From Acidobacteriota bacterium (GTDB taxonomy: Bacteria > Acidobacteriota > UBA4820 > DSQY01): a stretch of DNA of 64,000 nucleotides. Where the stretch lies: contig JAJYLT010000018.1 of assembly GCA_021787565.1 (NCBI GenBank), positions 1-64,000 of the forward strand, in the 5' to 3' direction. Position 1 is the first letter of the stretch, and each line of letters begins with the position of its first letter. The notes below the pieces were generated by a model that saw only the letters and a program-made list of their open reading frames with translations, was not told the DNA's origin and did not search any database. The position numbers and the translations under genes are program-made. Shown here one piece after another: positions 1 through 64,000 of this stretch.

Positions 1-921
1 CGATACCCCGGGGGAAGAGGGCAATGAAGGATGCGTTGTCGGGAATGAGCCCGTGGGCTGAGAGGAAGGCATAGAAGCCCCGGGCGTCGTCTGGCACCGT
101 GAAGTCCGCCGAGCTGGCGAAGGGTGAGCCGCCGGGCGTGCTCGTGGCCCGTGTGAGCCGGCCCCCATCTGCACGAGGTCGCCCGTGGGGTTGGGATCCA
201 GGTTGTCCGAGGTGAACGTAATGGGATCTCCCCACCACAGGGCGGTCGTGCTCGGCGTGGGATCCGTGGGTGCCGGCGTGGGATTGTACCCCATCCCCTG
301 CACCGCCTGGCTCACGGTGGTGGAATCCGTCACCGCATAGCACTCCAGGGCGGCGGAGCTGTTGGCTGCCGTATTCATCGACGAGCTGGCCACCCCCTGC
401 GCGAGGCTCCGGGCATCCCTCTGGAAGCTCGGCTCTGTGCAATAAGACACGGTGTACGGGGAGATTCCTCCGCCCCAGGAGAGGTTGATCGTCCAGTTGG
501 TCCCGTTGGCCGTCTTGCCCACCATGAGCGTAGTGGGATCCGCCGCCTCGGGAACTATGGCCCCGGCACTCCTCGCCGCGGCCGCGCGGGACACCGGCTG
601 GGGTGATGCCACCGCTCCGGCGCCCACGCCCGCTTGGCGGGCCGCAAGGGCCGAGGTGTAGAGGGCCAGCCGGGCACCCCCCGCGTTGAATCCCGCCCCC
701 GTTCCCTGTGCGAGCGCGCTCAGCCTGGCCGAGGGCCACGGAGGCACCCGAACGGGAAAGACTGGACGCTGCGCCAGCCGTGTGCGGCCGTTAGCCTGGG
801 TATTGGCCAGAGGCGCGCCCCGCGCCTGGGACGCCGCCGGGGTTTGCCGCGATGCCGCTCCAGCCCCCCACACCGAGCCGACGAGAAGGAACGCCGTTGC
901 CAGCACCAGGGACATTCTCAT
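1..921 (-). CDS. Secreted protein, partial at the left edge, with an apparent frameshift
   Basis: Reading on the minus strand from ATG at 921 gives an open frame with a good ribosome site (AGGGGGA) and a signal peptide (MRMSLVLATAFLLVGSVWG). Then come an Ala/Arg-rich linker and a beta-rich segment with two cysteines (around SYCTEP and ALECYAV) and Thr/Pro-rich stretches, suggesting an extracellular or surface protein. The sensible frame switches at a run of five C at 162-166. Adding one base there changes the downstream reading to GGRLTRATSTPGGSPFASS and on through DARGFYAFLSAHG, which looks like real protein. This is either a one-base deletion (pseudogene) or a sequence error. The C-terminus lies outside the window. 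I do not recognise the family. Plus-strand ORFs over this stretch are shadows. Confidence 0.6.
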   Translation of the reverse strand, partial: MRMSLVLATAFLLVGSVWGAGAASRQTPAASQARGAPLANTQANGRTRLAQRPVFPVRVPPWPSARLSALAQGTGAGFNAGGARLALYTSALAARQAGVGAGAVASPQPVSRAAAARSAGAIVPEAADPTTLMVGKTANGTNWTINLSWGGGISPYTVSYCTEPSFQRDARSLAQGVASSSMNTAANSSAALECYAVTDSTTVSQAVQGMGYNPTPAPTDPTPSTTALWWGDPITFTSDNLDPNPTGDLVQMGAGSHGPRARPAAHPSPARRTSRCQTTPGASMPSSQPTGSFPTTHPSLPSSPGVS

Positions 922-1105
922 GAAGATCCCCCTTCACGATGGCCCCTCCCTTGTTCCCGCGCCTGGCGCGCTCCCGCCCTGTCTTCCCCTGCCCAAAAGC
1001 GGCGCATGCTGGCAACGTGGCCTGTTGAATGAACGGACGCCCGAGTGACGTGTGTATGATACCGCACCCGTCCAAAATGGCGATGGGAAGAAAGTGGGCT
1101 CCTCT

Positions 1106-1128
1106 CATCACCTACTCACCTACTCACC
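1106..1128. repeat. Short CACCTACT tandem array at the end of topA
   Basis: Consecutive CACCTACT units abut the topA stop codon. On the topA strand they read GGTGAGTAGGTGAGTAGG. This is the same array class found between genes at 32, 37, 43, 51, 53 and 55 kb. Confidence 0.6.
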
Positions 1129-3486
1129 TCACACCGGTTCGCTGAAGGTACAGCCCTTGGAGGGACAGGCCCTGGAGGCCCCCGAGCGGCCCCGGCGCTC
1201 CACGAGGTAGGGGCCGCCGCACAGCGGGCAGGGACCCGGGAGGGGCTTGGACCAGGAGACGAAGTCGCACTCCGGGTACCCCGTGCAGCCGTAAAAGACC
1301 TTCCGGCTCTTGGTGAAACGCTTGGCGAGGGGCTTGCCGCACTTGGGGCAGGGGACCTCCACCGTCTCCTTTTGGATGTACTTGCAGGTGGGGTAGTTGG
1401 AGCAGGCCACGAAGGGACCGTACCTTCCCTGCTTCTTCACGAGGGAGTTGCCGCACTCGGGGCACTTCTCGTCGAGTACCTCATCCTTGGCGGCCACGAC
1501 CTTGCCCTCCTTGCTGCGCCGGAGCTTGATGGTGGTCTTGCAGGCGGGGTAGTGCTCGCAGGCGAGGAAGGGGCCGAAGCGGCCCTGGCGGACGGCCATG
1601 GCCCCCCCGCACTTCTCGCAGGTCTTGTGCTCCTCGGGCACCTCGGGGGGGTTCTCGTCGGCCACGGGGCGGGTCCCCTTGCACTCCGGGTAGCCCGTGC
1701 AGGCCAGGAACCGTCCGAATCGGCCCATCCGCAGCACCATGGGCTTGCCGCATTTGTCGCAGACCTCGTCGGTGGGCTGTCCCTCCCTTCGCAGGTCCAC
1801 CATGCTGCCCTTGGCCGCCTCCAGCTCCTTGGCGAACTGTTCCCAGAAACGCTTGAGCAGGGCGAGGCGCTCCTCCTTGCCGCTTTCCACCCGGTCGAGG
1901 TCGTCCTCCAGGCTGGCCGTGTAGCCGACATCGAACAGGGCGGGAAAGTGCTTCACCAGGATGTTGCTCACGATCTGGCCGAGGTCCGTGGGCACGAGGA
2001 AGGCCTTCTCCTTGACCACGTATTCGCGCTCTTGGATGGTGGAGATGATGGCCGCGTAGGTCGAGGGCCGGCCGATGCCGTTTTCTTCCAGAGCTTTGAC
2101 GAGCGAAGCCTCGGTGTAGCGGGCCGGCGGTTCGGTGAATTTCTGCTCGGGCGTCAGTTCCAGGAGGCGCAGAGGCTCGCCCTCCCGCAGAGGCGGAAGC
2201 GCGCCCTTCTCGCCGTTCTCCTCCACCTCGTAGGCGGCCAGGAATCCCTGGAAGACGCACACCGATCCCGCGGCCGAGAAGGTTCCTTCGCCGCAGGCCA
2301 CCTGGACCTTCGTGGCGTCGAAAACGGCGTCGGCCATCTGCGAGGCCACGAACCGTCTCCAGATCAGCCGGTAAAGGGCGTGCTCGTCCCTGGAGAGGAA
2401 GCCCTTCACGGAATCGGGCGTCCGGGTCACGTCGGTCGGGCGAATGGCCTCGTGGGCATCCTGTGCCGCCTTGGCCGGCGCGTAGAGGCGAGGCTTGGGG
2501 GCCAGGTAGTCGGACCCGAAGGCCTGCGGGATGAACGCCCGGGCCGCCTCCACGGCCTGCGGCGAAACCCGAGTGGAGTCGGTGCGCATGTAGGTGATGA
2601 GGCCGACCGTCTCCCCGTCGGCCAAGTCCACGCCCTCGTAGAGGCGCTGGGCGATGGACATGGTCTTCTTCACGGGGAAGTGCAGAAGGCGGGCCGCCTC
2701 CTGCTGGAGCTTGCTGGTGATGAAGGGGGGCAGGGGAGAGCGCTTCTGCTTCTTCTTTTCGACCTTGGAGACCGACCAGGGGCGCCCCTCGAGGCCCGCG
2801 AGGACGGCCTCGCTCTCGGCGGCGGATCGCACCTCGGCCTTCTTGCCCTGCCACTGGGTCAGCTTGGCTTCGAAGGGGAGATGAGCCTCCCCATCGAGTC
2901 GGGCCGTGAGGGTCCAGTACTCCTCGGTCACGAAGTCGCGGATGGCCTCCTCGCGCTCGCAGATCATGCGCAGGGCCACGGTTTGCACCCGGCCCGCGGA
3001 GAGGCCCTTCTTGACCTTGTCCCACAGCAGCGGGGAGATCTGGTAGCCCACCAGCCGGTCGATCACCCGGCGGGCCATCTGGGCGTTCACCTTGCGGGCA
3101 TCCACCTCGGTCGGGTGCTCCACGGCCTCCCGGATGGCGCCGGAGGTGATCTCGTGGAAGAGGACCCGCCCCACCGGCTTGCCCGTATCCTTGAGGATTT
3201 CCTGGAGGTGGTAGCAGATGGCCTCTCCCTCCCGGTCGGGGTCGGCCGCGAGCAGGATGGCGCCAGCCTTCTGGGCGGCGGAGTGGATCTCGGCCACGGC
3301 GGTCTTCTTCTTGGGCAGGATCACAAAGGTGGGGCGGAAGTCCTTCTCCACGTCCACCGCCATCTTGTTGGAAGGCAGGTCTCGCACGTGGCCCATGGAG
3401 GCCTTCACGGTGAAGCCCTTGCCCAGATACTTCTGGATGGCCTTGGCCTTGGCCGGCGATTCCACGATCAAGAGGGTCTGAGACAT
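1129..3486 (-). CDS. topA: DNA topoisomerase I (type IA)
   Basis: Relaxes negatively supercoiled DNA through a 5'-phosphotyrosine intermediate. The start at 3486 ([21 protein letters not shown]) is chosen because it opens directly into the TOPRIM domain; the upstream in-frame extension is only the shadow of dprA. The TOPRIM metal motif DPDREGE lies at about residues 82-88 and the catalytic tyrosine in TYMRTDS at about residue 299. The C-terminus has five tandem four-cysteine zinc ribbons (CDKCG, CEKCG, CPECG, CPKCG, CPLCG), a somewhat rich set for this family. The 785-residue length is normal. Its ATG overlaps the dprA TGA by one base (TGATG), so translation is probably coupled. Confidence 0.97.
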   Translation of the reverse strand: MSQTLLIVESPAKAKAIQKYLGKGFTVKASMGHVRDLPSNKMAVDVEKDFRPTFVILPKKKTAVAEIHSAAQKAGAILLAADPDREGEAICYHLQEILKDTGKPVGRVLFHEITSGAIREAVEHPTEVDARKVNAQMARRVIDRLVGYQISPLLWDKVKKGLSAGRVQTVALRMICEREEAIRDFVTEEYWTLTARLDGEAHLPFEAKLTQWQGKKAEVRSAAESEAVLAGLEGRPWSVSKVEKKKQKRSPLPPFITSKLQQEAARLLHFPVKKTMSIAQRLYEGVDLADGETVGLITYMRTDSTRVSPQAVEAARAFIPQAFGSDYLAPKPRLYAPAKAAQDAHEAIRPTDVTRTPDSVKGFLSRDEHALYRLIWRRFVASQMADAVFDATKVQVACGEGTFSAAGSVCVFQGFLAAYEVEENGEKGALPPLREGEPLRLLELTPEQKFTEPPARYTEASLVKALEENGIGRPSTYAAIISTIQEREYVVKEKAFLVPTDLGQIVSNILVKHFPALFDVGYTASLEDDLDRVESGKEERLALLKRFWEQFAKELEAAKGSMVDLRREGQPTDEVCDKCGKPMVLRMGRFGRFLACTGYPECKGTRPVADENPPEVPEEHKTCEKCGGAMAVRQGRFGPFLACEHYPACKTTIKLRRSKEGKVVAAKDEVLDEKCPECGNSLVKKQGRYGPFVACSNYPTCKYIQKETVEVPCPKCGKPLAKRFTKSRKVFYGCTGYPECDFVSWSKPLPGPCPLCGGPYLVERRGRSGASRACPSKGCTFSEPV

Positions 3487-4598
3487 CAGTGGGGCTCCTT
3501 CATCCGGCCCTTCAGGGCGTAGCGCATCCCGGGCAATTCTACACAGACGCCGGCCATTTGCAACTCGAGAAGGCCGGAGAGCACCTCCGATGCGGGCAGG
3601 TCGGAGCTCCGGCACAACTCATCCACGCTGACTCCCCGGTCGGGCTTCAGTATCGCGAGGAGCCGCCGGTTCGCCGCCGACGGTTCCGAGAGGGAATCCT
3701 GGGCGGTCCCCTCCGGCTCCTCCGTCTGTTTCAGCTTGCAACGAAGATGCTCGGGCAGTTCCTCCAGGAGGTCCTGACCCCGCTGGATCAGCTTGGCCCC
3801 CTTCTGAATCAAGGTATTAGGGCCAATAGCCGTGCGGCTGGTAATGTTTTGCGGGACCGCGAACACTTCTCTGCCCGTTTCAAGGGCGAAACGGGCGGTG
3901 ATGAGAGAGCCGGAGCGCTCGGTGGCCTCCACGATCACCACGCCCCAGACCAAGCCCGCAATAACCCGGTTTCGGATGGGAAAATTCCTGGGCGCCGGTG
4001 GGGTACCTGGCGGGAACTCCGTCACCACGGCTCCTCCCCGCTCCACGATCCGCCGCATCAGCCCTTCGTTTTCGCGAGGGTAGGGCACGTCGATCCCGGT
4101 GCCCAGAACGGCCACAGCCCTGCCGGGGACCACCAGGGAACCCTCGTGGGCAGAGGAGTCTATGCCGCGGGCCAGGCCGCTCACCACGGTCAATCCGGAC
4201 CGGGCCAATTCGGCCGCCAGGGTCTGCGCCACGTTCTGCCCGTAAACGGTGCACAGGCGGGAGCCCACCACCGCCACGGCCGGGCCCTCCAGCGCCTCGA
4301 CGGAGCCCACCAGGTAGAGGGCCGGGGGAGGATCGGGGACGGTTCTCAAGACGGCGGGGTACCGGCCGTCGTCCCAGCTCAGCAGCGTGATTCCACGGGC
4401 CTGGGCCTCCCTGTCCTGGCGTTCGCACGCCTCCCAATCCAGTTTGGCAACGGCCTTGCTTATCGAAGGGTGGAGCTCGGGGACGTTTCTCCCAGAGCGG
4501 AGCCGGAGCAGGAGTTCCTCCTGGCCAAGAAGTTCGGCTCTCCGGATGGTGGAGAGGCCGGCAAGGCGGGTCAAGGCTCCATAGAGATAGGACAGCAC
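3486..4598 (-). CDS. dprA: DNA-processing protein DprA (Smf)
   Basis: Loads RecA on incoming single-stranded DNA during natural transformation. The 370-residue protein has an N-terminal helical domain, then the Rossmann-like core with [42 protein letters not shown] and [11 protein letters not shown], and a C-terminal winged-helix (DprA_WH) region around [21 protein letters not shown]. Translation starts at GTG 4598 preceded by GGAGG at good spacing. The dprA-topA order with overlap is common in bacteria. Together with comEC, a prepilin peptidase and pilT in this window it points to a transformation-competent organism, which is an inference. Confidence 0.96.
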
Positions 4599-4713
4599 GC
4601 AACCTCCGGCGGTAAAAGGATTTCAACCTATACCACAGGGTTCGAACGAGGCGCAATCGCAAGACCACTTGAACGGCGGCAAAGAAAGAGCAAAAAGAAC
4701 AAGGGGAAAGCCC

Positions 4714-5304
4714 ATGGTATCCCGAGCCTATTTTGAACAGACTGCCCTCATCCACCTGGACTTCTTGTACAATCTGGCGCTGAAGATCACCAGGAACGAG
4801 GACGACGCCCAGGATCTGGTCCAGGAGACGTTCCTTCGGGCCTACCGGTTTTTCGACAAGTACGAGCCCGGCACCAACTGCAAGGCCTGGCTCTACCGCA
4901 TCCTCAAGAACACCTTCATCAACCACTACCGCAAACAGCACAGGCGGCCGAACGAGGTGGATTTCGAGTCCATCGAGGAGACCCAGGAGAGCCAGGTCGA
5001 GCACACGGGCATGCGGCCCGCCGACCCCGAGGCGACGCTGATGAACTCCATCCTCAAGGAGGACGTCCAGCACGCCTTCGAGACGCTCCCCCCGGGCTAC
5101 CGGGAGGCTTTGATGCTATCCTTAGTGGGCGGCTTTTCCTACCGGGAGATCGCCGACATGATGGACTGCCCCATCGGAACGATCATGTCCCGCATACACA
5201 GGGCCCGGAAGCTGATGCAGAAGCAGCTCGGAGGGCACACTCCGGATCGCGGCTGGAGCCAGGGGGCCCAGCTCGTGGCACCGGCCATGGCCCAGGGGGC
5301 CTGA
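4714..5304 (+). CDS. ECF-type RNA polymerase sigma factor (sigma-70 family)
   Basis: A 196-residue sigma factor. Region 2 runs from about [20 protein letters not shown] through the [16 protein letters not shown] segment, and region 4 is the helix-turn-helix in [16 protein letters not shown] and [19 protein letters not shown]. Start ATG 4714 is preferred over the upstream in-frame ATG 4669 because AGGGGA precedes it and the family begins there. It is divergent from dprA and is followed by a zinc-finger anti-sigma candidate and a thioredoxin-like gene, so it plausibly answers redox or envelope stress. Targets cannot be seen. Confidence 0.95.
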
Positions 5305-5380
5305 AGGGGAAGAGGCGCAGACGGGGCACCGCCGGAATCTGCCAGGGCGGTGAGAATGCGAAGGGTTGGGAGGGATGCAG

Positions 5381-5725
5381 ATGTCAGCTTGCGGACGGGT
5401 GCGGGCCAAGCTTGGTGCTTACCTGCGTGGACAACTCGATGAGCGCGGGAAAGAGGAGGTCAAGTCCCATTGCGCGGCATGCCTCCCCTGCGCCTCGGCG
5501 CTGAAGGCCCAGAGGGTCCTGGTGGAGGCGGTCATCCCGCTGGTACGCTCCCTCGAGCCGGCGCCAGCCAAACTGCGTGACGCTCTGGGCGTCTGCATGG
5601 ACTGCATGGACAACCCGAGCAGGGCCATCTGCCGCCGCCTCAAGCATCGGTTGCGGCTTGCAGCCGGTCCCGCTTCCGGCGTATCATTCGCCTCCGAGGA
5701 GAATAGCCATGGCATTGAACGCTAA
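5381..5725 (+). CDS. Putative zinc-finger anti-sigma factor
   Basis: A 114-residue soluble protein directly behind the sigma gene. The N-terminal C...HCAACLPC pattern matches the HxxxCxxC-like zinc motif of zf-HC2 anti-sigma factors (ZAS domain). More cysteines occur in VCMDCMDN. No membrane segment is present, which would fit a cytoplasmic redox-sensing anti-sigma such as RsrA. Start ATG 5381 is chosen for GGGAGG seven bases upstream; TTG 5366 and ATG 5375 are in-frame alternatives. Its 3' end overlaps the next gene by 17 bases. Confidence 0.75.
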   Translation: MSACGRVRAKLGAYLRGQLDERGKEEVKSHCAACLPCASALKAQRVLVEAVIPLVRSLEPAPAKLRDALGVCMDCMDNPSRAICRRLKHRLRLAAGPASGVSFASEENSHGIER

Positions 5726-6224
5726 GAAAACGACCATCCTGGCCGCCGCCCTCGCCGGGGTTCTGGCGATGGCGGCGGTCTTCGCGGGGACCGACGTGGG
5801 GCAGGCCGCGGAGGATTTCACGCTCCAGCCCGTGCAGGGCGGACAGCCGGTAAGCCTTCTCAAGAACGAGGGCAAGCCCACCCTGCTGTTCTTTTGGGCC
5901 ACGTGGTGCCCGCCTTGCAAGCGGGAGATCCCCGACCTGAAGAGGATCCACGAGGAGTACGCCAAGAAGGGACTCCGCATGCTGGGCGTGGCCCTCAACT
6001 TCCGGGAGAGCCGCGAAGACGTGGTTCGGTTCCAGCAGGAGCAGCAACTGCCCTACACGGTCCTCTGGGACGTGAACAACAAGATCGCCACCGAGTACGG
6101 GGTCGAGGGCATTCCCACGGTGATCCTCCTGGATGGGAAGGGCGTGATCCGGTACCGGGGGCACCAGATGACCGAGGAGTTCACCAAGCTCCTGGAGAGC
6201 TATACGGCCGGCCAGAAGGGCTGA
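5709..6224 (+). CDS. Exported TlpA/ResA-like thioredoxin
   Basis: A 171-residue thiol-disulfide oxidoreductase, probably periplasmic. It starts at ATG 5709 after GAGGAG. A signal peptide (LAAALAGVLAMAAVFAG) is followed by the AhpC/TSA-Redoxin fold, with the WCPPCK active site at C67 and C70 and a cis-proline in GIPTVILLDG. Typical substrates are cytochrome c maturation factors or other exported disulfide proteins; none is visible nearby. It overlaps the anti-sigma gene, so the three genes form one operon and a thiol-responsive regulon is a reasonable guess. Confidence 0.93.
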   Translation: MALNAKKTTILAAALAGVLAMAAVFAGTDVGQAAEDFTLQPVQGGQPVSLLKNEGKPTLLFFWATWCPPCKREIPDLKRIHEEYAKKGLRMLGVALNFRESREDVVRFQQEQQLPYTVLWDVNNKIATEYGVEGIPTVILLDGKGVIRYRGHQMTEEFTKLLESYTAGQKG

Positions 6225-6247
6225 GATCGAACACAAGTGAGGTCTGC

Positions 6248-6280
6248 GCGAGGGTCCCGCTCCACCTGCGGGGCCCTCGC
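6248..6280. terminator. Hairpin between convergent tlpA-like and comEC genes
   Basis: GCGAGGGTCCCGC (6248-6260) pairs with GCGGGGCCCTCGC (6268-6280) around a 7-base loop: 13 bp with one wobble pair. It sits between two converging stop codons, so it may terminate from both sides, although there is no T-tract. Confidence 0.6.
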
Positions 6281-6285
6281 CGTCT

Positions 6286-8634
6286 TCACGGGCAGCCGCG
6301 GCCAAAGAGCCTGCGCGACCAGTCTCCGTCCCGATGGCGGTAAACCATGGGGCGGCCTTCCGTCAAATCCAGCAGGAGGGCGCCGTCCCGGTCGGTGCGG
6401 TAGACCCGGGCAGGCAGGGAGGCGTAGCGGGCCAGCACGGCGGGCGACGGGTGGCCGAAGCGGTTGGCCCGCCCCACGCTGATGAGGACCACCTTGGGGG
6501 CCACGGCATCCAGCCAGGCCGGGCTGCTGGAGGTGGCGGACCCGTGGTGGGGCGAGATCATCGCGTAGGCCGACAGGAGAAGGCGGGCCTCCAGGATGTC
6601 CCGTTCGCCCGCCCGTTCAAGGTCCCCCGTGGCGAGCAGCGCGGTAGGTCCGAACGTGAGCCTGGCCACCAGGCTGCGGTCGTTCTCGTCGCGGAGATCG
6701 CACGGCTCCCCGGGGCCGAGGACCGAGAGAGAGGGGCCCGAGGTGACGAATCCCCGTCCGCGGGTCAGCGGAATCAGGGGAACGTTCCTTGCCGAGGCTA
6801 TCGCGGCGATTCGCCGCGGCAGATCGGGCTCGGGGGGATCGGAGGCTGGATAGGCCAGGAAGCCCACCGGGAGGTCCTGGATCAGGTCCTCGGCGGCGCC
6901 GCAGTGGTCGCGGTCCCAGTGCGTCAGCACGATGCCGGTCAGGCCCTTCACGCCCGCCCTGGCCAGGAACGGCTCGATCACGGTGATCCCCGATCCAGGG
7001 CCCTCGATGCCGCTGGTGCCCACGTCGACGAGAAGACAACCGCCCGGCCAGAGCACGGCCTGGCATGAGGCCTCCCCGACGTCGAGGAGGGCCACCCCCC
7101 GGGCGTCCCGAACGGACGGCCCGGTGGGCCAAGACCAGAAGGCCACGGCCGCGGCTCCGATGAGCACCCATCCGGATGCCCGGCGGCGGGACGGCCAGGC
7201 CAGCACGGCGAGCCCCAGGAGGTAGAGAGCCGTCCAGCCCAACCACGGAAACGGAACGAAGAAGCTTCCCCATGCGCTCCTGCCCAGTCCCTCCGCCATG
7301 GTCATGAAGGGCCTGGCCGTCAGCTCCAGGCTCCAGGCCAGAGCCTGGTGCAGGCCCGGTACGAACCCGAGACCCAGGATGTAGAGGAGCCCGATCCCCT
7401 GGACGGCCATGAGCGGGAGGGAGGCGGCCGGAGTGGCGAGCCATCCCCATGGGGAGAACCGGTGGAAGGTGATCACCAGGATGGGAAGCGTGGCCAACTG
7501 CGCCGAGAGCCCCACCCAGAGCAGCTTGAGGAGCCAAGCCAGCGGGCCTTTGGCGGGCAGGACCTTGGGGTAGGCGCTCCAGAACACCAGGATGCCCAGG
7601 GTCGCCGCGAAGGTGAGCTGGAAGCCGGCGTCCAAGATGAACTGGGGCCGGTAGACGAGGAGCAAGGCCGCCGCCAGCGTCCACGCCGTGACCGCGCTGT
7701 GGGGTCTGGCGAGCAGGCGCAACAGGAGAAACAGGGCCGCCATCAGGAGCGCGCGCGACAGGGAGCTGCTCGGCGCGACGAGGAGTCCGTACACCGCCAG
7801 GAGGACGAGCGCGGCCCCGTCCCGCCAGGAGGGGGGGCACCGGAGGGCGTGGGCCAGCCCCATGAAGAGGAGCAGGACCAGGCCCACGTTAAAGCCCGAG
7901 AGCGCGATCAGGTGGAGGAGGCCGGATCGGCTCAGGTTGGCGGTGCTCTGGGTGTCCAGGAGCCCCCGTTCGCCCAGCAGCAGGGCCAGAAGGGCCCCCC
8001 GGAGATCGCCCGTGTCCTCCTCCAGGCGGGACCGGATGGCCTGTCTGTATCGGCCGATCAGGTGCCATTTCCCGGGAGGAGATTCGTGGACGAGGGCGGC
8101 ACTCCGGCACGTGCCCAGAAGAGAAATGTCCTGGCGTGCGAGGTAGGCCGCCGAATCGAATTGTCCCGGGTTGGCGGCGGAGCGGGGGGGCGTGAGCCCC
8201 AGGCTCGCCTCCAGCCGCGCCCCCTCGGTGGGAGGCGGGATGGGCAGGTAGGCCCGGGCGAGGGAGCGGACGGGAATCCAGGCCGACTCCTTGCGGGCGA
8301 AGTCGAGCTGAAGCGTGACCCGGCTTCCGTCGGGCCAGGGCTCGGCCTCGACGACTTTGCCCCTCACCCAGAAGTAGGCGGGGTCCTGGGCCCGGGACAC
8401 GCTCTGGGCGAGCCAGTCGGGAGCTAGGGAGTGGAGCCGGGCTCCTCCCGTGGCCAGCCCCACGATGGCCGCCAGCAGGGGCAGGGCGAGACGCAGGCGG
8501 GGCAGGCGCAGTACCGAGGCGGCCACGGCGAGGGCCGGCAGGGCAATCCACCAGGGCGCAACGATCCACGGGGCGAGACCGACCCCCGCGGCAAACGCGG
8601 CCAGGACGGCTGTGCGCGCCTCCCATGACCCCAC
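6286..8634 (-). CDS. comEC: ComEC/Rec2 DNA-uptake channel protein
   Basis: Inner-membrane channel for single-stranded DNA in natural transformation. The 782-residue protein has an N-terminal multi-TM/DUF4131 region, the Competence domain (from about LRGALLALLLGERGLL through SGLLHLIALSGFNVGL and later helices), and a C-terminal metallo-beta-lactamase-like domain with LTHWDRDHCGA and ISPHHGSATSSS. All expected parts are present. Start GTG 8634 has GGGGGAG about seven bases upstream; the nearby ATG is out of frame. It lies about 100 bases downstream of the thioredoxin-TPR gene on the same strand. Confidence 0.95.
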   Translation of the reverse strand: MGSWEARTAVLAAFAAGVGLAPWIVAPWWIALPALAVAASVLRLPRLRLALPLLAAIVGLATGGARLHSLAPDWLAQSVSRAQDPAYFWVRGKVVEAEPWPDGSRVTLQLDFARKESAWIPVRSLARAYLPIPPPTEGARLEASLGLTPPRSAANPGQFDSAAYLARQDISLLGTCRSAALVHESPPGKWHLIGRYRQAIRSRLEEDTGDLRGALLALLLGERGLLDTQSTANLSRSGLLHLIALSGFNVGLVLLLFMGLAHALRCPPSWRDGAALVLLAVYGLLVAPSSSLSRALLMAALFLLLRLLARPHSAVTAWTLAAALLLVYRPQFILDAGFQLTFAATLGILVFWSAYPKVLPAKGPLAWLLKLLWVGLSAQLATLPILVITFHRFSPWGWLATPAASLPLMAVQGIGLLYILGLGFVPGLHQALAWSLELTARPFMTMAEGLGRSAWGSFFVPFPWLGWTALYLLGLAVLAWPSRRRASGWVLIGAAAVAFWSWPTGPSVRDARGVALLDVGEASCQAVLWPGGCLLVDVGTSGIEGPGSGITVIEPFLARAGVKGLTGIVLTHWDRDHCGAAEDLIQDLPVGFLAYPASDPPEPDLPRRIAAIASARNVPLIPLTRGRGFVTSGPSLSVLGPGEPCDLRDENDRSLVARLTFGPTALLATGDLERAGERDILEARLLLSAYAMISPHHGSATSSSPAWLDAVAPKVVLISVGRANRFGHPSPAVLARYASLPARVYRTDRDGALLLDLTEGRPMVYRHRDGDWSRRLFGRGCP

Positions 8635-8671
8635 GGAGAAACTCCCCCCTTCCTCCCCGGCCAGACGCGAA

Positions 8672-8702
8672 GCGCCCCGGCCGTCGACCCCGGCCGGGGC
8701 GC
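8672..8702 (-). terminator. GC-rich hairpin after the thioredoxin-TPR gene
   Basis: GCGCCCCGGCC and GGCCGGGGCGC form an 11 bp stem with a 9-base loop between the stop at 8734 and the comEC start. No clear T-run is present. Confidence 0.55.
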
Positions 8703-8733
8703 CAAGGATCGCGCCGCAAAGGTCACGAGCCGG

Positions 8734-9807
8734 TCAGTGCTTGTCCTTGCTCCCGCCGGCCTTCAGGAACTTGGCGCGCTGCCCCTCGAGGTAGCTGTCG
8801 CCGGGTTTCTGCTTGAGGGCCCTATCGATGGTCCCCACGGCCTGGTCACTCTTCCCCATCTTGTAGTACACCTCGGCCACCGTGTCCAGGATGCCGGGGT
8901 CCTGCTTGCCGAGTTCGGCGGCGCGCTGCCCCGCCGTCAGGGCCTGGTCCAGCTCCACCCCCAGCTCCGCGCAGTGCCAGGCGTAGTCGTTGAGGAACTG
9001 GGCGTCGTCCTGGTGGGCGGGAAGCAACTTGTGGTAGAGGGCCATGAGGCTGTCCTCGGCCTTCCGCTTGGCGGCCACGTCCTTGGCGTTCTTGACCTCC
9101 CGGCGGTAGTGGCCCGAGAGCGTGCTGAAGGCCTCGGCGGCGTTGGGGTCCTTGGCATCGGTGGCGACCACGGTGAGGGCCTCGATGCCCTTCGGGGCAT
9201 CGGTTGTCAGCCAGGCCTGCGCCTCGATGAACCTCAGCGTCTGCGTGGCCTTCCCGTCCGGCCCCGGCTTGAGAGCCCTGGCCTTGTCCACCCAGACCAG
9301 CGACTCCTTCGGCTCGCCGCGGTCCAGGTACTTCTGGGCGATGGTGACCCCTTCGGCCACGGTCGGAGCTGTGCCGGCCCGGTCAAGGTAGTCCTGCAGC
9401 GTGTCCACGCCGTAGAGGTAGCCGAGCAGGGTCTTGAGCCACTCCGACCGGCCGTTCAAGCCGATGATGCGGTCCACCTCCGCCCCCTTCGTGTCCAGAA
9501 CCACGGTGGTGGGGATCCCGGTGACGTGATAGCTCTTGAGGAGGGGCTTGTTGTCCGGAAGGTCCACGTTGGCGCGATACCAGACGACGTTCCGGTCGAA
9601 ACGGTCCATCGTGTTCTGCGTAAGGACGTCACGGTCCAGTTTCTGGCAGGCCCCTCACCAGTCCGCGTAGAACTTGAGGACCACCATCTTATTCTGGTTC
9701 TTCGCCGCCGCCTCCGCCTGATCGAGCGAGCCCTTGAACCAGGGTTTTTCGCCGGCCAGCAGGACCACGGGCAACAGCGCCAGGAGTCCGATCAGGAAAC
9801 GCTTCAT
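8734..9807 (-). CDS. Exported thioredoxin-fold/TPR protein with in-frame UGA (candidate selenoprotein)
   Basis: Starting at ATG 9807, which has a strong GGAGG site and a signal peptide (MKRFLIGLLALLPVVLLAG), the frame is open for 357 codons except for one TGA at 9655-9657. That TGA is codon 51 in FYADW-U-GACQKLD, exactly where the first cysteine of a WCxxC thioredoxin-like motif should be; Cys54 is intact. The cis-proline motif GIPTTVVLD follows, then TPR-like helices to the C-terminus (YYKMGKSDQAVGTIDRALKQKPGDS). Selenocysteine at this position is known in other thioredoxin-fold proteins. Automated calling would start at ATG 9609 and lose the signal peptide and active site. A Cys-to-stop mutation is the alternative. 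Confidence 0.75.
9624..9637 (-). promoter_or_regulatory. Possible bacterial SECIS apical hairpin
   Basis: Seventeen bases after the UGA, GGAC and GUCC can pair around the loop CGUGAC, which has a G at loop position 2. An outer UGC/GCA pairing could extend it. Spacing and loop fit the loose bacterial SECIS rule, but the stem is short and a competing CCAG/CUGG hairpin exists, so this is tentative. Confidence 0.35.
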
Positions 9808-10256
9808 CTGCACCTCCCCGGGTGATCTCTGAGGCGGCCTGGACCTCCGGGCCGTCCCTCCAAAAGAGGATCAGCATAGCGCAGGGCGCCCGCTTGTTCC
9901 ATAGCCGGAAGCGAGCCGGAAGCGGGCTAGTGTGCTGTCTCAGTGATGGGTTCACCATGGAAGCAGGCGACAGACAGCACACGGAGGAGTGCGGGGAGGA
10001 AGCCTCCCCGCTCTTTCGGGGTAACAGCCCGCCGCAGGCGGGCGCCCTAGGGGCGGAGTCCCTTGGGAAGTGTCGTGTCCCGGGAAATGCGTCTGTAGAT
10101 CATGCCCCTCCAAAATGGACCGCCTTGCCGGCTCCGAACCCCGGCCGGGCCTTGACAGCGCCTTCCTCCGCTTCACTCCGAAAGGCAGACCGCACGTGTG
10201 CGAGCTGAAATTGTTTGGGACAGTCATGATCTTAAACACAGGAGGGAGACACAACA
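9808..10256. other. Gene-free spacer with several palindromes
   Basis: No gene seen. It holds a perfect 11 bp inverted repeat (GTGTGCTGTCT at 9930-9940 with its complement at 9972-9982), a 9 bp hairpin (GCGGGGAGG at 9991-9999 with 10003-10011) and a copy of the TCCAAAAT-ended repeat at about 10105-10233. Confidence 0.6.
10105..10233. repeat. TCCAAAAT-ended repeat, short copy
   Basis: It begins with TCCAAAATGGAC and a CGCCTTGCCGGCTCCGAACC core, and ends with a GCGCCTTCCTCCGCTTC-like block, GTGCGAGCTGAA and GTTTGGGACAG. The order and sequence match the longer copy at 18046-18432. The ends are imperfect inverted repeats (TCCAAAA / TTTGGGA). Confidence 0.65.
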
Positions 10257-12005
10257 CTAGGAGGGGAGGCGGATCCGGAACCCCGCGCCGCCCAGGGGAG
10301 AGGCGAAGGGCGAGAGCTCCCCCCCGTGTTCCCGGACGATCTTGCGGGCGATGGCCAGCCCCAGGCCCGTACCGCCCGGCTTCTGGCTGGAAAAGGGCAC
10401 GAACAGCTCTTGCGCGGCCTCGGGACTCAGGCCCGGCCCGTCGTCCTCCACTCGGATCGTCGCCCCCTCGGGCTCCAAGCCGCACGAGAGCCGCACGCGC
10501 CCGTTGCCTCGTCCGCTCTGCAAGTGGGCCTCGGCCGCGTTGCGCGTGAGGTTTCGAATGGCCCTGGCCAAGGCCTCCCGGTCCGCTCGAACGCTGTCGC
10601 CGTCTCCGGCCGAGACCTGCACCTGGAGATCCGGAAATTGTTGCCGGAGCGCCTGCGCCTCCTCTTCCAGGAGCGGCTCGAGGGGAATCATCTCGGTCAC
10701 CAGGGGTAGCGGGCGTGCGAAGAAGAGGAGGTTCTGGACCACCGTCTCCAGCCCGCGGATCTCCTCCAGCAATCCCTGATAGTGGACCTGACCGGCCATC
10801 TCAGGCCGGTCCTGGGCCAGGAGTTTGATGTGGGCCGTGAAGGTGCTGAGGCTGTTGCGCACCTCGTGCGCCACTCCCGCGGCCACCTCGCCGAGGCGGG
10901 AGAGGGCCTCCCGCTCGCGTATCGTCCTGCGCATCTGGTAGAGCGAGGTCTGGTCCTTCATGATCAAGAGATAGCCCCGGAGCTGGTGGAGGAGGTTGAA
11001 CAGCGGAATTCCCACGACCTGGAGGAGAAGCCCCGGGGCTCCCGGCACCTCCTCTCGCAGGGTCAGGCTCCGCCTCTCCATGGACTCCCTCAGGGCGGCC
11101 AGGGCTTCCGGCCTGGCCGCGAGCAAGGCTTCGGCCGCGTCGCCCAGCCGGGGGACCGTCGGCAGGCCGAGGAGGGAGCGGCCGGCGGCGTTGAGGCCCG
11201 AGAGGCGTCCCGTCTCGTCGAACCGGAGGTACCCCGCCTCGAGGTTGGCGCAGAGGGCCTCGGCGAGCCCCTCCACCTCCTCGGCCCTCCGCTTCTCCCG
11301 CTGGTGCAGCTCGGCCAGCTCGTCGCTGCGAGCCCTCAGCTCCTGGAGCGTGTGCTGGAAGACCTCCACCATCGCCAGGGCGGGAGAACCCCCGCCGGGC
11401 GAGGCGAGGTACTCGCTGGCGTCACGTACCGTGCTGGCCAGGCCCTGGTAGGAGCGATAGAGCCTCAGGGCCAGCCAGATCCACAGCAGACCCAGCAGGG
11501 TCAGCCCCACGGCCTCGAACACCGAGAGCAGGACGTACCGGCTCCGGAGCCGCTCGTAGGCTGGCGCCGCGAAAGTCACCATCAGAAGCCGGCCATCCTC
11601 CAGACTCCTCAGGTAGAGCCAGCGGCCCCCCTCCCGGATCACCTCTTCCGTCCCCTTCGGTGGGGCGTCCACCCTTGGCGGGGCGAAGGCGGGATCGGTC
11701 CACAGCACCCGCGGCCCGAACAGCAGGGCCATGCCCTGGGGCTGGATCGGTGAGGGCGGCAGGTCCGGCGGCAGGAGAGCCAGCCGCCAAGGCGGCCCGG
11801 AAGGTTGCCGGAAACCGCTGACCTCCAGGGCCTTCCACCCTCTCCTGCCGAGGAGGAGGGCCTGGTCCGAGACCGCCTTCCGCTGGATAGCCAGCGACTG
11901 CGACAGGGTCACGAGGCCGCTCCCCGAGGCGAACAGGAAGAGCGTGCAGGTGGCCAGCAGGGCCCAGACGAGGAGCCGCCTCGTGTCGGGCTTGAGCAGG
12001 CTCAT
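10257..12005 (-). CDS. Membrane sensor histidine kinase (NtrB/AtoS-like)
   Basis: A 582-residue kinase. TM1 is near the N-terminus (LLVWALLATCTLFLFASG), followed by an extracytoplasmic domain of about 130 residues and TM2 (LLSVFEAVGLTLLGLLWIWLAL). A coiled linker and a PAS-like domain (GYLRFDETGRLSGLNAAG) follow. The HisKA H-box is VAHEVRNSLS at about residue 375, and the HATPase has NLTRNAAEA, DDGPGLS and GGTGLGLAI. The start is ATG 12005, overlapping the prepilin-peptidase TGA (ATGA); the longer upstream frame is its shadow. No response regulator is visible. The link to pilus genes suggests, but does not prove, PilS-like control. Confidence 0.92.
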   Translation of the reverse strand: MSLLKPDTRRLLVWALLATCTLFLFASGSGLVTLSQSLAIQRKAVSDQALLLGRRGWKALEVSGFRQPSGPPWRLALLPPDLPPSPIQPQGMALLFGPRVLWTDPAFAPPRVDAPPKGTEEVIREGGRWLYLRSLEDGRLLMVTFAAPAYERLRSRYVLLSVFEAVGLTLLGLLWIWLALRLYRSYQGLASTVRDASEYLASPGGGSPALAMVEVFQHTLQELRARSDELAELHQREKRRAEEVEGLAEALCANLEAGYLRFDETGRLSGLNAAGRSLLGLPTVPRLGDAAEALLAARPEALAALRESMERRSLTLREEVPGAPGLLLQVVGIPLFNLLHQLRGYLLIMKDQTSLYQMRRTIREREALSRLGEVAAGVAHEVRNSLSTFTAHIKLLAQDRPEMAGQVHYQGLLEEIRGLETVVQNLLFFARPLPLVTEMIPLEPLLEEEAQALRQQFPDLQVQVSAGDGDSVRADREALARAIRNLTRNAAEAHLQSGRGNGRVRLSCGLEPEGATIRVEDDGPGLSPEAAQELFVPFSSQKPGGTGLGLAIARKIVREHGGELSPFASPLGGAGFRIRLPS

Positions 12006-12781
12006 GGGGAGAGGCGGCCGAGGAGGGCCCCGTACCAGGCCCAGAACCGGCCCGCGAAGAAGAGGCTCGCCAGGGCGGCCGCCGAGAGGAAGGTTCCGAA
12101 GGGAAGCGGCGTCCGACGGCCCTTGCCGGTCAGCAGGAGATATCCGCCGCCCAGGAGCGTTCCCAGCAGGGCGCCCCCGAGAATCGTGAGGAGCACCCCC
12201 CGCCAGCCCAGGAAGGCACCCACCATGGCGAGGAACTTCACGTCCCCCCAGCCCATGGCCTCGATGCCGAACAGGGCGTAGAGCGTGATCAGGAGGGCGG
12301 GGATGGCGGCGCCGAGGGCGGCGCCAGCCAGCGAAGCGGTGAGGTTGGTCCAGGGAAGGTAGGGCGAAAACAGCAGTCCGAGCGCGATGCCGGGCAGCGT
12401 GAGGCGGTCGGGCAGGATCTGGTGCTCCAGGTCGATGAGCCCCAGCACCACGCACAGGAGGGCGAAGAGACCCGCCGCCGCGCCGGGGAAGGTGGCGCCC
12501 CAGACCCAGGCGGAGAGGAGAAAAAGCACTCCCACCGAAGCCTCGACGGCGGGATACCGAACCGCGATGGGGCCGCCGCAGGCGGCGCACCGGCCCCCCA
12601 GGAACACCCAGGAGACCACGGGAACGTTGTGGAACCAGCGGATGGGACTCCCGCAATGAGGGCAATGGGAGGGCGGGTTCACGATGGACTCGCCCCGCGG
12701 CAGTCGGTGGATGAGCACGTTGGCGAAGGAGCCCAGGACCAGCCCGAAGAGCAAGGCGAGGGCGAGGGTGAGGGTCACCAT
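12002..12781 (-). CDS. pilD: Type IV prepilin leader peptidase / N-methyltransferase
   Basis: Cleaves and N-methylates type IV pilins and pseudopilins at the inner membrane. The 259-residue polytopic protein carries the N-terminal domain with GSFANVLIHRLPRG and the two Cys pairs CPHCG and CAACG. The aspartate protease motifs are in LIDLEHQILPD and GWGDVKFLAMVG. All diagnostic residues are present. It overlaps the upstream TPR gene by 7 bases and the downstream kinase by 4, so the block is one operon. Confidence 0.96.
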   Translation of the reverse strand: MVTLTLALALLFGLVLGSFANVLIHRLPRGESIVNPPSHCPHCGSPIRWFHNVPVVSWVFLGGRCAACGGPIAVRYPAVEASVGVLFLLSAWVWGATFPGAAAGLFALLCVVLGLIDLEHQILPDRLTLPGIALGLLFSPYLPWTNLTASLAGAALGAAIPALLITLYALFGIEAMGWGDVKFLAMVGAFLGWRGVLLTILGGALLGTLLGGGYLLLTGKGRRTPLPFGTFLSAAALASLFFAGRFWAWYGALLGRLSP

Positions 12782-13650
12782 TGGCCGAACTTCCCGCGGA
12801 ACTTGAAGGGCGTCTGGCAGGTCACGGCGCCTGTCTTGGGGTCGTAGAGGTAGGGCTTGCCGTCGGGATCGACGGGCAGAGACTTCAGGTACCCCGAGCT
12901 CACCAGGGTCTGCAGCGTGGGGGGCGGGGCCCCCTTGGCCTGCCGGTACATCGCCACGGCGCTCGTGAGATTGCGCAGGTCGATCTTGATGGTCAGGTCG
13001 AAGATGTTGCGCTCCGCCGCGAAGCGGAAATAGGAGGCCTGGTGTTCCTCCTGGCCGGCGTATTCCTGGGCGATGCTCTGCCAGTAGTGAAGCGAGCTCT
13101 CATAGTCCCCCTGGTACTTGTAGGCGTTGGCCAGCATATCCTTGAGAATCGGACGCTTGGGGTTGCGGGCGTAGGCGATGTGGAAGTACTTCAGGGCCTT
13201 GGCGTAGTTGTGGGCCTGGAAGAAGGCGTAGGTGCCGGCGTCCCAGGCCACCAGCCAGTCCTTGGGGTCGGCGGCGATCCCCTTGTCCGAGAGGGCGTAG
13301 AGCATGTCCCAGCGCTTGTCCAGGCTGAGGAACAGGTTCCCCATGATGTAGGCCTCGTAGAACCTGGGATCGAGGTCCGTGATCACGTCGTAGGTGTGAA
13401 GCAGGTAGGTGTCCCTCACGTTCTGCTTGTACCGGTCGAAGTACTGGATGGACCAGATGAAGATGAGGTCGGCCGCGAAGTTGTCCTGCCCCAGGCAGGC
13501 CACCTTGAGGTAGGCGCTGGATGGGATGTAGTAGGAGCGGAACTCGGTGGGGTAAGTGTCGTGCAGCGCCACCATCTGCTGGTGCAGGGGCACCACCGCG
13601 GAGAGCAGCAGGACGATGACCAGCACTCCCGCCAGGGTGCGCACGGTCAC
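12775..13650 (-). CDS. TPR-like exported or membrane-anchored protein
   Basis: A 291-residue protein with one N-terminal hydrophobic segment (LAGVLVIVLLLSAVVPL). A helical repeat region (YEAYIMGNLFLSLDKRW, YAKALKYFHIAYARNPKRP, YKYQGDYESSLHYWQSI) resembles TPRs. The C-terminus (VSSGYLKSLPVDPDGKPYLYDPKTG) looks like the C-terminal part of type II secretion pseudopilins. Start GTG 13650 overlaps the permease stop (GTGA). Its place between an ABC transporter and pilD suggests a role with a pilus or secretion apparatus; function unknown. Confidence 0.8.
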   Translation of the reverse strand: MTVRTLAGVLVIVLLLSAVVPLHQQMVALHDTYPTEFRSYYIPSSAYLKVACLGQDNFAADLIFIWSIQYFDRYKQNVRDTYLLHTYDVITDLDPRFYEAYIMGNLFLSLDKRWDMLYALSDKGIAADPKDWLVAWDAGTYAFFQAHNYAKALKYFHIAYARNPKRPILKDMLANAYKYQGDYESSLHYWQSIAQEYAGQEEHQASYFRFAAERNIFDLTIKIDLRNLTSAVAMYRQAKGAPPPTLQTLVSSGYLKSLPVDPDGKPYLYDPKTGAVTCQTPFKFRGKFGQW

Positions 13651-14447
13651 ACCAGGTCGCGCCGCTTGAAGCAGAGCGAGGAGGCCAGGAGAAGCACGGC
13701 CACCATGAGGAGCGTGTACGTGACCCCCCGTACGGCGAATCCGGGGGCCGTCGCGATGTCGTGCACCACCAAGTTGTTGATGTCGAGCAGGTTGAGGTCG
13801 GGCAGGACGTGGTAGAGCAGGAGAAGCGCGCGCTTGGCGAATTCGGACTGCACCAGCGGAACCAGGAAGGAGGGGATGCTCGAGCTGGTATGGCCGATGA
13901 GGTAGAAGGCCACCGTGCAGATGGCGCTCACCACGGGCGAACTGACCGAGGAGAAGAAGAGGGCTACCGCGGAGAGAATCATCAGCTCCAGGTAGATGTA
14001 CCCAACGGCCGGGAATATCCGGGCCGTGAAGGCCCCCACCGAGGCCAGGACCCCCGCCAGGACGAGCGTCATGGCCACCAGGTTGACCAGGAGCACGGTC
14101 ATGATCCCGAGATACCGGCCCAGGATGAAGCTGCTTCGGGAGAGGGGCTTGGAGAGGACGTTGTAGATGGTCTTGCGCTCCACCTCCTTGTAGATGAGGC
14201 CGATGCCGATGAAGATGGCGGTGGCCGCCGAGAAGTAGGCGATGGTCGAGAGCCCCATGTCCAGGATGACGCGGCGCAAGCTCCCGATGGCCAGAAGCCC
14301 CATCACGAAGGAGAAGAGCAGGAGGCAGACGGCGAAGGCCAGCAGGATGTAAAAGATGCGGCTCCTCACGGCCTCCTTGAAGGTGTTCTTGGCGATGGCG
14401 TAGACCTGGACGAGAGTCAGCCTCGGCGTGATCGCCACGGGCGTCAT
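13647..14447 (-). CDS. ABC-2 type transporter permease
   Basis: A 266-residue membrane protein with about six hydrophobic segments (for example IFYILLAFAVCLLLFSFVMG and VSAICTVAFYLIG). It matches the ABC-2 permease layout, including a KEVERKTIYNVLSKPLSR loop typical of NosY/GldF-like members. Start ATG 14447 overlaps the ATPase TGA as ATGA; the longer frame upstream is a shadow. It forms one transporter with the next gene. Substrate unknown. Confidence 0.9.
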   Translation of the reverse strand: MTPVAITPRLTLVQVYAIAKNTFKEAVRSRIFYILLAFAVCLLLFSFVMGLLAIGSLRRVILDMGLSTIAYFSAATAIFIGIGLIYKEVERKTIYNVLSKPLSRSSFILGRYLGIMTVLLVNLVAMTLVLAGVLASVGAFTARIFPAVGYIYLELMILSAVALFFSSVSSPVVSAICTVAFYLIGHTSSSIPSFLVPLVQSEFAKRALLLLYHVLPDLNLLDINNLVVHDIATAPGFAVRGVTYTLLMVAVLLLASSLCFKRRDLV

Positions 14448-15367
14448 GTTCCCCCTCCCGGAATCTGGGCCATGAACAGGTCCTCCAGGGAGGCCTTGTG
14501 CGGCATCACGGAGCGCACCGAGGCCCCCTCGGCCCTCGCCTTGTCCAGAAGCGTTTGGAGGGTCTCCTCGGACTCCACGCGCACCAGCACCTGACCACCC
14601 CGGTGGGTGAGCACTGAACAACCGGAGGGAGGCGAGAAGGTCTCCAGCCCCCGCAGGGTGACGTCCCAGAAGCGGACCTCCGAGCCCAACAGCACCTCCA
14701 GGATCCCCTCCTGAACGACGCGGCCCTTGACCAGGATGGCCACCTGGTCGCAGAGCATCTCGGCGTCCGCCAGGATGTGGGAGGAGAAGAAGACCGTCTT
14801 GCCCTGCTCCTTGAGGGAGAGGATGAGATCGCGGATCTCCCGCCGCCCGATGGGATCCAGGCCGCTCATGGGTTCATCCAGGATCACGAGCTCCGGATCG
14901 TGGATGAGGGCCTGGGCCAGCCCGATCCGCTGGAGCATGCCCTTGCTGTACTTCCGCAGTTGGAGCTTGCCCTGGCCCTTGAGGCCCACGGTCTCCAGCA
15001 GCTCGGGGACGCGCCGCGAGAGTTGGGAGGGCGAGAGGCCGTAGAGGCGGCCCATGAAGGCGAGCAGCTCGGCTCCCTTGAGGTAGTCGTAGAAATAGGG
15101 CGTCTCGGGGAGAAAGCCGATGCGCCTCCGGACGGAGCGGTCCGTGGAGCTCCTCCCGAAGATCCGGGCCTCGCCCGCATCGGGGAAGAGCAGGCCGGCC
15201 AGGATCTTGATGGTAGTTGTCTTGCCGGCGCCGTTGGGGCCCAGGAAGCCGTAGATGACCCCCTTGGGCACCGAGAGGTTGACGCCATCCAACACGTGGT
15301 GCACCCCGATGGAGAGGTGCCCCCGGAAGGACTTCTTTAGCTCGGTGACCTGCAGCACATGATCCAT
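14444..15367 (-). CDS. ABC transporter ATP-binding protein
   Basis: A 307-residue ATPase that energises the adjacent permease. Walker A is GPNGAGKTT, the signature is YSKGMLQRIGLAQAL, Walker B is LVILDEPMSGLDP, and the switch His is in FFSSHILADAE. The C-terminal extension (about 90 residues) is typical of CcmA/NatA-like exporters. Start ATG 15367 opens just before LQVTELKKSF; no strong ribosome site is seen. A MITE-like repeat lies about 65 bases upstream. Confidence 0.95.
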   Translation of the reverse strand: MDHVLQVTELKKSFRGHLSIGVHHVLDGVNLSVPKGVIYGFLGPNGAGKTTTIKILAGLLFPDAGEARIFGRSSTDRSVRRRIGFLPETPYFYDYLKGAELLAFMGRLYGLSPSQLSRRVPELLETVGLKGQGKLQLRKYSKGMLQRIGLAQALIHDPELVILDEPMSGLDPIGRREIRDLILSLKEQGKTVFFSSHILADAEMLCDQVAILVKGRVVQEGILEVLLGSEVRFWDVTLRGLETFSPPSGCSVLTHRGGQVLVRVESEETLQTLLDKARAEGASVRSVMPHKASLEDLFMAQIPGGGT

Positions 15368-15431
15368 CGCGTCCGCGCTCGACCGCCCCAGGATACCTTG
15401 CCGGGAGGCACGCGGCAAGGTGGGGGGGATT

Positions 15432-15581
15432 CCCACATTCCGCGATGGAATTGCACTCGTAGGAGCGCCGCCCCCGGCGCGACGGACCGTACGCGGGCAC
15501 CGCATCCTGGTCGCAGGGTCACCCGGTTCGCGGCGAGGCGCCGCTCCTACGCAGGCGTTGAGCCGCTATCGCGGAATCGGG
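15432..15581. mobile_element. 150 bp MITE-like repeat, copy 1
   Basis: The ends are CCCACATTCCGCGAT and its imperfect complement (ATCGCGGAATCGGG). GGGATT occurs directly on both sides (15426-15431 and 15582-15587), a 6 bp target duplication. Inside is a REP-like pair, GTAGGAGCG... and ...GCCGCTCCTAC. It is almost identical to the copy at 53532. Confidence 0.85.
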
Positions 15582-15735
15582 GGGATTGGGGATTGCGAAT
15601 GGCGAATGGCGAATCGAAAAAAGACCGCCTCTCACTTCTTACTTCTTACTTCTCACTTCTCACTTTCCCATCCCCTGTCCCCTCATCCTGCGCCAATTCC
15701 ATCTCCCGTATACTGGCCCCTGATGGAGGTGCCCC

Positions 15736-16767
<1,032 letters not shown>

Positions 16768-16926
16768 AAAGAGGGCTGCCCGCGAGAATCCGTACATGGG
16801 GTCCTACGGCAGCGGGCTTGGGGGATGGAGCGATGGCTCGAACAAGCGATGAAGCAAGGAGAATCATCTTTGCATACTCGCATCTCGCTCAATCACGTTT
16901 TGCCCATGGCCGTTTCGCGTACCCCG

Positions 16927-18006
16927 TCACCCCTCCATGAGGATGGCGCGCTCGAGTTCGGCGGGATTGCTGGAGGCCAGCTTGGCGGCCTCCAGCTCGA
17001 CCTTGCCCTCCTTGACGAGCTGGAGCAGGTGCAGGTCGAAAGTCTGCATGCCGTACATCTCCGCCCCTTTGGCCATGTGCTCGGGAATGTCGGCGGTCTT
17101 GGAGGGGTCGCGGATGCACTCCTGGATGGTGCGCGTCACGCGGAGCACCTCCACGGCCGGAATCCGCCCGAGCACGCCCTTCTGGGGCATGAGCCGCAGG
17201 GAGACGATGGCCATGAGGGCGTCGGCCAGCCGTCCGCGAACGCTGGCCTCCTGGTCCGGCGGGAACATGCCGATGAGCCGGGAGATGCTCTTGACGCTGT
17301 CCGTGGTGTGGAGCGAGGCCAGCACCAGGTGCCCCGTCTCGGCGGCCTTGAGGGCGGTTTCGACGGTCTCCAGGTCGCGCATCTCGCCGATAAGGATCAC
17401 GTCCGGGTCCTGGCGCAGGACGGCCTGGAGGGCGGAGGCGTAGGAAGGGGTGTCGCTGCCCAGCTCCCGCTGGCTCACGATGGACATCTTGTGCCTGAAG
17501 AGGAACTCGATGGGGTCCTCGATGGTCACCACGTGGGCCCGGCGGGTCTCGTTGATGTGCTCCACCATGGCGGCCAGGGTGGTGGACTTGCCGTTCCCCG
17601 TGGCGCCGGAGACGATCACCAGGCCTCGCCGGAGGTTGGCGATCTGCTCCAGGACGGGCGGGAGATGGAGCTCGGCGAAGCTCTGGATCGTAATGGGGAT
17701 CACCCTCAGGACGATGCTCAAGCTGCCCCTCTGGCGGAAGATGTTGGCGCGGAACCGGCCCTGGCCCTCGATGCCGTAGGAGACGTCCAACTCCGAGAGC
17801 ATGGCCACGTCGGGCTTCTGGTAGGTGTGGGCCAAGATCTCCTCCGCCACGGCCCGCGTCTCCGATGGTTCCAGGGGATGGTACTTGACCTCGAGGAGCT
17901 CGCCGTTGATCCGCATCATCGGGGGGTGGCCGGTCTGCAGGTGGACGTCCGAAGCGCCCCTCTGGATGGCGCTGATGAGAAGCTTCTGAAAGACCGTGGA
18001 ATCCAT
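16927..18006 (-). CDS. pilT: Type IV pilus twitching-motility ATPase PilT/PilU
   Basis: Hexameric retraction ATPase. The 359-residue protein begins at ATG 18006 with GGAGG seven bases upstream. Walker A is GATGNGKST, the Asp box lies around VVTIEDPIEF, Walker B is PDVILIGEMRD, and the His box is LVLASLHTTD. The C-terminus (TFDLHLLQLVKEGKVELEAA) is PilT/PilU-like. No sibling pil gene is adjacent, so PilT and PilU cannot be separated here. Confidence 0.93.
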   Translation of the reverse strand: MDSTVFQKLLISAIQRGASDVHLQTGHPPMMRINGELLEVKYHPLEPSETRAVAEEILAHTYQKPDVAMLSELDVSYGIEGQGRFRANIFRQRGSLSIVLRVIPITIQSFAELHLPPVLEQIANLRRGLVIVSGATGNGKSTTLAAMVEHINETRRAHVVTIEDPIEFLFRHKMSIVSQRELGSDTPSYASALQAVLRQDPDVILIGEMRDLETVETALKAAETGHLVLASLHTTDSVKSISRLIGMFPPDQEASVRGRLADALMAIVSLRLMPQKGVLGRIPAVEVLRVTRTIQECIRDPSKTADIPEHMAKGAEMYGMQTFDLHLLQLVKEGKVELEAAKLASSNPAELERAILMEG

Positions 18007-18045
18007 GGTCGGGCCTCCGACTCTCCCCAACCATACCACGGCCCA

Positions 18046-18432
18046 TGCTTATCCAAAATAGACGGCTTTGCCGGCTCCGAACCACGGCTGGGTCTGGGCC
18101 GCGCCTTTGGCGCGGCGCTGGGGGCCTGGTCCGGGCGCGTCCACGCGAGCGTGGCCGCGCTCCGGCCGCAGGCCCTCAGCCGCCCTTCGGGCGCCGGTCC
18201 CAGCCTTGCTCGGTGATTGCGATCCTCCCACCCTCCACGGGTGCGCCGGCGGCGACGGACCTCCTGCCGCGTCAGGTTTCGGCGTCCACATCCTCAGCGT
18301 ACAGGGAGTACGCTTGCGGTGTGGCCGTCTCACCTTCCTTGCATGAGGCCCATCGGCGCCGGAACGCGCCTTCCTCCGCTTCGCTTCGGAAGGCAAACCC
18401 TTAAGTGCGAGCTGAACTAATTTTGGACAGCA
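18046..18432. repeat. TCCAAAAT-ended repeat, long copy
   Basis: It starts ATCCAAAATAGACGGC, shares the TTGCCGGCTCCGAACC block, the GCGCCTTCCTCCGCTTC block and GTGCGAGCTGAA with the copy at 10105, and ends TTTTGGACAG. The ends form imperfect inverted repeats. The middle (18100-18350) is absent from the short copy and contains further palindromes. No credible gene is seen. Confidence 0.65.
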
Positions 18433-18474
18433 ATGACCACGGCCCCGCCGGCCCCTCAAAGGGGCCTGAAATGC

Positions 18475-18503
18475 TTTACTCGTGGGGGGCGCTGTGCTAT
18501 AAG
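18475..18503 (+). promoter_or_regulatory. Putative sigma-70 promoter of the polysaccharide operon
   Basis: TTTACT, 17-base spacer, TATAAG. It begins about 40 bases after the repeat end and 57 bases before the aminotransferase ATG at 18532. Confidence 0.55.
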
Positions 18504-18531
18504 CATGCCTTTGTCGAAGGAGCCCAAACCC

Positions 18532-19695
18532 ATGAGCGTACCGGTGTTAGACCTGACGAGGCAGCACGCCCAGATCCGCGAAGCGGTGCAGCGGGCCCTT
18601 CAGGACGTCTTCGAAACCCAGCACTTCATCCTCGGAAAACACGGCAAGGCCCTGGAGGAGGAGGCCGCGGCCCATCTCGCGGCGGCCCGCGCGGTGGGGG
18701 TGGCCTCGGGCACGGACGCCCTCCTGCTGGGACTGAGGGCCCTGGGACTCAAGCAAGGCGAAGGCGTGCTGACCACCTCCTTCACCTTCTTCGCCACGGC
18801 CGGCGCCATCCACAACGCGGGCGGGCGGCCCTTCTTCGCCGAGATCGACCCCGAGACCTTCAACCTCTCCCCGGCCGCCGTGGAGCGTTTTCTGGAGGAG
18901 GAGTGCCGGCCCGGGCCCGAGGGGCTCCCCGTGCACCACGCCACGGGCGTGCCCATCCGCGTGCTGCTGCCGGTCCACCTCTACGGCCTTCCGGCCGACA
19001 TGGACGCCCTAAACGCCGTCGCGTCATCTCACGGCCTCAAGGTCTTCGAGGACGCCTGCCAGGCGTACGGGGCCGTGTACAAGGGCCGGCGCGTCGGCAC
19101 GCTGGGCCACCTCGGCGCCTTCTCCTTCTTTCCCACCAAGAACTGGGGCGGAGCGGGGGACGGAGGCCTGCTGACCACGGACGATGCGGCCCTCTCCGAC
19201 CGTCTGGCCCTGCTCCGCGTGCACGGGAGCAGGGAGCGCTACATCCACGAGGAGATCGGCTACAACTCCAGGCTGGACGAGGTTCAGGCGGCGGTCCTGC
19301 GGGTCAAGCTGCCCCACGTGGACGGCTGGAACCGGCGGCGCGCCGAGGTGGCGGAACTCTACCGGCGCGGCCTGGAGGGCATCCCCTCGGTGCATGCGCC
19401 CAAGGCGCCCGACGGCTATACCCACATCTACCACCAGTTCGTCATCCGCGCGGAGCGGCGGGACGAGCTGAAGGCGCACCTCGCCGACCGGCAGATCGGC
19501 TCCATGATCTACTACCCCGTACCTCTCCACCTGCAGCCCTGCTTCCGTTCCCTCGGCTATGCGGAGGGCGCGCTTCCCCACACCGAGCGCGCGGCCGCAG
19601 AGGTCCTGGCCCTGCCCATCTTCGCCGAGCTGACGCAGGCGGAGGTCCAAGAGGTGTGCGAGGGAATCCGGAGCTTTTACGCCGGTAGACGCTAG
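18532..19695 (+). CDS. DegT/DnrJ/EryC1/StrS sugar aminotransferase
   Basis: PLP enzyme that transaminates keto-nucleotide-sugars for polysaccharide or O-antigen synthesis. The 387-residue protein has GVASGTDALLLGLRA, TSFTFFATAGAI, EDACQAYGA, the PLP-lysine in FFPTKNWGGAGDGG and GYNSRLDEVQAAVL. Start ATG 18532 is chosen for AAGGAG upstream and because the family begins with PVLDLTRQ; ATG 18505 is possible but would lie at the predicted transcription start. It is the first gene of the locus, and the NusG paralogue starts immediately after its stop. Confidence 0.93.
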   Translation: MSVPVLDLTRQHAQIREAVQRALQDVFETQHFILGKHGKALEEEAAAHLAAARAVGVASGTDALLLGLRALGLKQGEGVLTTSFTFFATAGAIHNAGGRPFFAEIDPETFNLSPAAVERFLEEECRPGPEGLPVHHATGVPIRVLLPVHLYGLPADMDALNAVASSHGLKVFEDACQAYGAVYKGRRVGTLGHLGAFSFFPTKNWGGAGDGGLLTTDDAALSDRLALLRVHGSRERYIHEEIGYNSRLDEVQAAVLRVKLPHVDGWNRRRAEVAELYRRGLEGIPSVHAPKAPDGYTHIYHQFVIRAERRDELKAHLADRQIGSMIYYPVPLHLQPCFRSLGYAEGALPHTERAAAEVLALPIFAELTQAEVQEVCEGIRSFYAGRR

Positions 19696-20199
19696 ATGCT
19701 GGCGGACCTCTCGAGCGCCAGGCGGGTCTGGGCCGTTCTGGCCACCAAGCCGCGCAAGGACGAGCTCGCCCTGGTTTTTCTGGGCCAGGAGGGGTTCGAG
19801 GGCTACCAGCCCAAGGTGAAGAACCGGTATACGGGTCCCCGGCCGCGGCCCATGTTTCCCGGCTACCTCTTCGTCCTGCTGTCGCCACAGGTGGAACTCG
19901 CGAGGGTTCGCTACTTCCCGGGGATACTCAGACCGCTCACCTTCGGGGAGCAGCTCGCCTGCGTGGAGCCGGAACTCGTCGAGCACTGGCGGGAGCGCGA
20001 GGGAGGGCGCGGGTACCTCCGCCCGGATCCCGACCCCGCCTTCCAAATAGGCCAGCGCGTGCGGTTTCAAGCGGGCGTCTTCGCCGGCATGGAGGGGACG
20101 GTCCTCGAGGCCATGCCCTCCAAGGATCGTGTGCGCCTCCTCCTGGAGTACCTGGGGGGGACATTCCCGGTGGAGGCCGACCGGTTCGTCCTGAAGTAG
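19696..20199 (+). CDS. NusG-family specialised transcription elongation factor (RfaH/UpxY/LoaP-like)
   Basis: A 167-residue protein with an N-terminal NGN domain (VWAVLATKPRKDELA, then RPMFPGYLFVLL) and a C-terminal KOW domain (GQRVRFQAGVFAGMEGTVLEA). Paralogues of this type prevent premature termination in long polysaccharide operons. The ATG follows the upstream TAG with no gap. Being second in the operon, it probably acts in cis on the downstream genes; no recruitment site is recognised. Confidence 0.88.
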   Translation: MLADLSSARRVWAVLATKPRKDELALVFLGQEGFEGYQPKVKNRYTGPRPRPMFPGYLFVLLSPQVELARVRYFPGILRPLTFGEQLACVEPELVEHWREREGGRGYLRPDPDPAFQIGQRVRFQAGVFAGMEGTVLEAMPSKDRVRLLLEYLGGTFPVEADRFVLK

Positions 20200-20213
20200 C
20201 CTCCGGGCGTACC

Positions 20214-20258
20214 ATGAAGGAGTCGGAGCTCAGGGCCATGCGGAGGGGAATGCTGTGA
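20214..20258 (+). other. Possible 14-codon leader peptide upstream of the guanylyltransferase
   Basis: ATG at 20214 opens MKESELRAMRRGML and stops with a TGA that overlaps the GTG start of the next gene as GTGA. It could couple translation. There is no independent evidence of expression. Confidence 0.2.
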
Positions 20259-21298
20259 ATGCGGATCGCGGTGCGTGCCTTCACGTGGCCATTCTGGCGG
20301 GGGGATCGGGGACCCGTCTCTGGCCGCTCTCCTCGCCCGCGCGTCCCAAGCCCTTTATCCCCATGGGCCCCCTGGGGACCTTGTACGGCGCCTGCGTGGA
20401 GAGGGCCCTCACGCTGGAGCCGGATTCCCTCACGGCGGTGGGTCCGGCGACGCTGGAGGGCTTGTGCGCGGCCCAGGGCGTGCAGTTCCTCCCGGAGCCC
20501 GCGGCCCGGAACACGGGGGCGGCCGTGGCCCTCGCCGCCGCGCGGGCCTGGTCGAAGGCGGGGCCGGAAGGCCTGCTGCTGGTTCTTCCCTCGGACCACC
20601 ACATCCCGGACGCCGCGGCCTTCCGCGCGACGATCCGGCGGCTGGCCGGGCTGTGCCGGGAGCGCGGAGCGCTGGGCGTCATGGGCGTCAGGCCCACGGG
20701 CCCCGAGACCTCCTACGGCTACATCCAGCCAGGGGCTCCCGCGGGGGAAGGCTTCTCGGTGAGGTGCTTCGTGGAGAAGCCCGACCGCGAGAGGGCCGAG
20801 GTCCTGCTCGCCGAACCCGGGGTGTCGTGGAATTCGGGTATGTTTCTGCTCCCGCTGGGGCCCTTGAGGGAGGAGATGGCCGCCCACTGTCCGGGGTATT
20901 GGGAGGCCGCCGAAGCCTGGCTGAAGGGGGCTGGGCCGGAGCCGTACAGGGCCCTGCCCTCGACCCCGTTCGACCGGCTCGTCATGGAGCGGACCCGGCT
21001 GGCCGTCGTCGTGCCCGCCGATTTCCCCTGGAGCGACGTGGGCACGTTCCCGGCGCTCTTCGCGCTGCTGCCCAAGGATTCGGAGGGAAACGCCGCGTGG
21101 GGGCCCGGGCGGATGGAGGAGTGCAGGGGCTGTCTGGTGATCACGACGGGCCCGCGGACCCTCGTGCGGGGCCTCGTCGGGCAGGTGGTCGTGGAGACCG
21201 AGGCGGGCCTTCTGGTCACGCCGCTCTCCGGGGCCGAGGAGCTTCGCGGGTCGGTGGAGCGGCTGCTGGGCGCGCGGCCGCCCTCTTCGGTGGAATGA
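20255..21298 (+). CDS. manC: Mannose-1-phosphate guanylyltransferase
   Basis: Makes GDP-mannose from mannose-1-phosphate and GTP. The 347-residue protein shows the nucleotidyltransferase signature LAGGSGTRLWPLS, EPAARNTGAAVALA, VLPSDHHI, SYGYIQ, FVEKPD and SWNSGMFL, then PWSDVGTF. It lacks the C-terminal isomerase domain of bifunctional ManC/AlgA proteins. Start GTG 20255 has GGAGGGGA upstream. Confidence 0.92.
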   Translation: MNADRGACLHVAILAGGSGTRLWPLSSPARPKPFIPMGPLGTLYGACVERALTLEPDSLTAVGPATLEGLCAAQGVQFLPEPAARNTGAAVALAAARAWSKAGPEGLLLVLPSDHHIPDAAAFRATIRRLAGLCRERGALGVMGVRPTGPETSYGYIQPGAPAGEGFSVRCFVEKPDRERAEVLLAEPGVSWNSGMFLLPLGPLREEMAAHCPGYWEAAEAWLKGAGPEPYRALPSTPFDRLVMERTRLAVVVPADFPWSDVGTFPALFALLPKDSEGNAAWGPGRMEECRGCLVITTGPRTLVRGLVGQVVVETEAGLLVTPLSGAEELRGSVERLLGARPPSSVE

Positions 21299-21385
21299 AA
21301 CTGGGCACGCCCTCCCGCACCGTGGCGGGAGAGCGAGAGAAATAGAGAAATAACCATCGTCGTTGCTGGCGAACAAGGAGCGTCC

Positions 21386-22108
21386 ATGAAAGGCGTCGTG
21401 CTGGCCGGAGGAACGGGATCGCGGCTCTTTCCGCTGACCAAGGTCACCAACAAGCACCTCTTGCCCGTGGGCCGGAAGCCCATGATCTACTACCCCATCG
21501 AGAAACTGACCGAGGCGGGCATCGAACAGATCCTCATCGTCACCGGGACGGAGCACATGGGCTCCGTGGTGGGCCTCCTGGGCTCCGGCCGGGAGTTCGG
21601 CTGCGCCTTCACCTACAAGGTGCAGGACGAGGCCGGGGGCATCGCGCAGGCGCTGAACCTGGCCGAGAACTTCGCGGCCGGAGACTCACTGGCCGTCATC
21701 CTGGGGGACAACCTCTTCGAGGACGCGCTCGCGCCCATGATCGAGAGGTTCCGGCGGGATCAGGGAGATCGGGGCGCGCGCATCGCCCTGAAAGAGGTGC
21801 CGGACCCCCACCGGTTCGGCGTGGCCTCGCTCCAGGGGGACCGGGTCACCAAGATCGTGGAAAAGCCCCGGGAGCCCGAGAGCCGCTGGGCCGTAACGGG
21901 CATCTACCTCTACGACGGGGGCGTCTTCGAGATCATCCGCACCCTCAAGCCCAGCGCCCGCGGCGAGCTCGAGATCACCGACGTGAACAACCACTACATC
22001 GCCAGGGGGGAGATGGGCTACGATTTCATCCACGGCTGGTGGACCGATGCGGGGACCTTCGAGAGCCTGTCCCGCGCCAACGTGTACGCGGAAGGAGAAG
22101 GGTCATGA
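21386..22108 (+). CDS. rmlA: Glucose-1-phosphate thymidylyltransferase (short RmlA type)
   Basis: First step of dTDP-L-rhamnose synthesis: dTTP + glucose-1-phosphate to dTDP-glucose. The 240-residue protein has LAGGTGSRLFPLT, NKHLLPVGRKPMIYYPI, ILGDNLFED, IVEKP and GWWTDAGTFESL. It is shorter than the classical ~290-residue enzyme and matches the short archaeal/actinobacterial-style form. AAGGAG precedes the ATG. The TGA overlaps the next ATG (ATGA). Confidence 0.93.
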   Translation: MKGVVLAGGTGSRLFPLTKVTNKHLLPVGRKPMIYYPIEKLTEAGIEQILIVTGTEHMGSVVGLLGSGREFGCAFTYKVQDEAGGIAQALNLAENFAAGDSLAVILGDNLFEDALAPMIERFRRDQGDRGARIALKEVPDPHRFGVASLQGDRVTKIVEKPREPESRWAVTGIYLYDGGVFEIIRTLKPSARGELEITDVNNHYIARGEMGYDFIHGWWTDAGTFESLSRANVYAEGEGS

Positions 22109-22563
22109 TCCACGACGTCAAGGTCAAGAAGCTGCGGGTGCTCCCGGATGACAGGGGCCGTCTGATGGAGATGCTCCGCGCGGACGATCCGGAGTTCGAG
22201 GCCTTCGGGCAGGTCTACCTCTCCACGACCTACCCCGGTGTCGTGAAGGCCTGGCACTACCACAAGCTCCAGAAGGACCACTTCGTCTGCGTGAAGGGAA
22301 TGGTCAAGCTCGTCCTCGCCGACACCCGGGAGGGCTCGCCCACCAAGGGAGAGATCGTCGAGTTCGTGATCGGGGAGCACAATCCCGCGCTCGTGCAGGT
22401 CCCCATCGGGGTCTACCACGGCTGGAAGTGCCTCGGGAGCGAGGAGGCCTTCGTCATCAACCTCCCCACCAAGACCTACAACTACGACGAGCCCGACGAG
22501 TACCGCCTGGACCCTCATCACAACGGCGTCATCGATTACGACTGGACCACGAAGGACCGGTGA
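22105..22563 (+). CDS. rmlC: dTDP-4-dehydrorhamnose 3,5-epimerase family protein
   Basis: A 152-residue cupin of the RmlC superfamily, presumed to epimerise dTDP-4-keto-6-deoxyglucose. It has DDRGRLMEMLR, FGQVYLSTTYPGVVKAWHYHK and VPIGVYHGWKCLG. The WHYH segment replaces the usual RGLHYQ-type context of classical RmlC, so it belongs to the divergent short subfamily that often sits with short RmlA. Start ATG 22105 overlaps the rmlA stop. Confidence 0.85.
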   Translation: MIHDVKVKKLRVLPDDRGRLMEMLRADDPEFEAFGQVYLSTTYPGVVKAWHYHKLQKDHFVCVKGMVKLVLADTREGSPTKGEIVEFVIGEHNPALVQVPIGVYHGWKCLGSEEAFVINLPTKTYNYDEPDEYRLDPHHNGVIDYDWTTKDR

Positions 22564-22797
22564 TTTGGAATTCGGGGAAAAAGGGCCACCACCACGGCAC
22601 CAAGACACCAAGGAACGGGGAATGACGAATTGCGAATGCCGATCTGAGAGGGCCACCTGCGGTCCTTTGCCCATAGGAGCGCTCTCCAGAGCGCGATGGG
22701 TGGTCTCACGTCTCGCCTCTCCCGTCTCGCGCCTAGCCTCTCCCGTCTCCAGTCTCGCGTCTAGCGTCTCGCCTCTCGCGCCCGGGAGCCCCGCGCC
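22564..22797. repeat. Spacer with degenerate CTCGCGTCTAGC-type repeats
   Basis: No gene seen. It contains ACCAAGACACCAAGG, a word that recurs near 49.46 kb, and from about 22705 a degenerate tandem run of TCTCGCCTCTCCCG / TCTCGCGCCTAGCC / TCTCGCGTCTAGCG units ending just before the next ATG. Confidence 0.6.
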
Positions 22798-23649
22798 ATG
22801 CGCCTGATCCTCCTCGGCGCGAAGGGCATGTTCGGCACCGACGCGCTCCCGATTCTGGAGGGAGCCGGCCACAGGGTCGTGCCCGCCGATCTGCCCGAGG
22901 CCGACATCACCGACCCGACCTCACTGGAGCGCCTCCTGGACGCGCACCGCGCCGAAGCGGTGCTGAACGCCGCCGCCTACACCGACGTGGACGGCGCCGA
23001 GAGAGAGCGCGAGAAGGCCTTCCGGGTGAACGCCTTCGGCACCCGCATGGTAGCCAAGGCATGCGCCGACCGGCGGCTGCTCCTGGTCCACCTGAGCACC
23101 GACTACGTCTTCCCAGGCACTCGCCCCGAGGGCTACCTCCCCGGCGATCCCCCGGGCCCCGCCGTCAACGCCTACGGCGAGAGCAAACTGGAGGGGGAGC
23201 GGGCGGCGCAGGGGGAGCTTCCTCCAGAACGGCTGCTCATCTGCCGGACCCAGTGGCTTTACGGCCGCCACGGCCGGAACTTCGTGGACACCATGGCAGG
23301 ACTCCTTTCGAGCCGGCAGGAGGTGCGGGTGGTCAACGACCAGTGGGGGGTGCCCACGCACACCAGCGAGCTGGCCCTTCAGGTGGCGAGCCTCCTTCAA
23401 GGCGGGGCGCGCGGCGTGGCCCACACGGTGGGTGGCGGCGGACCCATCACGTGGTACGATTTCGCCAGAGCCATCGCGCTCGGACTGGGGCTCCAAACGC
23501 GCGTCGTCCCGTGCGCCACGGTGGAGTTCCCCCGCCCAGCGCGCCGGCCGGCCCACGCTTGGCTGCGCGGCGAAGAGGTGCCGCCTGGGGCGGTCCGCCA
23601 CTGGCGTGAGGCGCTCGAAGCCTACCTCGGGGGGAAGGGGCTCGCCTGA
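22798..23649 (+). CDS. rmlD: dTDP-4-dehydrorhamnose reductase
   Basis: NADPH-dependent last step to dTDP-L-rhamnose. A 283-residue short-chain-dehydrogenase fold with GAKGMFGTD (glycine motif), NAAAYTDVDGAE, HLSTDYVFPG, the catalytic pattern NAYGESKLEGER and RTQWLYG. All diagnostic residues are present. It is followed after a short gap by the DUF2339 gene. Confidence 0.95.
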   Translation: MRLILLGAKGMFGTDALPILEGAGHRVVPADLPEADITDPTSLERLLDAHRAEAVLNAAAYTDVDGAEREREKAFRVNAFGTRMVAKACADRRLLLVHLSTDYVFPGTRPEGYLPGDPPGPAVNAYGESKLEGERAAQGELPPERLLICRTQWLYGRHGRNFVDTMAGLLSSRQEVRVVNDQWGVPTHTSELALQVASLLQGGARGVAHTVGGGGPITWYDFARAIALGLGLQTRVVPCATVEFPRPARRPAHAWLRGEEVPPGAVRHWREALEAYLGGKGLA

Positions 23650-23668
23650 GGGGGCGGAGGAGGGGACC

Positions 23669-26600
23669 ATGGGGGAAGGCTGGATTCTCATCGCGTGCGG
23701 CCTGCTCGCCACGCCCTTCGTGGCTCTGGCTTTCGCCATCTCGGCGAGGATCAGGGCCAGGGAGGCGGATCGGGCGGCGAGGGACTTGAAGCAAGAAGTG
23801 GACTCGCTGATGGATCGCCTCATCCGCCATGAGCAGCGGATCGCGAGGCTTGAGCAGGGGAGCCCGGGGATACCGGCGGCCGGTGCGGCCGGACCGCTCC
23901 GCGATCGGCGAGAGCCGATCCCGCCCCCGCCAGCCATGGCGGTTGGGCGGACCCCTTCGCCGCGAGCCGAGGTGCCGGACCAGGCGGGGATTCCCCTCTC
24001 GCCCCTTCCGCCGCCGGTCGCCGGGGGCGGACTCCCCCCGGAAGCTCCGCCGGCCAAGGAGCCCATCGCACCGGCCGCCGAACCGCCCGTCATCCTGCCC
24101 GTGCCGCCCGCACCCCACGAAGGGCTCCCTCCGGAAGTCGTGCGGAAGCCGGCTCCCGCTTTCGAGCCCGCTGCGGCGCCCCCGCCTTTCGTCCCTCGGC
24201 CGGCCTTTCTCGCCACCGAGGCGGAGGAGGAGGTCGGTGGACGCGCTCCAAAGGAGGGAGGCTGGGAGCGACGCCTGGGCATCGCCCTGCCGGTCTGGAT
24301 AGGCGCCGTGGCGCTCATCCTCTCCGGCGCCTTCCTGGTGAAGTACAGCGTGGAGCGAGGCTGGCTCGGGCCGGGAGCCCGCGTCACCCTCGCCGTCCTT
24401 TTGGGCATGGCCCTTCTCGGGGCGGGCGAGTGGCTGCGAAAGCGCACCGCCATGACGGCCCAGGGCGCCAGCGCGGCGGGCGTGGCGGTTCTATACGCCG
24501 CCTTCCTCGCGGGCACCATCCTCTACCACCTCATCAGCCCGTGGGCCGGCTTCTCGCTGCTGGCCCTCACCACCGCGGCCGCGGTGGGCCTCTCGCTCCG
24601 ACAGGGCATGGTGGTGGCCGTGCTGGGCCTGGTCGGCGGCTTCTTCACCCCGTACTGGATCGGCGTGGTGTCTGCATCGCCGGCTCGGCTCTTCGCCTAC
24701 CTCCTCATGCTCCAGGCCGCGCTCATCCTCGTCACGCGCAAGCGGCGGTGGAACGCCCTCGCGGCCCTGACGCTCGTGATGGGCCTCGGGGCGGCCTTCC
24801 ACCGGCTCGCCTCCGGCACGGTGGCCGCGGACGCGCCATGGATCGGCCTCTTTCTCCTGGTCTCCGCCGGGGCCTTCCTCCTCGCCGCGCGGGGCTGGGC
24901 CCCCTCGCCAATCCCGCAGGAGAGCGGCGGCCTCGGGACGATGAGCGCGCTCCTGGGCTACGGTGCCCTGATCGGTGCCTTCGTGGTCCTGGCCATACTC
25001 GCCGCCCGCACCCGCTTCGGGCTGATGGAGTGGGCCTTTCTGGGGATACTCGCCGGGGCCTCGCTGGCCCTGGGTCGCCTGGACGCGGCCTACGACCGCA
25101 TGCCGTGGGTGAGCTTCGGTGTGACGATCCTGCTCGCCGGCGGATGGGTGGCGCAGAGCGCCGCCAACCAACGAGCGGACGTCTGGATCGTCGCCGCGGG
25201 TATGGCCCTCGTATACGGCTTCGGAGCCTGGGTCGCGCACCACGGCTCCCGCCTTCCCGCCTCGTGGGCCACCCTTTCGGCGGCCGGCGGGCTCGCCGCC
25301 TTCGGTCTCGCCTGGTGGGTGGACAAGCTCCACGGAACGAGCGTGGCCCATTGGGGCACCGTGAGCCTCGCCCTGGCGGTCCTCTATCTGGCGGCCTCCG
25401 TTTCCGCCGCCTCTCCGACGCGCCGGAGCCGGTACGGCGAGGCCACCCTGGCCGCCTTCTGCGTCGCGGTCACCGCCTTCGTGAGCCTGACCGTGCCCCT
25501 CGAGCTGGAGACCCACTGGCTCACGGTGGCCTGGGCGCTGGAGGCGGGGGCGCTGGCGTGGCTCCTCCTCAAGCTGCGCGTGAAGGCCCTCGGCTACCTC
25601 GGCCTCCTCCTGGGGGCAGCCGTGGCGGTTCGCCTCCTGCTCAATCCGGAGGTCCTCCGATACCCGCTCGGCAGCTTGCCCGTGCTGAATTGGATCCTCT
25701 ACGGCTACGGTATTCCGGTCGTCGCCTTCGCGCTGGCGGCCTACTGGTACGAGCGGGCGGACTGGAAACCGGAGGCGGGAGCATTCACCTGGGGGGCGGC
25801 GGCGCTTCTCTTCGCCCTGCTCACCCTGGAGGTGCGGCAGGGCTTCCATCCCGGCCGCCTGGCGGGCCCCCTGCCCAGAATCGTGGAATGGGCCACCTAC
25901 TCACACCTCTGGCTCGCCGCGGGCCTCATCGCCCTGACGGCCTTCCTCAAGTGGCGGAAGACGGCGGTGGGCTTGGCTGGATTGGCCTTCATGGGGCTGG
26001 CGGCGGGAAAGATCCTGCTCTTCGACTGCCTCCTCGCCAACCCCCTCTGGACTCCGGACCACGTGGGCGCGATACCGGTCTTGAATTGGCTCCTGTACGT
26101 CTATGCCCTGCCTGCCCTCGGCTTCACGGCGGCCGCCTGGCTCCTGGGCCGCTCTCACTGGGACCTTGCCCGGAATGCGGCGGCCGCGGCCGCCACCGTG
26201 CTGGCCATGGTCTTCCTGGTGGCCGAGGTGCGCCAGGCGTTCCATCCTTCCGGCCTTCCCGGGGCCGGCCCCTCCTTGGTGGAGTGGGGGACCTATTCGG
26301 CCGTCATCCTGTCGGCCGGGCTGCTGCTCCTCCTCGCCTACGTCCGGTGGGGACGGGAGACCGTTCGGAACGCGAGCGTGGCTTTTTTCTTGGTCGCCGT
26401 GGTCAAGATCGGCCTGGTGGACGTGCTGTCGGCCAACCCCCTCTGGAATCATTCTCCCGTAGGCCCGTGGCCCCTGCTGAACTGGCTTCTTTACGTCTAC
26501 GGCCTGCCCGCCCTTCTCCTGGCCCTGGTCCAACCGGCGTGGCGGCGGGACCGCCAGGAGGCCGCTTCGCTATTGGCGGTCATCCGCTCTGCGGCGGTGA

Positions 26601-27340
26601 TCCTCGCCTGGGCCTGCCTGTCGCTGGAAGTTCGCCAGCTCTTCCACGGGCCCTTCCTGGACTCCGGGCGATTCACGCTCATGGAGGTCTCGACCTACAC
26701 CAACCTGTGGCTCGTCATGGCCGCGGGGCTCTTGCTGGCGTGGGTCCGGTGGCGCGGCGGGGTGGAGTTGTGGGGCGCCCGTCTGCTCTACGGGATGGCG
26801 ACGGTGAAGCTCGTGCTGCTCGACGTCCTCCTGTGCAGCCCCCTGCTGTGGCATCAGGACGTGGGCGGCCTTCCCGTGCTGAACGGCCTCCTGTACGTGT
26901 ACGGCCTTCCCATCTTCCTGCTGGCGCTCGTGGCCCGAGTGCCGGCGGGCGAAAGCTGGCGAAGCGTCGCCGCGCCGTCGGCGCTCTACGGCGGGCTAGG
27001 GCTGGGGCTCCTGCTCCTCACGCTGGAGGTCCGGCAGTTCTTCCACCCCCATTTCCTCGACGGAGGCGGTCCGACGGACGTGGAGAACTACGCCTACTCG
27101 GCGGCCTGGATCCTCTTCGCGCTTCTGCTCCTGGGGGTGGGAATCCTGAAGCAGGGCAAGGGCCCCAGGGTCGCCTCCCTGGCGGTCATGTTCCTGGCGG
27201 TGACGAAGGTCTTCGTCTACGACCTGAGGCACCTCCAGGATCTCTACCGGGTGGGCTCCTTCCTGGCCCTGGGCCTGAGCCTTCTGTTCATCTCCTATCT
27301 CTACCAGCGATTCGTCTTCGCGGAGGTCAGCCGTGCCTAG
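23669..27340 (+). CDS. DUF2339 giant polytopic membrane protein
   Basis: A 1223-residue protein. It has an N-terminal anchor (WILIACGLLATPFVALAF), a coiled segment (AREADRAARDLKQEVDSLMD), a roughly 120-residue Pro/Ala-rich linker, then about thirty hydrophobic helices to the end. The C-terminal half contains four copies of an approximately 140-residue unit, each with NPLW...PVLNWLLYVYGLP followed by LEVRQ.FHP. Start ATG 23669 (after GGAGGAGGGG) is chosen; the frame continues upstream over rmlD as a shadow. It overlaps DUF3999 by 8 bases. Function is unknown in the family; pairing with DUF3999 is commonly seen. Confidence 0.9.
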   Translation: MGEGWILIACGLLATPFVALAFAISARIRAREADRAARDLKQEVDSLMDRLIRHEQRIARLEQGSPGIPAAGAAGPLRDRREPIPPPPAMAVGRTPSPRAEVPDQAGIPLSPLPPPVAGGGLPPEAPPAKEPIAPAAEPPVILPVPPAPHEGLPPEVVRKPAPAFEPAAAPPPFVPRPAFLATEAEEEVGGRAPKEGGWERRLGIALPVWIGAVALILSGAFLVKYSVERGWLGPGARVTLAVLLGMALLGAGEWLRKRTAMTAQGASAAGVAVLYAAFLAGTILYHLISPWAGFSLLALTTAAAVGLSLRQGMVVAVLGLVGGFFTPYWIGVVSASPARLFAYLLMLQAALILVTRKRRWNALAALTLVMGLGAAFHRLASGTVAADAPWIGLFLLVSAGAFLLAARGWAPSPIPQESGGLGTMSALLGYGALIGAFVVLAILAARTRFGLMEWAFLGILAGASLALGRLDAAYDRMPWVSFGVTILLAGGWVAQSAANQRADVWIVAAGMALVYGFGAWVAHHGSRLPASWATLSAAGGLAAFGLAWWVDKLHGTSVAHWGTVSLALAVLYLAASVSAASPTRRSRYGEATLAAFCVAVTAFVSLTVPLELETHWLTVAWALEAGALAWLLLKLRVKALGYLGLLLGAAVAVRLLLNPEVLRYPLGSLPVLNWILYGYGIPVVAFALAAYWYERADWKPEAGAFTWGAAALLFALLTLEVRQGFHPGRLAGPLPRIVEWATYSHLWLAAGLIALTAFLKWRKTAVGLAGLAFMGLAAGKILLFDCLLANPLWTPDHVGAIPVLNWLLYVYALPALGFTAAAWLLGRSHWDLARNAAAAAATVLAMVFLVAEVRQAFHPSGLPGAGPSLVEWGTYSAVILSAGLLLLLAYVRWGRETVRNASVAFFLVAVVKIGLVDVLSANPLWNHSPVGPWPLLNWLLYVYGLPALLLALVQPAWRRDRQEAASLLAVIRSAAVILAWACLSLEVRQLFHGPFLDSGRFTLMEVSTYTNLWLVMAAGLLLAWVRWRGGVELWGARLLYGMATVKLVLLDVLLCSPLLWHQDVGGLPVLNGLLYVYGLPIFLLALVARVPAGESWRSVAAPSALYGGLGLGLLLLTLEVRQFFHPHFLDGGGPTDVENYAYSAAWILFALLLLGVGILKQGKGPRVASLAVMFLAVTKVFVYDLRHLQDLYRVGSFLALGLSLLFISYLYQRFVFAEVSRA

Positions 27341-29279
27341 GCTGCGACGGCTGGCGCTCCTGGCCTGCCTGTCGGCCGGCCTCGCCGTTTGGGGGGCGGA
27401 GCCCCCCTACCGCTACGCGAGGGAGGTGCGCGTCGAGAAAGCCGGGTGGATCAGGCTCCGTCTCCCCCTGGAGGTGCTCGACCGGCTCTCGGCGTCCGGG
27501 GAGGACCTGGCCCTCAGGGGTCCCGACGGCGCATCCGTCCCGCTTCTCCCCTGGACCGGTCCCGCCGAGCCGGCTCCGTCGGTCCGAAAGGCCGCCATGG
27601 TGGATGTCCGAGCGGACGGAGGCGGGTGGTGGGTCGAGGCGGACCTGGGGCCTGGGGAGCTTCGCCACCGAAGGGTGATCCTCGAGGTCCCCGGGACCGG
27701 GCTGGCCGAGAACGTGACCGTGGAAGGCTCGGCGGACGGCCGGAGCTGGACGGTCCTGACGAGGGGCTCCATCTTCCGGCTGGCGCCTGGTGCGGACAGC
27801 GCCAAGACCTCCCTCGAATATCCCCCCACGCGGGACCGCTACCTCCGCCTCTTCTGGCCCCAAGAGGCGGGATTCCCCCACTGGCGCAGGCTCTGGGTGG
27901 AGGACTGGCCCGATCGGACCGGCGAGTGGGCGGAGGATGCGGTGAGGCTGGATGCCGTGACCGCTCCCCCGGGGGAGTCCCGTTTCCGGTTTGACGTGCC
28001 CCGCGTTCCGCTCGCCGGCGCGGCCCTGGTCCTGGACATGGGTCTGCCGTTTCCGGTGCGGGCCAGGCTGCTGGTGGGGAGCGGGGGAGAGTGGCGCCCC
28101 ATATCGGAGGCGGCCCTCATGCCGGGCCGGGCACCGGTCCTGGGGCTGCAGGAGGGGGCGCTTCACCCCCCCGCCATGCTGGTGCTCGAAGCGGGGGGAT
28201 TCGCCCTCCCCGTTCTTCGGGGGGCGAAGCTGCGTCACCTCCCGCGCTACCTCCTCTTTCATGCGCCATCACCGGGATCCTTCACGCTGCTTTACGGAGC
28301 CGATGCGCCGGGCCCCTCGGGCCTGCTGGGCGGATTGCCCGAGCCGCCTCCCAGCTACGCGTCGGCGGAACCGGGCCCCGAACGGGAGCTGCCCCTGCCC
28401 GACCTCCCGGCGCCCTCCCTCGCGCTGGGCGCGCCTTTGCCCGACGGGCCCTTCGACCGGAGCTGGGCTGTGGAGGCCCCGGGAGCCACCAGCCTTCAGC
28501 TGGTGCACCTGGAGTTGCCGCCCCAGCTGTACGCCCGCGCTCGGCCGGACCTGGCCGACGTGCGGATAGCCTCCGCCGGGGCTCAGGTCCCCTACGTGCG
28601 CTGGTCCCCGCCGGGCGGCCGGGAGGTCCTCGACGAGCGTGGTCTCCGACCCGCCCCCGCGGGCGAAGCAGGGCGGAGCCAGATCCTCCTGGATCTGCCG
28701 GCGGAGCGGCTCCCCCTGACGGCCATGGAGCTCTCCGCCGCTCCCGTGCCCTTCACGAGACGGGTCTCCCTGCAGGTCCTTCTCCCCGCGGACCCCGAGG
28801 AGGGCGGGCGCGGTGAGGTCTGGCGGGGAGTGGACAGCGCCGTCTGGTCCTGTCCCGGCCCCGGGGACCTGCCCGCCCGCCTGCGCCTGAGGGCCGGTCC
28901 CGTGCCGGGAAAGAGGCTGCGGCTCCTCTTCGAGGACGCGGACAACGCACCTCTTCAGGCCGTGGACGTGGTCCTCTACGCGCGTAGCGACGTGTTGATC
29001 TTCCCGTGGCCCGGGACAGCCCCCGTGCGTCTGCTGGCCGGATCGGCGCGGCTGGGGCCGCCCGTCTACGACCTGGCGGCCTTCCGGGAAGGTCTGCCCC
29101 GACGGCCCTTCGCGGCCGCCCACGTCGTGGAGGCCGCCGGCCCGGTCTCCGGGGGTCCGCTGCGGGCGGACTCTTTCTGGAGGTGGCCCCTGCTCGCGGC
29201 GCTGGCCCTCTCGGTCGTGGTGCTCCTGGCGGTGCTCCGGCGAAGCCTGGGCCGAAGGCAGGATGGGGGAACACCCTAG
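27333..29279 (+). CDS. DUF3999 family exported protein with C-terminal anchor
   Basis: A 648-residue protein with a signal peptide (LRRLALLACLSAGLAVWGAEPP), a long beta-rich extracytoplasmic region (DGASVPLLPWTG, NVTVEGSADGRSW, RYLRLFWPQEAG, then a second repeat-like half) and one C-terminal TM helix (WRWPLLAALALSVVVLLAVLRR). Start GTG 27333 with GGAGG upstream overlaps the DUF2339 stop. Function unknown; it probably forms an envelope complex with the DUF2339 protein. Confidence 0.85.
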   Translation: MPRLRRLALLACLSAGLAVWGAEPPYRYAREVRVEKAGWIRLRLPLEVLDRLSASGEDLALRGPDGASVPLLPWTGPAEPAPSVRKAAMVDVRADGGGWWVEADLGPGELRHRRVILEVPGTGLAENVTVEGSADGRSWTVLTRGSIFRLAPGADSAKTSLEYPPTRDRYLRLFWPQEAGFPHWRRLWVEDWPDRTGEWAEDAVRLDAVTAPPGESRFRFDVPRVPLAGAALVLDMGLPFPVRARLLVGSGGEWRPISEAALMPGRAPVLGLQEGALHPPAMLVLEAGGFALPVLRGAKLRHLPRYLLFHAPSPGSFTLLYGADAPGPSGLLGGLPEPPPSYASAEPGPERELPLPDLPAPSLALGAPLPDGPFDRSWAVEAPGATSLQLVHLELPPQLYARARPDLADVRIASAGAQVPYVRWSPPGGREVLDERGLRPAPAGEAGRSQILLDLPAERLPLTAMELSAAPVPFTRRVSLQVLLPADPEEGGRGEVWRGVDSAVWSCPGPGDLPARLRLRAGPVPGKRLRLLFEDADNAPLQAVDVVLYARSDVLIFPWPGTAPVRLLAGSARLGPPVYDLAAFREGLPRRPFAAAHVVEAAGPVSGGPLRADSFWRWPLLAALALSVVVLLAVLRRSLGRRQDGGTP

Positions 29280-29369
29280 CCGGCGCGCCGCGGGATGGTA
29301 GACAATGGGCCGGGTCCCTCAAGCGCGGGGGCATCGGGTCAGCGAGAGGGAACACCAAGGAGCAGCGGG

Positions 29370-29543
29370 ATGGACCTGCAGTCCCTATTGAAGCCGTTGG
29401 AGGAGAGCCTGGGCGACCTCTACGAGTGGTTCAGCCGGCTCTTCGAGGAGGACGAGGAGGCGGCCAGCCTCTTCTACAGGAGCCTGCTCGACTTTGCCGA
29501 CCGGCGGGGGAAGCCCTTCGCGGCCGGGGAGGACCGATCATGA
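29370..29543 (+). CDS. Small acidic helical protein (ferritin-like fragment?)
   Basis: 57 residues, beginning MDLQSLLKPLEESLGDLYEW after AAGGAG. The LYEWFSRLFEEDEEAASLFYRSLLDFAD segment resembles the first helix pair of rubrerythrin-like ferritin domains, but the rest of that fold is missing. The TGA overlaps the rmlB ATG (ATGA), so it is co-translated. Function unknown; it may be a small stand-alone adaptor. Confidence 0.65.
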   Translation: MDLQSLLKPLEESLGDLYEWFSRLFEEDEEAASLFYRSLLDFADRRGKPFAAGEDRS

Positions 29544-30589
29544 AGACGCTGCTCGTGACGGGCGGGGCCGGGTTCATCGGCAGCAATTTCGTGCGGATGG
29601 CCCTCTCGGAGCACGCCGGACGGCGGGTCGTGGTCCTGGATGGCCTGACCTACGCGGGGAACCTCGAAAATCTGGAGGGGCTTCAAGAGCTTTACCCGGA
29701 ACGCTATCGCTTCGTCCGGGCGGACGTGACGGACGCGCAAGCGCTGGCCTCCCTCTTCGCCGAAGAGGCCGTGGAGGAGGTGGTCCACTTCGCCGCCGAG
29801 AGCCACGTGGACCGCTCCATCCTCGGCCCCATGGCCTTCGTGAAGACCAACGTGATGGGGACAGCCACCCTGCTCGAAGCGGCCCGTCAGGCGTGGGGCG
29901 ACGGCCGCGGGCGCTACCTCCAGGTCTCCACGGACGAGGTCTATGGCGCCCTCGGCGACGCCGGCGCCTTTACGGAGGAAACCCCCCTCGATCCCTCCTC
30001 CCCCTATTCGGCGAGCAAGGCCGGAGCCGACCACCTCGTGCTGGCCTACCACCGGACCTACGGCATGCACACCCTCATCACCCGGTGCTGCAACAACTAC
30101 GGACCCTACCAGTTTCCCGAGAAGCTGATCCCCTTCATGATCGCCCGTATGGTCTCGGGCGACACCCTCCCGGTCTACGGCCGGGGAGAGAACGTGCGGG
30201 ACTGGATCCACGTGGACGACCACAATCGCGGCGTCTTCCTCGCCCTGGAGAAGAGCGGGCCGGGTCAGGTGTACAACCTGGGGGCCCGGTGCGAACTCCG
30301 CAACATCGATCTGGTCAGGGCGCTGATCCGCGAGGTGGCCGCGCAGACGGGCCGGGACCCGGTCGAGCTGGAGAGGCGCCTCGCCTTCGTGCAGGACCGC
30401 CCCGGCCACGACTGGCGGTACGCCATCGACCCTTCCAAGGCGGTGCGGGAGCTGGGCTTTCGGCCCCGCGTCGCCTTCGAGGAGGGGCTAGGATCCACCG
30501 TCGCCTGGTACCTGGCCCACGAGGGATGGTGGCGCCGCATCGTCAGCGGCGAATACCTCGAGTACGTCCGAAAGCAGTACGGGGCGTAG
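29540..30589 (+). CDS. rmlB: dTDP-glucose 4,6-dehydratase
   Basis: Second step of dTDP-rhamnose synthesis. The 349-residue protein has GGAGFIGSNFVRMAL (NAD binding), FAAESHVDRSI, the catalytic VSTDEVYG (Thr-Asp-Glu), PYSASKAGADHLVLAY (Tyr and Lys), CCNNYGPYQFPEKLIP and RDWIHVDDHNRGV. Start ATG 29540 overlaps the small ORF; the upstream frame is a shadow of DUF3999. It completes the rhamnose set of the locus. Confidence 0.96.
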   Translation: MKTLLVTGGAGFIGSNFVRMALSEHAGRRVVVLDGLTYAGNLENLEGLQELYPERYRFVRADVTDAQALASLFAEEAVEEVVHFAAESHVDRSILGPMAFVKTNVMGTATLLEAARQAWGDGRGRYLQVSTDEVYGALGDAGAFTEETPLDPSSPYSASKAGADHLVLAYHRTYGMHTLITRCCNNYGPYQFPEKLIPFMIARMVSGDTLPVYGRGENVRDWIHVDDHNRGVFLALEKSGPGQVYNLGARCELRNIDLVRALIREVAAQTGRDPVELERRLAFVQDRPGHDWRYAIDPSKAVRELGFRPRVAFEEGLGSTVAWYLAHEGWWRRIVSGEYLEYVRKQYGA

Positions 30590-30593
30590 AGGG

Positions 30594-31694
30594 GTGAGAA
30601 CGCTCAGCCAGAACCCGGGCCCGCGGGGCACGAACGAGATCGGCGACGACCCCGCTTCTTCGGTGGGCGGCGGCCGGCCATCGAGAGCCATCTCCCACCT
30701 CCTCGTCACGGGGGGAGGCGGCTTCGTCGGAGGGAACCTGGTCCGGATGGTGTTGCGGGAGAGGCCGGCTTGGCGCGTCACGGTTTTCGACAGTCTGGGC
30801 GGCCGGCTTTCGACGCCCGTCCTCGACGGCCTGAGGGAGGCCCATCCGGGGCGATTCCGGCTGGTACGGGAGCGGATCACGGAGGGCGGCTCGCTCCGGC
30901 GCCTCCTCCGCGACGATGGCGTGGACGCGGTGGTTCACGCGGCCGCGCGGAACCCCTCCGGGTCCGGAGTGGGAGATCCGGTGTCCTTCGCCGAGATCAA
31001 CGTTCTGGGGACCGCCGCCGTTCTGGAGGCCGCACGGGCGGCGTGGAAGGAGGGGCAGGGCACCTTCGTGCACCTCTCCTCCTACGAGATCTTCGGCTCC
31101 CACCCCGAGGGCCTCTTCACCGAGCGCTCGCCCCTCAATCCGTCCACCCCTTACGCGGCCAGCAAGGCCGCGGCGGACGAGCTGACGCTGGCCTATCACC
31201 GCACCTACGGCATGCGGACCCTGGTCACGCGCACGACCAACATCTACGGCCCCTACCAGTCTTCGGACAAGCTCATCCCCTCCATCGCCCTGCGGGTCCG
31301 CGACCGCAAGCCCCTGCCGGTCTTCGGGACGGGAGAGAACCGGCGGGATTGGATTCACGTGGACGACCACAACCGGGGCGTCCTGCTGGCCATGGAGAGG
31401 GGAGGCGCCGGCAGGGTCTACCCACTCGGCGCCCGGTGCGAGCGGACCAACCTGGAGCTGGTGAGGGAGGTGGCACGGTGCTCGGCCCGCATCCTGGGGT
31501 TCGACGAGGAGGAGGCGGAGGCGCTGATCGCCTTCGCCCCCGACCGGGAGGCGCACGACGCGCGCCGCGCCCTCGATCCCGCTACCTCCGAATCGGAGCT
31601 GGGCTTCGCGGCCCGCATCCCCTTTGCCGACGGGCTGCAAGAGGCCGTGCGCACCACCCTGCTGGACACGGGAGCCCCGGCGGTTATACGCTGA
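30594..31694 (+). CDS. Divergent RmlB paralogue (NAD-dependent epimerase/dehydratase family)
   Basis: A 366-residue protein aligned along its length with rmlB just upstream (GGGGFVGGNLVRMVL, TNIYGPYQSSDKLIP, RDWIHVDDHNRGV, LGARCERTNLELVREV). The Tyr and Lys are kept (PYAASKAAADEL), but the catalytic Thr-Asp-Glu triplet has become Ser-Tyr-Glu in LSSYEIFG, so the dehydratase acid is lost. It probably arose by tandem duplication and acquired another activity, such as epimerase or reductase, or none. Start GTG 30594 is uncertain because the ribosome site is close. Confidence 0.8.
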   Translation: MRTLSQNPGPRGTNEIGDDPASSVGGGRPSRAISHLLVTGGGGFVGGNLVRMVLRERPAWRVTVFDSLGGRLSTPVLDGLREAHPGRFRLVRERITEGGSLRRLLRDDGVDAVVHAAARNPSGSGVGDPVSFAEINVLGTAAVLEAARAAWKEGQGTFVHLSSYEIFGSHPEGLFTERSPLNPSTPYAASKAAADELTLAYHRTYGMRTLVTRTTNIYGPYQSSDKLIPSIALRVRDRKPLPVFGTGENRRDWIHVDDHNRGVLLAMERGGAGRVYPLGARCERTNLELVREVARCSARILGFDEEEAEALIAFAPDREAHDARRALDPATSESELGFAARIPFADGLQEAVRTTLLDTGAPAVIR

Positions 31695-31749
31695 GGAGCG
31701 CCCCTTCCCGGGGCCTCGTCGGTTGCGGAAGCGGCGATCGAGGGCGGCC

Positions 31750-32193
31750 ATGAGCGTACCGGACGACAGCGGACTTCAGGAGCCAAGGAGCGGGGAACCC
31801 TCCAAGGAAGACCAGGTGCGGGGCGCCGTGGACGGGTTGATGGCCGCCTACAGGGACGGCGATCCAGACCTGGGCGAGGCCTACGCCCACCTGCCCACCA
31901 CCGAGATCATCGAGTGGAAGGGGCTCGCCAATATCTGGCACGCCAGCATCGACGAATTCAGGGAGACGGTGGAGGCCCACCGCGAGGAGCCCATCGCCCA
32001 GGAATCGGTGGAGGAGCGGATCGAATGGCTCTCCCCCCTCACGGCCCTGGTCCGGCGGAAGGTGCGCACCACCCTGCCCGACGGCCGATTTTTCGAATCC
32101 CCGGCCCTCTTCGTGGTGACACCCGATCGGAGCGGCACCTTCAAGGTGACCATGAGCTGGTGGGGCGCCTTCCCCGACTGGTTCCAGGGGTAG
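31750..32193 (+). CDS. NTF2/SnoaL-like small protein
   Basis: 147 residues. An acidic N-terminal tail is followed by one compact domain (VDGLMAAYRDGDPDLGEAY to KVTMSWWGAFPDWFQG) resembling the SnoaL/DUF4440 alpha+beta barrel. No signal peptide or catalytic motif stands out. ATG 31750 is the only start that avoids the intergenic-looking upstream frame. Function unknown. Confidence 0.65.
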   Translation: MSVPDDSGLQEPRSGEPSKEDQVRGAVDGLMAAYRDGDPDLGEAYAHLPTTEIIEWKGLANIWHASIDEFRETVEAHREEPIAQESVEERIEWLSPLTALVRRKVRTTLPDGRFFESPALFVVTPDRSGTFKVTMSWWGAFPDWFQG

Positions 32194-32529
32194 GGGGGAG
32201 GCGGCAGGGGGAAGGCGAAAGAAACCTTCACCACCGGGGGGCGCGGCGGGTGGTGAGGTGAGTATGTGAGTAGGTGAGTAGGTGAGTGGGGAAAGAACCC
32301 ATTCTCTGCGTTTTGCGTCTCGTTTTTCGCGTTTCGACTCTTTGCTCCTCACTTCCCACTTCCCACTTCAGGGAGCGGAGAGGAGAAAGGGCAAGCTCTT
32401 GGTCGGCGTTCATCCGCTCTCCACCCTCAACCGCTTCATTAGAAAGGCGGGACATGGGCTTCGAAGGCCTGCCTACATCCTCACCGCCTCATTGCCGCAT
32501 CACCTCATCTCCGCAATCGTCTAGCCCCC
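32194..32529. repeat. Spacer with GTGAGTAG array and word-like repeats
   Basis: No gene seen. GTGAGTAGGTGAGTAGG units at about 32250-32290 are followed by TTTTGCGTCTCGTTTTTCGCG and CACTTCCCACTTCCCACTTC runs. Confidence 0.55.
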
Positions 32530-32653
32530 ATGTTCGGCTATGAGGTCCTCTTCGTTCACGGCGCGTGGGAGGGCCCCTGGTGGATCTTCGACAGTTCGTT
32601 TTCGCAACTCGTTCTGCCGCAACGAGATAGGAGCGGCGAAAAAGTCGTTGGCA

Positions 32654-34378
32654 CTACGCTGTGGAAATCTTTGAGGGTAGGGCCGGCGGCTTCCCAGGTG
32701 GTGCAGCAGGCAGGCCTTCCTGCCGGATGGTGGGGGGCAGGGCGACTCCGGCCGCCTGGAAGACCTTGCCGCAGGTCCCGGCGGCTTCGCGCCGCAGGAC
32801 GAAGCGCTTTCCCTGGTGGATGACCTCGGTCTCGTCCAGGGCCTCCAGGTCCGTGATGATCCTCGCCCACTCCAGCTTCTGGCCCTTCTTGCCGAGCCGG
32901 TCCATGAGTTCCTTCTTCAGGACGAGAGCCAGGAAGGAGCAGAAGACGTGGCCGCGGATCGTGTCGTCCACCTTGTGGTAGATGGGGCGCGTCTCGATCA
33001 GGGTCTTCGCGGTCCGGAACAGGTCCTCTACGTCCCACAACCGCTTGTACTGGAGCGCCACCTCCTCTGGCGAGAGCGAGGTGTTCGTCACCAGCACGTA
33101 CTTTCCGTCGTACCGGGCTTCGCGCTCGGCCTTCTCCCAGTCGATCTCGAAGGTGTTCCCGGAGGGGGTCTTGAGGTACTTGCGGAAGCCCTTGTTCCCG
33201 ACGAGCGCCTTGTCGCCTGACTTCAGCGCCTCCTGGAGGCCATCGAGGATGGCCTGCCTCACGGCCCTGTCCCTCGCCGCCTCGTTCTCGTTCAGGCACA
33301 CCACGTACCGGCGGCCCCGGGCCTCGACACCCTTGACCTTCAGGGGCGCCCGGTCCCATTCCACGTCCTCGCGGGCCACCTCGTGGTACCGGCCCGCCCG
33401 GGAGAGCACCTCCTCCCTCACCACTTTCACGAGCCTCAGGCGGGCACCCAGGATGAACTCCACCTCGGGGTAGAGCCCCTCCAGGGCGATCAGGGTCTTC
33501 TCGCTGACCATGCCCCTGTCCGAGACGATGCACACCCTCCCGATCTTGAAGCGCTCCCTCATGCGCATCAGGACCGGTAGCAGCGTCTTGACATCCGCGG
33601 TGTTGCCCGGCCACATCTCGCAGCAGATGGGGCGGCCCTCCTGATCCATCGCCACCCCCGCCACCATCTGCGGCAGGTCCGGCCGGTGGTCCTTGCTGAA
33701 CCCAAGCTGACCGATGCTCTCTCCCCCGTGCCCCTCGAAGTACAGGGAAGTCGTGTCGAAGAAGGTCATGCTGAGGGAGGTGTAGAGGTGCCGCCTCCTC
33801 TCGAAGAGCGCCTCCTCGATGAGGTCCTTGCGGCACCTCGGGGCCAGCGGGGGCTCGGCTCCCGGCTTCTCATCCTGCTGGCCCTCCGGGAGCGGCTCGC
33901 CCAGGAAGCCCATGGCCCGGTAGGCGTGGTGGAGCTGGAGGCCCCCGGCGCCGGGAATCCGGTAGCCGCCCTTCCAGTAGTCCGCCGAGCGGTCCGAGCC
34001 GGAGACCACGAGGCGGTGCAGAACAGTCAGGAAGACGGCCCGTTCCACGTCGAAGGAGAACCGTCTGCCACGGAGGGCGGCCTCGACGGCGGCCTTGCAG
34101 CCCGTCTCCTCCCAGAGCCGGGAGAAGACCATCGGTGAGCCGATGCGCCAGCCGCCGACCTGAGGGATCTCCCCATGGGCGTGGGCGGAGAGGACCATGA
34201 CCTTCTCGGAGAACTTGGAGCCGGACAGGAGGAGCCCGTCGAGCTTGCCCTGGGTGGCGAGTTCGTCCATCCGGCCGAGGGTGGCCAGGACCCGCTGCCG
34301 CGGCTTCCCGCCCTCACGGTAGCTCTCCGCGATCTGGAGGTAGGTGATGTGCCCGGCGACCTTCTTGCGGAAGAACAC
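32654..34378 (-). CDS. IS1634 family transposase
   Basis: A 574-residue DDE transposase. Segments include MFFRKKVAGHITYLQIAESY, FFDTTSLYFEG (first Asp), CIVSDRGMVS (second Asp) and the YKRLWDVEDLFRTAKTL helix (Tyr-Arg-Glu region with the last acidic residue). The length is normal and the frame is intact, so the element may still be active. Start GTG 34378 has GGAGG upstream and a good promoter behind it. Confidence 0.95.
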   Translation of the reverse strand: MFFRKKVAGHITYLQIAESYREGGKPRQRVLATLGRMDELATQGKLDGLLLSGSKFSEKVMVLSAHAHGEIPQVGGWRIGSPMVFSRLWEETGCKAAVEAALRGRRFSFDVERAVFLTVLHRLVVSGSDRSADYWKGGYRIPGAGGLQLHHAYRAMGFLGEPLPEGQQDEKPGAEPPLAPRCRKDLIEEALFERRRHLYTSLSMTFFDTTSLYFEGHGGESIGQLGFSKDHRPDLPQMVAGVAMDQEGRPICCEMWPGNTADVKTLLPVLMRMRERFKIGRVCIVSDRGMVSEKTLIALEGLYPEVEFILGARLRLVKVVREEVLSRAGRYHEVAREDVEWDRAPLKVKGVEARGRRYVVCLNENEAARDRAVRQAILDGLQEALKSGDKALVGNKGFRKYLKTPSGNTFEIDWEKAEREARYDGKYVLVTNTSLSPEEVALQYKRLWDVEDLFRTAKTLIETRPIYHKVDDTIRGHVFCSFLALVLKKELMDRLGKKGQKLEWARIITDLEALDETEVIHQGKRFVLRREAAGTCGKVFQAAGVALPPTIRQEGLPAAPPGKPPALPSKISTA

Positions 34379-34398
34379 GGCGCCTCCTGGACACTACC

Positions 34399-34427
34399 AA
34401 TATAGTGCAGTGAGCATATATAGTCAA
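34399..34427 (-). promoter_or_regulatory. Promoter of the transposase gene
   Basis: On the minus strand: TTGACT, 17-base spacer, TATATT, about 20 bases before the GTG start. The AT-rich box contrasts with the GC-rich surroundings. Confidence 0.75.
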
Positions 34428-35317
34428 GTATATCTGTTAAGTCTTGGCACTACGCTTTGCGGATTTTCCTGGAACGATGCAGCAATGACAAGGGTGTCAC
34501 CTCGGGAGGGTGGCCCAAACTGTAGAAGATCCACCTGGGCCTTTTCGCCCTGGAGCGCCTACCTGGCCGAGGGCGGCTGGGGCGTCCGGTCGCTCACTCT
34601 GCCCGGCCACGGGCCCGGCGACGAGGCCAGCCACTACGGGCTCGGCGACTACGTGGAGTCCCTGGAGGAGGGCGTCTGGGACCCCAGCCGCACGGTGCTC
34701 GTGGGCCACAGCCTCGGCGGGTGGCTCATCCTCAAGTATCTCGAGGAGCACCAGGTGGCGGCCAGCGTCCTGCTGGCGCCCGTACCCGAATCCGGCTTCC
34801 CCCTGAGGACGCAAAAGGCCCTGTTGAAACTGGCCCCGTGGGACACGGCGGCCTGCCTGCTCCTGGGCCGCCCGCCGGTGCTCGATGATACCTCCGTGGT
34901 CCGCCGCACCACCTTCCTGCCCGACACTCCTGAAGAGGTGGTCCAAAGGTTCATGGAGCGCTGCGTGGCCGAGAGCCCGAGGGTCATTCGCGCCCTCTCG
35001 CTGATGCGCTGGGCCCCCCGGGCGCCCCATCGCGTCCGGAGGAGGCGGCTGCGCGCCATGCAGAAGGGGCGCCCCCACCTGCTGCTCGCGGCCGAACGGG
35101 ACTTCTTCTTCCTGCCCGGGGAGCTCACCTCCACCGCCGCACTGCTGGGAGCCGACACCTGGATGCTGAAGGGAAGCCCGCACGGCTTTCCCGTCCTCGA
35201 CGAGGATCGGGCCGTCATCGGCGGGCTGGAGGGGTGGCTCCGCCGCCACCTCGCATCGGAGACGGCAGACCCCCTAAAGTCATGAAAAGGCTCGGCCGGC
35301 GGACCTTCCCGGCCGGT

Positions 35318-35346
35318 TTGACGGGAGGCCGCGGCGGGCCTATAAT
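35318..35346 (+). promoter_or_regulatory. Consensus-like sigma-70 promoter
   Basis: TTGACG, 17-base spacer, TATAAT, about 90 bases upstream of the exported DUF3887-like gene. Confidence 0.8.
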
Positions 35347-35434
35347 GGGATGGTCCAAGGCGGCCTTGGGTGCGCACGGGAATTCCCCGAGGCTGCGTTG
35401 GTTTTTTTATTCGTGCTCTAAGGAGGACTTTGGT

Positions 35435-35986
35435 ATGAAACTTGGTTCCGTCACTAGCCGAGTCTTGGTCGTGGCCACCTGCCTGTTGGTCGCGTGTGGG
35501 CTCTGGGCGCAGGCCCAGAACATCGCCGTCAGCAAGGCCGACGAGTTCATTCAGCTCCTCCAGAAGGGGGATTACGAGGGTGCCTACCAGCGTGTTGATT
35601 CGAACCTGGGCTTCAAGACCAACGCCCAGAAGTGGCAGCAGGTGTGGCAGCAGCTCGTGACGAAGGCGGGGCCCTTCGTGAAGATGAAGCAGGCCAAGAT
35701 GGAACAGAAGGGTGGCTACTTCATCGTGACTCAGGTGGCGGAGTTCCAGAAGGGGCACGTGGACATCAAGGTGGCCCTCGATAACAGCATGCGCGTGGCG
35801 GATTTCGCCTTCGCCAACCACAAGGGCGCCGCTCCCGACGCCTCAGCGGGCGCCAGCGGAGGCAGCCCCAGCCCCCAGACTTCCAGTGTGGCGCAGCCTT
35901 CCGCCGCCGATCAGGCTTCCAAGGCTCCGGCTGGCCAGCAGGGATCGAGTCCTTCCCCCACCGCCAGCTCCGCCTCGCCCAACTGA
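35435..35986 (+). CDS. Exported DUF3887-like protein with a low-complexity tail
   Basis: 183 residues after AAGGAGG. The signal sequence (VLVVATCLLVACGLWAQAQ) could be a lipobox (LVAC) or an ordinary cleavage site after AQA. One alpha+beta domain (DEFIQLLQKGDYEGAYQRVD to NSMRVADFAFANH) resembles DUF3887/DUF4019 proteins. The tail is Ser/Ala/Pro/Gln rich (about 55 residues) and probably disordered. It has its own promoter and terminator, so it is monocistronic. Function unknown. Confidence 0.8.
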   Translation: MKLGSVTSRVLVVATCLLVACGLWAQAQNIAVSKADEFIQLLQKGDYEGAYQRVDSNLGFKTNAQKWQQVWQQLVTKAGPFVKMKQAKMEQKGGYFIVTQVAEFQKGHVDIKVALDNSMRVADFAFANHKGAAPDASAGASGGSPSPQTSSVAQPSAADQASKAPAGQQGSSPSPTASSASPN

Positions 35987-36016
35987 TCGAGCGATCTTCC
36001 CTGATCGGTTCATCCC

Positions 36017-36050
36017 CATCCCCCGCTCCGGCCGCGCCGGGCGGGGGATG
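36017..36050 (+). terminator. Terminator-like hairpin
   Basis: CATCCCCCGC (36017-36026) and GCGGGGGATG (36041-36050) form a perfect 10 bp stem, with CCGGC/GCCGG pairing inside the loop, 31 bases after the stop at 35986. Confidence 0.65.
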
Positions 36051-36291
36051 TCGCTTTGGGGCGAGACGCGTGGCACCATGAACGGAGGATAGACCGATTA
36101 CCGGACTTCTCCCGCATTGCCGCTGGGGACAGGGGGCAAGGGACAGGGGAGAAGAGGGACGGGACCGCGGATGGAGAGCGCTCCTACGCACGAGGGGGTA
36201 GGGCGGCCTTTTTCACTCGCCGTTTGCTTCTCCATTCGCGATCCAAATCCTTCGTGTCTTGGTGGCTTGGTGGTGAATCCTTCCTCCGTTT

Positions 36292-36350
36292 CACTTTTCA
36301 CTTTTCACTTTTCACTTTTCACTTTTCACTTTTCACTTTTCACTTTTCAC
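36292..36350. repeat. CACTTTT heptamer array (about 8 units)
   Basis: A pure tandem run of CACTTTT ends about 50 bases before the aminotransferase ATG. The rest of the 35987-36399 spacer holds the hairpin above and no gene. Confidence 0.9.
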
Positions 36351-36399
36351 TCTATACTGCCGGGGATCCACCGCCCCAACTGAACTGAGGGAGAGACCC

Positions 36400-37725
36400 A
36401 TGACCGACCCAAAAGCACGGACGACGGAGGATGCCCCCGTCCTCGTCGTGGAGCCGCCGCAACTGGCGGGCCTGGACGGGAGCCCGCGGACCATGACGGA
36501 CATCCCCGGTTCGCGGATGTTCGAGATCAGGGACGCGCTAGCGGTGTACGAGCGGGACTTCCCGGGGGGCGAACAGTTCGACGCCAGCCAGGGCGACGGC
36601 GGCGCCAGCCTGCCGGGCGTTCCGGAGGCCATCTGGGACCGGGCCCACGACCTCCAGAAGAAGCACGGCTCGGCCTACGACCAGCCCTTCGGCACGGCGG
36701 CCTTCCGCAAGGCCGTCGTGGAGCAGTACTGGCAACTGGACGCCGCCACCGGATGGGGGCCGGCCAACGTGCTCGGCTGCCAGGGGGGCCGCGACGCTCT
36801 GAACAAGGCTTACGACGCCATGCAGTTCCTTGGCCACGGCCGCAAGGGCGATTTCATCGTCACCTCCCGCGTGCCGTGGATCTCCTACAACTGGGGTCCC
36901 TACAGCGTGGGCGCCAACGTCATGCTCGCCCCGGGCCGGGAGGAAGAGGCGTGGCAGATGACGCCCGAGGGCATGGCCGCCTGCGCCGCCGAGGCCGAGC
37001 GCCACGGCGGGCGGAAGGTGGCGGGGGTCGTCATCACCTCGCCCGACAACCCCACGGGGAGGACGATCCCCGAGGAGCGCCAGCTCGAGTTGGCGCGGGC
37101 CGCCTTCCGCGCCGGCATTCCCTTCGTACTGTTCGACTGGATCTACCACCGCGTGACCGACGGTGAGCCCCACGACCTCAACCGGTTTCTGTCGGCCCTC
37201 TCGCCCGAGGAGCGCGAGCGCGTCATCATCCTGGACGGCCTCACCAAATCTCTCGGTGCCAGCAACGTGCGCAACGCCCACCTGCTGGCCTCGGCCAAGG
37301 CGGTCAAGTTCATGCAGAACCGCGCCTCCCACGGCGTCATCCCCTCCTTCCACAGCCAGGCCGTGGCCATGGCCGCCTACGAGATGGGCTACCAGAAGGC
37401 CGCCGCGGGAATCATCGGCCCCACCAACGAGAGCCGGAAGGTCCTGGGCCCCTTCCTGAAAGAGAAGGGCCTGAGGGCGGTGCTCGGGAAGGGCTACTAC
37501 GCCTTCATCGACGTGGGGCCCTGGATGGAGAGAGCGGGGATGGCCGACAGCGCGGCCATGGGCTCCTATCTGGCCGAGCGCTACGGCCTGGCGGTGGTGC
37601 CGGGTGTCTACTTCAGCGAGTTCGGCTCGCGCTGGATCCGATTCTCCTACGCCCTCCCGCCCGAAGTCACGCGCCGCGCCTCGGCGAGGCTCTGGGAGGC
37701 GCTGGAGGCGGTGGACGCGAGGTGA
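36400..37725 (+). CDS. PLP-dependent class I/II aminotransferase
   Basis: A 441-residue fold-type I enzyme. It has PFGTAAFRKAVVEQYW, VLGCQGGRDALNKAYDAM, VVITSPDNPTGRTIPEE, the FDWIYHRVTDG segment, the PLP-lysine in LDGLTKSLGASNVRNAHL, and SRWIRFSYALPPE near the end. Substrate cannot be read from sequence. A CTAG-rich array of about 240 bases separates it from the GCS2/M20 fusion, with which it may share a pathway. Confidence 0.88.
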   Translation: MTDPKARTTEDAPVLVVEPPQLAGLDGSPRTMTDIPGSRMFEIRDALAVYERDFPGGEQFDASQGDGGASLPGVPEAIWDRAHDLQKKHGSAYDQPFGTAAFRKAVVEQYWQLDAATGWGPANVLGCQGGRDALNKAYDAMQFLGHGRKGDFIVTSRVPWISYNWGPYSVGANVMLAPGREEEAWQMTPEGMAACAAEAERHGGRKVAGVVITSPDNPTGRTIPEERQLELARAAFRAGIPFVLFDWIYHRVTDGEPHDLNRFLSALSPEERERVIILDGLTKSLGASNVRNAHLLASAKAVKFMQNRASHGVIPSFHSQAVAMAAYEMGYQKAAAGIIGPTNESRKVLGPFLKEKGLRAVLGKGYYAFIDVGPWMERAGMADSAAMGSYLAERYGLAVVPGVYFSEFGSRWIRFSYALPPEVTRRASARLWEALEAVDAR

Positions 37726-37810
37726 AGAGAGGCCGCGATGAAGTGACGGGGTGGGGCGGGCCGGCAACACCTCTCGCCCCGCAGCCGGTCTTCCTCATCA
37801 CCCGGCCCCC

Positions 37811-37938
37811 CAGTCACCTAGTCACCTAGTCACCCAGTCGCCTAGTCACCTAGTGGCCTAGTCGCCTAGTCACCTAGTCACCTAGTCACCTAGTCACCTA
37901 GTCACCTAGTCACCTAGTCACCTAGTCACCTAGTCACC
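37811..37938. repeat. CACCTAGT octamer array (about 16 units)
   Basis: Near-perfect tandem CACCTAGT units with a few variants (CGCCTAGT, GGCCTAGT), ending shortly before GGAGGG and the next ATG. Its complement type (ACTAGGTG) appears after the gene at 42916. Confidence 0.95.
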
Positions 37939-37961
37939 ACCCCCGGAGGGCTCCTTCGAAG

Positions 37962-40799
37962 ATGAAAACCGCCGATTGGGGCAAGTTCGCCGAGAAGGTC
38001 CGGCTCGGGATCGAGTCTTCCATCGAGACCCACTTCGAGCGGGGGCTCTCGGGGCTGGAACTGGAGTTCAACGTGCTGGACTCGCAGATCCGGCCCGTCA
38101 CTACCGTGGGCTTCGGGCCGGGCCGCCGCTCCTTCTCCGACTACCTCATGGCGGAGCACATCCCGGAGTGGGCGCGGTCGCGCTTCCAGCTCGAGGTCTT
38201 CCACTGGATGACCGAGGCCGCCACGCGCCCCTACTACGACCTGCGCGGGACCGCCATGGAGGGCCGGGTCCTGGAGGCGGTGGTGATCAACGCCCTGGCC
38301 GGCGCCGGGCTCGCCTTCGGCGAACAGTTCCTGCCCCTGCACGGCAACCTGCCCTACCCCGTGGAGGTGGGGGAGGATTCCATCCCGGACGGCTGGAGCC
38401 TGGCCAAGAAGAAATACCTGGCGCGCTGCGTGGGACTCTACGGCAGCCGCCTGGCCACGGCGGGCATCCACACCAACCACTCCTACCCCGAGGCGCTGCT
38501 CTCCTGGGACTTCTTCCACCTCCCGCGCCACCGCCGCGAGGGCCGGACGCTCGTGGATTTCCGGAACGAGGCCGTGATCCGGGCGACGCGGCTGCTCCGC
38601 CCCTTCTGCCCGCTCTTCATCGCCGTCACGGCCTCCACCCCCTTAAGCTGGGAGACGGTGAACGGCCGGCCGGAGGTGGTCTTGACCGAGGTGGACAGCA
38701 ACCGCCTCCTGACCTTTCCCAACCCCCCGGAACTCGACGTCCCCTACCTCTACGCCAGCCACCAGGATTACCTGCGGATCTCCTACGACCTGGTGCGCAG
38801 GGGCGTCCGCTTCGGGGCCAACAACTGGACGCCGGTGCGCGCCCGCTCCGACGTGGACCCCGTCAACCGGAACATCTGGGCCACCAGCGAACAGCTCCTC
38901 AAGCTCTACCAGAAGGGGCTCTACCGGGCCGGGGAGCACGCCAGCCTGGAGGAGGCCGAGCAGGCCCTGCTGGTGGAGAACCTCTGCGCCCGCGTGGACC
39001 TGCCCATGAACCGCGTGGAGGTCCGGACCGACGAAGGAGGCGACACACTGGAGCTTTCCGCCTCCAAGATCGCCTTCAAGGAGTGCCTCATGCTGACGAT
39101 CTACGGCGACGAGGCCTTCGGGGCGGGTTACGCCTACGACGCCGAGGACGTGGCGCGGGCGCGCCGGAACGAGGAGCAGGCGGCCCGGGACGGGCTCAAG
39201 GCGCACATCGAGCACCCCTTCACGGGCGACCGGGTGCCGCTATGGGCCTTCCTGCGCGAGACCCTGGACAGGCTGGACCCCCTCGCCGAGGCGCTGGGCT
39301 ACTCGGCCCATCTGGTCCCGATCCGCGAGATGGCGGATGGCGCCCCCAACGAAGCCGAACGGACACGGGTCCACTTCGCCGATGAGCTGCGCGGGGAGAT
39401 GCTCTCGCCCTGGGGCAACCGGATCGTGCCGCGCGAGCTCTTCCGGAAGTGGCTGGGGGGCCGCAGGGAGCTCCTGCGCTCGGAGCTGGCCGCCGTCCTG
39501 AGGGACCAGAAGGTCCTCGGGGACGAGCAGGCCAAGCTGGGCGAACTCCTCGCGGCCTTCGAGGAGGCCGGCCGCCGCGATCCCTCGCTGCCGGTGCTCC
39601 TCGCCGCTCCGCCGCGGCAGGAAGCCGTCGCCGGCGCGGGCGATGAGGTCTCCGAGGTCCTGGCCCTTTCGCAGGCCCTCTGCCGCATCCCCTCCGTCAC
39701 CAACTGCCCGCGGGAGCGGCTGGAGGAGGTCTGGCGTTGCGCCCACTTCATCGCGGGCGAGCTCCGGGAGGCCGGGGCCCAGGCGCGCCTCTTCCAGGGA
39801 GGGCGCTACCCGGCCGTGCTGGCCGGATTTCCGGGCGGCCTCCTGGCCCCGGTGACGCTCGGCGGCCACTTCGACGTCGTGGAGCCCGATCCCAACGACA
39901 CGCAGTTCGAGCCCCGCATCGAGGGGGATTACCTCTGGGCGCGCGGCGCCGCGGACATGAAGACCGTGGTCGCCACCCACATGATCTGGATGGAGAGGGC
40001 CCTGAAGGCGGGCCCGCCTTATCCGCCCGTCAACCTCCTGCTGGTGGGCAACGAGGAGAACGGGGAGTCGGAGGCCTACGGGACGCCGCAGGTGCTCAAG
40101 GACCTGAAGGAGGAGGCTCTCTACGCCCCCGAGTTCATGATCTTCGGCGAGCGCACCGGCGAGCGGGGGGACGAGCGCTTCGGCGAGATCTGCACGGCCA
40201 ACCGCGGCGTGGTGCGCCTGCGCCTCGTGGCCCGCGGGGAGCGCGGCCACACGGGCGTGGCCGGGGTGCCCAAGGACCTGAGCGAGCATCTCATCCAGGC
40301 GCGCCAGAACCTGCACGCTCTCATGGAGGAGCGGCTCACGCTCCGCTCGCCCGACGGCTGGCAGACCGGCGCGCGGTTCCCCTTCTTCGCCTACGGAGAG
40401 CCGGGCGTGTACAACGTCACGCCCGGGGAGGGGATCCTCGGCCTGGAGATCCGGCCCATCCCGGAGGATTCTCTGGACTCCTTCGTCTACGCCCTTCAGG
40501 AGTATTGCCAGGCCAACGACATGGAGGTGCTCACCGAGGTCATGGAGGCCGGCGTCGCCTGCCCCCCCGAGAACCCCCACCTCCAGGCCCTGTTCGATGC
40601 GGCCGCCGAGGTGTGCGGCAGCCGCCTCCAGCCCGCCAATAAGCTGGCCGGCACCTCGGCCCGCTTCGCCCCAGGGGGCAACGCCGTGGTCTGGGGCCAG
40701 AGCGGCATCGGCCCGCACAGCCGCCACGAGCGGCACTTCATACCGAGCATCGAACCCTACCTCAGGGTTCTCGACGCCTTCGCGAGACGGCTGGGGTGA
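37962..40799 (+). CDS. Fusion of a GCS2-like ligase domain and an M20 metallopeptidase
   Basis: 945 residues in one open frame. Residues 1 to about 540 resemble glutamate-cysteine-ligase-type (GCS2) enzymes: GLSGLELEFNVLD, GTAMEGRVLEAV, LPLHGNLPYPVEVGEDSIP, GIHTNHSYPEALLSWDF and a C-terminal helical part. Residues from about 560 on form a complete M20 peptidase/deacylase with GGHFDVVEP (His, Asp), GAADMKT (bridging Asp), NEENGES (Glu pair), a dimerisation-like RGERGHTG and the final HSRHERHF. Joining an amide-forming fold to an amide-cleaving one is unusual. Start ATG 37962 follows GGAGGG. I infer an amino-acid conjugation or carrier-removal role, without a substrate. Confidence 0.8.
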   Translation: MKTADWGKFAEKVRLGIESSIETHFERGLSGLELEFNVLDSQIRPVTTVGFGPGRRSFSDYLMAEHIPEWARSRFQLEVFHWMTEAATRPYYDLRGTAMEGRVLEAVVINALAGAGLAFGEQFLPLHGNLPYPVEVGEDSIPDGWSLAKKKYLARCVGLYGSRLATAGIHTNHSYPEALLSWDFFHLPRHRREGRTLVDFRNEAVIRATRLLRPFCPLFIAVTASTPLSWETVNGRPEVVLTEVDSNRLLTFPNPPELDVPYLYASHQDYLRISYDLVRRGVRFGANNWTPVRARSDVDPVNRNIWATSEQLLKLYQKGLYRAGEHASLEEAEQALLVENLCARVDLPMNRVEVRTDEGGDTLELSASKIAFKECLMLTIYGDEAFGAGYAYDAEDVARARRNEEQAARDGLKAHIEHPFTGDRVPLWAFLRETLDRLDPLAEALGYSAHLVPIREMADGAPNEAERTRVHFADELRGEMLSPWGNRIVPRELFRKWLGGRRELLRSELAAVLRDQKVLGDEQAKLGELLAAFEEAGRRDPSLPVLLAAPPRQEAVAGAGDEVSEVLALSQALCRIPSVTNCPRERLEEVWRCAHFIAGELREAGAQARLFQGGRYPAVLAGFPGGLLAPVTLGGHFDVVEPDPNDTQFEPRIEGDYLWARGAADMKTVVATHMIWMERALKAGPPYPPVNLLLVGNEENGESEAYGTPQVLKDLKEEALYAPEFMIFGERTGERGDERFGEICTANRGVVRLRLVARGERGHTGVAGVPKDLSEHLIQARQNLHALMEERLTLRSPDGWQTGARFPFFAYGEPGVYNVTPGEGILGLEIRPIPEDSLDSFVYALQEYCQANDMEVLTEVMEAGVACPPENPHLQALFDAAAEVCGSRLQPANKLAGTSARFAPGGNAVVWGQSGIGPHSRHERHFIPSIEPYLRVLDAFARRLG

Positions 40800-40958
40800 G
40801 AGGACGTGATGAGGGGATGAGGGGAACCCCCTCGGCACCGACCTCTTGTCCCCCGTCCCCCGTGCCCATTGCGGATGGCGAATGTCGAATTGCGCGTTGA
40901 AAAGGCTCCCGCAGGCACGCAGAAACCTGGAACCGGGGCCGGGGCTTCGGCTCTCCTC

Positions 40959-41081
40959 GTGGGAGGCGCCTCCCGGCGGCGATCCGTCGCGATCGGGCGA
41001 TCGCTCCCACAACCTCGCGCCGTGCGTCGTGGGAGCCGTCGCCTGACGGCGACCGGGCCGCAATCGGGCGATCGCTCCCAC
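40959..41081. repeat. Tandem pair of REP-like GTGGGAG palindromes
   Basis: Two units (40959-41010 and 41029-41081) both start GTGGGAG and end GGGCGATCGCTCCCAC. The second can fold almost completely. The flanks also hold the word GCGGATGGCGAATGTCGAATT. No gene between 40800 and 41190. Confidence 0.8.
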
Positions 41082-41155
41082 ATCTCTCATCAATCATCTA
41101 TCATCCAACCCGGAGGATTTTCGCGTCTCCCTCAGCACTCACCCTCACCCCCCCC

Positions 41156-41184
41156 TTGACACCACCCCTCGCCAGCCCTACACT
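41156..41184 (+). promoter_or_regulatory. Sigma-70 promoter upstream of the RHH gene
   Basis: TTGACA, 17-base spacer, TACACT. The expected transcript start (about 41191) favours ATG 41205 with GGGAG in front over ATG 41193. Confidence 0.7.
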
Positions 41185-41204
41185 GCACCCCAATGGGAGT
41201 GCAA

Positions 41205-41417
41205 ATGGAGCCTCGCGTGACCCTCAAGATCCCCCGACCCCTGTACGACCATTTGGCCGTGCTCATCGAGGGCAGTGGTTTTGCGTCCGTCACCGAATTC
41301 GTCGTGTACGTGCTTCGGGACCTCGTCTCCCACCAGGAGGGCAAGCTGGAGGGCGCCCTCTCGGCCAAGGAGATCGAGGCCATCCGGCAGCGGCTCAAGA
41401 GCATGGGGTATTTGTAG
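41205..41417 (+). CDS. Ribbon-helix-helix (CopG-like) protein with an LGY-type tail
   Basis: About 70 residues. RVTLKIPRPLYDHLAVLIEG and SVTEFVVYVLRDLVSHQEG form a beta-helix-helix unit like CopG/MetJ-fold DNA-binding proteins. The C-terminus is AIRQRLKSMGYL, a variant of the tail seen on the APS kinase and three phosphatase-superfamily proteins nearby. It has its own promoter and heads the phosphodiesterase block, so it may regulate it (inference). ATG 41193 is an alternative start. Confidence 0.8.
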   Translation: MEPRVTLKIPRPLYDHLAVLIEGSGFASVTEFVVYVLRDLVSHQEGKLEGALSAKEIEAIRQRLKSMGYL

Positions 41418-41533
41418 GTGAGATTGGAAATCTGATCAGAGTGCGATTAGGCGATTGAGCGATTGAGCAAAGAAGATCTCTTCCCTAGCGGTTTGCTTCA
41501 TCGCTCAATAGCCTCTTCCGGAGGGCTACCCGC

Positions 41534-42916
41534 GTGAGAGCGAAAAAGGTCTTCATTTTCGGCATGGATTGCATGGCGCCGCAGCTCGTCTTCGACGAGT
41601 GGCGCAGCGAGCTGCCCAACCTGAGCCGGCTCATGGAGGAGGGGGCGTGGGGCGAGATGAAGTCCACGATCCCACCCATCACCGTGCCCGCCTGGACGGC
41701 CATGATGACGAGCAAGGACCCCGGCACGCTCGGCTTCTATGGTTTCCGCAACCGGAAAGGCTACGGCTACGACGAGCTCTACTTTGCCAACGCGTCCTAC
41801 GTGAAGGAGAAGACGCTCTGGCAGATCCTCTCGCGAAACCGCATGAGCAGCGTCGCGCTGGGCGTGCCCCAGACCTACCCCCCCAAGCCGCTCAACGGCA
41901 CCCTCGTGGCATCCTTCCTCACACCATCGAAGGACGTGCAGTACACCTGGCCCGACGAGGTCAAGCACGAGCTGGATCGCCTCGCCGAGGGTGACTACAT
42001 CATCGACGTCAAGGACTTCCGCACCGAGGACAAGGACGGGCTGCTGGAACAGATCTACGTCATGACGCGCCGGCGGTTCAAGGTGGTGCGGGAGTGGGTG
42101 AAGAGCAAGCCGTGGGACTTCTTCATCTTCGTCGAGATGGGCGTGGACCGCATCCACCATGGCTTCTGGCGCTATCACGACAAGGGGCACCGCCTCTACG
42201 AGAAGGGCCACAAGTTCGAGTTCGCCATCAGGGACTACTACAAGGTCCTGGACGGCGAGATCGGCTCCGTGCTGGCGCTGATCCCCAAGGACACGCAGAC
42301 GTGGGTCGTCTCCGACCACGGCGCCCGCACCATGCACGGCGCCATCTGCGTGAACGAGTTCTTCATGCGCGAGGGGCTGCTCGCTCTCAAGGCGCCGCCC
42401 GCCGGGCAACAGAAACTGAAGACCTCGGACATCGACTGGTCCAGGACCCAGTGCTGGGGCGAGGGCGGGTACTACTCGCGTATCTTCATGAACGTCAGGG
42501 GGCGCGAGCCCCAGGGCATCATCGAACCGGCCGAGTACGAGGCCGCGCGCGACCGCATCAAAGCCAAGCTCGAAGCCCTCGGCGACGAGAACGGCAGGCC
42601 AATCGGCACGCGCGTCTTCAAGCCCGAGGAGGTCTACCAGAAGGTCAACGGCGTCCCGCCCGACCTCATCGTCTACTTCGGCGACCTGGCCTGGCGCAGC
42701 GCCGGCAGCGTCGGGACTGGCGCCATCCACGTCTTCGAGAACGACACCGGGCCCGACGATGCGAACCACGCTCAGTACGGGATGTTCATCCTGAAGGGAC
42801 CGGGCGTGGCGCCCGGCCGCCGCGAGGGCGTGGAGATCTACGACGTGGCCCCCACGGTGCTTTCCAGCCTCGGCGTGGAGGTGCCCGGGGACATGATCGG
42901 GAAAGTGGTGGAGTGA
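41534..42916 (+). CDS. Alkaline-phosphatase-superfamily phosphodiesterase/phosphotransferase 1
   Basis: A 460-residue type I phosphodiesterase/nucleotide pyrophosphatase-like protein. It has an N-terminal metal Asp in FIFGMDCMAP, the nucleophile Thr region PPITVPAWTAMMTSKDPGTLGFYGF, VEMGVDRIHHGFW, VVSDHGARTMHG and a late metal site near NDTGPDDANHAQYG. No signal peptide, so probably cytoplasmic. Start GTG 41534 has GGAGGG upstream. It lacks the LGY tail (ends MIGKVVE). Its genuine substrate is unknown; members often accompany polysaccharide loci. Confidence 0.85.
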   Translation: MRAKKVFIFGMDCMAPQLVFDEWRSELPNLSRLMEEGAWGEMKSTIPPITVPAWTAMMTSKDPGTLGFYGFRNRKGYGYDELYFANASYVKEKTLWQILSRNRMSSVALGVPQTYPPKPLNGTLVASFLTPSKDVQYTWPDEVKHELDRLAEGDYIIDVKDFRTEDKDGLLEQIYVMTRRRFKVVREWVKSKPWDFFIFVEMGVDRIHHGFWRYHDKGHRLYEKGHKFEFAIRDYYKVLDGEIGSVLALIPKDTQTWVVSDHGARTMHGAICVNEFFMREGLLALKAPPAGQQKLKTSDIDWSRTQCWGEGGYYSRIFMNVRGREPQGIIEPAEYEAARDRIKAKLEALGDENGRPIGTRVFKPEEVYQKVNGVPPDLIVYFGDLAWRSAGSVGTGAIHVFENDTGPDDANHAQYGMFILKGPGVAPGRREGVEIYDVAPTVLSSLGVEVPGDMIGKVVE

Positions 42917-42917
42917 G

Positions 42918-43164
42918 GAGAGGTGAGTAGGTGAGGAGGGGACTAGGGGACTAGGTGACTAGGGGACTAGGGGACTAGGTGACTAGGTGACTAGGGGACT
43001 AGGGGACTAGGTGACTAGGTGACTAGGTAACTAGGTGACTAGGGGACTAGGTAACTAGGTGACTAGGTGACTAGGGGACTAGGGGACTAGGAGGCAAGCC
43101 TACTCGCGAGCTGGCCTCTTTTCCTAATCACCTAATCACCTAGTTACCTAGTCACCTAGTCACC
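42918..43164. repeat. Inverted pair of CTAG-rich octamer arrays
   Basis: After the stop, ACTAGGTG/ACTAGGGG units run to 43089. Then comes the conserved core GGAGGCAAGCCTACTCGCGA (43090 on), then CACCTAAT/CACCTAGT units to about 43164, just before the APS kinase. The two arms can pair over a long stretch. Confidence 0.9.
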
Positions 43165-43197
43165 TTCTCCCAACGGACTACTTCGAAGGAGTCTTTC

Positions 43198-43824
43198 ATG
43201 GCTAACGGCAACGGCAAGGGCTTCGTTCTCTGGTTTACCGGGCTCAGCGGTTCTGGCAAGAGCACGCTCTCCAAGCTGGTCGAGGAGCGCCTCCTAGAGC
43301 GCGGCGTGCCGGTGGAGGTCCTGGACGGCGACGAGGTGCGCACGAACCTCAGCAAGGGCCTGGGCTTCTCGAAGGAGGACCGGGACACCAACATCCGCCG
43401 CATCGGCTACGTCGCCAACCTGCTGGCGCGCAACGGCGTCTGCGCCATCACGGCGGCCATCTCCCCCTACCAGGAGATCCGCGACGAGGTCAGGAGCCGC
43501 GTGGAGCAGCGGGCCACCTTCGTGGAGACCTACCTGGACTGCCCCATGGAGAAGCTCCTGGAGCGCGACGTGAAGGGGCTCTACAAGAGGGCGCTGGCCG
43601 GCGAAATCCCGCATTTCACCGGCGTCTCCGACCCCTACGAGCCGCCGCTCAAGCCCGAGGTCGTGGTCTACACCGGCGGCGAGCCGCCCGAGCAGTCCTG
43701 CGCCCGCATCGTCAAGACCCTCGAGATGCTGGAGCTGGTGCCCCCCGTGCCCGGCGACGACTACGGGGCCGACGAGGAGGCCGCGGTGGCCGCCAGGCTC
43801 AGGGATCTGGGGTACTTGGGGTAG
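43198..43824 (+). CDS. cysC: Adenylylsulfate (APS) kinase with C-terminal LGY tail
   Basis: Phosphorylates APS to PAPS, the sulfate donor. The 208-residue protein has the P-loop [59 protein letters not shown] and [16 protein letters not shown]. It is a stand-alone kinase without sulfurylase domains. The end is extended beyond the usual core by an acidic stretch and [12 protein letters not shown], the tail shared with unrelated neighbours. No sulfurylase or sulfotransferase gene is in the window. Confidence 0.95.
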
Positions 43825-43825
43825 G

Positions 43826-43945
43826 GGATTGGGTGACTAGGTGACTGGGGGACTAGGTGACTAGGGGACTAGGAGGTAAGCCTACTCGCGAGCCGGCCTC
43901 CTTCCCTCATCACCTCATCTCCTCATCACCTCATCACCTCATCAT
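43826..43945. repeat. Octamer arrays around a second conserved core
   Basis: GACTAGGT-type units to 43871, the core GGAGGTAAGCCTACTCGCGA (43872 on, near-identical to 43090), then CATCACCT/CATCTCCT units to 43945. Confidence 0.85.
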
Positions 43946-43969
43946 GGCCCCCATCGGACTCCTTCGAAG

Positions 43970-44818
43970 ATGACCATCGACCTGCACATGCACTCGACCT
44001 GCTCGGACGGCACGTTCACCCCCACCGAGCTCGCGCGCGAAGCCAAGGCCGCCGGCCTGACCCACGTGGCCCTCACGGACCACGACACCGTGGAGGGTGT
44101 GGCCGAGGCCCGCGCGGAGGCCCACCGGCAGGGGATTGCCTTCCTCTCCGGCCTGGAGATCTCCGCGGAGTACCAGCCGGGCACCATGCACATCCTGGGA
44201 TACGGCTTCGACGAGACCAGCGCCCCGCTCCTGGAGCGGCTGGCCTCCGTTCAGCGCTGGCGCGACGAGCGCAACCCGAGGATCGTCGAAAAGCTCAACC
44301 ACCTCGGCGTCGCCCTCACCCTGCCCGAAGTCGAGGCGGTCTCCGGGGGGGGGCTCGTGGGACGGCCGCACTTCGCCAAGGTCCTCATGGACAAGGGATA
44401 CGTGAAAACGCGGCAGGAGGCGTTTGACAGATTCCTGGCCAAGGGCGGTCCCGCCTACGTGGACAAGGCGAGGCTCTCGCCCGAGGAGAGCGTCGCCCTC
44501 ATTCGGGCCGCCGGCGGAGTAGCCGTCCTGGCCCACCCGCTCCAGCTCCAGGCCGAGGATGACGACACGCTCGACGCGATCCTCGGGGGGCTCGCGGACG
44601 CGGGCCTCCAAGGCCTCGAATGCCACTACCGAAACCACACCCCCGAAGACACGCGGCGCTTCCTCGCCCTCGCGAAGGGCTTTGGCCTCCTCGTCACCGG
44701 CGGCTCCGACTTCCACGGCACCAATCGTCCCGGCATCCGCCTCGGCATCGGCGAGGGAGGGCTCAACGTGCCCATGGGGTGCTGGGAGGGGCTGGTGGGT
44801 AGGGGACTAGGGAACTAG
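43970..44818 (+). CDS. PHP-domain phosphoesterase (nucleoside 3',5'-bisphosphate phosphatase/RNase AM-like)
   Basis: A 282-residue PHP protein: DLHMHSTCSDGTFTP, VALTDHDTVEG, SGLEISAEY, LVGRPHFAKVL, GVAVLAHPLQLQ, and GGSDFHGTNRPGI at the end. This is the YciV/TrpH layout, whose studied members remove the 3' phosphate from pAp (the by-product of PAPS-dependent sulfation) or trim RNA 5' ends. It sits beside the APS kinase, so PAP recycling is a sensible inference. Its last residues and TAG stop are encoded by the CTAG-type array. Confidence 0.88.
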   Translation: MTIDLHMHSTCSDGTFTPTELAREAKAAGLTHVALTDHDTVEGVAEARAEAHRQGIAFLSGLEISAEYQPGTMHILGYGFDETSAPLLERLASVQRWRDERNPRIVEKLNHLGVALTLPEVEAVSGGGLVGRPHFAKVLMDKGYVKTRQEAFDRFLAKGGPAYVDKARLSPEESVALIRAAGGVAVLAHPLQLQAEDDDTLDAILGGLADAGLQGLECHYRNHTPEDTRRFLALAKGFGLLVTGGSDFHGTNRPGIRLGIGEGGLNVPMGCWEGLVGRGLGN

Positions 44819-44829
44819 GGGACTAGGGA
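44796..44829. repeat. GGGGACTAG array overlapping a gene end
   Basis: GGGGACTAGGGAACTAGGGG units span the end of the PHP gene and supply its stop codon. Confidence 0.8.
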
Positions 44830-44853
44830 AAGAAGGATTGCGAGGAGGGGGAA

Positions 44854-45246
44854 ATGCGACCTCACGAGAACCTTGATGTTTGGAAGATTTCCATGAATTT
44901 GGTGACCGAGATTTACGGGATCACTCGCGCCTTTCCGAAGGAGGAGGTTTTCGGACTTTCTTCACAGATGCGCCGATCCGCTGTCAGCATTCCCGCCAAC
45001 ATAGCCGAAGGATGTGCCCGCAGAGGCAAAAAGGAGCGTGACCAGTTCCTGTATGTGGCTCGCGCATCCCTGAGCGAGCTCGAGACCCATCTGGAGATTG
45101 CCCGCCGTCTCGAGTACTTGAAGGAGGAAGTCCACCGTTCCTTGGCGGCGACATGTGGGCGAGTGTCCGCTCTCATCGACGGGCTCCTGAACGCCCATCC
45201 ACCCAGCCCCCTGATTACCCAGTCACCTAGTCACCTAGTCACCTAG
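44854..45246 (+). CDS. Four-helix-bundle protein (S23/IVP-like), intact copy
   Basis: A 130-residue protein of the 23S-rRNA-intervening-sequence (TIGR02436) family: HENLDVWKISMNLVTEIYGI, FPKEEVFGLSSQMRRSAVSI, PANIAEGCARRGKKERDQF and VARASLSELETHLEIARRLEYL. GAGGAGGGGG precedes the ATG. The last dozen residues (ITQSPSHLVT) and the TAG are read from the CACCTAGT array. Family function is unknown. Two broken relatives lie at 51.3 and 53.4 kb, each before a phosphodiesterase gene, as here. Confidence 0.88.
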   Translation: MRPHENLDVWKISMNLVTEIYGITRAFPKEEVFGLSSQMRRSAVSIPANIAEGCARRGKKERDQFLYVARASLSELETHLEIARRLEYLKEEVHRSLAATCGRVSALIDGLLNAHPPSPLITQSPSHLVT

Positions 45247-45257
45247 TCACCTAGTCC
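45221..45257. repeat. CACCTAGT array at the end of the four-helix-bundle gene
   Basis: About five CACCTAGT units overlap the gene's last codons and end about 20 bases before the next ATG. Confidence 0.85.
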
Positions 45258-45277
45258 CGACAGTCCTCGGAGGCCCC

Positions 45278-46582
45278 ATGGCTCTTCTAAGCAAACTCTT
45301 CTCGAGATCCACCCAGTCCCGCGCGGTGCTGATCGGCCTGGACGGGGTGCCCTTCACGCTCCTGCAGGGGCTCATCGCGAAGGGTGTGACGCCGAACCTG
45401 GGCAGGCTCGCCGCGGCGGGTCCCTCGCATTTCCAGCAGATGGACGCCACGCTGCCGGAGATCTCGTCGGTTTCGTGGTCCTCCTTCATGACCGGCACGA
45501 ACCCCGCGCGCCACGGCATCTACGGCTTCATGGACCTGAAGCCCGGTACCTACCAGATGTATTTCCCGAGCTATCCGCACCTCAAGGCCGAGCCCCTCTG
45601 GGACACGCTGGGCAAGCGGGGCAAGCGTTCGGTCGTCCTCAACCTCCCCGGCACCTACCCCGCCCGGCCGCACGAGGGGGTCCTCGTCTCGGGCTTCGTG
45701 GCCATCGACCTAAAGAGGGCCGTCCATCCGCCCTCCATCCTGCCAGAGCTGGAGAAGATGGGCTACCGCATCGACGTGGACACCAGCAAGGCCGCGGACG
45801 CGGACTTCCTCTTCCGGGATCTCGACGAGACCCTCGCCGCGCGGGAGCGGGCCTTCGATTATTGTTGGAAGACCGAGAATTGGGACCTCTTCGTGGCCAT
45901 CATCACGGGGACGGACCGGCTCCAGCACTTCCAGTGGCACGCCGTGGCCGACCCCTCCCACCCCAACCACGAGCGGGCCATGGCCTACTACGCCAAGGCC
46001 GACGCCGTCGTGGGGCGGCTGCTCGACCGCCTGGGCGGGGATGACCTCTGCCTGCTCATGAGCGACCACGGCTTCTGCGGCATCGAGACGGAGGTCTTGG
46101 TGAACCGCCATCTGGTGAGCGGCGGCTTCCTGAAGTGGGAGAAGGACCCGCCCGACTCCTTCGCGGACATCCACCCCGAGGCCCGCGCCTTCGCCCTGGA
46201 CCCGTCGCGGATCTATCTCCACCGCAAGGGCCGCTACCCCAAGGGCCGCGTGGAGGAGCGGGAGGTTCCGGCGCTCAGGGAGGAGCTGAAGGCCTTCTTC
46301 CTGGGCCTGGAATACGACGGCCGGCGGTTCATCAAGGAGGTCTTCTTTCCCGAGCAGATCTACGAGGGGCCGGAGTTCGACAAGGCCCCCGACCTGGTCC
46401 TGCTCACCTCCGACGGCTTCGACCTGAAGGGGAACCCGAAGAAGGCCGAACCCTTCGCCCGCACGCACTTCACGGGCATGCACAACCGCCACGACGCCTT
46501 CCTCCTCTCGAACCGGCCCCTGCCCGACAAGAGGCCGCACATCGAGGACGTGCATGGGCTTCTCCTGCAGGCGATCGGTTGA
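45278..46582 (+). CDS. Alkaline-phosphatase-superfamily phosphodiesterase/phosphotransferase 2
   Basis: A 434-residue protein: AVLIGLDGVPFTLL (metal Asp), ISSVSWSSFMTGTNPARHGIYGF (nucleophile region, Ser at the usual Thr/Ser position), ITGTDRLQHFQWH, LCLLMSDHGFCGIETEVLVN and a late FARTHFTGMHNRHDAFLL. No signal peptide. GGAGG lies just upstream of the ATG. It has no LGY tail. It is the second member of a four-helix-bundle / phosphodiesterase pair. Confidence 0.87.
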   Translation: MALLSKLFSRSTQSRAVLIGLDGVPFTLLQGLIAKGVTPNLGRLAAAGPSHFQQMDATLPEISSVSWSSFMTGTNPARHGIYGFMDLKPGTYQMYFPSYPHLKAEPLWDTLGKRGKRSVVLNLPGTYPARPHEGVLVSGFVAIDLKRAVHPPSILPELEKMGYRIDVDTSKAADADFLFRDLDETLAARERAFDYCWKTENWDLFVAIITGTDRLQHFQWHAVADPSHPNHERAMAYYAKADAVVGRLLDRLGGDDLCLLMSDHGFCGIETEVLVNRHLVSGGFLKWEKDPPDSFADIHPEARAFALDPSRIYLHRKGRYPKGRVEEREVPALREELKAFFLGLEYDGRRFIKEVFFPEQIYEGPEFDKAPDLVLLTSDGFDLKGNPKKAEPFARTHFTGMHNRHDAFLLSNRPLPDKRPHIEDVHGLLLQAIG

Positions 46583-46603
46583 GCCCCGCTCACCGGCGGC
46601 CAC

Positions 46604-46754
46604 GCCAATCCCGCTATGGAGGCGCAACCCCTTTGTAGGAGCGGCGCCTCGCCGCGAGCCGGGTGAACCCGCAAAGACCGGCGAAATCCCTTGAACGCCG
46701 CATCGCGCCGGCGGCGGCGCTCCTACGGAGGAAAATCCATCGCGGAATTTGCCC
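46604..46754. mobile_element. MITE-like repeat, copy 2 (diverged, inverted)
   Basis: It reads as the complement of copies 1, 3 and 4: AATCCCGCTATGG at the left, GTAGGAGCGGCGCCTCGCC, then GGCGGCGCTCCTACG and ATCCATCGCGGAATTTG at the right. More substitutions than the others; no clear target duplication. Confidence 0.7.
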
Positions 46755-46766
46755 CCCCCCGCGAGG

Positions 46767-46796
46767 TTGCCAGTGAGGCGCGGGGGCTGGTAGAAT
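46767..46796 (+). promoter_or_regulatory. Putative promoter of the radical SAM gene
   Basis: TTGCCA, 18-base spacer, TAGAAT, just after the repeat and about 75 bases before ATG 46871. Confidence 0.5.
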
Positions 46797-46870
46797 AACA
46801 ATTGAGCATCGTCGCGGGGGAGGGCGGGGATCGAGGAGGCGGCCCTTGGGGCCCGCCGGAGGAGTTTGCC

Positions 46871-48007
46871 ATGACCGCCCAAACCGGGCTCGCGCCCGTC
46901 GCCATACGTGCTCCCCAGGCCAGAGCGGCCGCCGAGGTCACCCCCGAGGCCGCCAAGGTGTTGCCGGTGCTCTTCGTCCGGTGGCAGCTCCAGTTCACCA
47001 AGTGCTCCCTCCAGTGCCCCTACTGCATCGCCGAGTGGACCAAGCGCCCGGTGGACTTCCGCCCCGACCGCTTCCGGCGCATCGTGGACCGTCTGCTCGA
47101 ACAGCCCTACCGGCTCGTGATCCGCCTTGGGGTGGAGGGCGAGATCTTCCTCTCGCCGGAGATCCAGGAGGGCGTGATCCGCCTCTCCCACCATCCCAAG
47201 GTGGAGGGCATCTCCTTCTCCACGAACATGATGGCCTCGGACGACAAGGTGGCGGCCTTTCTGGACCGCGCCGACTGCGGCAAGGTGGGCATGGGCTGCA
47301 CGATCCACGACACGCAGATCACCGAGGAGCAGGCCGAGGGCTTCTTCCGCCGCATCGAGATGATCCAGAAGCGGGGCGTGCTGGTCTTCGTGGGCTACGT
47401 GGCCAAGCCCGACCGCTTCGACTACATGCGCCGCTACAAGGCGCGCCTGGACGCGCTGGGAGTCCCCTTCATCTCCAACGAGTACAACGGCGCCTTCGAG
47501 CACGTGCCCTACCCGGAGGCCTACACGAGCGAAGACCGGCGCGAACTTCGGCAGTTTCTCTGGACCGACCACTATTACGAGATGCTCGTGGAGCGCAGGA
47601 ACCCGAAGGGCAAGCCCTGTCTGGCCGGGCACCGGTACATCTACCTGGGGAGCGACGGCAAGATCCTCTCCTGCGGCAACGACCGCAACCTCCCGTGGAA
47701 CCTCTGGCAGAAGGCCGCCTGGCACCTCAACAAGCAGTGGCCCGCCCGGATCCAGGCCCGCCGCGTCCGGCGCCGCCAGCTCGGCAACATCCTCACGGAC
47801 GACCTGAGGCTCGCCGACGCGCCGCGGCGCTGCCCGCACACCTCCTGCACCTGCGGGAACGAGGCCCAGGCCTTCTTCCAGGTCGGCGAGGAGTACCACC
47901 GGACCCGCACCCTGCGTGTGATCTACCCCAAGTCCCGCGCCGCCGAGCTGGAGGCCCGCTACCCCAACCTCAAGCCTCTGGAGGAGGGCGCGTGGAAGCG
48001 GTCCTGA
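46871..48007 (+). CDS. Radical SAM protein with C-terminal cysteine cluster
   Basis: 378 residues. The cluster motif CSLQCPYC (CxxxCxxC) binds the SAM iron-sulfur centre. The TIM-barrel-like body includes EGEIFLSPEIQEG and FVGYVAKPDRFDYM. A C-terminal group (KPCLAGHRYIYLGSDGKILSCGN and CPHTSCTCG) could hold an auxiliary cluster (SPASM/twitch-like). Start ATG 46871 after GGAGGAG is chosen over an upstream TTG. Placed between phosphodiesterase and sulfatase-fold genes, it may modify a sugar or lipid; substrate unknown. Confidence 0.85.
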   Translation: MTAQTGLAPVAIRAPQARAAAEVTPEAAKVLPVLFVRWQLQFTKCSLQCPYCIAEWTKRPVDFRPDRFRRIVDRLLEQPYRLVIRLGVEGEIFLSPEIQEGVIRLSHHPKVEGISFSTNMMASDDKVAAFLDRADCGKVGMGCTIHDTQITEEQAEGFFRRIEMIQKRGVLVFVGYVAKPDRFDYMRRYKARLDALGVPFISNEYNGAFEHVPYPEAYTSEDRRELRQFLWTDHYYEMLVERRNPKGKPCLAGHRYIYLGSDGKILSCGNDRNLPWNLWQKAAWHLNKQWPARIQARRVRRRQLGNILTDDLRLADAPRRCPHTSCTCGNEAQAFFQVGEEYHRTRTLRVIYPKSRAAELEARYPNLKPLEEGAWKRS

Positions 48008-48120
48008 TGCCGTGGACATGCCGGAGGAGCGCCCGTCGCATCGGCCGGGAGAGCCGATGAAGGGGAGAGGGGCCGCACCGGGGGGGATTCCATCCGGACA
48101 ACCAGTGGAAAGGTGAAGCC

Positions 48121-49419
48121 ATGCTCGTCTGCCTGATCACCCTGGACTGCGTGCGCTCCGACCACCTGGGAGGAGCGCTGACCCCGGCGCTGAACGCCCT
48201 GTCGCCCGAGTGGACCACCTTCGAACAGGCCTTCGCCCAGAGCCAGAACACCCTTAGCTCGCACCTCACCATGCTCACCTCCAACTATCTCTTCCAGCAC
48301 GGGGTCTACTCGAACTACGCCCAGAAGGCCCTCCCGCCTCACGCCCTGCCGGCGCGCATCAAGGCCCTCGGCTGGGACTGCCAGGCCATCACCGGCGTGG
48401 ACTTTCTCGCGCAGTTCCTGGGAAACCAGGTAGGGGGCCGGGACCCGCGTTTTCCCGATCCGTCGGACCAGAGCCTGGTGGCCCGCGTCACCCGGCGTCT
48501 CTACGGGCGGAGGACGCCGGCCGAGAAGACCCTCGCGCGGGGGCTGCGGTGGCTGGCGGCCAAGGGCCGCAGGCGCGACGCCTTCCTCTGGCTTCACCTC
48601 TTCGACGCCCACATGGTCTACGAGGCTCCCCCCGCCTTCACGAAGGCGCACGTCACCGCCGAGGGCGGCGGGGGGAAGAGCGTGTCCGACCAGCTCAAGG
48701 AGAGAGGCTGGTTCTCGCCCCGCTTCCCGGAGTACGACCAGCCCCTTCCGCTCGAACACTTCCCCCAGCGCTACCGCGCCGCCGTGGCCTACGAGGACAG
48801 CCGGCTCGGGGAGTTCGTGGCGGCCCTCAAGGCCAGGGGGTGGTGGGACGACGCCCTGGTCGTGGTGACCGCGGACCACGGCGAGTGCCTCATGGGGGAC
48901 CACGCCGTCTACTGCGCCCACAAGAAGCTCTTCGACACGACGGTGCACGTTCCCCTGCGCGTCAAGTTCCCGCGGGGGCGCCACGCCGGCGAGACGGTGG
49001 GGGCTCTGGTCCAGCACGTGGATTTCGCGACCACGGTGGCGTCCCTGGCCGGCTTCGAGGAGCCGCTCTACATGGGGCGGGACCTTGCGGCCGTGGCGGA
49101 GGGCCGGGATCCCGGCCACGCCGTGGTCTTCTCCGAGCACGTGGACAACTTCCTGCGCTGCGCGCGGGACCGGGACTGGATCTACGTGGAGGAGGTCCCG
49201 GGCCAGCCGAACAAGTGGGGGCTCGCCATGGAACCGGGGAACCTCTTCCGGAGGGACGCCGCTCCGGCCCCGCCCGGATCGGACCCCCACGCCCGGCGCC
49301 TCAAGGAGGCCCTGGACGGCCTCCTGTCCGGCCGGCCGGAGGTGGCGGCCGCGTGGGGCGAGTCCCGCGAGGCGGAGGCCGAGATGGCCGAGCGCCTCAA
49401 AGAGCTGGGCTACATGTGA
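48121..49419 (+). CDS. Sulfatase-fold enzyme without the formylglycine cysteine, LGY tail
   Basis: A 432-residue alkaline-phosphatase-superfamily protein: CLITLDCVRSDHLGG (metal site), AFAQSQNTLSSHLTMLTSNY where sulfatases have CxPSR, LHLFDAHMVYEAPP, VVVTADHGECLMGDHAVY and HKKLFDTTVHVPL. Because a Thr stands in for the Cys/Ser that becomes formylglycine, it is more likely a phospho- than a sulfo-hydrolase or transferase. The C-terminus is MAERLKELGYM. No signal peptide. Confidence 0.85.
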   Translation: MLVCLITLDCVRSDHLGGALTPALNALSPEWTTFEQAFAQSQNTLSSHLTMLTSNYLFQHGVYSNYAQKALPPHALPARIKALGWDCQAITGVDFLAQFLGNQVGGRDPRFPDPSDQSLVARVTRRLYGRRTPAEKTLARGLRWLAAKGRRRDAFLWLHLFDAHMVYEAPPAFTKAHVTAEGGGGKSVSDQLKERGWFSPRFPEYDQPLPLEHFPQRYRAAVAYEDSRLGEFVAALKARGWWDDALVVVTADHGECLMGDHAVYCAHKKLFDTTVHVPLRVKFPRGRHAGETVGALVQHVDFATTVASLAGFEEPLYMGRDLAAVAEGRDPGHAVVFSEHVDNFLRCARDRDWIYVEEVPGQPNKWGLAMEPGNLFRRDAAPAPPGSDPHARRLKEALDGLLSGRPEVAAAWGESREAEAEMAERLKELGYM

Positions 49420-49739
49420 GAGGGGAAGGGGCCTTGGAAGCCGGAAGGCAGAGATTCACCACCAAGACACGAAGACACCAAGGCGCAATGGATTGGGGAT
49501 CGGGAGCATGCGAATGGCGAATGGGAAGACCTTTTGTCGGCCCTTCTTACTTTTCACTTTTCACTCCTCCGGCCGCCGGCGCCGGGGTCCTCCACTCCTC
49601 ACTCCTCACTTCCCACTCCTCACTTCTACGGTCTTCCTGGCGCTCTTTTCAATGCGCAATTCGCCATTTCCTCCGCGTCTCTATGGTCTCCGTGGTCTCC
49701 GTGGTTAGGTCTTGATTGGAACCGCGAATTGGGAGCCGC
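49420..49739. other. Gene-free spacer with word-like repeats
   Basis: No gene seen. It holds ACCAAGACACGAAGACACCAAGG, GCGAATGGCGAATGGG, TTTTCACTTTTCACTCC, CTCCTCACTTCCCACTCCTCAC and GGTCTCCGTGGTCTCCGTGG, words that recur in spacers at 15.6, 22.6, 36.2 and 61.2 kb. Confidence 0.6.
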
Positions 49740-51257
49740 ATGAGCGCCGACGAAATTTCACCCCAGCCCCCGATCTCCGCGGACAACGCGCGCACCGTGG
49801 CCAGGGAGGGCGGCTGGGCCGGGCTCTTCAACGTCCTGGGCGCCATCATCCGCTACGGCAACGCCATCATCGTGACGCGGGTGCTGGGGGCCAAGCTGTA
49901 CGGGCTCTACGTTCTCGCCAACCGGGTGGTGACGGTCATCTCGGTCCCCTCGGGCCTGGGGCTGCCCACCTCCCTGGTCCACTTCACCGCCACCTACGCG
50001 GACACGGGCCAGTGGGGCAAGCTCCGCTGGTTCATCCGGGCGGCCTTCCGCACGGCGGTCCTCTCGAGCGGCGTGGGGGCCGTGCTCATCCTGGTCCTTG
50101 GCCCGTGGGCCTCGCACTCCCTCTTCGAGAAGGACGGGCTCCTGCTGCCTCTGAGCGGCCTGGCCCTCGCCCTGCCCTTCTGGGTGCTCTACCAGGTCTG
50201 CGCCGGCGGGCTCCAGGGGCTCAAGGCCATACGGGGCAAGGTCTTCATCGAGCGCATCGCGCACCCCCTGGTCTTCAGCGCGATGCTCCTCATCGCGGGG
50301 TTCTACTTCCGAAGCCTGGAGTACGTGCTCGTCTGCTTCTTCGCCGCCGCGGTGATGGTCTTCATCCTGGGCCTCACCTGGTTGCGCAAGCGCCTCGCGC
50401 TCCTGCCCTCCCCGCCGCCCTCCCCGCCCATGTGGGGACGCCTCCTCTCTTTCTCCACGCCCGTGATGTTCATGCAGTTCCTCAACTACTTCATCACCTG
50501 GTCGGACATTCTGGTTCTAGGGCACTTCGGCTCGGCCGCGAACGTGGGGGTCTACGGCATCGCCTCCACGCTCGGCCAGGGGGTGAGCATGCCCACGGAC
50601 GCCATGGGCACCTCGCTGGCCCCCTCCTTTTCGGGCCTCTCGGGGCGGGGCGAGAAGGCCGAGCTGAGGCGGCTCTTCCACACCTCCACCCGGTGGATCT
50701 TCCTGCTGGCCACCTTCGCCGGGCTGGGGCTCATCCTGGCCGGGCCCGCCGTCCTCCGGCTCTTCGGCCGCGATTTCGAGAAGGGTTACCTGGCCCTCTG
50801 CCTGCTGGCCTTGGGGCAGATGATTTCGGCGGCCTACGGCGCCAACGGCACCCTCATCACCATGACGGGCCATCCCAAGGTGAACCTCTACAACGCCATC
50901 TTTCTCGGCCCCGGCAACCTGGCCCTCTGCCTCTTCCTCATCCCCCGCTACGGGCTCGTGGGGGCCGCGGCCTCAGCCGCCTTCTCCTGGACCATCCTGA
51001 ACGCGACGAGGGCGGTCGAGGTCTGGGTCCTGCTCCGGATCGGCCCCTGGGACCGCACCATCCTCAAGCCCCTCGCGGCCTTCCTGGCCGGCGCCGTGTG
51101 CGGCGGGGCGGCCTTCCACTTCATCCATCCCCTCGTGGGCGCCGCCGTGGGCCTGTCGATCTACGCCGGCCTCTGGTATCTTCTCCGCCCCGAGCCGGAG
51201 GACTGGGACATGCTCAAGAGGGCGTGGGGGAAGCTTCGAAGGGGGCCTGGATCGTGA
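49740..51257 (+). CDS. wzx: Polysaccharide flippase (Wzx/MATE-MOP superfamily)
   Basis: A 505-residue membrane protein with about 12-14 hydrophobic helices. It starts AREGGWAGLFNVLGAIIRYG with VTRVLGAKLYGLYVLANRVV, typical of lipid-linked oligosaccharide flippases. Later ILVLGHFGSAANVGVYGIAS and GAAASAAFSWTILNATRA fit the family. Start ATG 49740 is preferred over TTG 49716. It would export lipid-linked repeat units before polymerisation. A GATGAGGT array begins directly at the stop. Confidence 0.92.
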   Translation: MSADEISPQPPISADNARTVAREGGWAGLFNVLGAIIRYGNAIIVTRVLGAKLYGLYVLANRVVTVISVPSGLGLPTSLVHFTATYADTGQWGKLRWFIRAAFRTAVLSSGVGAVLILVLGPWASHSLFEKDGLLLPLSGLALALPFWVLYQVCAGGLQGLKAIRGKVFIERIAHPLVFSAMLLIAGFYFRSLEYVLVCFFAAAVMVFILGLTWLRKRLALLPSPPPSPPMWGRLLSFSTPVMFMQFLNYFITWSDILVLGHFGSAANVGVYGIASTLGQGVSMPTDAMGTSLAPSFSGLSGRGEKAELRRLFHTSTRWIFLLATFAGLGLILAGPAVLRLFGRDFEKGYLALCLLALGQMISAAYGANGTLITMTGHPKVNLYNAIFLGPGNLALCLFLIPRYGLVGAAASAAFSWTILNATRAVEVWVLLRIGPWDRTILKPLAAFLAGAVCGGAAFHFIHPLVGAAVGLSIYAGLWYLLRPEPEDWDMLKRAWGKLRRGPGS

Positions 51258-51290
51258 TGAGGTGATGAGGTAATGAGGTGATGAGGGAGG
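51256..51290. repeat. GATGAGGT array after the flippase
   Basis: GATGAGGTGATGAGGTAATG-type units start at the stop codon. A complementary CTCATCTC/CTCATCCC run (51519-51549) precedes the next phosphodiesterase gene. Confidence 0.85.
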
Positions 51291-51296
51291 GCGAAG

Positions 51297-51491
51297 ATGG
51301 CTGGAGGGAGGGGACCGGTGAAAATGGATGAGGGGCAGTTCTATTACATTGCGAGGGCTTCGCTCAGCGAGCTGGAGACTCACGTGGAGATCGCGCGAAG
51401 GTTACAGTTCATGCCGGACGATGCGGTTTCCCTCCTTCGGAAGCAGTGCAGCCGCATAGCCGCCTCGATCAATGGGATGGTCCGAAAATGA
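51297..51491 (+). pseudogene. Truncated four-helix-bundle gene (C-terminal half only)
   Basis: From about 51330 it encodes YYIARASLSELETHVEIARR, LQFMPDDAVSLLRKQCSRIA and INGMVRK, the last two helices of the family. The N-terminal half present at 44854 is missing, replaced by unrelated MAGGRGPVKMDEGQ. Nearly identical at the DNA level to the 3' part of the broken copy at 53689-53834. It may be a short ORF but is probably a relic. Confidence 0.75.
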
Positions 51492-51570
51492 ACGGTGCTC
51501 CCTTCCATGGGTCCTTCCTCATCTCCTCATCCCCTCATCTCCTCATCTCGTCTCCCGAAGGAAGTCTCCC

Positions 51571-53184
51571 ATGACCCGCCCCCTCCTCATCCTCGGCCTG
51601 GACGGCGCGACGTGGGACCTCATCGGCCCGTGGGCGGAGGCCGGCGAGCTGCCGCTCTTCGCGAGGCTCCGCGCGGAGGGGAGCTGGGGCCCGCTGCGCT
51701 CGGTGACGCCAAACCTCACGCCACCGGGGTGGACCACGGCCTTCACGGGCGTGAACCCCGGCAAGCACGGCATCTTCGACTTCTTCACGCTGGAGGCGGG
51801 CTCCACCTCCCCCCGCGTGATCTCCAGCGTCGATCGAAGGGCCCCCGCCCTCTGGGAGATCCTGGGGCACGCGGGGCTGTGCTGCGGCGTCGCGAACGTG
51901 CCCTGCACCTACCCGGCGGACGAGGTGCGCGGCTTTTTCATCACCGGCATGGGGACGCCCGGCTTCGTGGGCGCCTGGGCCCACCCGGCGGAGGAGCGCG
52001 AGAGGATACGCTCCCGCTTCCCCGACTTCGCCCTCGGCGCCGACCACCACCTCATCACCCGGGGCGACCTCACGGGCTTTCTCGACGATCTCTACCGGCT
52101 CACCGAGGTGCAGGAGACCCTCCTGTGCGACCTCGTGGCGCGCCACGAGCCCGACGTGCTGGCCTTCGTCTACGACGATCTGGACCGCGTCATGCACTTC
52201 TTCTGGCGCTTCATGGATCCTACCCACCCCCGCTACCAGCCGGCGGAGGAGAAGATCGCGAGGGCGATCCTGCGCTACTACCAGCGGATCGAGCGGGGGA
52301 TCGAGCGGCTCAGGGACGCCATGGGAGCCGAGGTGGACCTCTGCCTCCTCTCCGACCACGGCTTCGGGCCGCTCCACACCGACGTCTACCTGAACCGCGT
52401 GCTCGCCGACTGGGGCTGCCTCGCCCCCGCCCTCGTCGCCCGCGAGGCCATCCGGAAGCCGCTCTGGAAGCGGGCCGCCAGGACGCTCGTGCCGCAGGGC
52501 GTCCGCACGTGGCTGCGCCGCAACGTGAAGGCCTCGCCCCTCGGTTCGCCCCTGGGTTTCATCGACTGGAGCCGCACAAAGGCCTTCTACGCCAGCGTCT
52601 CCGGGCGCAGCGTCTACCTCAACGTAAAGGGCCGCCAGCCCTTCGGCACCGTGGAGCCGGGCGCGGAATACGAGGCCCTGCGGGCCGAGCTGAAGGAGCG
52701 CCTCCTCGGCCTTCAAGACCCCGCCACGGGAGAGAAAGTGGCGCGGGCCGTCTTCACCCGCGAGGAGATCTACCACGGCCCGTACGTCGGGGAGGCGCCC
52801 GACCTGCTCATCCAGGAGGACGGCCGCTACGCCTACCGCGTGGACTGGAGCGAGGCGCGCTTCGCCCCCGCCTCCCAATACGGCGCCGACAAGTCCGGCT
52901 CCCATCGGCGGGACGGCGTTCTGCTCCTCCACGGCCCCAGCTTCAAGGCCGCGCGGGTGCGCAATGCCCAATTACAAGACCTGACCCCGACGGTGCTGGC
53001 CGCGCTGGGACTGCCGGTGGGCGAGGAGATGGACGGCCGCGTCCTCGCCGAGGCCTTCCGCACGCCGCCGTCCACTGGCACCGCCTCCTACGCCGGCCTG
53101 CGCGGCGGCTCGGGCGCCTCGGCCCTCAACGAGGGCGAGGAGGCCCAGCTCGCCGAGAAGCTCAAGGGGCTGGGGTATATGTAG
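51571..53184 (+). CDS. Alkaline-phosphatase-superfamily phosphodiesterase/phosphotransferase 3, LGY tail
   Basis: A 537-residue protein: LLILGLDGATWDLI (metal Asp), TPPGWTTAFTGVNPGKHGIFDFF (nucleophile Thr), FVYDDLDRVMHFFWRF, LCLLSDHGFGPLHTDVYLN and SGSHRRDGVLLLHGP. No signal peptide. Start ATG 51571, preceded by CTCGTCTCCCGAAGGAAG; the same leader type precedes gene 53914. It ends LAEKLKGLGYM. It is closely related to the next phosphodiesterase, probably by cassette duplication. Confidence 0.9.
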   Translation: MTRPLLILGLDGATWDLIGPWAEAGELPLFARLRAEGSWGPLRSVTPNLTPPGWTTAFTGVNPGKHGIFDFFTLEAGSTSPRVISSVDRRAPALWEILGHAGLCCGVANVPCTYPADEVRGFFITGMGTPGFVGAWAHPAEERERIRSRFPDFALGADHHLITRGDLTGFLDDLYRLTEVQETLLCDLVARHEPDVLAFVYDDLDRVMHFFWRFMDPTHPRYQPAEEKIARAILRYYQRIERGIERLRDAMGAEVDLCLLSDHGFGPLHTDVYLNRVLADWGCLAPALVAREAIRKPLWKRAARTLVPQGVRTWLRRNVKASPLGSPLGFIDWSRTKAFYASVSGRSVYLNVKGRQPFGTVEPGAEYEALRAELKERLLGLQDPATGEKVARAVFTREEIYHGPYVGEAPDLLIQEDGRYAYRVDWSEARFAPASQYGADKSGSHRRDGVLLLHGPSFKAARVRNAQLQDLTPTVLAALGLPVGEEMDGRVLAEAFRTPPSTGTASYAGLRGGSGASALNEGEEAQLAEKLKGLGYM

Positions 53185-53200
53185 CTTCGAAGAAGGCCTG

Positions 53201-53273
53201 GATCGTGATGAGGTGATGAGGTGATGAGGTGATGCCGAGATGATGGGATGAGGAGATGAGGAGATGAGGGAAG
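53201..53273. repeat. GATGAGGT/GATGAGGA array
   Basis: Runs of GATGAGGTGATGAGGTGATG and later GATGAGGAGATGAGG follow the stop at 53184. A complementary CTCATCCC/CTCATCAC run lies at 53862-53890. Confidence 0.85.
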
Positions 53274-53335
53274 GAAGAGAAGCGGTGGCCGTCATAGGAC
53301 CCGATGGCGCCAGTGGCGGAGGGCACAACCCAGCC

Positions 53336-53834
53336 AGACCCCACGATCGGCTGGATTCATGGAAGCTACCCGTGACTCCCGTCGTTTTGGTTCACGAGGC
53401 TGCGAAGGTATTTCCCAGAGAGGAGAATCTTGGGTTGATTTCGCAGATGCGTCGAGCGGCGCTCAGCATACCCGCCAACGTTGCGGAAGGTTCGGCCCGG
53501 AAGGCGTATCCAGTCAAGAAGCAGTTCCATTCCCAAATTCCGCGATGGAATTGCACTCGTAGGAGCGCCGCCCCCGGCGCGACGGACCGTACGCGGGCAC
53601 CGCATCCTGGTCGCAGGGTCACCCGGTTCGCGGCGAGGCGCCGCTCCTACGCAGGCGTTGAGCCGCTATCGCGGAATTAGGGTCCATTACATTGCGAGGG
53701 CTTCGCTCAGCGAGCTGGAGACTCACGTGGAGATTGCGCGAAGGTTACAGTTCATGCCGGACGATGCGGTTTCCCTCCTTCGGAAGCAGTGCAGCCGCAT
53801 AGCCGCCATGATCAACGGGATGGTCCAAGAATGA
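53336..53834 (+). pseudogene. Four-helix-bundle gene split by a MITE-like insertion
   Basis: The 5' part encodes RPHDRLDSW, PREENLGLISQMRRAALSI and PANVAEGSARK; the 3' part encodes YIARASLSELETHVEIARRL and the rest. Removing 53532-53682 plus one TCCATT joins them in frame (KKQFH-YIARAS). The start codon is also gone: the position of ATG in the intact homologue reads GCC before AGACCCCAC. Confidence 0.9.
53532..53682. mobile_element. MITE-like repeat, copy 3, inside a gene
   Basis: Ends CCCAAATTCCGCGAT and ATCGCGGAATTAGGG. TCCATT is duplicated on both sides (53526-53531, 53683-53688). Near-identical to copy 1 at 15432 apart from the terminal bases. No coding capacity. Confidence 0.92.
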
Positions 53835-53913
53835 ACGGCGCTCCCTTCTGTTTCTTTCTCCTCATCCCCTCATCCCCTCATCACCTCATCTCGTCTCCCC
53901 AAGGTCTTCTTCC

Positions 53914-55530
53914 ATGACCGCCCGCCTGCTCGTCATCGGCCTCGACGGCGCGACGTGGGACCTGCTCGACGTGCTGGTGCGGGCGGGGAAGATGCCGAAC
54001 CTGGCTTCGCTGGTGGCGCGCTCCGTCCACGCGCCCATGCGCTCGGCGCACCCGCCGGTGACGGCGCCGGCGTGGGTCTCCGTGGCCACGGGGGTGAACC
54101 CGGGCCGCCACGGCTGCTTCGACTTCAACACGCCCGAGGGGAGCCTCCGCACGCTCCGGCCGCTCCAGGCCTGGGACATCGCCGAGAAGACCTTCTACGA
54201 GGTGCTCACGGAGCGCGGGCGCAAGACCGTCCTCGTGAACCTCCCCGTGACCTATCCGCCGCTGACGCAGCAGCCCACGCTCACCTCCCTCCTCACGCAG
54301 GGGGACAACGCCGTCTTCCCCGAGAGCCTCCGGGAGAAATACCCCCTCCTGTCTGGCTACCGCGTCTTCCCCGACACCCGCCTGCGGGCGCGCGGAGAGG
54401 CCGAGGGGTACCTGAAGGACATCCGCGCCGTGGAGGTGGCCCGCTTCGACGCCGTGCGCACCCTCTGGGATGAGCCCTGGGACTGCTTCTTCGTGGTCTT
54501 CTCGGGGACCGACTGGGTGAGCCACGAAGCCTTCCCGGACCTCGTGGAGGGGCGCTTCGAGCGCTGCCCGCAGGCCCTCGGCATGTTCGAGGACGCCGAC
54601 CGCTACCTCGGCTGGATGGCCGAGAGGCTGGGCCCCGGCGACCACCTCCTCATGGTCAGCGACCACGGCTTCACGACCGCGAAGGGCATCTTCTACCTCA
54701 ACGAGTGGCTCCAGCAGCGCGGCTTCCTCGTCCCCGACTATGCCCGGCCCGCCTTCCCGCCGAGCCACCGGATGGAGGAGGAGGCCCTCAGGGCCATGGG
54801 AGGAGAGGCGCGCAAGCTGCCGCCCTGGGTCCTTCGCGCCGTCTACCTCAACGGTTCGGCGCGCTTCCTCGCCAAGGTCTACCGCAAGCTCGGCGGTACC
54901 TGGCCCCTCAGCCTCGCGGTGGACCCTCGGCGCAGCAGGGCCTCGGCCCTCACCGCGGAATGCCATGGCATCACGATCCACGCGGCGGGCCGCTTCCCGG
55001 AGGGCTCCGTGCCCGAGGCCTCGGTGGAGGGGCTCATCGCCGACCTCCAGGGCGCCCTGGCTGAGCTGAAGGACCCCGACGGCGGGCCCGTCTTCCTAAG
55101 CGCCGACCGCCGGGAATCGGTCTATCACGGACCCCAGACCGCCCGCGCGGCGGACCTCCTGCTGGCTCCCGGCCGCTGGGGCGTGGCCGCCGCCCTCAAG
55201 GCCCTCAAGGCCATCCCCTTCGTCTTCCACCCCACGGGCATCCACGCCTCCGAGGGCATCTTCCTGGGCTTCGGCCCCGCCTTCGCCCGGGGCCGCCTGC
55301 CCGCCGGCACCCTCGCCGTCACCGACGTGGCCCCCCTCATCTTCCACTGCCTGGGCGAGGCCATCCCCGAAGGCCTCGACGGCCGCCTGCGCGAGTCCCT
55401 CTTCGCCCCCGGCTTTCTCGACAAGAGCCCTCCCGCCTTCGCCCCCGTCGCCCTCCCCGACCGCACCCGCGGCGACCTCGACGCCGCCGCCATCCAGGAG
55501 AAGCTCAAGGGGCTGGGGTATATGGGGTGA
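53914..55530 (+). CDS. Alkaline-phosphatase-superfamily phosphodiesterase/phosphotransferase 4, LGY tail
   Basis: 538 residues: LLVIGLDGATWDLLDVLV, PVTAPAWVSVATGVNPGRHG (catalytic position is a Ser/Thr in WVSVATG), VVFSGTDWVSHEAF, LLMVSDHGFTTAKGIFYLN and PTGIHASEGIFLGFGP. No signal peptide. It ends IQEKLKGLGYMG. It follows a broken four-helix-bundle gene, repeating the 44.9-46.6 kb and 51.3-53.2 kb arrangement. Confidence 0.9.
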   Translation: MTARLLVIGLDGATWDLLDVLVRAGKMPNLASLVARSVHAPMRSAHPPVTAPAWVSVATGVNPGRHGCFDFNTPEGSLRTLRPLQAWDIAEKTFYEVLTERGRKTVLVNLPVTYPPLTQQPTLTSLLTQGDNAVFPESLREKYPLLSGYRVFPDTRLRARGEAEGYLKDIRAVEVARFDAVRTLWDEPWDCFFVVFSGTDWVSHEAFPDLVEGRFERCPQALGMFEDADRYLGWMAERLGPGDHLLMVSDHGFTTAKGIFYLNEWLQQRGFLVPDYARPAFPPSHRMEEEALRAMGGEARKLPPWVLRAVYLNGSARFLAKVYRKLGGTWPLSLAVDPRRSRASALTAECHGITIHAAGRFPEGSVPEASVEGLIADLQGALAELKDPDGGPVFLSADRRESVYHGPQTARAADLLLAPGRWGVAAALKALKAIPFVFHPTGIHASEGIFLGFGPAFARGRLPAGTLAVTDVAPLIFHCLGEAIPEGLDGRLRESLFAPGFLDKSPPAFAPVALPDRTRGDLDAAAIQEKLKGLGYMG

Positions 55531-55799
55531 TGGTGGGTGATGAGGTGAGTAGGGGATGAGGTGATGAGGTGATGAGGTGATGAGGTGATGAAGCGATGAA
55601 GCGATGAAGCGATGAGGGGATGAGGTGAGGGGGTGAGTAGGTGACGAGGTGAGTAAGGCGGGACACGGTGGAGCCGCCCCATCATCCCTCATCCCTCATC
55701 CATCATCTATCATCCATCATCCTTCCCGATCTCTTCGTGCCTATCCCCTCGTCCTTCCTCCGTGCCGTGTCCGTGGTGCGTTCCTGTCTTTGCGCGTCC
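55531..55799. repeat. Long spacer of GATGAGGT, GATGAAGC and TCATCCAT arrays
   Basis: GATGAGGT units, then GATGAAGC units and GGTGAGTAGGTGACGAGG to about 55655, then CATCCCTCATCCATCATCTATC-type units to about 55722. No gene. Confidence 0.85.
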
Positions 55800-56846
55800 T
55801 TACGGAATCGCCGGCGGGCCGCCGAACTTCTCGCGGAACTTGCGGGGGTAGTACCGCAGGCCGAGGGGGCGCATCCAGCGACGCTGGATCTCGCGCCAGA
55901 GGGGGTTGCCCTTGAACTCGCGGCGCATGGCGCGGGAGCGGCGCATGAGGGAGGCCCACTCGCTCCGGCGCCCCGTCCGGCTGGCGGCGGTGAGGCCCCA
56001 GGCCCACCCCTTTACGAAGAAGGGGGTGTACATCAGGAGGTAGCGGGCCGGCCAGTAGCGGACGGCGAGGGCGTTGATGTTGCGGTGGAGCAGGTACTTC
56101 TTCTCGCCCGAGAGCTTCCCCTGGGAGCTGATGCCCCGCTTGTGCGGGATGCGGGTCGAGGGCACCAGGTGGAAGTCGTAGCCGGCAAGGCGGATCCGGA
56201 AGCAGAGGTCCACGTCCTCCAGGAGGACGAAGAAGTCCTCATCGAGGAGCCCCGCCTGGCGAAGGGCCTCGCTCCGGTACATGGCCGCTGCGGCGCAGAC
56301 CCCGAACACCTCCTCCGGCTCCGTCGGCGCCTCCTCCACGGGGCGGCCGATGGCCCGGTCCCGCGCCCCTGGGAGCGAGAAGAGCTCCACCCCCATGGAG
56401 TCGATGCGGTCCTGGTCGCCATGGCGCACTAGCAGGGGCTGGACTCCGCCGTCCTCGGGATGGGCCTCCAGGAAGGCGAGAATGGTCTCCAGCGCCCCCT
56501 CGGGCACCTCGGTGTCGTTGTTGAGGAGCATGACGTAGGGGTAGCCGCGCTCCAGCGCCCACCGGAGGCCCGCGTTGTTCCCCCCCGCGAAGCCCAGGTT
56601 GGCCCCGTTCTGAAGCATCACGACCCAGGGAAAGCGCCCCTCCACCGCCTCCAGCGTGTCGTCCGTCGAGCCGTTATCCACCACCACGACGGCCTCGCCC
56701 TCCGTGGGGTGGCCCGCCCGCTCCAGGCTCTGAAGGCACGCCAGCGTGTCCGCCCGGCCGTTCCACGTCAGGATGACGACCGCGAGCTTCTGGCGGGGGA
56801 GATCCGCCGTCCTGCTGTCGGCCTTCGGAGACTTCGAATCCGCCAC
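55800..56846 (-). CDS. Family 2 glycosyltransferase (rhamnosyltransferase-like)
   Basis: About 348 residues on the opposite strand to its neighbours. It has the GT-A start LAVVILTWNGRADTLACLQSL, VVVVDNGSTDDTLEAV, NLGFAGGNNAGLRWAL, the metal motif region VMLLNNDTEVPEG, and LLEDVDLCFRIRLAGYDFHL. The start is uncertain: GTG 56846 has GGAGAGG upstream, ATG 56897 is also in frame, and the longer frame enters repeat DNA. It probably transfers rhamnose or a related sugar to the growing repeat unit. Confidence 0.88.
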   Translation of the reverse strand: MADSKSPKADSRTADLPRQKLAVVILTWNGRADTLACLQSLERAGHPTEGEAVVVVDNGSTDDTLEAVEGRFPWVVMLQNGANLGFAGGNNAGLRWALERGYPYVMLLNNDTEVPEGALETILAFLEAHPEDGGVQPLLVRHGDQDRIDSMGVELFSLPGARDRAIGRPVEEAPTEPEEVFGVCAAAAMYRSEALRQAGLLDEDFFVLLEDVDLCFRIRLAGYDFHLVPSTRIPHKRGISSQGKLSGEKKYLLHRNINALAVRYWPARYLLMYTPFFVKGWAWGLTAASRTGRRSEWASLMRRSRAMRREFKGNPLWREIQRRWMRPLGLRYYPRKFREKFGGPPAIP

Positions 56847-56939
56847 GTCACCGCCTCTCCATGAGGAGGGTCGCACCCGCCGCCCCCGTTTGTCCATGGG
56901 TGGCTTCGTGAAGGGCGGTGGAGGGTGGAGGGTGGAGGA

Positions 56940-57045
56940 GCCCCTGTGGGGCGGGCGCCCCCGCCCGCCGCTTCGAAGGCCTTCATGCGCCGGGAGCGGC
57001 CGACTCCTCTCGGCCGAACGCGGGCGAGGGCGCCCGCGCCACGGG
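56940..57045. repeat. Composite REP-like palindrome block
   Basis: GTGGGGCGGGCGCCC and CGCCCGCCGCTTCGAAGG, then AGCGGCCGACTCCTCTCGG CCGAACGCGGGCG. The same order occurs at 62341-62465. The rest of 56847-57273 has no gene. Confidence 0.65.
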
Positions 57046-57273
57046 GTGGGAAACGTGGCCATCGGCCGCACGGATGGGGCCGCCATGAAGGCCTGCCCGC
57101 ATACCAGGCCCTTGTCCAGCGGGAGGCGAAGTCCTTCGCCGACCACCGGCGAACTCCCCGAGCCCCTCCTTCCCCGCCTGCCCGCCCAGTGTTACCATGC
57201 GGCTGCGGCGTTTCAGCCGCCAGGGCCCCGGACTGCACGATGCCGATCCGGAAGCCGATGGACTCCTCATTAG

Positions 57274-58254
57274 GTGGCGCAGCAGAACATGGTCATCGAA
57301 CCGCCGAAGATCGGCATCATCATCTTGAGCTACAACGGGGCAGAGGACGTGTTGCGCTGCCTCGAGGCGCTCCGCGAGTGCCGGACGGGCAACCGGCGCG
57401 TCTGGGTCGTGGACAACGACTCCACCGACGGGTCGAAGGAGACCCTGCCTCCGGCGCTCTTCGGTGAAGAGATCTGGCTGGAGACGGGGGCCAACCTCGG
57501 CTACGCCGGAGGCAACAACGCCGGCATCCGCGAGGCCCTGGCGTGGGGGGCCGAGTACGTGCTGGTCCTCAACCCCGACTGCGAGGTGGAGCCCGACTTT
57601 CTCCCTCCCCTCCTGCGCGCCCTGGAGGCCGTGCCGAGGGCGGGCATCGCCTGCCCTCTCGTCTTCGCCGAGGACGGCAGGAGCGTCCAGTCCCTGGGCG
57701 GCGCCGCGAGCCTCTGGACCGGCCGCTGCCGCCGGCGCCTGCACGGCCTCTCTACCGAAGGGGAGAACCTGCCCCGATGGTCGGAGGTGGACTTCCCCCA
57801 CGGCGCCTGCATGCTCCTCAAACGCCCCTTCCTGGAGGAGGTGGGGCTCCTCAACGAGGCCTACTTCCTTTACTACGAGGACGTGGAGCTGGGGCTCCGG
57901 GCCCGCCGGGAGGTCTGGAAGACCCTCGCCATCCCCCACAGCCACGTCCGGCACCGGGAGACCACGAAGCGCGGTTCGGCCAGCCCCGTGGTGAGCTACT
58001 TTGGCACGCGGAACCAGGCCTGGGTCGTGGCCGAATACGGGCGCCTCTGGCACCGCATCAGCTTCCTCTTCCTCTCCCTCTTCCTCCGCTGGCCGCTCAA
58101 GTTCGGCGCGAGGCTGATTCGCGGCCGCTTCCGCGCCGCCTGGGCCGTGGTCCGGGGGGCCTGGAGCGGCCTGTTCTCCAAGGATTGGGAGGATACCCGC
58201 CACACCGTCCTCCCCCGCGCCGGCCGCCGGCGCCGCATGCCCAACATCGTCTGA
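57274..58254 (+). CDS. Family 2 glycosyltransferase
   Basis: 326 residues: IGIIILSYNGAEDVLRCLEA, VWVVDNDSTDGSKETL, NLGYAGGNNAGIREAL, YVLVLNPDCEVEPDFL and LYYEDVELGLRARREV, then a C-terminal hydrophobic stretch (ISFLFLSLFLRWPLKFG) that may tether it to the membrane. Start GTG 57274 or ATG 57289. It is divergent from the other family-2 enzyme and probably adds another residue of the same glycan. Confidence 0.9.
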   Translation: MAQQNMVIEPPKIGIIILSYNGAEDVLRCLEALRECRTGNRRVWVVDNDSTDGSKETLPPALFGEEIWLETGANLGYAGGNNAGIREALAWGAEYVLVLNPDCEVEPDFLPPLLRALEAVPRAGIACPLVFAEDGRSVQSLGGAASLWTGRCRRRLHGLSTEGENLPRWSEVDFPHGACMLLKRPFLEEVGLLNEAYFLYYEDVELGLRARREVWKTLAIPHSHVRHRETTKRGSASPVVSYFGTRNQAWVVAEYGRLWHRISFLFLSLFLRWPLKFGARLIRGRFRAAWAVVRGAWSGLFSKDWEDTRHTVLPRAGRRRRMPNIV

Positions 58255-58481
58255 CGGGACCTGGAAAGAGCGAGCCGACGGACCGGCCTTGATAGTGTCA
58301 AGTGGTGATTGGAACCATTGCCAGATCAGAGAGTTGCGATTTTGTCATGGGAGGCCGGACAGAATGGGCCCCCCAGGGCGAGGCGGGCATCGGAAGCCCG
58401 AGAACTCAAGCTGGAAGCATGTCGCCATAGCCTTCTGACCTTTCTCTCTTGGCCGCCGCCGAAGGGGTACACCATGGAGAG

Positions 58482-58633
58482 CCCAAATTCCGCGATGGAA
58501 TTGCACTCGTAGGAGCGCCGCCCCCGGCGCGATGCGCCGTTCACGGGAACCGCATCGTCTCAGCGGGTTCCCCCGGTTCGCGGCGAGGCGCCGCTCCAAC
58601 GCAGGCGTTGAGCGCTATCGCGGAATTTTTGGG
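58482..58633. mobile_element. MITE-like repeat, copy 4
   Basis: Ends CCCAAATTCCGCGAT and ATCGCGGAATTTTTGGG. AGAG is repeated on both sides, a partial target duplication. The rest of 58255-58724 has no gene. The wzc promoter starts 14 bases after the element. Confidence 0.85.
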
Positions 58634-58646
58634 AGAGCCAGGAGGT

Positions 58647-58676
58647 TTGACAAACCCTCTCCCTCTATGCTAGAAA
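58647..58676 (+). promoter_or_regulatory. Promoter of the wzc-like gene
   Basis: TTGACA, 18-base spacer, TAGAAA preceded by TGC (extended -10). It lies between the repeat copy and the GTG start at 58725. Confidence 0.7.
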
Positions 58677-58724
58677 AAATAGAGGTTTTCAGACGAATGT
58701 ACGGTAACGCAAGGGGATTTTGCC

Positions 58725-60878
58725 GTGGCGATCGACGAGAGAGCATCCGATAGCTCGAACATCCAAAGCGTTGAACCTCTCGCGCAAGAGCTGGACCTCG
58801 CCGGCTACGTGCAACTCTTCCTGGACTACCGCTGGTGGATCGCCGGCGCCACCGCGGCCGCCACCCTGCTGGGGTTCCTGTACGCCTTCCTCGCCACGCC
58901 CGTCTACACGGCCACGGTGACGGTTTTTGTGGACCGGGGGGCGCAAAACGGCAGCAAGGACCTGGCCAACGTGGCGGCGACCGATCTGAGCACGGAGCTC
59001 TTCTTCAACTCGCAGATCGCCATCATGAAGAGCAAGGAGGTCGCGCAAGAGGCCTTCAACGCCCTGAGCCTGAAGGATAACCCGGCCTTCAAGGACCTCC
59101 CGAGGCCTGTGGATGCCTTCAGGGGCATGATCGGCGTTCAGCGCAAGCGCGACAGCGCGCTCTTCGACATCTCCGTGACCGCCCCTCACAAGGACGAGGT
59201 GGCGGCTTGGGCCAACGCCGTGGCGAAGGCCTACGACGAAGTGACCTTGAACCAGAAGCTTCACTACCTGCGCGAGGCGGACAAGGTCATGACGGACCAG
59301 GCCGCCCGGCTGGAGCAGGAGTACCAGAAGCTCCAGCAGCAGTACGGAACCTACCTCGCCAAGACCGGCAACTACTTCCCCGCGAACGAACGCGCCATCA
59401 CGGACAGCCGAATCCAGGGGCTCGAACTGCGCCGAAATGACGTACTCATCCAGAAGAACGCCGTAGAGGCCAAGCTCGGCCAGCTCCGCACCATCCAGAC
59501 GGATGGCCGGGACCCCCTGGCCATCGTCTCCATCCAGGAAGACCCGGTCATCCAAGACCTCACCAGGCAGTACAACCAGGCCCAGAAGGACCTGGCGCAG
59601 CTCTCCGCACAGTTCACGAACAAGCATCCGCTGGTCATCAAGAAGAAGGAGGAGATCGCGGCGCTCCAGCGGCGCATCCGCGACCAGGCCCTCAACATCC
59701 TTCATGCCACCGAGAGCCAGTACGCCTCCCTGAGCCAGGAGTATGCCTCGCTGACGCAGGATCTGGACTCGCTCAAGGTGCAGGCCATCTCCACGACCGA
59801 GGGCTCCACGCAGAGCGAGTCGCTCCAGGCTGGGGTCCAGGCCATCCGAAAATACATGGACCTGCTCACGGACAAGATGCGCGAGGTGGACGTGGCGGCG
59901 AGCCTCACTTCCAACGTCGCTCGCACCGTGGACAAGGCCGAAACGCCCACCCATCCCAGCAAGCCCAACAAGAAGATGGTCGTGCTCCTCTCCTTCATGC
60001 TGGGCTTGATGGGTTCCGTAGGTTCGGTGCTGCTGGTGCGAGCCCTGGACACCCGCGTGAAGGCCCCGGAGGAGATGGAGCGGCGCTTCGGGTTGAGCGC
60101 CTTCGGCGTCATTCCCGTGAAGACCGAAGAGAACCTGCCCATGCTGCAGGAGGCCTTTCTGAGCCTACGCACCTCCCTCATCTACGCGAGCGACCACAAG
60201 GCCCGCCGCCTCTGGATGGTGACCTCCCCCTCGGCGGGCGAGGGCAAGAGCACCATCGTGGTCAACCTGGGGATCACCTTGGCCGCCGCGGGGGACCGGG
60301 TGCTGCTGATGGACTGCGATGTGCGGAAGCCGACGCTGTACCGCCATTTCGGCAAACCGATGGAGGCGGGGCTGTCGGCTTACTTGGCCTCGGACGACGA
60401 GGACTACAAGGGATATCTGAGCGAAACGGGCAAACCCGGCCTGTGGCTGATGACCTCCGGCAAGAGCCCGGCCAACCCGCCCAGCCTGTTCGACATGGAG
60501 AAATTCCACCGCCTGATGGTGGACGCGGCCGCTCGGTACGACTGGGTCCTTTTGGACACTCCGCCGGTGCTGGCGGTAACGGACGCGGTGGCGCTGGCCG
60601 ACAAGGTGGACGGCATCCTGCTGGTGGCGCGGTACCGGTTCACGCACCTGCCCCTCGTGGGGCAGGCCCTGGGGCAGTTCGAACGGATTGGCAAGCCCGT
60701 GACTGGCTCGGTTCTCAACCAATTCGAGTGGATGCGCCATTATTACTACCATAAATATTATCACCGCCACTACCACTACTACTATGGGAAGCAGGCGCCG
60801 CAAACCCCCTGGGAGAAGGTTCGGAGCTTCCCCTCTCGAATCTGGCGCGCCAGGATGGAAGGCCACGGGCGGCGTTAG
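58725..60878 (+). CDS. wzc: Wzc-type polysaccharide co-polymerase/tyrosine autokinase
   Basis: 717 residues. Wzz domain with TM1 (YRWWIAGATAAATLLGFLYA), a long periplasmic coiled coil (about residues 180-390), and TM2 (MVVLLSFMLGLMGSVGSVLL). The cytoplasmic BY-kinase has Walker A SPSAGEGKST, Walker A' VLLMDCDVRKP and Walker B DWVLLDTPPV. The C-terminus carries nine tyrosines mixed with histidines (MRHYYYHKYYHRHYHYYYGK), richer than the usual tyrosine cluster. It controls chain length and export. Start GTG 58725 after AGGGGA. Confidence 0.95.
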   Translation: MAIDERASDSSNIQSVEPLAQELDLAGYVQLFLDYRWWIAGATAAATLLGFLYAFLATPVYTATVTVFVDRGAQNGSKDLANVAATDLSTELFFNSQIAIMKSKEVAQEAFNALSLKDNPAFKDLPRPVDAFRGMIGVQRKRDSALFDISVTAPHKDEVAAWANAVAKAYDEVTLNQKLHYLREADKVMTDQAARLEQEYQKLQQQYGTYLAKTGNYFPANERAITDSRIQGLELRRNDVLIQKNAVEAKLGQLRTIQTDGRDPLAIVSIQEDPVIQDLTRQYNQAQKDLAQLSAQFTNKHPLVIKKKEEIAALQRRIRDQALNILHATESQYASLSQEYASLTQDLDSLKVQAISTTEGSTQSESLQAGVQAIRKYMDLLTDKMREVDVAASLTSNVARTVDKAETPTHPSKPNKKMVVLLSFMLGLMGSVGSVLLVRALDTRVKAPEEMERRFGLSAFGVIPVKTEENLPMLQEAFLSLRTSLIYASDHKARRLWMVTSPSAGEGKSTIVVNLGITLAAAGDRVLLMDCDVRKPTLYRHFGKPMEAGLSAYLASDDEDYKGYLSETGKPGLWLMTSGKSPANPPSLFDMEKFHRLMVDAAARYDWVLLDTPPVLAVTDAVALADKVDGILLVARYRFTHLPLVGQALGQFERIGKPVTGSVLNQFEWMRHYYYHKYYHRHYHYYYGKQAPQTPWEKVRSFPSRIWRARMEGHGRR

Positions 60879-61232
60879 GCGGACGCCTCGAGGGTTGCTG
60901 GAGTGCGGTGATGCGGCGCCGCGGGGCCGCGTGCGGCGGGGCTCATCTTGGATTATCATGGGCCTGTTCGCGATGATTCAAGGGCGGAGTGTCGGCCCAT
61001 TTTTCAATCCAATTCGGTAATAATGGTAAGGGACCGCCGCGCCCTCCCCCAGTTCCGAATTCCCGCCGGTTTTCCCAGGGCCCTATGGATGATAGATGAT
61101 GGATGATAGATGATAGATGATAGATGAGGGACAGGGGACAGGGGGTGGTTGCCGCATCCATCCCAAATCCCCAATCCCTCTGTGTCTGTGGTATTTTTCC
61201 AATTCGCAATTCGCCATTCGCAATCCCCCCCC
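60879..61232. repeat. Spacer with GATGATAGAT array
   Basis: No gene. Units of GATGATAGAT/GATGATGGAT at about 61086-61127, then the words ATTCGCAATTCGCCATTCGC just before galE. Confidence 0.75.
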
Positions 61233-62207
61233 ATGCCTGAAACCATCCTGGTCACCGGCGGTGCCGGCTACATCGGATCCCACGCCTGCAAGGCCCTCGG
61301 GGGCGCGGGCTACCTCCCCGTCGCCTACGACAACCTCTCCCGCGGCCACCGCGAATTGGTGCGGTGGGGCCCGCTGGAGGAGGGCGAGCTCTCCGACTCC
61401 CGGCGCCTGGGCGAGGTCCTGCGCAAGCACCGCCCGATCGCCGTCATGCACTTCGCCGCCTTCACCTACGTGGGCGAGTCGGTGCGCCAGCCGCTCCTCT
61501 ACTATGCCAACAACGTGGGCGGGGCCCTGTCGCTCCTCGCCGCCATGCAAGAGGCGGGGGTGGACACCATCGTCTTTTCCAGCACCGCCGCGGTCTACGG
61601 CGATCCCCGGCGGGTTCCGCTCTCCGAGCAGGACCCCCGCCAACCGGTGAACCCCTACGGCCGCGGCAAGCGCCTCATCGAGGAACTTCTCGAAGACCAG
61701 GCGGCGGCGCGGGGGTTGCGCCACGCATCGCTGCGCTACTTCAACGCCGCTGGAGCCGACCAGGGCGGAGAAACGGGAGAGTGGCACCAGCCCGAGACGC
61801 ACCTCATCCCGCTCGTTCTGCAAGCCGCCTTGGGCCAGGGGCCTCCGCTCGTCCTTTACGGCGACGACTACGACACGCCGGACGGGACCTGCATCCGGGA
61901 CTACGTCCACGTCAGCGACCTCGCCCAGGCCCACCTGCTCGCTCTGGAGGCTCTGCGCGCCGGCCGCCCGGGAGGCGCCTTCAACCTCGGCAGCGGCGAG
62001 GGCTACAGCGTGCACGAGGTCATCCAAGCCTGCCGTCGCGTCACCGGCCGCTCCATCCCCGTCACCATCGGTCCCCGGCGCGAGGGCGACCCCCCGCGCC
62101 TGGTGGCGGATGCCACGCGGGCTCGCGAGCAGCTCGGCTGGCGCCCGGTTGCCTCGGACCTCGAGATCATCGTCCGCACCGCCTGGACCTGGCACCGCCG
62201 CCCGTAG
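61233..62207 (+). CDS. galE: UDP-glucose 4-epimerase
   Basis: Interconverts UDP-glucose and UDP-galactose. The 324-residue protein has ILVTGGAGYIGSHACKAL, HFAAFTYVGESVRQPL, FSSTAAVYG, the catalytic NPYGRGKRLIEEL (Tyr, Lys), RYFNAAGAD and GTCIRDYVHVSDLAQAHL. Start ATG 61233 is chosen; the longer frame reads through spacer repeats. Its TAG stop lies in the first bases of a REP-like repeat. Confidence 0.95.
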   Translation: MPETILVTGGAGYIGSHACKALGGAGYLPVAYDNLSRGHRELVRWGPLEEGELSDSRRLGEVLRKHRPIAVMHFAAFTYVGESVRQPLLYYANNVGGALSLLAAMQEAGVDTIVFSSTAAVYGDPRRVPLSEQDPRQPVNPYGRGKRLIEELLEDQAAARGLRHASLRYFNAAGADQGGETGEWHQPETHLIPLVLQAALGQGPPLVLYGDDYDTPDGTCIRDYVHVSDLAQAHLLALEALRAGRPGGAFNLGSGEGYSVHEVIQACRRVTGRSIPVTIGPRREGDPPRLVADATRAREQLGWRPVASDLEIIVRTAWTWHRRP

Positions 62208-62515
62208 CGGCCGACTCCCGTCGGCCGAACGCGCGGGGGGCGGTACGGCGGCGGTTCGGCCGCAAGGAACCGGCCGCTAGTGCGCCCGGGGGAGGGCCGG
62301 TGTGGGAGCGGCCTCTTCGAAGGCGATCATTCAATCTTTCCGTGGGGCGGGCGCCCTCGCCCGCGGCTTCGAGGTTTCTCATTCACCGTAGCGGCCGGCC
62401 GCCGGCCGGCCGAACACGCGGGCGGTGGCACGGCGGGGTTCGGCCGCCCAGCGGGCGGCCGCTACAGCCGAGGGAAGACCTTCGGGGGGTACGGCCGGCA
62501 GGAACCGGCCGCTAC
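62203..62515. repeat. GTAGCGGCCG REP-like palindromes
   Basis: Two near-complete units (62203-62280 and 62388-62465), each GTAGCGGCCG ... GGCCGAAC ... GTTCGGCCGC ... CGGCCGCTA, plus a partial one at 62489-62515. The rest of 62208-62700 has no gene. Confidence 0.8.
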
Positions 62516-62700
62516 ATTCATTCGTGTCATTCCGGGGCCTCGGTTGCGAAGGGCATGCCAGCCCGGAATCCTGTGGAAGCAAACGGTGGGTATTTCGGCG
62601 GGATCCGGTGCCAGCGGCCCTTCGGAGGTTGCCACGGGATGACGCACGAACGGGGGGCCGACCACCGACCACCGACTACGGACCACCGACTACGGAGACC

Positions 62701-64000
62701 ATGCAAGCCTCTAAGCTCCGCGCTCCCTTACGAGTCAGCTCCCCTGGTCGCCCCGGGCGAGAAAACCAAACCCTCTCCGTTCTGCTCGCCCTCGCCCTGG
62801 GCGCGCTGCTGGCCTTCTCGGTGATCGCCTTCGGGGCCGTGGAGAACTGGTCCTCCGCCATCGTCGAGGCGGGCATCTGCTTGACGGCGGCCGGCGTGAG
62901 CTGGTTCTCCGGCGGGCTCTTTCGGCGGCCCGTGGTCCTCTGGGCGCCGGCCCTCTTCCTGGCGGTCCTGGCGGCGACGGCCCTCGTGCAGCTCGTGCCG
63001 GTGAGCCTCTCGCTCTGGAAGGGGCTTCACGACGAGCGCGGGGTCCAGATGGAGATGGCGCGGCGGGCCGAGGAGCTGCTGCATTCCAAACCCTACCGCA
63101 CGGAGGTGGTCACGGGCCAGGTCCTCCCGCCCGACCCGCCGGTCATGCTCACCCCGCCGAGCCCCTCATGGCGGCCAGCCAGCTTCACGCCCGCGCTGAC
63201 GCTGCGGGCGCTTCTCGCCTTGCTGGCGGCGGGGCTCCTGGTGCTGCTTCTTGAGAGGGTGGCGCGCGCGAACTGGGCCTACATGCGGGCGCTCGGGCTC
63301 TGGGTGGGGTTGCTCGGCCTGGGCGTGGGTTTCGTGGCCCTCGCGCAGTACCATTCCACGAGCCCCAAGATCCTCGGCCTGCGGCAGAGCGCCCACGCCG
63401 CCGGGGCCTTCGGCCCCTTCGTGAACGAGAACAACGGCATGGGTTTCGTGAACCTGGCCTTGGGCATCCTCTACTATCTGCTCTGGCGGAGATTTTCCCG
63501 GCCCCAGCATGCCTCCAACCGCCTGGGCATAGCCCTTCTGGGCCTCTGCCTCGTGGCCTTCCACCTCTGCCTGCTCGGCATTCGGACGACGGGCGCTGGC
63601 TATTGGCCCGTGCTCCTGTTCCCCGGAGTGCTGTTTCTCCACGCGCTTCGCCACAGGCCGAAGCTGGCATTGGCCGCGGGAGGAGTGGTCGCCCTCGGCC
63701 TGGCCGGCGTCACCGCGGTGGCCCTGGCCTGGCACTTCACCGACCTCCACGGGCGCATCGGCGTCTGGAGCGACGCCCTCGCCCAGAATCACTGGCTGCT
63801 GGGCAACGGGCTGGGAAGCTTCGGCCAGAGGTTCCAGGCGGTGCTGACGAACCTGCCCTCGCGCGGGGCGGTCTGGTACGTCTATCCCGAGAACGAGTAC
63901 CTCCAGCTCTACTTCGAGGCGGGCCTGGCGGGGCTCGCGGCCGCGGCCTTCGCCGCCCTCTACGTCCTGCTGCTCGGTTGGCGGGCGCTCCTAGCGGAGG
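62701..64000 (+). CDS. O-antigen ligase / Wzy-type polymerase family protein, partial at the right edge
   Basis: Open from ATG 62701 to the window end (433 codons, no stop). A hydrophobic N-terminus (LSVLLALALGALLAFSVIAF) is followed by TM helices and a periplasmic loop with PYRTEVVTGQVLPPDPP, more helices, GPFVNENNGMGFVNLALG and the late loop NHWLLGNGLGSFGQRFQ ... YVYPENEYLQLYFEAGLAGL, the Wzy_C pattern. It would ligate or polymerise the exported repeat units and so completes the locus with Wzx and Wzc. Confidence 0.88.
   Translation, partial: MQASKLRAPLRVSSPGRPGRENQTLSVLLALALGALLAFSVIAFGAVENWSSAIVEAGICLTAAGVSWFSGGLFRRPVVLWAPALFLAVLAATALVQLVPVSLSLWKGLHDERGVQMEMARRAEELLHSKPYRTEVVTGQVLPPDPPVMLTPPSPSWRPASFTPALTLRALLALLAAGLLVLLLERVARANWAYMRALGLWVGLLGLGVGFVALAQYHSTSPKILGLRQSAHAAGAFGPFVNENNGMGFVNLALGILYYLLWRRFSRPQHASNRLGIALLGLCLVAFHLCLLGIRTTGAGYWPVLLFPGVLFLHALRHRPKLALAAGGVVALGLAGVTAVALAWHFTDLHGRIGVWSDALAQNHWLLGNGLGSFGQRFQAVLTNLPSRGAVWYVYPENEYLQLYFEAGLAGLAAAAFAALYVLLLGWRALLAE

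Follow-up and report, generated by a model that had tools for sequence, protein, structure and literature searches.

A thioredoxin-TPR protein from Acidobacteriota with a predicted selenocysteine in place of its first active-site cysteine

The window, meaning the whole analysed stretch of 64,000 nucleotides (contig JAJYLT010000018.1, Acidobacteriota), contains a thioredoxin-TPR (Trx-TPR) gene on the minus strand (9807→8734), a strand that the first-pass annotation had not given. The predicted selenoprotein coding sequence (8734..9807) comprises 357 residues including Sec51 and ends at a terminal TGA, as judged from translation, orthologues and codon-level conservation. Translation confirmed the earlier claim that the otherwise open 357-codon frame holds one in-frame TGA. 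It lies at 9657–9655 (9655..9657, minus strand), is codon 51, and falls exactly on the first cysteine of a W-x-G-A-C motif (context KFYADW-U-GACQKLDRDVLT, giving W-U-G-A-C). Ten of the 11 orthologues carry TGA at this position, and its reading as Sec would create a UxxC site. The second (resolving) cysteine, C54, and the cis-proline (GIPT) are kept, and the putative UGAC active-site motif from Sec51 to Cys54 covers 9646..9657 (minus strand). The strong ribosome site described earlier is GGGGAGG (9813..9819, minus strand), 5 bases ahead of the ATG at 9807, and a similar GGAGG is retained in most orthologues. As predicted, standard gene calling (table 11) truncates the gene to a start at 9609, and the resulting frame (8734..9609, minus strand) encodes 291 amino acids without the active site.

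The gene lies in an operon-like run on the minus strand (6286-14621), which encodes an ABC-2 permease, a TPR protein, a prepilin peptidase, a histidine kinase, the Trx-TPR protein and ComEC. The conserved upstream neighbours, both assigned by Pfam, are the prepilin peptidase (A24; 12002..12781, minus strand) and the sensor histidine kinase (10257..12665, minus strand; its real start is inside this frame). The conserved downstream neighbour is the competence protein ComEC (6286..8634, minus strand; PF03772), which is the same in genomes G038 and G063. The order in these two genomes is ABC transporter, TPR protein, prepilin peptidase, histidine kinase, Trx-TPR, GGDEF protein and ComEC, and the window has this order minus the extra GGDEF gene before comEC; an endonuclease V-like gene follows comEC in both. 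The Trx-TPR gene of G063 is thus a positional (syntenic) orthologue. The operon and its ComEC and prepilin-peptidase neighbours are shared by the orthologues whose neighbourhood was read. Beside the operon, on the opposite strand (5577-6224, plus), the window encodes a TlpA/ResA-like thioredoxin with an ordinary WCPPC motif.

The read-through protein exceeds the Pfam cut-offs for Thioredoxin_7 (PF13899, 49.3 bits, the best match), Thioredoxin (PF00085, 44.6 bits) and Thioredoxin_2 (PF13098, 42.8 bits), and TPR_14 was matched in the C-terminal part. The hydrophobic N-terminus (residues 1-18; 9754..9807, minus strand) reads as a probable signal peptide and appears as a low-confidence helix in the AlphaFold model. 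The thioredoxin domain (residues 25-125; 9433..9735, minus strand) and the TPR-type helical-repeat domain (residues about 137-352; 8752..9399, minus strand) were delimited by Pfam, the AlphaFold model and Foldseek. The model, built with 8 sequences (mean pLDDT 87), has a thioredoxin fold and, after it, helical repeats that span about 215 residues. Foldseek matched the former to the DsbD gamma domain and thioredoxins and the latter to TPR proteins; among the top structural matches, both domains were shared only by E. coli YbbN/CnoX and its Salmonella homologue. No NCBIfam model reached its own cut-off on the protein. The DsbD model NF001419 scored 56 bits against a cut-off of 330, with the gamma domain alone matched.

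The selenocysteine machinery was searched for in the window's genome (3.47 Mb, 98% complete), and the four components named by the first-pass annotation were all present. One tRNA-Sec (selC) scored 72.6 bits, above the gathering score, and was confirmed by ARAGORN with anticodon UCA. The selA (449 bits), selB (316 bits, plus a C-terminal match) and selD (342 bits) genes all scored above their curated cut-offs. The selD gene (L018, G000:C66) itself carries an in-frame TGA at the known Sec site (GAGUACKTSPLD), so that a second gene of this genome independently calls for UGA decoding. Another TGA, flagged within an EF-Tu match, was rejected as a Sec codon; it is the ordinary stop of tuf, followed by rpmG.

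Eight of the family's 9 genomes, the window's included, have the Trx-TPR gene. All eight genes, whose proteins are 49–94% identical to the window protein, contain exactly one internal stop, a TGA at the same codon. The sister family adds two further TGA orthologues, in G038 (SDTUHWC) and G075 (SDTUGAC), which brings the set to ten over two families (protein identity 40–94%). The same codon in 7 other genomes of the family and 2 of another family argues that the TGA is neither a chance event nor an assembly error. The first-pass annotation had named TGC or TGT in close strains as evidence against recoding; no such strain was found, and the congener G001 (94% identical) has both the TGA and a tRNA-Sec. 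In G002, of the same family (91% complete), selA was found, and the Trx-TPR gene and tRNA-Sec were not; these two gaps are probably due to the assembly.

The Cys/Sec exchange at codon 51 that the first-pass annotation had suggested looking for was found in the syntenic gene of G063, which belongs to the same genus (g6) as G075 and has TGC at this site (SDSCTYC). Both selA and tRNA-Sec are present in G075 and G038. Neither was found in G063, which is 90% complete, so that the absence is not absolute; they are, however, two independent genes, and its congener G086 likewise misses both together. In the tree, G063 shares a cluster with G038 and G075, Sec families lie outside it, and a reversion from Sec to Cys is therefore the simpler history. 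This topology suggests that Sec was the ancestral state in the order.

The sequence directly 3' of the UGA, AAACTGGACCGTGAnGTCCTnACG, is nearly frozen, wobble bases included, and folds into a 4-bp hairpin. The DNA after the UGA reads A(A/T)A CTG GAC CGT GAn GTC CTn ACG in each of the ten Sec genes, and GGAC pairs there with GUCC around the loop CGUGAn. The nucleotide-level conserved block, AAACTGGACCGTGACGTCCTTACG (9619..9642, minus strand), is 88–100% identical between the Sec pairs compared, whereas the rest of the gene is 44-61% identical. A single codon is used in all ten genomes for 6 of 7 invariant-residue codons within codons 54–63, versus 2 of 43 elsewhere. Wobble conservation is thus confined to the putative SECIS (Fisher p 1.2e-5, in a test that treats codons as independent and was computed after the block had been seen). 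In the Cys orthologue of G063, 10 of the 24 block bases are off consensus and the hairpin is gone. Bacterial SECIS elements are modelled with a loop of 3-9 nt, a stem of 4-16 bp, a G in the first two loop positions, a loop 16-37 nt from the UGA and an MFE <= -7.5 kcal/mol (PMC13188914). The predicted apical hairpin GGAC[CGUGAC]GUCC (9624..9637, minus strand) has a 4-bp stem, a 6-nt loop and G at loop position 2; it starts 17 nt and its loop 21 nt after the UGA, all within the limits on geometry. Its MFE ranges from -4.8 to -8.9 kcal/mol with the length of sequence folded and reaches the -7.5 threshold only at some lengths. The value over 39 nt (-7.0 kcal/mol) is weaker than the mean of mononucleotide shuffles, and thermodynamic stability is therefore not used as support. 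The stem of this type is invariant among the orthologues and provides no covariation of its own. A search of the genome with Rfam SECIS_1 gave no match; it gave none in E. coli or the other controls either, and this null is therefore uninformative. The sequence downstream of the UGA thus contains a hairpin of SECIS geometry that is conserved down to the wobble bases and missing from the Cys orthologue.

Profile searching across 396 genomes of the phylum extended the set to more distant, presumably exported Trx-TPR proteins whose homologous codon is TGA; they belong to several other acidobacteriotal families. Most of these TGA relatives have another hairpin, CTGCTSGGTSAGCAG, at a similar distance from the UGA. 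All six of its pairs are preserved at each of 20 distinct sites, which were picked by a pattern already requiring most of the stem, so that the full pairing is partly a result of selection. Its closing pair is G-C (14 sites) or C-G (6 sites), and one outer pair changes from C-G to U-A; these two compensatory switches appear to be the informative part of the pairing data. Genes with this hairpin, of about 500-520 aa each, also occur in tandem arrays of 2-4 genes (L161, G145:C101; L162, G295:C31; L165, G335:C124; L164, G319:C138). G145 has four Trx-TPR selenogenes in a row, and G295 has three in a row and one elsewhere. Of the genomes tested that carry TGA versions, nearly all have selA, tRNA-Sec or both, and neither was found in G247 and G105, which have Cys versions. 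Neither was found in G275 (92% complete) despite its TGA relative (L173, G275:C123), which has the TGA at position 742 and a good hairpin (AGACC GGGU GGUCU); this case could reflect contigs missing from the assembly, a contig of foreign origin or a gene in decay. Three short thioredoxin proteins (L170 in G273, L171 in G249 and L172 in G257; open frames of about 150-190 aa) show SASWUPMC-type motifs, TGA at the same site and CCGTGAGG-type downstream sequence, and they probably represent a further related selenoprotein form. No phage relatives were found.

The first-pass reading of the TGA as selenocysteine is supported by the Sec machinery, the ten TGA orthologues, the Cys exchange and the conserved SECIS-type hairpin, and codon 51 is almost certainly decoded in this way. 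The TGA could be a real stop, produced by a nonsense mutation or an assembly error in a Cys thioredoxin and leaving a pseudogene or a 291-aa protein that starts at 9609. The output of the standard gene caller is exactly this truncated frame, and assemblies of metagenomic origin can contain errors. However, 10 genomes from two families share TGA at this codon, no other type of stop occurs there, the remaining frame is both open and conserved, and wobble positions downstream are fixed. The pseudogene reading is rejected because the TGA is conserved codon-exactly over the two families, and a real stop is very improbable as a whole. Recoding of the UGA as another amino acid, such as Trp or Cys, through a reassigned code or near-cognate readthrough, is equally improbable. 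Nothing specific favours it apart from the Cys at this site in G063, whereas UGA is also a normal stop in the window's genome (for example that of tuf before rpmG), the full Sec pathway is present, and the apparent absence of this pathway coincides with TGC in G063. Sec coding, the thioredoxin and TPR domains, the operon and the Sec machinery are all well supported by comparative evidence, and for Sec coding the support is as strong as comparative genomics can give; we infer the biochemical function from the domains.

The decoding mechanism and the catalytic motif are already known. The Sec-containing thioredoxin (PF00085, UxxC) is an experimentally verified family described as small proteins (PMC13188914, Table 1). 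The window protein has the UxxC motif and a thioredoxin domain above the Pfam cut-off by which this family is recognised, with Sec predicted in place of the first active-site cysteine and the second cysteine kept. It differs in not being stand-alone, as a probable signal peptide precedes the thioredoxin domain and a TPR domain of some 215 residues follows it. The thiol:disulfide interchange selenoprotein (PF13098, UxxC), a predicted family of the same table, shares the UxxC motif and the PF13098 match, but the inventory gives no TPR fusion for it and the best Pfam match of the window protein is Thioredoxin_7. The Trx7/PDZ selenoprotein (NF041199, CxxU) has a Thioredoxin_7-type domain in common with the window protein, which it matches weakly over residues 24-65 (score 16.6 against a cut-off of 300), but it carries Sec at the second position and PDZ instead of TPR. 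Profile comparison places the DsbD gamma (C-terminal) domain and DsbH nearest to the thioredoxin domain, and by fold they are among its nearest relatives; the window protein lacks the membrane domain of DsbD, and DsbD lacks the TPR domain.

For the function, a periplasmic-reductase mechanism is slightly favoured. The hairpin would recruit SelB with Sec-tRNA-Sec, so that codon 51 is translated as selenocysteine, and the product would be exported with a U-x-x-C thioredoxin domain followed by the TPR domain. Export is suggested by the signal peptide, which was read by eye. The protein would most likely be an extracytoplasmic thiol-disulfide (selenol) oxidoreductase, in which Sec51 would attack substrate disulfides or oxidised thiols and Cys54 would resolve the intermediate, while the TPR domain would hold the client protein. 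Electrons may come from a DsbD/CcdA-type membrane reductase, perhaps one of the two encoded in the window's genome. The reductase direction, DsbD as the electron donor and client binding by the TPR domain are each presumed. Because its conserved operon also encodes prepilin peptidase and ComEC, the protein may help to fold pilus or competence proteins.

The selenoprotein could instead be a CnoX/YbbN-like chaperedoxin of the cell envelope, a holdase with redox protection and not a general disulfide reductase, although this is rather unlikely. The order of a thioredoxin domain and then a TPR domain is that of CnoX, and among solved structures that contain both domains, E. coli YbbN (3qou) gives the best match (E 1.1e-5). 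The two-domain superposition on it was poor, however (TM-score 0.25/0.31, rmsd 22.9), and since the relative domain arrangement of the model differs from that of YbbN, the window protein is not filed as CnoX. Moreover, CnoX has SxxC or CxxC and passes clients to the cytoplasmic GroEL/ES, whereas the window protein has a probable signal peptide, and the top NCBIfam score of its thioredoxin domain is to DsbD gamma, far under that cut-off. A bolder proposal, doubtful at present, is that a large unlisted acidobacteriotal family of exported Trx-TPR selenoproteins, arrayed in some lineages as three or four selenogenes, acts as envelope chaperedoxins, in which the selenol would repair clients; in the order of the window's genome these would perhaps belong to the type IV pilus and competence systems that share the operon.

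The 119 families in a 2026 inventory of prokaryotic selenoproteins include UxxC thioredoxins and thiol:disulfide interchange proteins, with no TPR fusion (PMC13188914). The literature search returned no relevant paper uniting selenocysteine, tetratricopeptide and thioredoxin, and nothing on the selenoproteome of Aminicenantes; a 2026 groundwater MAG survey, which the inventory cites, may contain some of the sequences. The architecture, its phylum-wide occurrence and the arrays appear to be new in the literature searched. Since standard annotation truncates the gene before its active site, a set of exported selenoproteins would have gone unseen in a phylum that is common and largely uncultured. 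The two hairpin types at one site offer material on SelB specificity beyond the well-known formate dehydrogenase SECIS. The pair of G075, with UGA, selA and tRNA-Sec, and G063, with TGC and neither of the two found, provides a clean within-genus natural experiment on Sec loss, in which the codon would revert, the SECIS erode and the machinery go. The tandem arrays of 3-4 Sec genes suggest that selenium-dependent redox chemistry of the envelope is important in this phylum.
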